In this document: positions 1 to 27,905 of the stretch, in pieces
Layout of the letters: the number at the start of each line of letters is the position of its first letter
How positions within the stretch are numbered: position 1 is the first letter of the stretch
Origin: a virus
DNA: 27,905 bases
Direction: 5' to 3' (one strand)
Virus record (IMG/VR): IMGVR_UViG_3300033064_001760
Coordinates: 1 to 27,905 of that record
The notes under the pieces: generated by a model
What the model was told of the DNA's origin: nothing
Databases searched by the model: none
Seen by the model: the letters and a program-made list of their open reading frames with translations, nothing else
Position numbers and translations under genes: made by a program

Positions 1-388
1 CTGAGAGCTCCACCTTTTGACCGTCTGCCTTTGTTACAAGGGCAGTGGCACGGAATTCAAAATAATCCCGGTTTCTGCGATCATCTACACGGATACACTT
101 CTCAGGGATCCACACGATCCCCATTGTGAAAGCAATCTTATCCAGTGCTGTTTTGGTGAATGAAAGTTTTGGAACCCAGTTATTCCCCACTTTGGTTTTA
201 CCCAGTGAGAATACTTCCTGTGCTTTGGGATCCGGATCAATTTTTACGATTTCAATATTCAGCTTTTGGAATCTCTGAACATTCTCCACAAGCTGGGTGC
301 TTGGGAATAGACGATTGAACTGCGTATCTGGATATCGATCCTCCAGATCCTTAACTGTCATTAATGCAGTTGATTTTGTGTCAGCCAT
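1..388 (-). CDS. Partial phage protein of unknown function (N-terminal 129 residues)
   Basis: An open frame begins at an ATG (388-386) and runs off the left edge. The start is preceded by a strong Shine-Dalgarno stretch (GAGGAAGGA), which is why this start was chosen. The visible 129 residues begin MADTKSTALMTVKDLEDRYP. They include a basic/hydrophobic stretch around residues 60-85 and an RDYFEFRATALV segment near residue 110 followed by a KADGQ turn. No signal peptide or membrane segment is visible. The general look (an FTKTALDKIA helix, then a strand-rich segment with KADG) reminds me of non-structural phage proteins sometimes found near replication or recombination genes, but I cannot assign a family. 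It lies downstream of, and co-oriented with, the ribbon-helix-helix gene. Confidence 0.7.
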   Translation of the reverse strand, partial: MADTKSTALMTVKDLEDRYPDTQFNRLFPSTQLVENVQRFQKLNIEIVKIDPDPKAQEVFSLGKTKVGNNWVPKLSFTKTALDKIAFTMGIVWIPEKCIRVDDRRNRDYFEFRATALVTKADGQKVELS

Positions 389-476
389 AGGCTTCCTTCC
401 TCTGTATCGGTTTAAGTTTTCTTTCCCTCACTATACATTTAACAAAACTCATTTTCCCAGACGGGATAAAATTTTG

Positions 477-674
477 CTATGCTGTAGAGGAAATTTTCAG
501 GATCCGCTCTTGCTTCATTGCATGAGCTAAAAGTGCCCGGTTCGCTTCCTTCGTGAAATCACGATCGTTCCGTGCTGCTATCCTGAGTAGTCTGATCTTC
601 AATGATTTTGGCATCCTGAAGTTCACTGGTGCATACTCTTCTTTTTGGGGATCTTGCTCTTGCTTTCCTGCCAT
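477..674 (-). CDS. Arc/MetJ-type ribbon-helix-helix DNA-binding protein
   Basis: This 65-residue protein has an N-terminal charged tail of about 15 residues. A short strand (VNFRMPKSLK) is followed by two helices, roughly residues 25-35 and 40-53, with the pattern NFRMP-x-L-x4-LRIAARNDRDFTKEANRALLAH. This is the Arc-like ribbon-helix-helix layout, in which the beta strand of a dimer reads the DNA major groove and the helices dimerise. The ATG is preceded by AGGAG at good spacing. It is divergent from the J-domain gene, and the AT-rich 79 bp between them is the obvious place for it to bind, so autoregulation is a reasonable inference. It probably acts as a small transcriptional repressor. The fold call is fairly secure; the target is not known. 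Confidence 0.75.
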   Translation of the reverse strand: MAGKQEQDPQKEEYAPVNFRMPKSLKIRLLRIAARNDRDFTKEANRALLAHAMKQERILKISSTA

Positions 675-753
675 ACGGCTCTCCTATATTATTAAAAATT
701 ATGGGATAATATAATTTCAACACTTGCAATATGTGCTTTTATTTTGATTAGGT
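675..753. promoter_or_regulatory. AT-rich divergent intergenic region, likely promoters and operator
   Basis: This 79-bp spacer separates the only divergent gene pair in the window (ribbon-helix-helix gene leftward, J-domain gene rightward). It is much more AT-rich than its surroundings. It contains TATTAT/ATAATAT-type sequences around 690-715 and a TTGCAA hexamer near 724. I could not find a -35/-10 pair with canonical spacing on either strand, so exact promoters are not called. Its position and composition make it the best candidate for divergent promoters and for a ribbon-helix-helix operator. Confidence 0.4.
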
Positions 754-1185
754 TTGTTGCCAGTGAACACTGGTAGAATATTCCAAGTCCTTCAAATAGA
801 TCCCCAGATAGCCCGGATCCCAGCTGAGTTAGATGCCTCTGGAGTCCCGGGTAAAATTACAGATCTGCACAAAGAAGCGAAAAGATGCTTCCGCAAATTG
901 GCTATGCGAATCCACCCAGACAAGGATGGATCTGGTAGCGAATTCAGGATCCTGAAGGAAGCCTATGAAGCATCCAAGCTGATAGGATTAGAGTATCGTG
1001 AACCGGGGAATTATGTTGGGATTGTTTTTGGCACAAGAGATCTGGAAGTAGTAGATGGACGTAGCAGCTGGGCATGGATTAAAAATGCCCGGGGCTGGCG
1101 CATAGGGTACACCAGACACCCGGGCTGGGGACATGACACACGGAGTTCCACGGACGTTAGCCATCGTCCCCCTTTTATTACTTAA
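754..1185 (+). CDS. J-domain (DnaJ-like) protein
   Basis: The protein has 143 residues and an intact HPD motif at residues 54-56, preceded by a basic amphipathic helix (LHKEAKRCFRKLAMRI) and followed by KDGSGSEFRILKEAYEAS. That is helix II, HPD loop and helix III of a J domain. Helix I (GRIFQVLQID) is separated from helix II by an unusually long insert of about 18 residues. J domains stimulate the ATPase of Hsp70/DnaK, so a host DnaK is the expected partner. The C-terminal 60 residues (tryptophan- and glycine-rich) match nothing I recognise. The start is uncertain: TTG at 754 or 757, or GTG at 763, with only a weak AGG upstream. It is the only plus-strand gene, and its last 8 bp overlap the convergent glycosyltransferase gene. 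Confidence 0.8.
   Translation: MLPVNTGRIFQVLQIDPQIARIPAELDASGVPGKITDLHKEAKRCFRKLAMRIHPDKDGSGSEFRILKEAYEASKLIGLEYREPGNYVGIVFGTRDLEVVDGRSSWAWIKNARGWRIGYTRHPGWGHDTRSSTDVSHRPPFIT
1152..1179 (+). terminator. Possible weak intrinsic terminator of the J-domain gene
   Basis: GGACG at 1152-1156 and CGTCC at 1165-1169 are perfectly complementary around an 8-base loop. They are followed on the plus strand by CCC and a T-rich tract (TTTTATTA) ending at about 1180. The stem is only five base pairs and sits inside the last codons of the J-domain gene, just before its stop and the convergent gene's stop. The position fits a terminator, but the stability is marginal. Confidence 0.3.
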
Positions 1186-4100
1186 ACAAAGCTACATTCC
1201 CTTTTGCAAGTTCCCATGTAGGATCTGCAGCCAAAGCACGTTTAAAGAAATTCAATGCCAGATCCCTATTAGAATCCATATAGATACATCCCAAATTATT
1301 CAGGGAATATTTATTGTTAGGATCCAGATCTATAGAAACCCGGTATGATTCCATCGCTTCAAACTGTTTCCCCAGAGCACCCAGAGCAGCACCCAATATT
1401 TGGTGATACTGTGCATCCATTGGATCCTGTTCGATAGCCTTCACAATAGCATCATGGCATTCCTGCCACTTTTCATTTTCCTTACACTCTACAGCAAGCT
1501 CATAGAAATTATGCCCAGTGGGATTTTCATCTGCCTTCAGTTTCCCGAGCTCCAGATACAATCCTCTCCTGTGCTTTTCCTTTTCCGGGGAAGATCCAGT
1601 ATCACCCAGATTGAGAACAGAGATCTTTTCCTGATATGATTCATCTATGATCAGCCCAGCATCCTGCATAGAGTAGATAACAAGCTCATGCACGGGTAGC
1701 GTATGCTTAACCTGTGGCATGTTCATGTAGAGCCTCACAGTAGGGGTAGGGCAGTGATAGGGATGCCCGTTCGATAGAGGTAGATCCTCTGGATCCAATG
1801 GACGGGAATCTGTGGTAGCAAAATCACCAAGATTATCAGATAGATTTTTCTGAGTGATTACAAAGCCATGAGCTATTCCATCTTTTATAGCTTCCAGAAT
1901 ATGCTCTTGGGATCCCGGGGTGAGAACTTCATCAGCATCTATTTCCAAGATCCATTCATGCTTTGCATATCCAGTCATTTCATTTTTGGCATAATCAAAC
2001 CTGAAGGGATAATCCCCCCGGGTGTAAACTGCAGCACCATGCTCCTGAGCGATAGCTACTGTTTGATCTGTGGAATGATCATCCAGAACTATAATCTCAT
2101 CAGCGATGCCTGAAATACTGGAAATGGCATGACCTATATTGTCCTCTTCATCCCGGGCAAGTATGCAGACTGAGATCCCGGGGAGTAGATCTTCTTTTAC
2201 CCGGTTGGTATGGACATAATACAGGAAGTGATTTACCCGGTAGGCTGTATCATCTACACCCCCCAGAGCCATAATCTCTTCCTCAGTAAAGCCGGGATTT
2301 ATGTGCTGTGGATCATCGTCATTCACGATACCGAATCCACCGAACCTGTGGGGAGTTGACATAATCAAAACACCATTTGGATTCAGCAGGGATTTTAGAT
2401 CTTCAATAAACTTCCCGGGACGTAATACATGCTCCACAACTTCATTAGCCATAATAACATCATAGGTTCGTTCTACTACTTCTGTGATCCGGCTGGCATC
2501 GCCGTGGATCCACGTTCCCCAGTCAAAGGCATTTTCAGCGACTTCCAGAGCAGCTTCTGATAGATCTACTCCAGTTAGATCCTCATAACCCTGATCATGG
2601 ATCCCGTTCAGCATTCCACCAGACCAGCATCCAACATCCAGAACACTCACAGATCTATCTGCAGGGAAGTGCTTTAGGATCTCTGGGAATCTTACCCCCA
2701 TTGTAGATCCATCTGTATAATCATCCACCTTATCTACAGAATAGTATTTCTCTACATTCTGATAAAAGGATCTGAATAGCTCTTCATCAGCTGGAGTAAT
2801 ATCGCCCGCACGGATCCGGAACTTGGCAGATCTCATATTCCGCTCAATGATCACTTTTTCATCTATTGCATCCAGCAGATTTGTAACAACATCATTCCAC
2901 TGAAAATTCTCTTGGATCCAAAGCCTTCCTGCCCAGCTGAATGAATTGAATTGATCCAATCCGTTCTGGATCTGATTGATCCTCTGGATCATTGCTGTGG
3001 CTATATCCTCATCCGTTTGATCAAAGCTCCGGACTACAAAGCCTGTTTTTCCGCTCTGGATCTTCTCTGGGAGAGCTCCCAGTGCTGTAGTGATGGGGAC
3101 ACATCCTGCACCCTGAGCTTCCAGTGCAATCATGCAGCACGTTTCTGCAAAGGTAGATGGGTAGATCATGAACATTGATTCGCTCAATACCTTCATGAGC
3201 TCCGGACGTGGAATAGTTCCGTGATAAACGACACCCGGGGTATTCCTTGCCTGCTCATAGAGATCTTTGAACTGGGAATCATCGCCTTTATAAACACCCA
3301 GATCTGAATATACATGGATCTCTATTCCGGTTTCTTTGTAGATCCGGGGAGCCATAACCAGCAGCTTATCCAGTCCCCTGAAGGGAGTAGATGCATACAC
3401 TGCTTTCTTTTCCTTTGCACCGGGTAATACTTTGGGGATTGTATCCAGATCTACCCCATCTGTGGATACTATGATTTTCTCCACAGGCACACCCATTTTC
3501 AGGATCTGCATTTTATGATATTCTGAAACCACGATGAACGTATCAAAATATTCATTGCTCTCTGGGGATCCCAGTGGATCCATGTGAGCCTGATCGATAT
3601 CATCAGATAGTTTTAGGTGTTTGAATTTGCAATTTGTGTAAACAGTCATTGAGGGGATTCTGCTGCAGATGAAGTGCTTTGATTTGTAGCGATTGAGCTC
3701 TTCAGCACTCTTAACCTGTATGAATCTCACACCAGCATATCCACCACTGTTCACATTGCCACACATTGCTACCCTGAAGCCACGTTCAGCGAGTATCCGG
3801 GCATGGTATATCAATGCTGTTTCAGATCCGCCTAATGGCTCTGTTTCGATGCTGTCTGGTGAGATCAATGTGCTGTTCACCCAGAAGAGGTAATCCCATT
3901 CCTGATCATCCCCTGCAAAGATCTCAGAGGGGTTTGGATTCAATCGTTCCAAAATATCAGCTGATTGCTGCAGATCCACTTCAGTAAGCTCTGGTTTTAG
4001 ATCCATCTGCTCAATGTTCATAGCATCCGAAACAATCTGATTTACATACTTCTGAGCCACCTCACCCTGATCATGCTGCCTTGCTCTGGATTGCTTCCCT

Positions 4101-5083
4101 GAATATGCACGTTTTTTAAGCCTGAGCTTTTTCACAGCAGCTGCAGCCCATTCATCCTGCACAGCTGGATCCAGTGGATCCCCGGGGATACAGATCCCCA
4201 CTTTATTCAATATCTCTGGAGTTGCACCTGTGGGGGATGTAATAACATCCAATCCCAGAGCCAATGCTTCTACATGAGTCATTCCAAAGGTTTCATTAAA
4301 CTCCATCATAGGACATAACATCAGCCTGAAATCAGCCATATACTCCCAGAGCTCATGATGGGGACGTGATCTAAGGATCTGAACATCTGCAGCCTTTAGA
4401 TCCTTGTAGATCTGTTCAGCCTCTTCACGGATGTAATCCAGTGAATTGTATAAGCCCAGAGGATCCTCTGAATTATAGTTCCCCAGATCGTATGCCATCA
4501 TGTGAAGTTCAGCATCTGGTTCCAGCTTTTTAATCTTTTTGAATATTGGAGCCAGATATTTAGCAGATCTCTCCGGACGTGAAATATTTATGATCTTTTT
4601 CCCAGAGGGTTTCCCCGTGAAATGATTTTCAATAACCTCTACTGAATTACAGGGATCTCCGATCGTAACCAGATCATCCTGCAGCAGATCATGGAAGCGA
4701 CCAAGTATATCATTCCTATGCCATTCTGAGAGCACGATATACTTCAGGTTTGGAATGTCCCGGGTAGCTGGTATCAGCTGATCGTATGAGGGGGAAATAT
4801 TGTGGAGCCAGATGTAATTGGGCTGATCCTTCAGGAAGATCTCTGCAGGGAAACATTCTACAGCGATCAAAGCATCCCATCCGAATAGCGGATCATGCCG
4901 ATCCAGAGAATGCCATCCCAGTGATTCACGATCCACTTCACCAAAGAAGTGACAATCATGCCCGAGATCATTGAGCGATTTCCACAAATTAACAGATGAG
5001 ATCTCAGTTCCACCTATTGCATGTTCTTTTACCCGTTCTGGGCTGTATGGAATTGGAGCCATGTGATAGATTGCTATTTTCAT
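1178..5083 (-). CDS. Multi-enzyme fusion: two GT4 glycosyltransferases, SAM methyltransferase, GT2 glycosyltransferase and TPRs
   Basis: This 1301-residue protein has five recognisable modules. Residues 1-350 are a GT-B fold family 4 glycosyltransferase (GGTE at 24-27; E264-x7-E272 donor-binding motif). Residues 395-740 are a second GT4 (LGGSET at 417-422; E647-x7-E655). Residues 760-960 are a class I SAM methyltransferase (motif I DVGCWSGG at 816-823; GVDLSEAAL near 838). Residues 970-1180 are a GT-A family 2 glycosyltransferase (DDHSTD at 1001-1006; DADE at 1049-1052). Residues 1193-1298 are about three TPR-like repeats. All visible catalytic motifs are intact and no signal peptide is seen, so it should be cytoplasmic. 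Its start lies one base beyond the stop of the preceding coiled-coil gene (5085-5390), and it is downstream of the fibre genes. I infer sequential glycan building, with capping by methylation, on a virion or host-surface acceptor. The acceptor is unknown. Confidence 0.9.
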   Translation of the reverse strand: MKIAIYHMAPIPYSPERVKEHAIGGTEISSVNLWKSLNDLGHDCHFFGEVDRESLGWHSLDRHDPLFGWDALIAVECFPAEIFLKDQPNYIWLHNISPSYDQLIPATRDIPNLKYIVLSEWHRNDILGRFHDLLQDDLVTIGDPCNSVEVIENHFTGKPSGKKIINISRPERSAKYLAPIFKKIKKLEPDAELHMMAYDLGNYNSEDPLGLYNSLDYIREEAEQIYKDLKAADVQILRSRPHHELWEYMADFRLMLCPMMEFNETFGMTHVEALALGLDVITSPTGATPEILNKVGICIPGDPLDPAVQDEWAAAAVKKLRLKKRAYSGKQSRARQHDQGEVAQKYVNQIVSDAMNIEQMDLKPELTEVDLQQSADILERLNPNPSEIFAGDDQEWDYLFWVNSTLISPDSIETEPLGGSETALIYHARILAERGFRVAMCGNVNSGGYAGVRFIQVKSAEELNRYKSKHFICSRIPSMTVYTNCKFKHLKLSDDIDQAHMDPLGSPESNEYFDTFIVVSEYHKMQILKMGVPVEKIIVSTDGVDLDTIPKVLPGAKEKKAVYASTPFRGLDKLLVMAPRIYKETGIEIHVYSDLGVYKGDDSQFKDLYEQARNTPGVVYHGTIPRPELMKVLSESMFMIYPSTFAETCCMIALEAQGAGCVPITTALGALPEKIQSGKTGFVVRSFDQTDEDIATAMIQRINQIQNGLDQFNSFSWAGRLWIQENFQWNDVVTNLLDAIDEKVIIERNMRSAKFRIRAGDITPADEELFRSFYQNVEKYYSVDKVDDYTDGSTMGVRFPEILKHFPADRSVSVLDVGCWSGGMLNGIHDQGYEDLTGVDLSEAALEVAENAFDWGTWIHGDASRITEVVERTYDVIMANEVVEHVLRPGKFIEDLKSLLNPNGVLIMSTPHRFGGFGIVNDDDPQHINPGFTEEEIMALGGVDDTAYRVNHFLYYVHTNRVKEDLLPGISVCILARDEEDNIGHAISSISGIADEIIVLDDHSTDQTVAIAQEHGAAVYTRGDYPFRFDYAKNEMTGYAKHEWILEIDADEVLTPGSQEHILEAIKDGIAHGFVITQKNLSDNLGDFATTDSRPLDPEDLPLSNGHPYHCPTPTVRLYMNMPQVKHTLPVHELVIYSMQDAGLIIDESYQEKISVLNLGDTGSSPEKEKHRRGLYLELGKLKADENPTGHNFYELAVECKENEKWQECHDAIVKAIEQDPMDAQYHQILGAALGALGKQFEAMESYRVSIDLDPNNKYSLNNLGCIYMDSNRDLALNFFKRALAADPTWELAKGNVALFK

Positions 5084-5084
5084 A

Positions 5085-5390
5085 TCACGATACCTTTGGC
5101 TTCAGGGGATCTGGTTCATCAGATGAGGGAGCAGCTACGATATCCGGTTCAATCTTTATGTTCTCAGGATAATTTGCTTTAAAGGATCCCACTACATCTG
5201 ATTTTCGCATTGCTATTATCTTTTCATCCCTCTGGATAAGCTCCAGATTTAACAGATACAGCCTTTTATCTAACAGCTGTGCATACTCCAATAAAGCAGG
5301 ATGTTCCATTCGCTGGATCTCATCCCGGGAGTAAAGTTTTGTTCGATCGATTAATGAACCCTGATCCGGGTTCTGGTTGTTTTGTTTCAT
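5085..5390 (-). CDS. Small coiled-coil protein of unknown function
   Basis: This is a 101-residue soluble protein. An Asn/Gln-rich N-terminus is followed by a helical segment (residues 20-65, YSRDEIQRMEHPALLEYAQL onward) with coiled-coil character, then a proline-rich, acidic, probably disordered tail. The start at 5390 has an AGGGA ribosome-binding sequence at usable spacing. It stops just one base before the start of the large glycosyltransferase fusion, so the two are probably translationally coupled and may work together, for example as an adaptor. I recognise no family. Confidence 0.65.
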   Translation of the reverse strand: MKQNNQNPDQGSLIDRTKLYSRDEIQRMEHPALLEYAQLLDKRLYLLNLELIQRDEKIIAMRKSDVVGSFKANYPENIKIEPDIVAAPSSDEPDPLKPKVS

Positions 5391-5472
5391 GTGTTTATTC
5401 CCTATGGTTCCCTATGTTCTGCAGGAGAGTCCCCTACGATCCGCCTGCGATTGATATTAATATAGTCATAGT
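5391..5472 (-). promoter_or_regulatory. 82-bp gap ahead of the coiled-coil/glycosyltransferase pair
   Basis: This is one of the longer gaps on the minus strand. It contains the perfect 10-bp palindrome ATATTAATAT (5454-5463). Next to the start codon are two tandem copies of CATAGGGAA, the nearer of which supplies the ribosome-binding sequence. An A/T-rich -10-like element overlaps the palindrome, but I see no convincing -35. It may hold a promoter that lets the glycosyltransferase genes be expressed separately from the tail operon. Confidence 0.25.
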
Positions 5473-5670
5473 CTAACCCTTTGGGGCAATAAAATCCATC
5501 TGGGTTACTTTCCCAGATCCCGAATCTTTGGTTAATCCCCATGACTTTTTACAGAGGGGGCACATCCCATTTTTGTCTAATTGACATGCTTGGGATACCG
5601 CTTCCCTGCTTGGGTAATCCTTACCTATTTTATTGAGAGTATTGCACTCTGGGCAAGCTACATCAGCCAT
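5473..5670 (-). CDS. Small zinc-ribbon protein
   Basis: The protein has 65 residues (MADVACPECNTLNK...) with two CxxC knuckles, CPEC near residue 6 and CPLC near residue 37, a typical four-cysteine zinc ribbon. An in-frame ATG at 5691 would add seven residues but lacks a ribosome-binding site. The ATG at 5670 has a strong GAGGTGG seven bases upstream and overlaps the fibre gene's stop as TAATG, so I use it. The stop is TAG. Its position directly after the large fibre gene suggests a small accessory or assembly factor, but no specific role can be assigned. Confidence 0.7.
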   Translation of the reverse strand: MADVACPECNTLNKIGKDYPSREAVSQACQLDKNGMCPLCKKSWGLTKDSGSGKVTQMDFIAPKG

Positions 5671-8303
5671 TACATTTCCACCTCTATACATGCGATCACA
5701 TCATCAGATGAATGAGGATCTATTGCTCCACCACCAGTATAGCAGAGTAGGTCTAATCCAAGTTCATCCCCAGCAACAAAAGTCACTCCAGACATTGCGT
5801 TATCATATCCACTCTTGAATCCCGTGGAAGTCATACCAGTAAGTGACACATATTCACTGGTATCTTGAGTTCCATTTTTAGTTAAAACTACCCTTGTATA
5901 ATTAGGTGGGCTTGTATTTACAGATGAAGCAGAACACCTCATTGCAAAAGTCATTGCTGTAATCTTACCAGAGCGGGGCATTGTATATCCCCGCCCATTA
6001 AGGGCATTGCCCAGCCCTAATTCATAAGTGTTTGTAGAGTAGGTGGAACTGGGTGAAGCCCTGCCAGATGTAGTTGAAAATGGCAGAATTACTCTGGTTT
6101 TCAGAATGCCTACCTGATATCCAGAATCATCAATGATATCGGATCCGTCTATCTGGAAGGATCCACCAGCATCGATATCTCCAGTTGCATCCACCTTGCC
6201 TGTTACATCGATACCATCTGAGGCTGTAGCCAGTTTAGAGCTCCCAGCATACCAGAGTGTAGCTGCACCATCAGCATCCCCAGTTATGGTATATCTGATT
6301 ACTCCCCCAGCGGATTCTGCCCTCAGTGCAATCCCACCGCCATGATCCAAGTTCTCTACCCAGAGAATACTTCCATCATGCCAGATATGTCCCTCAGTGG
6401 TAGTATTGTTTCCGATATAGAGATCTCCACCATACACCTGAAAATCAGTCTCAGAAATCAGCAAAGCCCCTGAATTATAGAGCCTGTAATTAGTATCCAA
6501 TGTTCCGATATGGATACCCTCACCAAAAAGGAAACGTGTATTTGTAGATGATTGTACATTCAGGAATGCTTCAGTTCCCCCAGTATTCTCATCGTGGATT
6601 ATATATATATCTGAGCCAGCTGCACCCAATGCGCTTGTGCTCCAGCCTAAAACATTTTCAACATCTGGGAAAAAGATCCCATCCCACGTTCCAATAACAT
6701 TCTCACCAATCCGGACTATTTCAGAATCATCAGCCAAATAGAAGTGGAGCCTTCCGTTCACATAATCAATTTCAATGCGCTGAACTCCAGATCCGACACC
6801 ATAGCTTCCGGTAGCTGCATCCAAAGCGACTGTTTTAGATTCCAATGTAGCTGCCCGGACACTGACTGAATCTGCTATTGCCCCGGCTGTTTTCGCCCGG
6901 GCATAAGCAGTCTTTGCAGAGTTCTGAGCACTGACAGCATTAGTTTGAGCAGTGTTTGCCCGTGCCTGTCCTGATTTAGCACTGTTTACAGCACTGGTAG
7001 CTATGATTCTGGCTGTATTAGCCTGAGCATTTGCAGAAGTTGCTTGAGATCCAGCTGAACCAGCCCGGATATTTGCGGAGCTTGCCCTAACATCAGCAGA
7101 TCCCGCCTTGTTATCTGCCAGCAGAGCATCCTGCTTGGCTGTGAAAGCGATTGCTTCAGCTGAGGCAGCAGCTACCTGTGCGGATCCAGCTTTAGTATCT
7201 GCTGAGAATGATCGTGCATCTGCACTCAATGATCTTACATCAGCGGATCCTGCTTTGATAAATGCATCTGCTGCATCCTGAATAGCAGTATCTGCCCGGG
7301 CTTTCGCTGTCTGGGATCTAACATCTGCAGAAAGCGATCGAACGTCTGCAGATCCCGCTTTAATACTTGCACTCTGGGATCTCACATCTGCAGATCCAGC
7401 CTTGACTATGGCACTATCAGCTTTGTTATCAGCCAGCAATGCATCTTGCTTGGCAGTGGATGCCAGAGCTCCAGCAGATCCTGCACGAACTAAAGCGGAT
7501 CCAGCTTTTGCATCAGCTGAGGTAGTTCTGGCTGTAGCATCCCCTACGTTTTCAAGTGATTTAGTTGCATCCCCGGGGAGCTTCCCATCTTTTAGATTTG
7601 TGATCCCGGTATGAACCGTTCCATCTGCCTGAACAACATTGCCCCCACCGTCCTGAATTAATGTCCCGGTAGGTAGGTTCCCTGCAGTGAGTGCTGGATT
7701 TGCATTTGGCTGGTAATCGCTCCAGTTTGCATGAGCATATACAGTGCCTTCAACGGTAGCAGATTTTGCAGAAAAATATGGATAGACTTTTATCGTTATG
7801 TAATCATCTGCAGGAATGTTTATTGAGAACTTCCGTACTGTAGAATCCACCTTTGCAGATGGGCTGGTAGTATCCACTGTCTGGGTAGATCCGGATCCAT
7901 GTTCATACCGGATGATAAAACCCTGAGCAAATTCAGCCCCCTGCGTATAAGTCCATTCAATAGTAACCTGAGCATTCAGCTTATTATCTACATGACCTAT
8001 TGGGGTAGATCCTGCTCCAAAGGATCCATTAGGGGGAGTATCATTTACGAACTGATCTACACCTTCGATCAAAGTGGTATCTACTACTTCGATGCCATAG
8101 ATATAATCTTCAGGGGTAGTCCCACCGCCCTTAAATATCACATCGTACTTACCAGAGCCCGGGCGTATGAATTCCCAGTAACCTTTTAAGTTCCCTACTC
8201 TTTTGGATTCAGTAGTATCTATTCGCGTATTATCTGATTGGCGAATCAGATCTACCCGGACACCAGTTACACCGATATTCCCGCTTAATGATTCCCGTGG
8301 CAT
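5670..8303 (-). CDS. Long tail fibre with alanine-rich heptad stalk
   Basis: This 877-residue protein has clear regions. Residues 1-100 are a beta-rich N-terminal domain that probably attaches to the tail. Residues 107-197 are a fibronectin type III-like sandwich. Residues 255-480 are about 32 seven-residue repeats of the type K-A-G-S-A-D-V with Ala at the a/d core positions. Residues 500-735 are a beta-rich shaft with fibre-like repeats (TGDIDAGGSFQIDGSDI). Residues 740-877 are a C-terminal beta-sandwich likely to be the receptor-binding tip (TMPRSGKITAMTF; GDELGLDLLCYTGGG). No enzymatic motif is visible. It is the largest of a run of fibre genes and the best candidate for the host-range determinant. 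The TAATG overlap couples it to the following zinc-ribbon gene. Confidence 0.85.
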   Translation of the reverse strand: MPRESLSGNIGVTGVRVDLIRQSDNTRIDTTESKRVGNLKGYWEFIRPGSGKYDVIFKGGGTTPEDYIYGIEVVDTTLIEGVDQFVNDTPPNGSFGAGSTPIGHVDNKLNAQVTIEWTYTQGAEFAQGFIIRYEHGSGSTQTVDTTSPSAKVDSTVRKFSINIPADDYITIKVYPYFSAKSATVEGTVYAHANWSDYQPNANPALTAGNLPTGTLIQDGGGNVVQADGTVHTGITNLKDGKLPGDATKSLENVGDATARTTSADAKAGSALVRAGSAGALASTAKQDALLADNKADSAIVKAGSADVRSQSASIKAGSADVRSLSADVRSQTAKARADTAIQDAADAFIKAGSADVRSLSADARSFSADTKAGSAQVAAASAEAIAFTAKQDALLADNKAGSADVRASSANIRAGSAGSQATSANAQANTARIIATSAVNSAKSGQARANTAQTNAVSAQNSAKTAYARAKTAGAIADSVSVRAATLESKTVALDAATGSYGVGSGVQRIEIDYVNGRLHFYLADDSEIVRIGENVIGTWDGIFFPDVENVLGWSTSALGAAGSDIYIIHDENTGGTEAFLNVQSSTNTRFLFGEGIHIGTLDTNYRLYNSGALLISETDFQVYGGDLYIGNNTTTEGHIWHDGSILWVENLDHGGGIALRAESAGGVIRYTITGDADGAATLWYAGSSKLATASDGIDVTGKVDATGDIDAGGSFQIDGSDIIDDSGYQVGILKTRVILPFSTTSGRASPSSTYSTNTYELGLGNALNGRGYTMPRSGKITAMTFAMRCSASSVNTSPPNYTRVVLTKNGTQDTSEYVSLTGMTSTGFKSGYDNAMSGVTFVAGDELGLDLLCYTGGGAIDPHSSDDVIACIEVEM
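6864..7541 (-). repeat. 21-bp (heptad) coding repeat array in the tail-fibre stalk
   Basis: About 32 degenerate 21-bp units encode residues 255-480 of the fibre. Each encodes a heptad close to KAGSADV or RSLSADV. Superimposed is a longer repeat: residues 261-297 and 366-402 are close copies (both contain TAKQDALLADNK) exactly 105 residues, or 15 heptads, apart. This suggests a 315-bp duplication within the array. Confidence 0.85.
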
Positions 8304-8310
8304 TGGGGTA

Positions 8311-8706
8311 TTAGTCTCCTACGATATCCACAAATATTGTGGCAGCAGAGCCCACAGTATCACTGGAGTTATTTGTGAGGCTAATACTTATAAGATCAGT
8401 ATTTGCCAGCATGAGCTCTGTGCCTGTGATTGTTTGGGCTCCAGACCCATCATTTAGGATGAATTCTATATCAGCGTTTGCCACAGTTCCATCTGCAAAT
8501 ATTGCATAAATATGCAGAAATTTTACTGTGGTGATTCCACCCAATCCAAGTGACACTGCAGCATCGTCTTTTGCCAGAGATACATCGAACTTTAGGGGCA
8601 TGGTAGCACCAGAAACAGATACCACGTAATCCCCTTCAGCACGTTTGTTCCCCAACTCAGTCCCTTCAGCTTCGATCGTGAATTTTAGAGTTCCATTTAC
8701 TTTCAT
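8311..8706 (-). CDS. Beta-rich small virion protein, probable fibre accessory
   Basis: The protein has 131 residues, is rich in Val, Thr, Gly and Ala, and alternates hydrophobic and polar residues as in a beta sandwich. It has no cysteines, signal peptide or membrane segment. GAGG precedes the ATG by seven bases. It lies between two fibre/appendage genes in the same operon, with an 8-bp gap to the long fibre. It could be a small fibre-attachment or tip protein. The role is inferred from location only. Confidence 0.6.
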   Translation of the reverse strand: MKVNGTLKFTIEAEGTELGNKRAEGDYVVSVSGATMPLKFDVSLAKDDAAVSLGLGGITTVKFLHIYAIFADGTVANADIEFILNDGSGAQTITGTELMLANTDLISISLTNNSSDTVGSAATIFVDIVGD

Positions 8707-8725
8707 TCTATTACCTCATTCTCCG

Positions 8726-10723
8726 TTAATTCGTTCCACCAGAAGTTCCACCAATGCGGGCTCCCTTGCCCTCACTTATACCCTTCCGAACGGGTGAAGC
8801 CTCTACACCTTCAGCATAGAAGATATGGGTATCTACAGTGAAAGCAGCTTGACTGGCTCCGGTTTCAGCATCATCATAGCCATCGATCACAATCCAGCCT
8901 GCAGTTAGATCAAAATCATCGAAATCGATCTCCACTGTCCCTGTAGTTGTGAAGGTTAAAAATCTTGCCTGAGCTTCAGCATTCTCTCTGTAGATCCTAA
9001 CCAATCCGCGCTCTGAGCTATTGAGAGTCAATGCACTGACATAGAGAGCTAATTTCGTAACTGAAGCCGGGTTCACAAAGATCCTTTGCCCTAAGTATCT
9101 TGCCACTGCTCTATCGTCTGTAGCCAGAACAGAAGTCCCTGTGAGGGTAAGCACTTTTTCATTCTTACCGATAACAACACCCCCAGCGACTGAGTTGCCT
9201 GTAATGGCTTCTGTCTTGGTGTTATTGGGGAGCACTCCACGAACCCGGATATTAATCTGAGTCCCGGGAGCAGCCTGAATAGTAACTTCAGTTTGAACTA
9301 CCGAAAAAGTATTGTTAGTTAGGAATTGTGGTTGGGATCCATTTGTGGTAAAGCAGTATTCAAAAGCGATGAGACTATCACTATCTGCCCAGTCCACATA
9401 AACACCATTAGATACAGGTACAAGAGTAATCTGAGGCATTACAACATCAGCGAAATCTACTGCCTGCCCCCCATTGAGAACAGCACCCATATCCGTGAAT
9501 GCACTCTGGTTCTGGGAGAGTGAATTATCCACAGCTGCCACATATACCTGATACTTTTCACCTAATGGCTTCAGGATCCTTGTGTAGAGCTCTGCTTCTG
9601 TAGATCCTATGGCAATCACTGTATGATATTCTGGCTGGGCTCCCGCTGCAGCTACACCCTGATCTTCAATAAGCACCATTTTAACCATGTAGCTCCGGAT
9701 CCCAGAGGCATCAGTTACTTTTGCCCATCTGGGGATGATATACCCCAGCTGAGAGGTTTTCTGAACAGTTGTAAGAGTTACAAGCACAGGAGCGGAAGGG
9801 GGGGTATTATCAGCCTGCTTAATACCCTTGAGACGAACAGCAATATCAGCCCGTTTATCCGTGATTGTCAAAGTCCCGCCCGTGTTACTGACCTGAGCCA
9901 GCAGTAGATCGTGTTCATCAGCATCGTTTGCAGGATCAGCAGCTTGAACAGTGACCTTATATGAATCATCCCTGCGAGTGTATTCCGTATCACTCCCGGA
10001 TGGATATCCAGCCATGAAGTTCCCTATTACAGAATCTACTGCTACGTGCTCAATCACAATATTGTAGGTAGTGCTATCATCAGTGATATCGTATCCACCG
10101 CCACCGTTTGTAGTCTGGGGATATCCGGATTCTGTGATCCCAAATATCTCATTCCCCGCATCATTCGCTGAAGGAACTTGGAATTCTACTTCTGAGGATC
10201 CGCCTGTAGTGGGAGATTTCAGAGTGATGTAGGTTCCATCTGGATCAAAGTTACCTACTGCATCAGTCTGGAATGCAATAGTACCATAGCCAGCTGCATT
10301 GATCGCTGCCAAGATCTCCAGCAGTGTAGTGGCTGCAGCTACAGCTGCTTCAGAGCTACAATCTATCTGGGTAGCTCCAGCGTTATCGATATCCAGCTTA
10401 ATGTTTTTATTTGTGGATAGATCCAGTGTAGTGATTGCTACTGTCCCCACCACGACTGCAGAGGCAGAATCATCAGCTGGCAGATAGATCCTTTGCCCGA
10501 ATTTATCCCAGCCTACCCCAGCCTTCACTGATACAGATCCACCGCCTGCATCGATCACCTGAAGATCTGTTTCATCCAGCGAGTTTATGAATATCCCGCC
10601 TTCAGTATCCATCAGATCTATCATGCGATCCAGAATAGCTTTCACTGTCTGGGAAGCATGAAGATCAAAATTGTTATCTGTTAGCCCTGTAGAGAATAGA
10701 GCCTGTGGTGCTTTTCCGTCCAT
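8726..10723 (-). CDS. Tail appendage/baseplate protein with FNIII-like domains
   Basis: This is a 665-residue structural protein. Residues 1-95 form a helical/beta N-terminal region (VKAILDRMIDLMDTEGGIFI). Residues 97-205 form a module with L-EILAAINAAGYGTIAF and YITLKSP. That layout resembles flagellin hook-IN repeats and recurs in the gene at 26523-27614. Residues about 300-410 and 425-510 look like fibronectin type III sandwiches (DNTPPSAPVLVTL opener). Residues 520-645 form a beta-sandwich, and the C-terminus is a flexible Gly-rich tail. AAGGA precedes the start. It follows the collar-type fibre gene at 10743-12218 and probably forms part of the receptor-binding apparatus. Confidence 0.75.
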   Translation of the reverse strand: MDGKAPQALFSTGLTDNNFDLHASQTVKAILDRMIDLMDTEGGIFINSLDETDLQVIDAGGGSVSVKAGVGWDKFGQRIYLPADDSASAVVVGTVAITTLDLSTNKNIKLDIDNAGATQIDCSSEAAVAAATTLLEILAAINAAGYGTIAFQTDAVGNFDPDGTYITLKSPTTGGSSEVEFQVPSANDAGNEIFGITESGYPQTTNGGGGYDITDDSTTYNIVIEHVAVDSVIGNFMAGYPSGSDTEYTRRDDSYKVTVQAADPANDADEHDLLLAQVSNTGGTLTITDKRADIAVRLKGIKQADNTPPSAPVLVTLTTVQKTSQLGYIIPRWAKVTDASGIRSYMVKMVLIEDQGVAAAGAQPEYHTVIAIGSTEAELYTRILKPLGEKYQVYVAAVDNSLSQNQSAFTDMGAVLNGGQAVDFADVVMPQITLVPVSNGVYVDWADSDSLIAFEYCFTTNGSQPQFLTNNTFSVVQTEVTIQAAPGTQINIRVRGVLPNNTKTEAITGNSVAGGVVIGKNEKVLTLTGTSVLATDDRAVARYLGQRIFVNPASVTKLALYVSALTLNSSERGLVRIYRENAEAQARFLTFTTTGTVEIDFDDFDLTAGWIVIDGYDDAETGASQAAFTVDTHIFYAEGVEASPVRKGISEGKGARIGGTSGGTN

Positions 10724-10742
10724 GATTTATTCCTTCACGCTT

Positions 10743-12218
10743 TTAATGGTGATTCTGTATTGGGCTGTAATCGATCTTCAGCATCACTGAATATTCATTT
10801 GCATAAGAGGTCATAGGCTTGCCACACCACAAATATCCATTGCTGCTATCTACCCAAAGAACTAACCCATCTTCATTTCCTGCGACATTCTCATAAATGA
10901 TTGTCTCTGGGGATGTAGCTCCCCAGCCTGCCCGGGTAGTCCCTAATTGCGTGTAGAGAAAGCCCTGAGTGATCTGGTATCCTATTGGAGCAAACTGAGT
11001 ATCTACCATGCTGGCATCTATGCCATAATCTGTAACTCCCCCGGGCAGCGTAGTATCATTGGATGAATTCAAATACCCGGAAAAGCTAATAAATCGATCT
11101 CTCCAGTCTATGGAATCATCTATCAGGTAATTTATGAGGCTGTTAGCCACGCCCTTTTCCATCCATACAGATCCACCACCATACTTATCTGGCTGTGGGG
11201 TATCATTATCACGATTGTTTGAAGATGATCGTGAGGTTCCCGGGTTTTGACCCACCAGAGCAGCCTTTGCAAGCATCCCAGCATCGCCATCTACACCTGT
11301 AGAGAGTAGAGGTATATCCCCATGTGCGAGCCCTACTTCTACATTCAATAGGGTTGTGGATAGCTTCCCGGTTGTTTTAGTCACCACCAGCTGAGGGATC
11401 ATCAGGTTCCCGGTTCCCACTTCCTTATCCAGAAGTGTTGTATGGAGCCCGGTAGCACCCTTTGCAGAGAGTAGTTTGGGGATCTGCCCATCAGCATACC
11501 CCTGAGCGATATTCTGCAGGGATGTATGGATCCTTCCAGATTCCACGTTTGCAGAAAGGATTGGGATCTGCCCACCAGAGGATCCAGCATGGTATCCATC
11601 CAGCTTGTCAGCATTTTTTCCAGTTAGATCTCTGGGTATTGCATCCAGCCTAAGTGTATTCTCAGATCGTCCATCCAGTTCCAGATATGGGATCTGATTC
11701 CTACCAAAACCAACATGATATCCATCCACCTTGTCAGCATCCAGATTCGTAATCATCGGCTTTGCGGATGATACGCTCTGGGTGCTATTGTCAGTGAGAA
11801 CAGTAGATCCAGATCCAGCTTTCGTATTGATCGCTGTCATTAGTTCCTGCAATGCAGTTTCCACGTTTGTAGCTGTGATCAGAGCTCCACTGTCCACAAT
11901 ATCGACCTGTGCTGCAGTGACTGCATGGGGATCTGCTACGCTATCCATGTGATCCTGAATTGCACTCATCCCATGCTGGAACAGTGCGACAAAAACAGTA
12001 TCCGCATAAACTTCATAGATCCCCTGAGTGATCGCTGCCACACCCACATTTGTTTCATATTTGTATTTGCCTGTTACACCGATCTCAGTGAGGGCAATAG
12101 CACCCCCGGGGTATGCTCCACCGTGGAGTACAATTTCCACAGTTTTCCCGGTATCTACTGCTCCAGTTGTAAAATCAGTGAGTGTAATTAAAAGATTTGG
12201 TGCTGCTAATGTACCCAT
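10743..12218 (-). CDS. Tail fibre protein with DGYH and IPxL repeats
   Basis: This 491-residue protein has an N-terminal beta domain (1-80). A linker of a common phage fibre type follows (DPHAVTAAQVDIVDSGALITATNVETALQEL region, 96-126). Then come two NADK(L/V)DGYH motifs near 158-168 and 202-210, characteristic of many tail fibres, and about five repeats containing (Q/D)IPxL between 173 and 315. A C-terminal domain from 340 to 491 ends with GNEDGLVLWVDSSNGYLWCG. The start has AGAGGT at good spacing. It comes directly after the tail protein I gene, the usual place for the first fibre gene in P2/Mu-like tails. Confidence 0.85.
   Translation of the reverse strand: MGTLAAPNLLITLTDFTTGAVDTGKTVEIVLHGGAYPGGAIALTEIGVTGKYKYETNVGVAAITQGIYEVYADTVFVALFQHGMSAIQDHMDSVADPHAVTAAQVDIVDSGALITATNVETALQELMTAINTKAGSGSTVLTDNSTQSVSSAKPMITNLDADKVDGYHVGFGRNQIPYLELDGRSENTLRLDAIPRDLTGKNADKLDGYHAGSSGGQIPILSANVESGRIHTSLQNIAQGYADGQIPKLLSAKGATGLHTTLLDKEVGTGNLMIPQLVVTKTTGKLSTTLLNVEVGLAHGDIPLLSTGVDGDAGMLAKAALVGQNPGTSRSSSNNRDNDTPQPDKYGGGSVWMEKGVANSLINYLIDDSIDWRDRFISFSGYLNSSNDTTLPGGVTDYGIDASMVDTQFAPIGYQITQGFLYTQLGTTRAGWGATSPETIIYENVAGNEDGLVLWVDSSNGYLWCGKPMTSYANEYSVMLKIDYSPIQNHH
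11274..11702 (-). repeat. About five degenerate ~29-residue repeats in a tail fibre
   Basis: Within residues 173-315 the segments NQIPYLELDG, GQIPILSANV, GQIPKLLSAK, LMIPQLVVTK and GDIPLLSTGV recur at about 27-40 residue spacing. Each is followed by a T-x-L or similar turn. The spacing is irregular between the first two units because a DGYH segment is inserted. This looks like a beta-structured shaft built from repeated strands. Confidence 0.65.
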
Positions 12219-12229
12219 TTTATACCTCT

Positions 12230-13303
12230 TTAATTTCCAAATTCTGGTTCAAAGAAAGCTGATCCCCGGGGCTCTTCACCGTATAACCATTGATCGGATG
12301 TGAGTCCCTTCAAAACGAACCGCTTAAATATGTAATGTGCCAAACTCTCATAGCCCGGATCTATTGTTAATTCCAGCTTAAACTGTGCATATCTCAAAAG
12401 CTCTGCATCTGGAATAAATTGGTTCCTTCCGTATGGAGCCCATGAGCCCCACGCTATTTCATCTGAAGAGAACCGCACTGAGACTACCAGTGAATAAGAC
12501 AGATCCCAGTGAGCATAATCGATCCAGTCTGCTATCCACTTGTAAGAGGCAAAGGTAGCACCCAGATCCATGTTCCCCAGCTGATAGCTACAGACTGATT
12601 CTGAGGGGATCAGACAATTCTGGTGAAATGAAAAGCCACTGTTTGTAATCGTGTATGATCCGCCATCGTCTAACTCAGATCCACGTACTGATTTGAAGCC
12701 CGCTGCCCCGCCATAAACAGCTGTATAGTCGATCCCGTCCTTATAGTGGAAGGGTACGATAGCTTTGATAGCAGTTTCGATAATTGATTCACTCTCTGGA
12801 GAGTCATTCCATAGATGGATCCAGCCAGTTCCAATTCCGCCTAATCCCCAGCCTACACCTATGGGATTGATCCCTATAGCCATCTGCATTGTAACCTTGT
12901 AGGGAGATACCAGAGCTCTCTGCCCGCCTTCAGTGATCAGCCCATCTTCAGTCCCCCGCTGCTGGTGGGTTTGGATCGCATTGTGGATCCGGATCGCCAT
13001 GATGTAGTTATTATCTTCAGGATGCCTTTTAAGCCCATAATCAGCAGCCAGAGCATCCAGCAGTAGAGCATCCCCGTCCTTCGTGGGGGAGAGGGCATTT
13101 TTAAAATCTTCCAGATCACGGATAAATAGATCTATCACGTATCCGATCGCACTTAACAAATTATCCAGAACAGCGTTCCGGGTAATTGTCTCAGGCAGCT
13201 TCATTAAAAGTTTATCATAACTCTTCCTGTGCTGCATTTGGGCGAGATCTGAAACCTCTGTTTGCAGAGAGCCATAGATTATTTGTGCTTCAGTTTGAGC
13301 CAT
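12230..13303 (-). CDS. Baseplate/tail protein I (P2 gpI-like) with C-terminal beta domain
   Basis: The protein has 357 residues. Residues 1-130 are helical with the signature of the tail protein I family: LDALAADYGL, then a helix and HQQRGTEDGL near 113-121, equivalent to the conserved RKGT motif that precedes the fold in P2 gpI. Residues 230-345 form a beta domain (SSDEIAWGSWAPYGRNQFIP) of a kind seen in phage baseplate proteins that contact fibres. GGAG precedes the start. The gene follows baseplate J and precedes the first fibre gene, matching the P2/Mu order J-I-fibre. It probably joins fibres to the baseplate wedge. Confidence 0.85.
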   Translation of the reverse strand: MAQTEAQIIYGSLQTEVSDLAQMQHRKSYDKLLMKLPETITRNAVLDNLLSAIGYVIDLFIRDLEDFKNALSPTKDGDALLLDALAADYGLKRHPEDNNYIMAIRIHNAIQTHQQRGTEDGLITEGGQRALVSPYKVTMQMAIGINPIGVGWGLGGIGTGWIHLWNDSPESESIIETAIKAIVPFHYKDGIDYTAVYGGAAGFKSVRGSELDDGGSYTITNSGFSFHQNCLIPSESVCSYQLGNMDLGATFASYKWIADWIDYAHWDLSYSLVVSVRFSSDEIAWGSWAPYGRNQFIPDAELLRYAQFKLELTIDPGYESLAHYIFKRFVLKGLTSDQWLYGEEPRGSAFFEPEFGN

Positions 13304-13306
13304 ATT

Positions 13307-14374
13307 TTACTCCGTTACACTCACTGAACCGATTTTGGGAAGAGAGTATGCACCCACTGCCACATTTGAAGCAGGGATGAATGCAGATCTCCGCATATCT
13401 GATACACCCAGACTATTATTCACCAGACTGTAGAGATCACTGAAATCCACATCAGTTCCCCAGTCCCATTCTCTATAATCCATATACAGCTGGAGATTCG
13501 TGATCACGTTATCCCGAACTGCATTAATATTGTAACCAGAATATAATATCACTTCTGAAGTGATATTTACCAAAGTCCATGTAATGTTCAGACATACTAC
13601 CACAATCCCCAGAGGGGCTTTGTGCTGGATGGATGCTGCCATCGTGGATAGTTGGGTATCTGTGAAGAGCCCGCCATTATTTCGTAGGCAGTGAACCACT
13701 ACAGTTTTCTGGGAATAACTGGGGTGATTAATCTGAGGCTTTGCCCGGATCAGTTCAGTATGAGATTCCTGTGCCCAGCTTTCATAGCTGGCTTCTATTC
13801 CCTGTGATAAGGTTGCCAGCTGAGTGATCGCCCGGTTCCTGAGAAGTTCATCAGATTCCTGATCATATCCGCCTATGGATGGGGTATCATTTGATACAGT
13901 AGTAAGCCCAGATACAATATCCACCATAACTGAGATCTGATTTGCCTTGATCATACTTGAGGATCCTGCAATAGTTGCTTGGCATGAGAGAGTGAGCTTC
14001 CCGTTTGCTGCGAGTGTAGATTCCTCAGTAGTGGCATACTCTTGCCCGGATGGAGTCCCCACCTTTGTCCCCAGTGGGATCGTAGTGCCTGCTACACCGC
14101 TAAAAATCACAGGGACGGTAGAGAACGATGCTGCTCTCCGCTTCATGGATCTGGGAGCTACAGCAAGTTCTAAATCATCGCCATTTGCAAGCATGATCCG
14201 TGCGGATCTGAATACTTGGTGAACATTGTAATACAGCTGTGCAAGCTGGGCTGATATCGCATTGAACAAAGCCCGCGCTACTCCACCTTTGTTAAAATTA
14301 GTGATACTGGAAGTATTATTCCGTGACCACTCAATCATTTCAGACATAATTTTTGTACGTGTTTTGATTATCAT
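13307..14374 (-). CDS. Baseplate J-like protein (baseplate wedge, gpJ/gp47-like)
   Basis: This 355-residue protein has the family hallmark near residues 95-118 (AGTTIPLGTKVGTPSGQEYA), in which a Gly-rich turn leads into a beta domain. This is followed by GLTTVSND with SIGGYDQESDELLRNRAI, the conserved G..(E/D)..ESDEELR region near 155-185. These are the standard landmarks of the baseplate J family (P2 gpJ, Mu gp47). Its role is a structural wedge protein of the baseplate. The start overlaps the upstream gp25-type gene by 4 bp (ATGA), implying translational coupling. Later in-frame ATGs exist but have no better ribosome-binding site. Confidence 0.9.
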   Translation of the reverse strand: MIIKTRTKIMSEMIEWSRNNTSSITNFNKGGVARALFNAISAQLAQLYYNVHQVFRSARIMLANGDDLELAVAPRSMKRRAASFSTVPVIFSGVAGTTIPLGTKVGTPSGQEYATTEESTLAANGKLTLSCQATIAGSSSMIKANQISVMVDIVSGLTTVSNDTPSIGGYDQESDELLRNRAITQLATLSQGIEASYESWAQESHTELIRAKPQINHPSYSQKTVVVHCLRNNGGLFTDTQLSTMAASIQHKAPLGIVVVCLNITWTLVNITSEVILYSGYNINAVRDNVITNLQLYMDYREWDWGTDVDFSDLYSLVNNSLGVSDMRRSAFIPASNVAVGAYSLPKIGSVSVTE

Positions 14375-15684
14375 AGCGAGTCCAGATTCATTTTAAGTTG
14401 CGCCTCTGTTTGGTGATTAATTGCTTCCACCTGTGCAGATAGCTTGATTGCATCTTCCACCTTTGTCACTACCACATTGCTGACTGACTTCACCCGGGGA
14501 TCGGTCATAAGTGCTCTGGTGACTTCCGGAGCCAACATACTCCCCATAACTTGGGGGATCGATGCCTGCTCCAGAGTTAAAATATTATTGCCAAAATCCT
14601 CATCTTCTGCGATGGCTCCCAGTGGAGTCTGCAGGATATTATCCAGCCCCTGCATGAAGGTATTTGTGTAGTTCAGAACTGTGAGATCTCCATCTATAAC
14701 ATCTAAGGTATTTGGGAGATCCTTACCCAGCACATTGATCCCTTGCTGTGCATCCAGAACAAAGTTTGCTGCTACCCGTTCCACATCCAAAGAATTCAGA
14801 TATGGGATCTTCAGTGCCATGCCATCCCATTCAGATCCCAGAATATCCATTGGCTCCAGATCATTGAACTCCATGATCAGATGAACTTTGTCTGAGCTCC
14901 CGAGTTCCCGGGCAGCTATCCGCTCTATGGATTCATTTTTCCGGACATAAACTGTCTTAACTGGAGTCTCAATTTTATTAGTGTCCGAACTGGTAGCAGT
15001 CCTGTAATAAGCGGGGAGCACAAGCAGCGTTTCAAGTTCCAGAGTGAGAGTATCGAACATCACTAAAAGCCCTGAGAAATCTGTTAAGCCCCGGCTGCTA
15101 TTTGAATTGATCTCAAACTGGCTTTTTCCAATAACATCCGGATTTAATTTTGCCCCTACCCGGTATGCCCATGAAGTCAGCTTCTCAGTTCTGGGTTCAT
15201 CATTGACAAAGGATGATCCTGCATTTTCCAGCAAACCACTTACCCGGCTATCCATTTTCTCCAGTAGATCCAGTGCCCGCCTGATTGTTTCCATCGCATT
15301 TGTGACCCTGCGTAGGGATGCCCGTGTTTTAGTTATTGTGGATCCAGATCTATCTGGAGACGTATCCCCAAAAAGGGTATGGTTTGCCATTGGGTTCCGG
15401 GTATCAGAATAGAACTCTTCAAATAGCCTGGAAAAGATTTCACCGCTTGCGTATGCATGGATCGCTGGAACAGCATCATAGATATCCAGCAAGAGTAATT
15501 GGAATTCTTTGAATGTTGCGCGGATCCCGGCTGCTGATATGGTAGCTGCAAAGTTTGGTGATTTAATGAATCCTGCTGTAGATGCAGCTGCAGCACGGTT
15601 CTGCATGAGCACAGAAGTTTTCTCCTGTGGAACCATTGTCATTGCTTCATTTTGCCGTTCATTCGCATTTTGAGGTATAGCCAT
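14371..15684 (-). CDS. Baseplate wedge fusion: helical N-domain, LysM-like domain, gp25/gpW-like domain
   Basis: This 437-residue protein combines modules that are usually separate. Residues 1-225 are mainly helical and unrecognised. Residues 243-296 resemble LysM (VKTVYVRKNESIERIAAREL, then an LIMEFNDLEPMDIL segment). In contractile baseplates such a domain usually binds the hub or spike rather than peptidoglycan. Residues 330-430 match the gp25/gpW wedge domain: a helix with MQGLDNILQTPLGAI, an EDFGNNI segment, and ALMTDPRVKSVSNVVV, the conserved DPRV signature. It is positioned immediately before baseplate J, where gp25/gpW homologues normally lie. The start overlaps the previous stop as TAATG. 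Confidence 0.85.
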   Translation of the reverse strand: MAIPQNANERQNEAMTMVPQEKTSVLMQNRAAAASTAGFIKSPNFAATISAAGIRATFKEFQLLLLDIYDAVPAIHAYASGEIFSRLFEEFYSDTRNPMANHTLFGDTSPDRSGSTITKTRASLRRVTNAMETIRRALDLLEKMDSRVSGLLENAGSSFVNDEPRTEKLTSWAYRVGAKLNPDVIGKSQFEINSNSSRGLTDFSGLLVMFDTLTLELETLLVLPAYYRTATSSDTNKIETPVKTVYVRKNESIERIAARELGSSDKVHLIMEFNDLEPMDILGSEWDGMALKIPYLNSLDVERVAANFVLDAQQGINVLGKDLPNTLDVIDGDLTVLNYTNTFMQGLDNILQTPLGAIAEDEDFGNNILTLEQASIPQVMGSMLAPEVTRALMTDPRVKSVSNVVVTKVEDAIKLSAQVEAINHQTEAQLKMNLDSL

Positions 15685-16364
15685 TATACTGATACCTTCC
15701 CGAGATCACCCAGATTAGATCCAGCACCGGATGCTCCACCGGGGAGAACTGTAATAGCCTTCCCCTTCAAATTGATAGCTGCCTTTGTAGCTGCCCCCTG
15801 AGCTTTGGAGATTCCTTCAGCTGCCCCGGATTTTAAGCTATCCACAAGATCCTTTACTGGATCCAGCAGTGGACTGGCTGAGATAGGTCTGAGAGCAGTG
15901 GCTTTGAGTGAATACACCCAGAGCATATTTCTGGTTGTAGTTTGGGATACATTAAACTCCATGAGCTCTACTTCATAGTAATGCATGGCATTGTGAGCCA
16001 TTAGCCATACTGTGGGATACTCTCCCTTATCATTGGCTTCATGACTAACATCCACCAGCCATTCCAGATACTTCACCCAGCCAAAGCCATTAAAAACAGA
16101 TTTGGATCCAATGAATCCTTTTGACTTGTATCCGAACGTGCCCTGTATAGTGACTGGGGATGGAGCCATGCCATATTTGTCCACCCATCCACCGCCCTTA
16201 GTTGGGGTAACTGTGGTGAGGTATTGCTTCAGCATCATGTATGATTCTGGCATGATGGGGAAGTGTAGAACCAGAGGGATCAGGATCCCCAGAGCATCAT
16301 GGTTCATAACTACCAGAGTCAGCATATTTGGGGGATTATTAACTACTGGGGGTATCTGTGGCAT
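15684..16364 (-). CDS. Baseplate/tail-completion protein
   Basis: This is a 226-residue protein starting MPQIPPVVNNPP. The frame could start five codons earlier at a TTG (16379). The ATG at 16364 has GGGGTGG upstream and overlaps the preceding stop as TAATG, so I prefer it. Residues 20-170 contain an N-terminal beta domain and a segment of the type VDKYGMAPSPVTIQGTFG, YLEWLVDVSHEAN and HNAMHYYEVELMEFNVSQ. I associate these with contractile-tail baseplate proteins that carry a substrate-like beta sandwich next to the hub. The C-terminal 50 residues are Gly/Ala/Lys-rich and flexible. Its position between spike and gp25-type gene supports a baseplate role. The exact homologue is uncertain. Confidence 0.65.
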   Translation of the reverse strand: MPQIPPVVNNPPNMLTLVVMNHDALGILIPLVLHFPIMPESYMMLKQYLTTVTPTKGGGWVDKYGMAPSPVTIQGTFGYKSKGFIGSKSVFNGFGWVKYLEWLVDVSHEANDKGEYPTVWLMAHNAMHYYEVELMEFNVSQTTTRNMLWVYSLKATALRPISASPLLDPVKDLVDSLKSGAAEGISKAQGAATKAAINLKGKAITVLPGGASGAGSNLGDLGKVSV

Positions 16365-16603
16365 TATTCCACCCCACAATCTACTTCATCGACATTAGCC
16401 ACGCCTAAAGCTGGAGCTCCGGATCCGCCCGTGACGGTTTCAATAAAGCTGCCAGATGGAACCGTGATATCCAGATTCTCTTTGATATATTCCACGATCG
16501 CATCACACATCGCTAACTGAGCAGCATCCGGGGATGATTCAGAAGTGAGCCCTTCCATCTTCTGCTGCATTTTATTTTTTAGTCCATCAGCTGATAATGA
16601 CAT
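16364..16603 (-). CDS. Small baseplate-region protein of unknown function
   Basis: This 79-residue protein has a helical N-terminal half (residues 5-45, LKNKMQQKMEGL and AQLAMCDAIVEYIKENL) and a Gly-rich C-terminal half ending ALGVANVDEVDCGVE. Proteins of this size and layout commonly follow the spike gene in contractile-tail phages, but I know of no proven role. AAGG precedes the ATG, which lies next to the TAA stop of the spike gene. It is coupled downstream by TAATG. Confidence 0.65.
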   Translation of the reverse strand: MSLSADGLKNKMQQKMEGLTSESSPDAAQLAMCDAIVEYIKENLDITVPSGSFIETVTGGSGAPALGVANVDEVDCGVE

Positions 16604-16604
16604 A

Positions 16605-17249
16605 TTAAGCCTTCACGTTTGTATTGCCTATGAAGTGATCCAGCCCCGTGTAGAAGCACTTGGGGATATTATTCAGGATCAGCTTCACTAAATTACTTCC
16701 GAGCTCTACCGTGCCAGATGCATCGATCTTGGCATCCCCTGTAGCAGTGGCAATAATATCCTTAGCGTTTACTGTTACATCCCCCTCAGATGTAATAACC
16801 GCTCCAGTGGGAACATCCAGAGTCAAAGCACCCTTTGCCAGAATGTTAATATTCCCTCCCTCTTCACCTTCCACATTGAGATTCAGGTTCAGGGATCCGG
16901 AAGCTCCAGATAGGGAGAGGATGAGATCTCCATCATTGTTTGTAGTGAACTGCAGCTTGGCAGTCACTGTGCCCTCTTCATCCTTCACTTCATGGATGAA
17001 GTTTATGGCATCTAATACACTTGCCTCATCTGTAATACGTGGATCCTTTGGCAGCATTAGGGTGTTCATGATCACTGGGCTATCAGCTTCACCATGCAGA
17101 TAGTCCACCAGCACAAAATCCCTTTCCTTCAGATTTCTATACACGGATCCAGCGATCTTCACTCCCCGCTGTTTCTCATGAGTATCCCTGTACATGATAT
17201 CCGCTGTCATTTTGACAGGATCTATTCCGATTACTACAGCATCTTTCAA
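16605..17249 (-). CDS. Baseplate spike (gpV/gp5-like puncturing protein)
   Basis: The protein has 214 residues. Residues 1-75 fit an OB-fold (DAVVIGIDPVKMTADIMYRD, GSVYRNLKERDFVLVDYLHG). Residues 110-195 are a regular run of short beta strands rich in Gly, Asn and Asp (LNLNLNVEGEEGGNINILAK and on), as in the triple-stranded beta-helix of gpV/gp5 spikes. The C-terminal YTGLDHFIGNTNVKA resembles the metal-binding tips of such spikes (H206). The start is a TTG at 17249. It overlaps the hub gene's stop as TTGA, and AGGGAG lies six bases upstream, so the non-ATG start is well supported. The trimer probably sits at the tip of the tail tube and pierces the host envelope. Confidence 0.85.
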   Translation of the reverse strand: MKDAVVIGIDPVKMTADIMYRDTHEKQRGVKIAGSVYRNLKERDFVLVDYLHGEADSPVIMNTLMLPKDPRITDEASVLDAINFIHEVKDEEGTVTAKLQFTTNNDGDLILSLSGASGSLNLNLNVEGEEGGNINILAKGALTLDVPTGAVITSEGDVTVNAKDIIATATGDAKIDASGTVELGSNLVKLILNNIPKCFYTGLDHFIGNTNVKA

Positions 17250-18622
17250 TTCATACTCCCTACAAAGTCCATCCCGGCTTTGTATAGCTTTTCCCGGGTA
17301 AAAGGATCCATTCCACGATCCACTGATATATTGCTCATAAACGGCTTCCCATAAACGTATTCATTTGATACTGCAGTGATGTAGTATTCCATCCCTGTAG
17401 CCGGGCGAATAAGTTTATCCCCGGCGCGAATATTTGGAGCTCCCCGCACAGTGAGGTTACCAGCTTCATAGCGATGATTATCCCGGTTCCAGAGATAGAG
17501 CTTATTCCTGTAATACTTATATTTGTCCAGAGTAGATCCTTCCACCACTTCCCCATCACTGCTGAGGGGGATGTAGCTTAATCGCTCTGTTTTGTCCCGG
17601 GTTCCGATCTCATGCACCAGATCTGAATCTACCAGAGGGGGAAACGTGGCATATTCGCCATCAGAACCAGTGAAGCGATCTCCGGGGAGAACACTAAACA
17701 CTGAGAACCCAGTACCATGCTGAACGGCAAGATTTTCACCCCGGATCAGATCTTCAGTAATGATATGCCCATTCTCTCCATCGATCCAGTTAGTTATTTC
17801 ATTCCAGCCCACTGTAATAGATTCGCCGTTTGGGTTTATGGCTGTCTCAGGATCCAGAACGCTGTATGGGGTAGGTCTGGATCTCAAATACATCTTCCCG
17901 CCTTTACAGTCAGTCCACAGTTCATTGAAGGGAGCCCGGATATATTGAGTGAAGTAATCCCAGATAGTTCCACTGTATGGAGATAGCTGGCTGCTGAATA
18001 GCAGTTCATCTTCACGTACAAATAACTCTGATTCCAGATCGATCCAATCCTTCAGGGATCCGTTCTTTAATTGGATATCCAGACCGGGCAAGGTTTTGGC
18101 TATCTGGAGCACAGCTTCATAAATAGGTTTCTGGAAGAAATCGAAAGCGATATCCCCCTGCTGTAGTTCTAAATTCTTTTGTTTGAGCTCCCCAGTTAGC
18201 CCCAGAGCATTCTCAAAATACTTAACCAGATCAAATATCCAGATAGCTCCCAGAGATCGCCCTGTGAGTGTTACGGATCTCTGGACACCCTTCGGCATGA
18301 TCACTTCAGATTTCGCTACTCTATCAATGATCCCCAGCATGGTAGTTTCTTTGCCATCCAGTTTGATATCCACAACATCCAGAGGCTGCAGCAGAGCGTA
18401 GTAAAAGGGCTCTATATCAGAGGGCTGTGCTTTGAACCAGACCAATTCGATCGTAAAAGTGCCATGAGCGGAATTAGTGGATCCATCTGTATTCACTTTT
18501 AGGATATGCTCCACAGGATGAATCACGCTTGCACCTTCACCGCCTATACCAAAATCTCTTGTTTGCTTGGTATGAAACGTCAATGCTGGTGCTGGATTGC
18601 GTTTTGTGAAGTGATTAGACAT
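17246..18622 (-). CDS. Baseplate hub protein (gpD/gp27-like)
   Basis: The protein has 458 residues. Beta-rich N-terminal domains (ALTFHTKQTRDFGIG; LDVVDIKLDGKETTMLGIID; VTLTGRSLGAIWIFDLVKYF) match the first beta-barrel of the gpD/gp27 late-control/hub family, including the GRSL-x6-D segment typical of that family. Later parts include IWDYFTQYIRAPFNELWTDC and a C-terminal domain with a GNLTVRGAPNIRAGDKLIRP turn. This is the adaptor that joins tube and spike. It overlaps the tape-measure stop as TAATG and is followed directly by the spike, matching the usual tape measure-hub-spike order. Confidence 0.85.
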   Translation of the reverse strand: MSNHFTKRNPAPALTFHTKQTRDFGIGGEGASVIHPVEHILKVNTDGSTNSAHGTFTIELVWFKAQPSDIEPFYYALLQPLDVVDIKLDGKETTMLGIIDRVAKSEVIMPKGVQRSVTLTGRSLGAIWIFDLVKYFENALGLTGELKQKNLELQQGDIAFDFFQKPIYEAVLQIAKTLPGLDIQLKNGSLKDWIDLESELFVREDELLFSSQLSPYSGTIWDYFTQYIRAPFNELWTDCKGGKMYLRSRPTPYSVLDPETAINPNGESITVGWNEITNWIDGENGHIITEDLIRGENLAVQHGTGFSVFSVLPGDRFTGSDGEYATFPPLVDSDLVHEIGTRDKTERLSYIPLSSDGEVVEGSTLDKYKYYRNKLYLWNRDNHRYEAGNLTVRGAPNIRAGDKLIRPATGMEYYITAVSNEYVYGKPFMSNISVDRGMDPFTREKLYKAGMDFVGSMN

Positions 18623-20637
18623 TATTGCCCAAAGCTCCCGCCTAATCGTCCAAATTGTCCAAAGCCTGTCAGTAAGTTATCCATAAAGCTGCCACTCATT
18701 AACCGGCTAAATGCTGCTTCGTCCTTAGTTGGGGGGAGCCCATTCAAAACTCTCTGGGCTTCATCAGAATCCAAAGTGGTTCTGGCAAAAGCGATCACAG
18801 CATCATTCATCATACTGGCTGCTCTCTCAAAGGCAGTTGCTGCAGATTCGATCTTACCGATCTCCCCGGCTATTGCTGCCTGCTGGGTTTCAAAGCCAAA
18901 AGTATCTCTGAAGGAAGCTATACGCTTATTGAAAGCATCTTCACCGTCCTTCAGCCCTGCCCTAATTGATTCAGCAATCAGTTCAGCTTGGGTTTTTGGT
19001 GTATCCTTTGGATCCCCGGGCTGAGTAGAGTCCCGTACAAATTTCTTCTCATCATCAGTTAGATCTGAGGATGCTCCAATAAATTTTGCAAATTCTGATT
19101 CAGACATTTTCCCAATATCCGGTAACTGATCCCCAAAGCGTTCCATGAGCTCTACCAGAGAGTTCATTGCCTTATCTGGGTTATAGAGTTCAGCCATCTG
19201 CAGACGGTTCCCAGACCACTTTTTAAGCAGGAAGGATTGATCCCATCTGGTTCTCTCAATATCCTTGCCCGCTCCAGTTGCCATATCCCGAGCCATAGCA
19301 AAAAATTCAGATAACATCCGTGGATCCGCCATGCCCTGTTCCTGCAATGCAGTAACTTCACCGATCGAAAAATTCTGCCCGCCACGCTCCATAATCCGGA
19401 GAGCAGCTTGGAATCCCATTCCACCAGTTGCCATACTATCATGCAGCCCACTCAGTACATTGCCACCACGGGATCCCCTGAAGGGCTCTCCCATCGATCC
19501 GAACAGCCCGGCATACCGAGATATCATCCCGGGATCCTGCATCGTTACAGCTGTCTGTATGACACTCTCAGTAACACCCATGACTTCCTGCAGGAATTCT
19601 GGCAATCTTGCTACACCGATCCCAGACATAACACCTTCAGCGATCGCTTGCTTCAGGATCGTGGGATCTGATACTGTTTCATATCCAGTTTTGCCCTGCC
19701 TTGCTACAAACCCGGTAGAATCTGAGTTATCGATACCAAAGGCTTTTCCCAGTGATATCGTTTCCTGAATATCCAATCTTCTCTGGGTGTAATCACCAGC
19801 ACCAGCACCTAAGATCCGCATCCAAGTCTTTTCCAGACCAGCAAGCTCAGTGAGTGTTGTGGCTGTAGTCAAAGCTACAGCTTCAAAGGATTCTCTGAAT
19901 GCCTCAGCATCCTGTGGGAGAAGTTCAGAAATAGCACTGATCTCAGTGAGATCCTTCAGAACATCCTTATAGGATCCCCAGCCTTCCTGAAGAGCCTGAA
20001 CACCTTTAAATGCAGCATAACCCACAGCACCGACACCCAGCCCGGTAGCGAGTTTTGCACCCGTTCCCATGCCAGCCATCTTCCGGGTTATTGCTGAAGT
20101 AGCACCTTGAACTGCTCCTGTAGCCAGTCCACCAGCACCGCCCCGCATTCCAGATTGAGTGAGATCCCCAATCATTCCAGCGGATTCACGTTCAGATGGA
20201 TCATAGATCCCACGATCCAGAGCCCATTGTTTTGCAGATGCAGATGATTCAGCGTTCCGGGTTGCATCGTCTATGGCTCCAGTTTTTACTCCATAGATCT
20301 CAGCTTGGATCCGCTTCAGTTCGCGCTGCTTTGTGCCCTTATCCCTGCCACTGGAAGAGGATACTTCATTCCGTGCCAACTTCTCTTCATGCTGGAGCTC
20401 AGACATTCTGGCTTTATTCTCAGCCTGCTCCAGCTGGCGAATAAGCTGCAGCTGATCATTCAGGTATTTGTTTTGCTTCTTTAGATCTTCCGGATATTTC
20501 TGGGCAGCCTCTGATTTGATTTCATTAAACCGAGAAAAACCCTGTGATGCCAGATCCATAGCCCGGGTTTGTTCAGCAAGTTCCTGCTTCCCGGTTACTC
20601 TGGTTCCCACATTAATTTGGATATTTTGTTCAGGCAT
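18622..20637 (-). CDS. Tape measure protein
   Basis: The protein has 671 residues. Residues 35-125 form a charged coiled coil. Residues 155-215 form a Gly/Ala-rich hydrophobic stretch (GLATGAVQGATS, GAKLATGLGVGAVGYAAFKG), the membrane-active type of segment typical of tape measures. A long, mostly helical C-terminal region follows. Position between the chaperone pair and the hub confirms the assignment. At the customary 0.15 nm per residue, 671 residues would give a tail of about 100 nm. This is an inference, not a measurement. GAGGA precedes the start. No peptidase or lysozyme domain is visible. Confidence 0.85.
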   Translation of the reverse strand: MPEQNIQINVGTRVTGKQELAEQTRAMDLASQGFSRFNEIKSEAAQKYPEDLKKQNKYLNDQLQLIRQLEQAENKARMSELQHEEKLARNEVSSSSGRDKGTKQRELKRIQAEIYGVKTGAIDDATRNAESSASAKQWALDRGIYDPSERESAGMIGDLTQSGMRGGAGGLATGAVQGATSAITRKMAGMGTGAKLATGLGVGAVGYAAFKGVQALQEGWGSYKDVLKDLTEISAISELLPQDAEAFRESFEAVALTTATTLTELAGLEKTWMRILGAGAGDYTQRRLDIQETISLGKAFGIDNSDSTGFVARQGKTGYETVSDPTILKQAIAEGVMSGIGVARLPEFLQEVMGVTESVIQTAVTMQDPGMISRYAGLFGSMGEPFRGSRGGNVLSGLHDSMATGGMGFQAALRIMERGGQNFSIGEVTALQEQGMADPRMLSEFFAMARDMATGAGKDIERTRWDQSFLLKKWSGNRLQMAELYNPDKAMNSLVELMERFGDQLPDIGKMSESEFAKFIGASSDLTDDEKKFVRDSTQPGDPKDTPKTQAELIAESIRAGLKDGEDAFNKRIASFRDTFGFETQQAAIAGEIGKIESAATAFERAASMMNDAVIAFARTTLDSDEAQRVLNGLPPTKDEAAFSRLMSGSFMDNLLTGFGQFGRLGGSFGQ

Positions 20638-20665
20638 TATGTCCTCAATCGGAGATTAATTAAAT

Positions 20666-21121
20666 TTAAGGTAGGTCGAATCCCAGTTCGTCTTTGACCG
20701 TCTGGGCAAAATCATCATCCACATAGTCGGTCTGATCGGATCCATCAGGGATCGTCATTTCAGCACCACACCGGGGGCAGTAGGTTGAATTTGGATAAGG
20801 GGCTCCCATGAAATCGCATTCCGGGCAGTGCGGGACACTACCCTTTTGCTGTGCATCACGTTCGCGCTGGATGCTCTGCTGGATCTCATATTCTACGAGA
20901 ATTCCCTCATCTGTCATTTCCAAATAGCGCGGATCAGTAGGTGGGAGATTGTATTTCTCCCTGAACCAGATACGATGCCAATTAGCTTTGATCTGGGCTT
21001 CAGCCAGATCCCTGTAATCAGTCTCCGGTATCTCCTGATCCATCGGCTGCATCGGATTTGGGTTGCCCGGGAAACACTCCGGACTTTTCAGCCCAGAGCC
21101 CCCATACTTCATCCAATTCAA
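20666..21121 (-). CDS. Tail assembly chaperone, second frame (zinc-ribbon extension), probably made by frameshift
   Basis: The frame is open from about 21127 to 20666 and overlaps the preceding chaperone gene by about 100 bp. The only potential starts near its beginning (TTG 21121, ATG 21112) lack a Shine-Dalgarno sequence. This supports expression as a C-terminal extension of the upstream protein, as with G/GT-type tail chaperones. Downstream of the slip site it adds about 144 residues: an acidic helical region, then a zinc ribbon (CPEC at 99-102 and CPRC at 118-121 of the open frame) and an acidic tail. In lambda, P2 and Mu the equivalent long product binds the tape measure. The fused product would be about 243 residues. 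The frameshift is inferred, not shown. Confidence 0.7.
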   Translation of the reverse strand: MNWMKYGGSGLKSPECFPGNPNPMQPMDQEIPETDYRDLAEAQIKANWHRIWFREKYNLPPTDPRYLEMTDEGILVEYEIQQSIQRERDAQQKGSVPHCPECDFMGAPYPNSTYCPRCGAEMTIPDGSDQTDYVDDDFAQTVKDELGFDLP

Positions 21122-21395
21122 CTTTTGTCAAATTTTTAAAGCCCTTCCAATCATCAGAGGGGGCTTTTACTAATCTGCCATCCAATTCGCACATACGGTT
21201 TATCCGCCATGCAGCCATCATTTCATTCACATCAGGGGAGCTCACCATTTGACCATATAAGCCATTGGTGATTGTGCTCCGCCTTACTGCGATATCTGAT
21301 TCCTGTCCTATCTTCAGTTTATTGTTGAAAATAAACGTCCCGGTAGAACAGGAAACAGTAGTTTGATCTTCGATCTTTTTCACTTTTTCAGTCAT
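21018..21395 (-). CDS. Tail assembly chaperone, first frame (gpG-like)
   Basis: This 125-residue protein lies between tail tube and tape measure, the standard position of the short tail-assembly chaperone. It has a beta-rich N-terminus (residues 10-45), helices around 50-70 and 85-103, and an acidic Gly-rich C-terminus. An AAGGA and an AGGGA precede the ATG. Its last third overlaps another open frame by about 100 bp, matching the known G-GT arrangement in many phages. No specific sequence family is obvious, so the call rests on position, size and overlap. Confidence 0.65.
   Translation of the reverse strand: MTEKVKKIEDQTTVSCSTGTFIFNNKLKIGQESDIAVRRSTITNGLYGQMVSSPDVNEMMAAWRINRMCELDGRLVKAPSDDWKGFKNLTKVELDEVWGLWAEKSGVFPGQPKSDAADGSGDTGD
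21097..21105 (-). other. Candidate -2 ribosomal frameshift site in the chaperone overlap
   Basis: On the minus strand, a run of five G lies between T and CTC. In the first frame it is read as TGG GGG CTC (Trp98, Gly99, Leu100). If the glycine tRNA on GGG (21101-21099) slips back two bases it re-pairs perfectly with GGG (21103-21101). The next codon, GGC, is then in the second frame. The second frame is +1/-2 relative to the first, and -2 slips are known in Mu-type tail chaperones. A +1 slip at the CCC-GGG codons further downstream is a possible alternative. Confidence 0.5.
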
Positions 21396-21418
21396 GTCCC
21401 TATGTCCTTTTCAGTGCC

Positions 21419-21853
21419 CTATGGAGTGATCATTGGTTCGCCATACTGCCCGGAACCATTCTGCGTAACAATAGCATTCTCACCTACAGTAATGCTAAGA
21501 TTTGACAGGATGCATCCGTGTATGGTTGCAATGTTCGCTTTGGTATATTTATCTTCGATAATTACCGAAAAGCCTTCTTTGGTAAGGATCGCTCTGGATA
21601 CAGCAGCAGCATCCTTCCCGGCACGTTCTGCATACTGCAGTTCCGAAATTTTCTCAGATGATAATACAAGTTTTGAGAAGTTGAATGTTCCGCTGAAGCG
21701 TAATGCTACCAGTTCCTGCGGAGTGAGGTTCCCAATGCCATAGACACCTTGCACCCCATAATCTTCGTTCTCTGTGATATTGGTTAAGACACCAATTTTA
21801 GTGCCCTCAAAGGCTACGTGTACCCTTGCACCGTGTACTACTTTACCGCTCAT
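21419..21853 (-). CDS. Tail tube protein
   Basis: This is a 144-residue beta-rich protein (MSGKVVHGARVHVAFEGTKI, then NITENEDYGVQGVYGIGNLT). Its strands, an interrupting helix (LSSEKISELQYAER) and a C-terminal beta hairpin fit a tube protomer that stacks in hexameric rings. Size and position (after the sheath, before the chaperones) are diagnostic. AAGGAG precedes the ATG. It is probably expressed at high level with the sheath. I see no decoration domain. Confidence 0.8.
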   Translation of the reverse strand: MSGKVVHGARVHVAFEGTKIGVLTNITENEDYGVQGVYGIGNLTPQELVALRFSGTFNFSKLVLSSEKISELQYAERAGKDAAAVSRAILTKEGFSVIIEDKYTKANIATIHGCILSNLSITVGENAIVTQNGSGQYGEPMITP

Positions 21854-21879
21854 TATAAAATCTCCTTAAATGAGTGTGC

Positions 21880-23604
21880 TTAAAGCACGGCTATAGATTC
21901 AATTAAAAAGAAATTGAACGGGTTATTGATTCTGAATGAGACTTTTACGCTCCATCCATCTTCCAGACGTGATGCCACGATATTTTCCCACGATGGCAAA
22001 ATGTTATCTGGATCCGAATCATTCTCAGCTATAACACCTTCAGCTTCTTTGGTTTTACAGTACCCTTCCACAAAGCCCACGATGGTAGCGTATCCTACGC
22101 CGACTGTTCCACCAATGAAGATACGATCAGCTGCTACAGCTAATCCTTTGTTAAAGTCTCCTGCAGATCTCATCAGGGAGATCTCTGGGGATGCATTGGA
22201 TGCCGTATCCCAGAGGCTGGCATTGTTCTGCATTGTGTTAATGCCCTGATTAATAACAGTGCCAATCCCACCCATATCCCGGGGGCAAATAACTCCACCA
22301 CGGATAAAATCTTCACGATCAGTTTTGCCAAAATCATACTGCAGACCTTGACAGCTAAACACCTTCCGGGTAAGTGGCTGCTGGACTGGAAGCCCAGCTG
22401 CTAACCCAGCGACTTTTGCTGCAAAGAATTTAGGGGCAATGGTTTCTACCCCGGATCCATCTTCTGCGAATTCTTTAATCCCACAAGCTACCAGAGAACC
22501 GTAAGGGGTATTCATCAGCTTTGCCTGTGCCAATGTAGTGCTTTTTGCGAGTGCAGCTGTAGCCTGTGAAGCCATCCCAAAATAACCTTCACGGAAATAT
22601 GAGTGAGCAGCACAATGGGCAGTAACCAGAGCATGATCTGCTGCAGTCTCTGAGTCTATCCAGAGGATCTGAGCATTTGCCTCTTCAGCTAACACTAATG
22701 CAGCTGTGATCTCTGCAGTATCCATCGCTGGAGCAGCCCCAGAGGATAAGAATTCAAACCCTGTGGTATTGGAAAGTTTGGTTCCGGGGGTTACTACTGT
22801 GAGATCTACAAACGCGCTAAAGTTATCCAGAGCGTGTTTTGAGATGTAGGGATACCCCTGCAGCACTAAAGCAGCAGATTTCACATCGCCTTCAGCCAGT
22901 GTATTCAAAATGGTACTGTTCAGAGTACCTACACCAGAAGGGGCATTTGCATATATTGTGCAATCCCAATCATCCAGAGCATTGATAGCAGCTGCTACCT
23001 TGCTCACAGTATTGTAACTGGCAAGAGCAAAATCGAAATCAAATTCCACTACCTCAGAGGCAGCGACACCAGCAGATCCTATGATATGATCCCCAGCAGT
23101 GATCTCCAGTAGTCCTGAACCCAAAGCACCTACATATTGGATTGAGAGTGCCAGATCCAGATAATCGAAAGTCTCTGTTTCTCCTGCAAATTTTACAGTG
23201 ATTTTGGATCCCGCTGCGAGTGTAGCAGCTTCGATCTTCACCGAGATCCCATTCACATAGGTTCCATAATCCTTAGAATCCACAGTTCCACTGGTTCCAT
23301 CAAAGGATCCTTTCACGGCTGCTTGTGCCCGGATGAATCCCACGTATGGGGCTCCAGCATGAAACTGGGATGGATTGAAGAGATACCCCATTGCACGTAA
23401 ACTGTCACCAGCACGGAGCACATCAGCTGCCTGCCCTTTGTCCGTGAACCAGTTTATTTGATCTGGTGTACCACCTTCACTTGCACCGATAACAATTACC
23501 CGCCCGGTAGCAAGTGGATTTGCCCGGGGGGTAACTCCCACCGTGAATTTCGATTTAGCCTGTGGCTCGACTAAAATTTGGTTGTCAAACTTCTGTTGGC
23601 TCAT
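21880..23604 (-). CDS. Contractile tail sheath protein
   Basis: The protein has 574 residues. The N-terminus (TVGVTPRANPLATGRVIVIG, then ASEGGTPDQINWFTDKGQAADVLRAGDSL) is the typical opening of sheath proteins, in which an early strand is donated to a neighbouring subunit. Residues about 110-270 form a variable, beta-rich protruding insertion. The middle (LVLAEEANAQILWIDSETAAD, HALVTAHCAAHSYFREGYFG) and the C-terminal region (PRDMGGIGTVINQGINTMQN; EDGWSVKVSFRINNPFNFFLIESIAV) match the sheath core, with a terminal strand that swaps into the next ring. AAGGAG precedes the ATG. This gene defines the particle as contractile. Confidence 0.92.
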   Translation of the reverse strand: MSQQKFDNQILVEPQAKSKFTVGVTPRANPLATGRVIVIGASEGGTPDQINWFTDKGQAADVLRAGDSLRAMGYLFNPSQFHAGAPYVGFIRAQAAVKGSFDGTSGTVDSKDYGTYVNGISVKIEAATLAAGSKITVKFAGETETFDYLDLALSIQYVGALGSGLLEITAGDHIIGSAGVAASEVVEFDFDFALASYNTVSKVAAAINALDDWDCTIYANAPSGVGTLNSTILNTLAEGDVKSAALVLQGYPYISKHALDNFSAFVDLTVVTPGTKLSNTTGFEFLSSGAAPAMDTAEITAALVLAEEANAQILWIDSETAADHALVTAHCAAHSYFREGYFGMASQATAALAKSTTLAQAKLMNTPYGSLVACGIKEFAEDGSGVETIAPKFFAAKVAGLAAGLPVQQPLTRKVFSCQGLQYDFGKTDREDFIRGGVICPRDMGGIGTVINQGINTMQNNASLWDTASNASPEISLMRSAGDFNKGLAVAADRIFIGGTVGVGYATIVGFVEGYCKTKEAEGVIAENDSDPDNILPSWENIVASRLEDGWSVKVSFRINNPFNFFLIESIAVL

Positions 23605-23619
23605 TTTTGGCTCCTTACC

Positions 23620-23826
23620 TTATGACTTCAGATATTCTGAAAGTAGTTTTTGCCATCCGGCATCTGTTCGCGTTCTCAAAGGTTCCTGTTTATCTACCTT
23701 CATCCACATCCGGAACCCAGCTTCAAGCACTGGGGATATTGCACCCGGATTATCGTTCCTGAATTCAGATAGCGAAATAAGCCTTTTTGAGACTACTTCC
23801 TTGTTGGTTCCATTTTGTTTTTTCAT
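23620..23826 (-). CDS. Small protein of unknown function upstream of the sheath
   Basis: The protein has 68 residues and is basic at the N-terminus (MKKQNGTNKEVVSKR). Its conserved-looking core is ISPVLEAGFRMWMK followed by PLRTRTDAGWQKLLSEYLKS. The last 25 residues, with RT-x5-W-x-K-LL-x2-YL, look like a small helix-turn-helix-like or capping motif, but I cannot name a family. AGGGA lies ahead of the ATG. It is probably a small tail or neck assembly factor because it is sandwiched between the neck/tail protein and the sheath. No catalytic motif or membrane segment is visible. Confidence 0.55.
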   Translation of the reverse strand: MKKQNGTNKEVVSKRLISLSEFRNDNPGAISPVLEAGFRMWMKVDKQEPLRTRTDAGWQKLLSEYLKS

Positions 23827-23838
23827 TTTATCACGTCC

Positions 23839-24726
23839 CTATTCCGTGCCTAATCCCTCACCATCCAGCCATGATGCCAGAGTAGAGTTCATTGTAATTT
23901 CAGATTCAATAACACATGATATCAGCATCATGCCACCTATTTGAACCCTGTCCCGTACTGCTTCATTGATCACATCGCCTTCAATCATTATCTCTACATT
24001 TGTCATTCCACCGCCATTTGGATGCATGAGATATTGGCGGAAAAATTCTTTGTTCTCTCTGAAGATATTTGTGATCGTGTCCCGGCGAATAGCATTTGGA
24101 TCTTCCCAGACTACCTGAATGTTATCCATTTCGATTTCGCCATAAGCATTTTTCATATCAGCTTTGATCTCCCTGAAGTACCCAATGAACTGATTTAATA
24201 CGTGTCCACCTACACGGGTAACATAGAGGATCGGAGCTCTCATTTCTGGCATTCCATATTCACGGGCAAGCTGATAGTGTTTCTCCCGCTCCATGCCATA
24301 AGATTTCATTACCCGTTCCACGTTTTCAAGTATTAATGCCTTCGCATCGATGATCTGGGTTCCCACTGTTTTAGTGGGTGTTACACTCACCCCGGCTGTA
24401 GTAGCTGCAGATACTGCATCGTCTGAGGTATCCTGAAGCACAGATCTGTAGTAATAAGTGGTTAAATTATCCACCGCATAATCAGAGATCCCTGTGATAT
24501 CTGGATAGTCAGTTCCGGAGATTAAGGAAATGATCAGATCATCGTTTATCGATCCAGCAAAATAGTTGTTTATTTCAGTCTGGGTGATATCGGATCCTTC
24601 CTTCCGGAATACAATTAAATTCCATCCATCAGGGAGAGTAGTGGGAAGAGTCCATGACAATTCCACTTCATTCCCCAATGGATGGGCAATCGCTAAAAGG
24701 TTAGTGAGTGCTGAGGGAGCGGGCAT
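23839..24726 (-). CDS. Tail/neck protein with N-terminal fibronectin type III domain
   Basis: The protein has 295 residues. Residues 1-118 form a fibronectin type III-like sandwich (PSALTNLLAIAHPLGNEVEL SW strand pair, an insert, and YAVDNLTTYYYRS near 85-95, the usual xY.Y.v strand). Residues 125-295 are a mixed helix/beta domain with IIDAKALILENVERVMKSYG, followed by an FREIKADMKNAYGEIEMDNIQVV region and a C-terminal beta section. The second domain may be a tail terminator or completion protein because it lies immediately upstream of the sheath operon, but I cannot confirm the family. The ribosome-binding site is weak, with GGATAA near the ATG. It is separated from the small membrane protein by only 3 bp. 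Confidence 0.6.
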   Translation of the reverse strand: MPAPSALTNLLAIAHPLGNEVELSWTLPTTLPDGWNLIVFRKEGSDITQTEINNYFAGSINDDLIISLISGTDYPDITGISDYAVDNLTTYYYRSVLQDTSDDAVSAATTAGVSVTPTKTVGTQIIDAKALILENVERVMKSYGMEREKHYQLAREYGMPEMRAPILYVTRVGGHVLNQFIGYFREIKADMKNAYGEIEMDNIQVVWEDPNAIRRDTITNIFRENKEFFRQYLMHPNGGGMTNVEIMIEGDVINEAVRDRVQIGGMMLISCVIESEITMNSTLASWLDGEGLGTE

Positions 24727-24729
24727 AGC

Positions 24730-25077
24730 TTATCCAGCAGCCTTGCGGAGTGCTTTTAGCCACTCATTATCTACATTCGTTTTAGTACCATCTACCAGCT
24801 TCTGAGCAATGGCAAAGAAAATCAGCTTCCCAATCTTCTCAGTGAATGCCACTTTTACACCCAGTATCAGCAGAGCCCGAACACCCGGGAGATAGAATCC
24901 ACCTACCAGAACGATGAGAGTCCCGAGAATAGCCTTCCAGCTTTCCTGTAGATACTGCATGATCTTAGCAAAGAATCCCAGCTCTGCAGCTGGTGCTGCA
25001 GCATCAGGCATTGCCAGTGCTGTCCCTACCAGCAGAACTGCAAAAACTGCAATCAGCATAATTTTGATAATCTTCAT
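24730..25077 (-). CDS. Small membrane protein with signal peptide, possible holin
   Basis: The protein has 115 residues. It begins with a signal-like sequence (lysines at positions 2 and 5, then a hydrophobic core to about residue 20, and an ALA-M junction near residue 22). A second hydrophobic segment spans about residues 48-78 (ILGTLIVLVGGFYLPGVRAL). A third amphipathic one follows near 84-94, and the tail is basic and soluble. AAGGGA precedes the ATG. It follows the XhlA-like gene by 14 bp, so a holin or lysis-membrane role is attractive. A virion membrane protein is an alternative. No enzyme motif is visible. Confidence 0.55.
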   Translation of the reverse strand: MKIIKIMLIAVFAVLLVGTALAMPDAAAPAAELGFFAKIMQYLQESWKAILGTLIVLVGGFYLPGVRALLILGVKVAFTEKIGKLIFFAIAQKLVDGTKTNVDNEWLKALRKAAG

Positions 25078-25091
25078 AATGTCCCTTTCTT

Positions 25092-25406
25092 TTATTTGGC
25101 TACTGCCACTTTAAATAGCATCCCTATCATTCCAGATGCAAATATATTCACAAGCAATATAATGATACCAATCGTAATCCTTGACATTTCAGATTCTTTA
25201 TTTTCACGGTACTTTGTATTCGCTTTAAAATCGCTAATGTCAAAATCGTGAAGCTGCAGCATAAGGTGCTGTAGATCGCCCTTAATCCCTGTATCAGTCC
25301 GATCCCCGTCCACACCAGAAAGCATCCCAAAGATGCTTGAAAGTTTTTCGCCCTGCTTCTGCTGTATAGATAGGATCTCATTTTGAATATCACGCTCTCC
25401 GGGCAT
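25092..25406 (-). CDS. XhlA-like coiled-coil protein with C-terminal transmembrane helix
   Basis: The protein has 104 residues. The N-terminal 70 residues are charged and helical (MPGERDIQNEILSIQQKQGE, then a DLQHLMLQLHDFDISDFKANT region). A single hydrophobic helix spans 77-99 (ITIGIIILLVNIFASGMIGM), and the C-terminus is short and basic. This coiled coil plus C-terminal anchor resembles the haemolysin XhlA/holin-associated family, which acts with holins at the cytoplasmic membrane. A run of six G near the ATG serves as ribosome-binding site. Its start overlaps the response regulator's stop by 17 bp, so the two are translationally linked. Confidence 0.6.
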   Translation of the reverse strand: MPGERDIQNEILSIQQKQGEKLSSIFGMLSGVDGDRTDTGIKGDLQHLMLQLHDFDISDFKANTKYRENKESEMSRITIGIIILLVNIFASGMIGMLFKVAVAK

Positions 25407-25890
25407 TTAGACCCCCCAGTAATTCATCTGCAGCTATGATCTCAGTTTCAAGTAATTCCAGACCTCTAAGCGTTTGCCTTGTCTGGTTAAGGCTTTCCAT
25501 TAGCTCCAAAAAACGCCCTACACGGCGATTGAATACTTGGGGTTTAAGTGGCTTATGATAGCTTACGAAACTTCCGTAATCGCCAAATTCATCTTTTAAT
25601 CTTTGCTTCAGATCATCGGCAGCAGAGATAAATATAAATGGGGTAATGTGATACCCGTTCATAGCCTTTAAGATCTTGGCAGTTTCTATTCCATTTGAAT
25701 GACCATCCAGATTGAGATCCATGATAAATAGATCGAACTCATGGGCAGCTGCCTGCTGGAAGGCTGAATCAAAGCCATCTGCTTCCCCCACATGGACTTC
25801 AGGGAAATTGCTTTGGATGAGTTCTCTCAGTAGAGCTCTCTGGGTACTATCATCGTCCATAATTAAGATGGAGCCTGTGGTTTTACTCAT
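25390..25890 (-). CDS. Single-domain (CheY-like) response regulator
   Basis: The protein has 166 residues from the ATG at 25890. A GTG (25914) and an ATG (25905) lie upstream in frame, but GAAGGA seven bases before 25890 makes that the best start. Residues 8-120 are a receiver domain. They contain the acidic triad DDD at 12-14, the phosphoacceptor D58 in IMDLNLDG, S89 in FIFISA, and K113 in HKP. All key residues for phosphotransfer are present. Residues 122-166 form a helical, coiled-coil-like tail without a DNA-binding or enzymatic output domain. It is therefore a stand-alone receiver that may act through protein contacts. It is stacked directly on the XhlA-like gene. Phage-encoded receivers are uncommon, and its target is unknown. 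Confidence 0.85.
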   Translation of the reverse strand: MSKTTGSILIMDDDSTQRALLRELIQSNFPEVHVGEADGFDSAFQQAAAHEFDLFIMDLNLDGHSNGIETAKILKAMNGYHITPFIFISAADDLKQRLKDEFGDYGSFVSYHKPLKPQVFNRRVGRFLELMESLNQTRQTLRGLELLETEIIAADELLGGLNARRA

Positions 25891-25915
25891 TGCCTTGTCC
25901 TTCATTTTTGGCACA

Positions 25916-25955
25916 TCCGATACCCCTTCAGCCTACAATGACTGAGGGGATCGGA
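25916..25955. promoter_or_regulatory. Long imperfect hairpin upstream of the response regulator
   Basis: TCCGAT (25916-25921) pairs with ATCGGA (25950-25955), CCCC (25923-25926) with GGGG (25946-25949), T with A, and CAG (25929-25931) with CTG (25942-25944). There is a ten-base loop and two single-base bulges. It lies in the 95-bp gap between two minus-strand genes, about 25 bases ahead of the response regulator's ATG. Neither strand has a T tract after it, so it is not a standard intrinsic terminator. It may be an RNA stem that limits readthrough or controls translation of the regulator, or a DNA-binding site. Confidence 0.55.
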
Positions 25956-25985
25956 CGGGGCACGGGTTAAAATATTCACTGTGCT

Positions 25986-26510
25986 CTATCCTATCCTTAA
26001 CGCCATGATTTGCATATCGATTGCAGTGATATCTGCAATCCCATCAGATTCGACATAAAGGGATAGTTCCTGCCCGGCATTTACGCTCACCAGATCCAGA
26101 ACCGTAATTGGCTCCGGATAGAGGGCATCTTTAAATTTTATTTTAGGTGCTGCATCTGTGGCTACTGCATCCAGATAGAACTGGAGCCCCACAAGTTTAT
26201 CAGCTATTGAGGATTTTAAGGATCCCTGAGCAAACAGAACATACACCCCGCCATTGTCCAGAGTGATCTTGCCATTTGCAAAGTCCGGGGTAGATCCTAC
26301 ACCCAGACCGTTTTTAGTAAAGTTTATGAGCTTTACAGGGGTAGCTGCAGCAAGCGTTTGAGCAGTAGTATTATCTACTCCATAGATCACCCCATAAACA
26401 CCGAAAAGGGACACGATGGCATCCCTCAGATCCTGTGGGCTGATATCTCCAGCTGAGTTATCCCCTAATAGGGATAGGATCTGTGCTCTGGTTCTTACTG
26501 TATCACTCAT
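25986..26510 (-). CDS. C1q/TNF-like virion protein
   Basis: This 174-residue protein starts with ILSLLGDNSAGDISPQDLRD (residues 11-30), a short motif common at the N-terminus of phage fibre and decoration proteins. A jelly-roll beta sandwich of the C1q/TNF type follows (residues 45-174: GKITLDNGGVYVLFAQGSLK, GLQFYLDAVA, and a final VESDGIADITAIDMQIMALR). Such proteins are usually trimeric surface fibres or receptor-binding heads. GAGGG precedes the ATG by eight bases. It lies upstream of the lysis-like cassette and just after the Cys-containing structural gene. A short capsid or neck fibre is the most likely role. Confidence 0.7.
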   Translation of the reverse strand: MSDTVRTRAQILSLLGDNSAGDISPQDLRDAIVSLFGVYGVIYGVDNTTAQTLAAATPVKLINFTKNGLGVGSTPDFANGKITLDNGGVYVLFAQGSLKSSIADKLVGLQFYLDAVATDAAPKIKFKDALYPEPITVLDLVSVNAGQELSLYVESDGIADITAIDMQIMALRIG

Positions 26511-26522
26511 TGATCATTCCCT

Positions 26523-27614
26523 CTATATTTGGAACCCGGGGCTAAATCCACTGCTGAAAGCTGATTTGCGATCTATGGGGAGATCCAAAGCTCTTCCTGA
26601 TTCAGTGTAGTTCCGGAGTTGTAAAACAATTTTTTTAGCTACAAGCTCAATATCAGATCCACGATCTGAAGCCTGCTCTTCAAACACGATGTAATTTGGG
26701 TTCACCAGCATTTCTGTGGTGTATGGAACATTGTTAGCCATACCCTTCCCAGAGAGCCATGTAATGGTATTCCCGGAGAAAGTGAAATCTATGTTCTCCC
26801 GGTAGATCTGATCCTCAGCTGATACACTCAGGATCCTTTGTATATCGAAAGCCTTAATCTGATCCTGAACTCCCCGCTTCATCACTACAGTATCCCTGCG
26901 AGTCCGGAGATCCAGAGTAATGATATCTCCAGATGAGATCTCATCATAAAGCATTATGTACTGGCTTGCTGTGGTGCTGGGGATGTACCTGTGAGGGTAA
27001 AAGTTTGGATCCACACCCAAAAGGGCACTGGAAGCATCTGCCATACTGGGCAGCAATAGAGTTAAAACGGAACCTGAGCCCGCTTTGAGAGATCTGAGGG
27101 TAAGGTATCCACTTTCATTAGGATCGCCCGTGGATCCGCTCTCATAGGCTATATTACCTAATCCCGCGCTATTGATCGAATAAACGATCTCTGGGAGAGA
27201 TACATCAGACTTATTTGCAACATACAAAGCTGCATTAATTTCTTTTTGAGATCCGCCATCCATAACCAGCTTCAGGTTATAGACTGAGGATAGATCTACT
27301 CCAGCTGAGAGATCCACGGATCCTGTGATCACTGCATGATGATTCAGCTGCTTCCGGGGGATCGTAATCGTGGATCCGCCCTGCAGCACACGCTGGGCTT
27401 TTTCTGATTGCCTTCGCATATCTACAGCTGTTCTGAGAACTTCATATTCGATCGGAGCATCATATCGGAAACCATCGATACAATCATGCTGGGGATCTGG
27501 AGCTCCATGATTCGCCTGAACGCATGAGCAGAGCCTGCCTTTTCGATAAAAGATCTTGCTGCTCATATCATCTATAAGCACTTGGATCTCAGTATCTAAT
27601 CTGATTGATTCCAT
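26523..27614 (-). CDS. Virion structural protein with Cys-rich N-terminus and repeated module
   Basis: The protein has 363 residues. Residues 1-55 include a small Cys/His cluster (C29, C31, C45; CSCVQANHGAPDP), a layout seen in some phage tail/neck proteins. Residues 104-203 are a module with LPEIVYSINSAGLGNIAY and YLTLRSLKAGSGSV, similar to the one at residues 97-205 of the appendage gene 8726-10723. Residues 210-345 form a beta-rich domain ending IELVAKKIVLQLRNYTESG. The C-terminus is flexible. The start overlaps the upstream membrane protein gene as ATGA. Between unknown neck genes and the C1q-like protein, it is likely a neck, collar or head-fibre base protein. Confidence 0.65.
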   Translation of the reverse strand: MESIRLDTEIQVLIDDMSSKIFYRKGRLCSCVQANHGAPDPQHDCIDGFRYDAPIEYEVLRTAVDMRRQSEKAQRVLQGGSTITIPRKQLNHHAVITGSVDLSAGVDLSSVYNLKLVMDGGSQKEINAALYVANKSDVSLPEIVYSINSAGLGNIAYESGSTGDPNESGYLTLRSLKAGSGSVLTLLLPSMADASSALLGVDPNFYPHRYIPSTTASQYIMLYDEISSGDIITLDLRTRRDTVVMKRGVQDQIKAFDIQRILSVSAEDQIYRENIDFTFSGNTITWLSGKGMANNVPYTTEMLVNPNYIVFEEQASDRGSDIELVAKKIVLQLRNYTESGRALDLPIDRKSAFSSGFSPGFQI

Positions 27615-27904
27615 CAGTTCCCAAATTTCTGGAATATAGAGTCAAGCTTTTTTGTGAGCCACTGAACGAACCTGTATTTATAGAGATATTTCCCAAATAC
27701 GTAATGGAGCGGGGAGTGATAGTCCGGATCCGCGAGCTGGCGGATGTGCTGATAGGCATCATCATCCCGGATCAGTTGGCCAACATGGACCACCAGGATC
27801 CCCCACCAGAATGATCCCATGAACATCATGAGGAAACCAACGTACTTGATGAAAGTACCCAGGTACCAGTGGTGCCATTCAAACGGATCCATTCTGAGAA
27901 ACAT
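27614..27904 (-). CDS. Small membrane protein of unknown function (possibly 5'-truncated)
   Basis: The visible part is 96 residues. A tryptophan-rich N-terminus (MDPFEWHHWYLG) is followed by a long hydrophobic stretch, residues 14-45, enough for one or two transmembrane helices (FIKYVGFLMMFMGSFWWGIL). The C-terminal half is charged and soluble, rich in Tyr, His and Lys. The first possible ATG lies one base from the window's edge. A second is at 27892; neither shows a ribosome-binding site, so the gene may begin outside the window. The ATGA overlap couples it to the next gene. No family is recognised. Confidence 0.55.
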   Translation of the reverse strand: MFLRMDPFEWHHWYLGTFIKYVGFLMMFMGSFWWGILVVHVGQLIRDDDAYQHIRQLADPDYHSPLHYVFGKYLYKYRFVQWLTKKLDSIFQKFGN

Positions 27905-27905
27905 A

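Follow-up and report, generated by a model that had tools for sequence, protein, structure and literature searches.

A putative +1 frameshift site, UUU_C, in the tail assembly chaperone genes of a clade of large contractile-tailed phages

How is the second of two overlapping frames between the tail tube and tape measure genes of a phage translated, and at which nucleotides would ribosomes enter it? The question arises in the IMG/VR virus record IMGVR_UViG_3300033064_001760, of which positions 1 to 27,905 were analysed (the window hereafter means this whole stretch of 27,905 nucleotides). A sequence-only reading of this DNA had placed here a tail chaperone pair joined by a -2 slip on a run of five G. 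From the comparison of related sequences, we conclude that the pair is very probably expressed by programmed +1 frameshifting at a UUU_C located downstream of that run.

The overlapping frames and their proteins

The minus strand carries all large genes near the overlap, and the features around it are the following.

21880-23604, minus strand: sheath (phrog_279)
21419-21853, minus strand: tail tube protein (phrog_985, E 9e-24, and by its position after the sheath)
21018-21395, minus strand: G ORF, the short tail assembly chaperone in the zero frame, 125 aa (ATG at 21395, stop at 21018)
20666-21127, minus strand: T frame, stop to stop, +1/-2 relative to G (open from 21127, stop at 20666)
20766-20830, minus strand: C4 zinc ribbon of T (HCPEC ... 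CPRCG), inserted only in the wider group around the window
18622-20637, minus strand: tape measure protein, 671 aa, assigned by position, with the same order in cultured relatives
13307-14374, minus strand: baseplate J protein, with further tail genes between it and the tape measure

The overlap noticed earlier between tube and tape measure is real: the window ORFs share a stretch of about 107-110 nt, and T lies in the +1/-2 phase of G, as had been stated. The order of tube, G/T and tape measure was also found in PHB04, Dolphis, ST4, Touem01 and Mecenats66. In the neighbourhood of the tail module and on the same strand, a 1301-aa ORF (1178-5083, minus strand) has glycosyltransferase and methyltransferase matches.

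The identity of the pair as tail assembly chaperone G and G-T was borne out by its position between tube and tape measure and by the chaperone family matches of its relatives. For the window's own G, no direct match to named chaperone families was obtained; it was linked to the G proteins of relatives by profile comparison (hhalign probability 95.9), and the G and T proteins of these relatives match phrog_25000, phrog_1038 and phrog_15939. G aligns with phrog_25000, annotated as tail assembly chaperone, over positions 33-124 and T over positions 123-192, so that this family covers G followed by T in a single fused protein whose junction lies at the proposed shift site. Neither G nor T obtained a usable family from Pfam or NCBIfam; in a PDB sequence search, G had no match and the only rows for T were weak ones to enkurin, judged to be chance.

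G and T were folded apart, not as the fusion. The AlphaFold model of G has a pLDDT of 88, and its order ends near residue 107, at Phe108. The top VIA-align row for this model is the HK97 tail assembly chaperone 2ob9 (Z 4.1, rmsd 7.1, 87 residues aligned), a match that is weak alone, and its BFVD matches include several tail assembly chaperones, the best (E 1.9e-5) being to an unnamed phage protein. For the model of T, no fold match was convincing. T contains a conserved core, WFREKYNLPPTDPRYL, which is common to the relatives and follows the pattern W-F-R-x-K-Y-N-L-P-P-T-D-P-R-Y-L. The zinc ribbon that had been seen in the extension is present in T of the window and also in that of L120, L124-L127, L076 and L077, and is missing from most relatives.

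Relatives and the position of the proposed shift

An IMG/VR contig with 100% identity to the window sequence exists, and three further contigs (L002-L004) share 78-85% protein identity with the window and retain both frames. Cultured relatives, phages of ~90 kb, were found via tblastn: Touem01, Mecenats66, Dolphis, Jeremy, PHB04, ST4, phiT5282EW and fHe-Yen8-01. A DNA search of phages using the window and a first protein scan of genome contigs each gave no match. Scanning IMG/VR and bacterial genomes with alignments of T and G yielded about 200 loci in total, many of them duplicates, and 106 non-redundant loci were left once near-duplicates had been removed. These loci were collected through protein homology to T or G, without use of the TTTC motif; in each, G and T were located by profile HMM, the frames were recorded, and motifs were looked for only afterwards, the downstream TTTC being taken where one overlap held two in frame. 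The tree of the loci is deep, with a support of 100/99 for the clade of the window, L002 and L120.

T was found in the +1/-2 phase in all 106 loci, on which basis a -1 frameshift of the X_XXY_YYZ type was rejected. The -1 frame was seen only in the distant L187/L188, which are excluded from the 106, and L115 was too short to judge. L187/L188 (~2900-2935) are high-GC relatives whose G carries a classical G_GGA_AAA at its end; with T in their -1 frame, the shift direction varies within the T family. Related chaperone loci were also observed in genomes of Geminicoccus, Nitrosomonas, Microvirga, Novacetimonas, Methylovulum and others (L192-L202); all of them read TTT CGN, and they are probably prophages.

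The relatives bear directly on the slip that had been proposed first.

21099-21103, minus strand: five-G run, proposed -2 site, not conserved

According to that proposal, tRNA-Gly slips by -2 on TGG GGG CTC (21104-21098), as in phage Mu gpGT. The pairing is possible and the frame fits, the predicted length of about 243 residues is arithmetically right (243 aa, with a junction different from that of the 242-aa +1 product), and phage Mu provides a natural -2 case of ~2.2% (PMC3498833). Loss of the run in relatives that keep both frames had been set beforehand as refuting this slip, and L002-L004, which keep both, read TGG AGG GCG in its place; the run is absent from L120 as well. Only 3 of the 106 loci have GGGGG in the -35..-16 region, and in 25/106 the T frame is closed by a stop between the G-run position and TTT, so that a shift at the G-run position would terminate there. 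G runs are also common in the window, where GGGGG occurs 46 times against a mean of 69 in shuffles, and the run is therefore not notable. A -2 slip at the run was rejected as the conserved site because the run is not kept in relatives, and we regard it as very improbable in the window itself. What stands of the earlier reading is a predicted frameshift product that would enter the +1/-2 frame; its direction and site give way to a conserved UUU_C fitting a +1 shift, ~24 nt downstream.

A second -2 slip, in which tRNA-Lys would move from AAG to AAA at a GAAAAG kept in the window and L002, where GAAAAGTCC is identical, is hardly credible. Only 17 of 72 loci have AAAAG in the 30 nt preceding TTT, and L120 has no GAAAAG-type sequence in its open T frame; this candidate was rejected since the sequence is not conserved.

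A shift must fall between the last T-frame stop and the stop of G, and the overlap limits across the loci therefore bracket it, to codons -2..+2 around TTT. The T frame opens closest to TTT in L125 and L126, 5 nt upstream, and the closest G stop is 9 nt downstream of the first TTT base, in L125, whose whole overlap (3001-3017) is the 14 nt ACG TTT CAA CCT TAA. In L120, which reads ATA TTT CCC, a T-frame stop lies 8 nt upstream of TTT, and thus no site upstream of it could work there. L062 (2988-3014) represents a natural swap of the shift site: TTT AGA stands in place of the canonical site, which is lost, and a new TTT CGT, just within the open part of the T frame, lies seven codons further upstream.

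We also considered T as a separate protein, translated by coupling from an internal start, either ATG 21112 or an ATG further downstream. Ahead of the core, the window does contain a TTG (21121) and three ATGs in its T frame, and T is annotated as a separate short gene in public records. These candidate starts have no obvious ribosome-binding site, and in 19 of 99 loci, L120 among them, ATG, GTG and TTG are all absent ahead of the conserved core. A start with even a 4-nt Shine-Dalgarno match was found in only 5 of the 70 loci of the first set, the public T starts remove conserved sequence (Dolphis gp20), and an internal start leaves the invariant TTTC unexplained. On this survey of start codons and Shine-Dalgarno matches, internal T starts were rejected, and a separate T is in our judgement extremely improbable. 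The earlier statement that the second frame has no credible start of its own is fully true in the 19 loci and has to be qualified in the window by the TTG and the three ATGs.

The UUU_C site and its context

The features of the preferred +1 site are listed below.

21071-21074, minus strand: candidate UUU_C shift site (TTT at 21074-21072, Phe108; C at 21071 would be skipped)
21069-21074, minus strand: putative P- and A-site codons UUU CCC (A site CGN in 103/106 loci, CCC in the window and L120)
21077-21080, minus strand: GGAG, weak Shine-Dalgarno-like element 2 nt upstream of UUU, of putative function
20669-21395, minus strand: predicted G-T fusion, 242 aa, from a +1 shift at 21074-21071

In all 106 non-redundant loci, the window included (GTG TTT CCC, or GUG_UUU_CCC), the overlap holds a G-frame TTT followed by C. 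While TTTC occurs within the overlap in the G frame of 106 loci, it is found there in the T frame of 15 and in the third frame of 7; upstream in G, frame 0 is not favoured (38, 49 and 77 in frames 0, 1 and 2). At other positions of G and T only 37% of the Phe codons are TTT, and in loci of >60% GC this holds for 56 of 234. Per-locus codon use predicted TTT at the site in 39/102 loci against 102/102 observed, although the codon-bias tests assume independent loci and, because the loci are related, their figures overstate independence.

The A-site codon of the 106 loci is CGC (43), CGA (34), CGT (25), CGG (1), CCC (2, the window and L120) or CAA (1, L125). CGG, at 1 of 103 CGN loci, is scarce compared with 23% of the CGN codons elsewhere in the G/T genes (~2e-10 after UUU; binomial, 99 loci, treated as independent). 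Its near-absence could result from a constraint on the T frame, where CGG puts a glycine, or could be related to the tRNA-Arg decoding CGC, CGA and CGU. The codon before TTT is TCC or TCT in 58/106 loci, and many of these phages therefore carry UCY_UUU_CGN. The window, which has an in-frame UUU_C and a second ORF in +1 with an A site that is not CGN, is a variant of the UUU_CGN +1 class and not a strict member.

Upstream of UUU, at a distance of 6 nt, most relatives have AAGGAG, and the codons of this pair are biased: AAG makes up 50 of 52 Lys codons and GAG 71 of 78 Glu codons, compared with 54% and 45% elsewhere. The hexamer resembles a Shine-Dalgarno element, and it may play a role in the shift. 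The element of the window comprises only four bases (GGAG), and in L120 a GGAG stands three bases before UUU; both spacings are close to that of the Shine-Dalgarno element of RF2. A downstream stimulatory RNA structure was sought in 12 loci, and z was near 0 in all except L125 (-3.6) and PHB04 (-1.6). The strongly folded downstream RNA of L125 is perhaps a different stimulator.

We propose that most ribosomes would make the 125-aa G. In a minority, peptidyl-tRNA-Phe would stand on UUU (21074-21072) in the P site while the A site is empty and slowly filled, the slow codon being CCC in the window and CGC, CGA or CGU in nearly all relatives. At 11 per thousand in the window's genes, against 3.6 for CGC, CCC is not rare. 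Since tRNA-Phe reads both UUU and UUC, it could move by +1 without a mismatch, slipping one base from UUU to UUC at 21074-21071; the slipped ribosomes would continue in the T frame from 21070, and the fusion would join ...EKSGVF to PGNPNP.... By analogy with lambda gpG/gpGT, coating of the tape measure may fall to G and recruitment of the tube subunit to the T part. The shift of ribosomes at UUU_C, its efficiency and the role of the fusion in assembly are what we infer from the conserved sequence.

In the window, a +1 slip could also take place one codon later, with tRNA-Pro moving from CCC to CCG (CCC_GGG). The sequence-only reading had itself named the downstream CCC-GGG as an alternative site, and the conserved UUU_C adjoins it. 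CCC_N is a known +1-prone tetranucleotide. CCC and UUU are named as next most slippery in the PRFect text, and the CCC common to the window and L120 could mark a site that has moved by one codon. However, the sister L002 has TTT CGC, without CCC there, and no option other than UUU_C is shared by all 106 loci, so that we consider a slip on CCC unlikely. As slippage at UUU_C and at CCC_G gives the same 242-aa protein, protein sequencing would not separate the two.

Known frameshift systems and significance

The pair resembles the lambda gpG/gpGT type (PMC5009743) in its position between tube and tape measure, in its short and extended proteins and in a T without its own start. Lambda-type chaperones mostly use -1 shifting on X_XXY_YYZ (PMC5009743), whereas the frame in the window needs +1 (or -2); for Pakpunavirus, a -1 site, GTTTTT, has been described (PMC12846349). 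Phage Mu gpGT is likewise the tail chaperone of a contractile-tailed phage and reaches the same frame (PMC3498833, PMC5009743), but it does so by -2, while in the window group a -2 site is not conserved and the conserved site fits +1.

In bacteria, UUU_Ynn is known for its particular tendency to shift by +1 (PMC5009743), and UUU_C or UUU_CGN is the site of influenza PA-X and has been proposed in amalgaviruses (PMC3498833, PMC5052127). With UCC_UUU_CGU of influenza A PA-X (PMC3498833), the phage loci share UUU_C, a CGN A site and UCC or UCU in the E site (58/106). They also share the lack of an evident 3' structure, and CGG, to which a change from CGU halved PA-X shifting (PMC3498833), is rare in them. 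The window group differs from PA-X in its bacterial ribosome, DNA phage genome and upstream AAGGAG, and the window further in its CCC A site. The UUU_CGN +1 sites of plant amalgaviruses (PMC5052127) are similar in that two ORFs overlap at the motif and the second is in +1, but these are eukaryotic RNA viruses that express a polymerase and use all four CGN codons. The +1 shift of bacterial RF2 (prfB) has a Shine-Dalgarno-like element just upstream of the slip as well, whereas the phage chaperone site has a sense codon.

The literature searched yielded no description of UUU_CGN in phage tail chaperones, and an earlier mention is possible. We think it likely that AAGGAG-N3-UCY_UUU_CGH is a new bacterial +1 signal for tail chaperone expression in a large clade of ~90 kb contractile-tailed phages and related prophages, that it has converged on the PA-X site, including the near-exclusion of CGG, and that the window belongs to a derived subclade with a CCC A site. 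The UUU_C +1 class was reportedly predicted by Firth et al. 2012 from eukaryotic viruses, and the phage loci would add to it a bacterial, widespread case with restricted A- and E-site codons.

For the annotation of this phage group, in the public records of L010-L015 T appears as a separate short gene whose start trims conserved sequence (Dolphis gp20, for example), and the T halves of PHB04, Dolphis, ST4, Yen8-01 and other public genomes would accordingly be wrongly started genes. For the mechanism, the question becomes accessible to reporters in E. coli, a host whose tRNA and ribosome genetics are easy to work with, and more than 100 natural variants reveal which A-site codons (CGC, CGA and CGU, hardly CGG) and which upstream element would be under selection.

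Follow-up and report, generated by a model that had tools for sequence, protein, structure and literature searches.

Known regulators of phage lysis are mostly small membrane proteins, and the inputs that act on them are few and poorly understood. In T4 RI/T and PBSX XhlA/XhlB, as in N4 gp62/gp63, small membrane proteins and a regulator are encoded in one block with an endolysin nearby; the locus described here resembles these in its layout, with endolysin-type genes nearby in some relatives only. To our knowledge, none of the T4 and PBSX regulators is a response-regulator receiver. In phage N4, the passages concerned with lysis place the soluble termini of the regulator and the regulatory region of the pinholin in the cytosol; the term 'Receiver domain', as used there for gp63, is the authors' name for a region of the pinholin only, and, unlike the locus described here, the lysis regulator is presented in those passages without a response-regulator receiver (PMC12642591).

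Stand-alone receivers such as CheY, DivK and Spo0F carry the same active-site residues as the receiver that is the subject of this report, and their fold agrees with it. Unlike them, the present receiver is encoded by a phage, in a lysis-type block, ends in an extended C-terminal helix, has no HATPase_c partner in the 10 records searched and is altered in its active site in a sister clade. Zeng and Chisholm reportedly described, in 2012, the use of a host two-component system by cyanophages. These phages and Alteromonas phage R8W, so far as the latter is described, share with the present one a tie to bacterial two-component signalling. The gene description of R8W lists PhoB (g48) near an endolysin (g43) and a holin (g46), and presents the PhoB-like gene as that of a DNA-binding regulator for phosphate limitation, unlike the receiver here (PMC8228385). 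RoeA, a PhoB-like regulator of the Yersinia entomophaga holin/endolysin lysis cassette, offers a parallel as a response-regulator-like protein that controls a holin/endolysin cluster; it is a transcriptional regulator encoded by the host (PMC10101115). The present receiver belongs to the phage, lacks a DNA-binding domain and would exert its effect on proteins. Jumbo-phage cRec, also a divergent receiver domain in phages, is linked to NAD+/ADP-ribose enzymes and proposed to process cyclic phosphates (PMC7824862). The receiver here instead neighbours membrane, endolysin-type and tail genes, and an NAD+/ADP-ribose enzyme is absent among the window and relative proteins scanned. Gut phages, in the relevant passage, encode Spo0A homologues that lack a receiver (PMC10294663). 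The initial annotation of the locus, made from its sequence, knew of no described system of this kind, and our literature search agrees: among the matches listed, with most subscription papers outside coverage, it returned no phage receiver or response regulator described together with lysis genes.

The receiver and its genomic setting

The window, by which we mean the whole stretch analysed, is a 27,905-base viral record of a contractile-tailed phage represented only by environmental DNA, in which PHROG profiles identify a tail sheath (21880..23604, minus strand; phrog_279, E=1e-38), a baseplate wedge protein (phrog_6) and a tail lysin (phrog_1015). Along the minus strand lie, in this order, the genes for a single-domain response-regulator receiver of 166 amino acids (25390..25890), a 104-aa protein with a single transmembrane (TM) segment, which is our candidate for a tail-anchored lysis regulator (25092..25406), a 115-aa membrane protein that is a holin candidate (24730..25077), a conserved 295-aa protein between the lysis-like block and the sheath (23839..24726), and the sheath itself. 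Upstream of the receiver, on the same strand, is the gene for a 174-aa protein (25986..26510), a 174-aa counterpart of which is also found in two related loci, L004 and L023. Morphogenesis genes surround the block, with a 363-aa phrog_1004-like protein encoded upstream and the sheath downstream. As had been read from the sequence at the outset, the stop of the receiver gene overlaps the single-TM gene by 17 bp (25390-25406), and a second membrane gene follows.

The receiver reading frame begins either at a GTG (25390-25914, minus strand) or at an ATG that is preceded by an AAGGA motif (25390-25890). The stretch upstream of the ATG (25891..25985, minus strand) is predicted to fold into a hairpin of high stability in the RNA (-35.6 kcal/mol, z -3.5), without a U-tract, and coincides with the upstream GTG start.

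The claim that this gene encodes a complete receiver domain with no output domain held up. The window protein matches Pfam Response_reg (PF00072) at 52.7 bits against a cut-off of 30.2, matches no other Pfam domain above its cut-off, and, numbered from the ATG, carries D12, D13 and D14, the acceptor D58, S89 and K113, which together supply the acid pair, phospho-acceptor, S/T and K of an active receiver. An AlphaFold2 model of a 164-aa construct, built on six rows (six family members), has a mean pLDDT of 82.6 and a pTM of 0.74, and adds to the receiver fold only an extended C-terminal helix of 41 residues (residues 115-155). Among the fold matches to this model is 3dge_C (RR468 bound to the kinase HK853; TM-score 0.85 by target length), and the model aligns with WspR (3i5a) over 157 columns and with RssB (3f7a) over 155; the solved relatives returned by a profile search include PleD, CheY, DivK and Spo0F. 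Searches of isolate phages with the receiver, the second membrane gene or the 295-aa gene gave no match. A more distant type of receiver, from the related locus L016, matches entries in 27 phage records, of which 16 are unannotated and 11 name the gene as a response regulator or a regulator of similar kind; we have taken these for host-like genes.

Conservation of the gene block

To examine how firmly the receiver is tied to its neighbours, we compared loci anchored on the 295-aa protein, which is independent of the receiver. This anchor retrieved 12 viral loci, giving 13 records with the window (G000-G012), several of them near-identical and with repeat retrievals of the same contigs counted once; two successive viral scans, each with an alignment of this protein, gave an identical set of 12 contigs, and with two search patterns per scan the counts below come from a small sample. 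Genome contigs, scanned both with a portion of the 295-aa sequence and with the alignment, yielded no relative.

A PF00072 domain above the cut-off occurs exactly once in 11 of the 13 records that carry the 295-aa gene. In all 11, the gene that immediately follows the receiver is a small single-TM gene in an overlapping frame, after which come a second small gene, mostly of membrane type, and then the 295-aa gene; a receiver that stands apart from the small membrane genes, the finding that would have counted against the original proposal, is seen in none of the 11. The reciprocal search with the single-TM family finds eight loci, every one of them within a receiver-bearing record. The receivers are of six distinct types (window = L002; L004 = L005 = L006; L016 = L017; L023; L024; L025 = L026), the five others being 24-60% identical to that of the window. 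One member of this set is matched less directly: the two small genes of L016 are missed both by the single-TM profile and by phrog_402, and the equivalence of its trio therefore rests on place and size. The linkage of the receiver to small membrane genes is more than chance, and the gene pairing suggests that the receiver may be inherited together with a lysis-type cassette.

The geometry of the overlap is conserved as well. The single-TM reading frame is offset by +1 from that of the receiver at each of the seven junctions measured (six distinct, as L026 repeats L025), a pattern that joint inheritance of the two overlapping genes would predict. We considered a programmed frameshift that would fuse the two products as an explanation for this constant offset, and rejected it because the single-TM gene has its own ATG in the window and in L023 and its own TTG in L025; Shine-Dalgarno-like motifs precede the gene's own starts in L023 and L025. 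At L024 (region L024:1000-1300), an in-frame TAG located three codons past the ATG breaks the beginning of the single-TM gene, reflecting a sequencing error, decay or the use of another start.

Comparison of the window with L004 gives identities of 60% for the receiver, 52% for the single-TM protein, 66% for the membrane protein and 89% for the 295-aa protein; judged by these values, the receiver diverges more quickly than the 295-aa protein and roughly in step with the single-TM and membrane proteins. Across 36 non-independent pairs, identical sequences included, receiver divergence tracks that of the single-TM and membrane genes (r=0.96 for each) slightly more closely than that of the 295-aa gene (r=0.90). 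By the substitution rates estimated between the window and L004 receivers (dN 0.27, and dS 1.44, which is near saturation), purifying selection acts on the receiver.

The 295-aa gene occurs without a receiver in two records. In L029, a putative endolysin gene, a coil-TM gene and a phrog_402 gene are consecutive, with no receiver between them, and in L027 the place immediately upstream of a 70-aa coil-TM gene is taken by another gene. The receivers of two further loci, L018 and L019, stand in unrelated contexts and were left out of the counts; L018, a 79-kb viral contig, encodes a 125-aa stand-alone receiver with a long protein upstream that appears PAS-like by eye (L018:2289-4070 and 5998-6375). 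A partial phage-integrase match (PF00589, 31.4 bits; G005:6018-6209) is present in the L016 record alone among the eight searched, and that relative may therefore be temperate.

Small membrane proteins and endolysin-type neighbours

The 104-aa protein has a soluble N-terminal part and one TM segment near its C-terminus by Kyte-Doolittle hydropathy, and a single C-terminal hydrophobic segment is found in all six single-TM proteins computed (the window and five relatives). Its profile matches nine of the 13 records, with the motifs SG, DTG-KG and N...R..KE.E.SR invariant across the relatives. This architecture is that of the XhlA family, whose members have a soluble N-terminal part and one C-terminal TM segment. 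The proposal that the protein is XhlA-like did not survive at the level of sequence: the window protein has no Pfam match at E<=0.1, and the small coil-TM proteins of L016, L025, L027 and L029 all fall short of the XhlA (PF10779) cut-off of 34.7 bits, the one signal among these four, in L027, reaching 12.7 bits. The label thus describes architecture only. A phospho-accepting histidine in the single-TM protein was considered and rejected, as the two histidines of the window protein are absent from L004.

The 115-aa protein combines an N-terminal hydrophobic segment with a second TM segment, and its C-terminal domain matches phrog_402 (E=1.8e-7). This family is found in 10 of the 13 records, although at E<=0.1 the same search is also positive in 3 of 14 control genomes. 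By tblastn, the protein has a weak match (E 0.2) that adjoins a D-Ala-D-Ala carboxypeptidase gene in a Vibrio phage, and another weak match, in a Prochlorococcus phage, has hypothetical neighbours only.

Inspection of the flanking genes in the relatives revealed endolysin-type genes in the block at L016, L017, L023, L025, L026 and L029. At L023, L025 and L026 (two distinct), the gene immediately before the receiver belongs to phrog_3108, and its end overlaps the receiver start by 4 bp; at L016 and L017, which share one sequence, the second small gene is immediately followed by a phage lysozyme gene (PF00959, over its cut-off). PHROGs labels both phrog_3108 and phrog_402 'unknown function'. A phrog_3108 homologue of Pantoea phage Nufs112 is annotated as an endolysin and sits near a PHROG holin (phrog_4712) and Rz-like/Rz1-like genes, whereas one in a Vibrio phage lies two small genes before the terminase genes, and among 40 phage records listed three homologues are annotated as endolysin and the rest as hypothetical. 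An AlphaFold2 model of the phrog_3108 protein was unusable (pLDDT 45.5) and a PDB sequence search with it returned one chance-level row (E 0.33), so its identity as an endolysin rests on depositors' annotation and gene neighbourhood. The family also matches inside frames of 650-691 aa (G012:17604-18071, G005:16216-16653 and G011:7944-8477), and thus seems also to be a domain of large proteins.

Among the relatives, trios of this kind thus have endolysin genes of two unrelated types at their flanks. The window's own clade differs: neither phrog_3108 nor PF00959 is found in the window or in the four records of its clade, all of them fragments, and in one window-clade record the portion of upstream ORFs scanned against Pfam and PHROG contained no endolysin. 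The lysis-type signals of the window are limited to the tail lysin phrog_1015 and a very weak endolysin match (phrog_380, E 0.086) in a baseplate protein. The initial description of the block as a lysis-like cassette is supported by the persistence of the trio in 11 of 13 records and by the endolysin-type genes adjoining it in some relatives, but gains no endolysin from the window clade. The relatives support a lysis role for the cassette, which we regard as likely, not proven. The gene block itself is real, conserved and unusual, and is likely to be a lysis cassette whose regulator is of a new type.

Phosphorylation and the role of the receiver

In the reading that we favour, tentatively, the phage owns a cytosolic receiver that forms part of a lysis-type cassette, is co-translated with a tail-anchored lysis regulator and tunes lysis. 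The receiver would be translated together with the single-TM protein by translational coupling, and would dock on the cytosolic N-terminal part of that protein or on that of the second membrane protein; once docked, it would hold back or trigger membrane permeabilisation and so set the timing of lysis.

Whether phosphorylation enters into this scheme depends on the clade. The full phosphotransfer set is present in three of the six distinct receivers, those of the window, L004 and L016 types, and is intact in the window and L004 despite their 60% identity. In L023, L024 and L025 (L026 being identical to L025), D13 is replaced by glycine, and L023 also carries glutamate in place of the phospho-acceptor D58; D12, the S/T position and the lysine are kept in all six types, D58 in five and D13 in three. 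The 10 records searched (nine of the 13 and the L018 record) encode no HATPase_c kinase; the source of any phosphate would therefore probably be the host or acetyl phosphate. The description of the receiver as phosphorylation-competent thus fits the window, with its full residue set, but is not the whole story, because the gene block persists in relatives whose receiver has a damaged active site. From these residue patterns, gating by phosphorylation appears plausible only for part of the receiver family. In the window clade, occupancy of D58 through a host kinase or acetyl phosphate might shift the docking interaction and feed the state of the host into lysis, whereas in the sister clade the same docking would proceed with little or no phosphorylation. 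In its most specific form, the proposal is that a host kinase or acetyl phosphate charges a CheY-like phage receiver, which in turn switches a tail-anchored lysis regulator, coupling lysis to host signalling or energy status, the sister clade having a fixed or phosphorylation-independent switch; this version is possible but, in our estimation, rather doubtful. The position of a receiver beside lysis-like genes nonetheless suggests that host signals could help to decide when the cell bursts. If this is correct, the receiver would give lysis timing a defined chemical input, aspartate phosphorylation, and a post-translational link would run from host two-component signalling to cell burst.

The complete active sites of the window, L004 and L016 types would also suit a protein aimed at the host, acting late in infection as a decoy, sink or agonist that rewires a two-component pathway (for example in envelope stress or the cell cycle) and sitting in a lysis operon only for the timing of its expression. 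With no HATPase_c kinase in the 10 records searched, such a protein would need a host partner; its sequence profile is nearest to receivers such as PleD, CheY and DivK, with the kinase-bound receiver 3dge_C among the best fold matches. A phosphate sink would, however, be spoiled by the D13-to-glycine and D58-to-glutamate changes of the sister clade. Moreover, co-expression does not call for pairing with a small single-TM gene that stays fixed across 24-31% receiver identity, nor for a single-TM neighbour that is constant (that of L016 by place and size only) where the endolysin neighbour varies. We consider a host target unlikely. These same substitutions, glycine at position 13 in three of six distinct receivers and a glutamate acceptor in L023, with gene linkage still kept, would be explained if the protein were a pseudo-receiver that works independently of phosphorylation as a docking or assembly part of a lysis complex, antiholin-like or chaperone-like, and if the active site of the window clade were an ancestral remnant; the extended last helix of the model could offer a binding or dimer surface for such a part. 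Against this account speaks the retention of D12, S/T and K throughout, and of D58 and D13 in the numbers given above, although the distant types share 24-31% identity with the window receiver; unused sites would be expected to decay more, and we judge the account improbable.

The remaining alternative concerns the membrane genes, which could encode virion-associated or superinfection-exclusion proteins, served by the receiver, in place of a lysis cassette. The location of the block among morphogenesis genes fits such a role, as do the lack of an endolysin in the fragmentary records of the window clade and the existence in these phages of tail proteins with lysin-like domains. That two unrelated endolysin types adjoin the trio in relatives, and that the weak Vibrio phage match of the 115-aa protein lies by a D-Ala-D-Ala carboxypeptidase gene, argue in the other direction, and we hold this explanation to be quite improbable. 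Under the tentatively preferred reading, in which the receiver tunes a lysis-type cassette, the active-site series carried on one gene block (complete; glycine at position 13; glycine at position 13 with a glutamate acceptor) forms a natural set for probing the part played by phosphorylation.

Elsewhere in the window, Pfam identifies a 1301-aa fusion (1178-5083, minus strand) of a glycosyltransferase, a methyltransferase, a second glycosyltransferase and TPR domains. On L002, a contig that extends the right end of the window, the genes for a reverse transcriptase (PF00078, 2e-16) and a putative variable protein lie side by side, upstream of the receiver block (L002 39-887 and 1080-2090). The C-terminus of the putative variable protein resembles, by its motif, that of a diversity-generating retroelement variable protein; the protein has no Pfam match. 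A similar reverse transcriptase-like ORF is discernible by eye at L004:307-1266.
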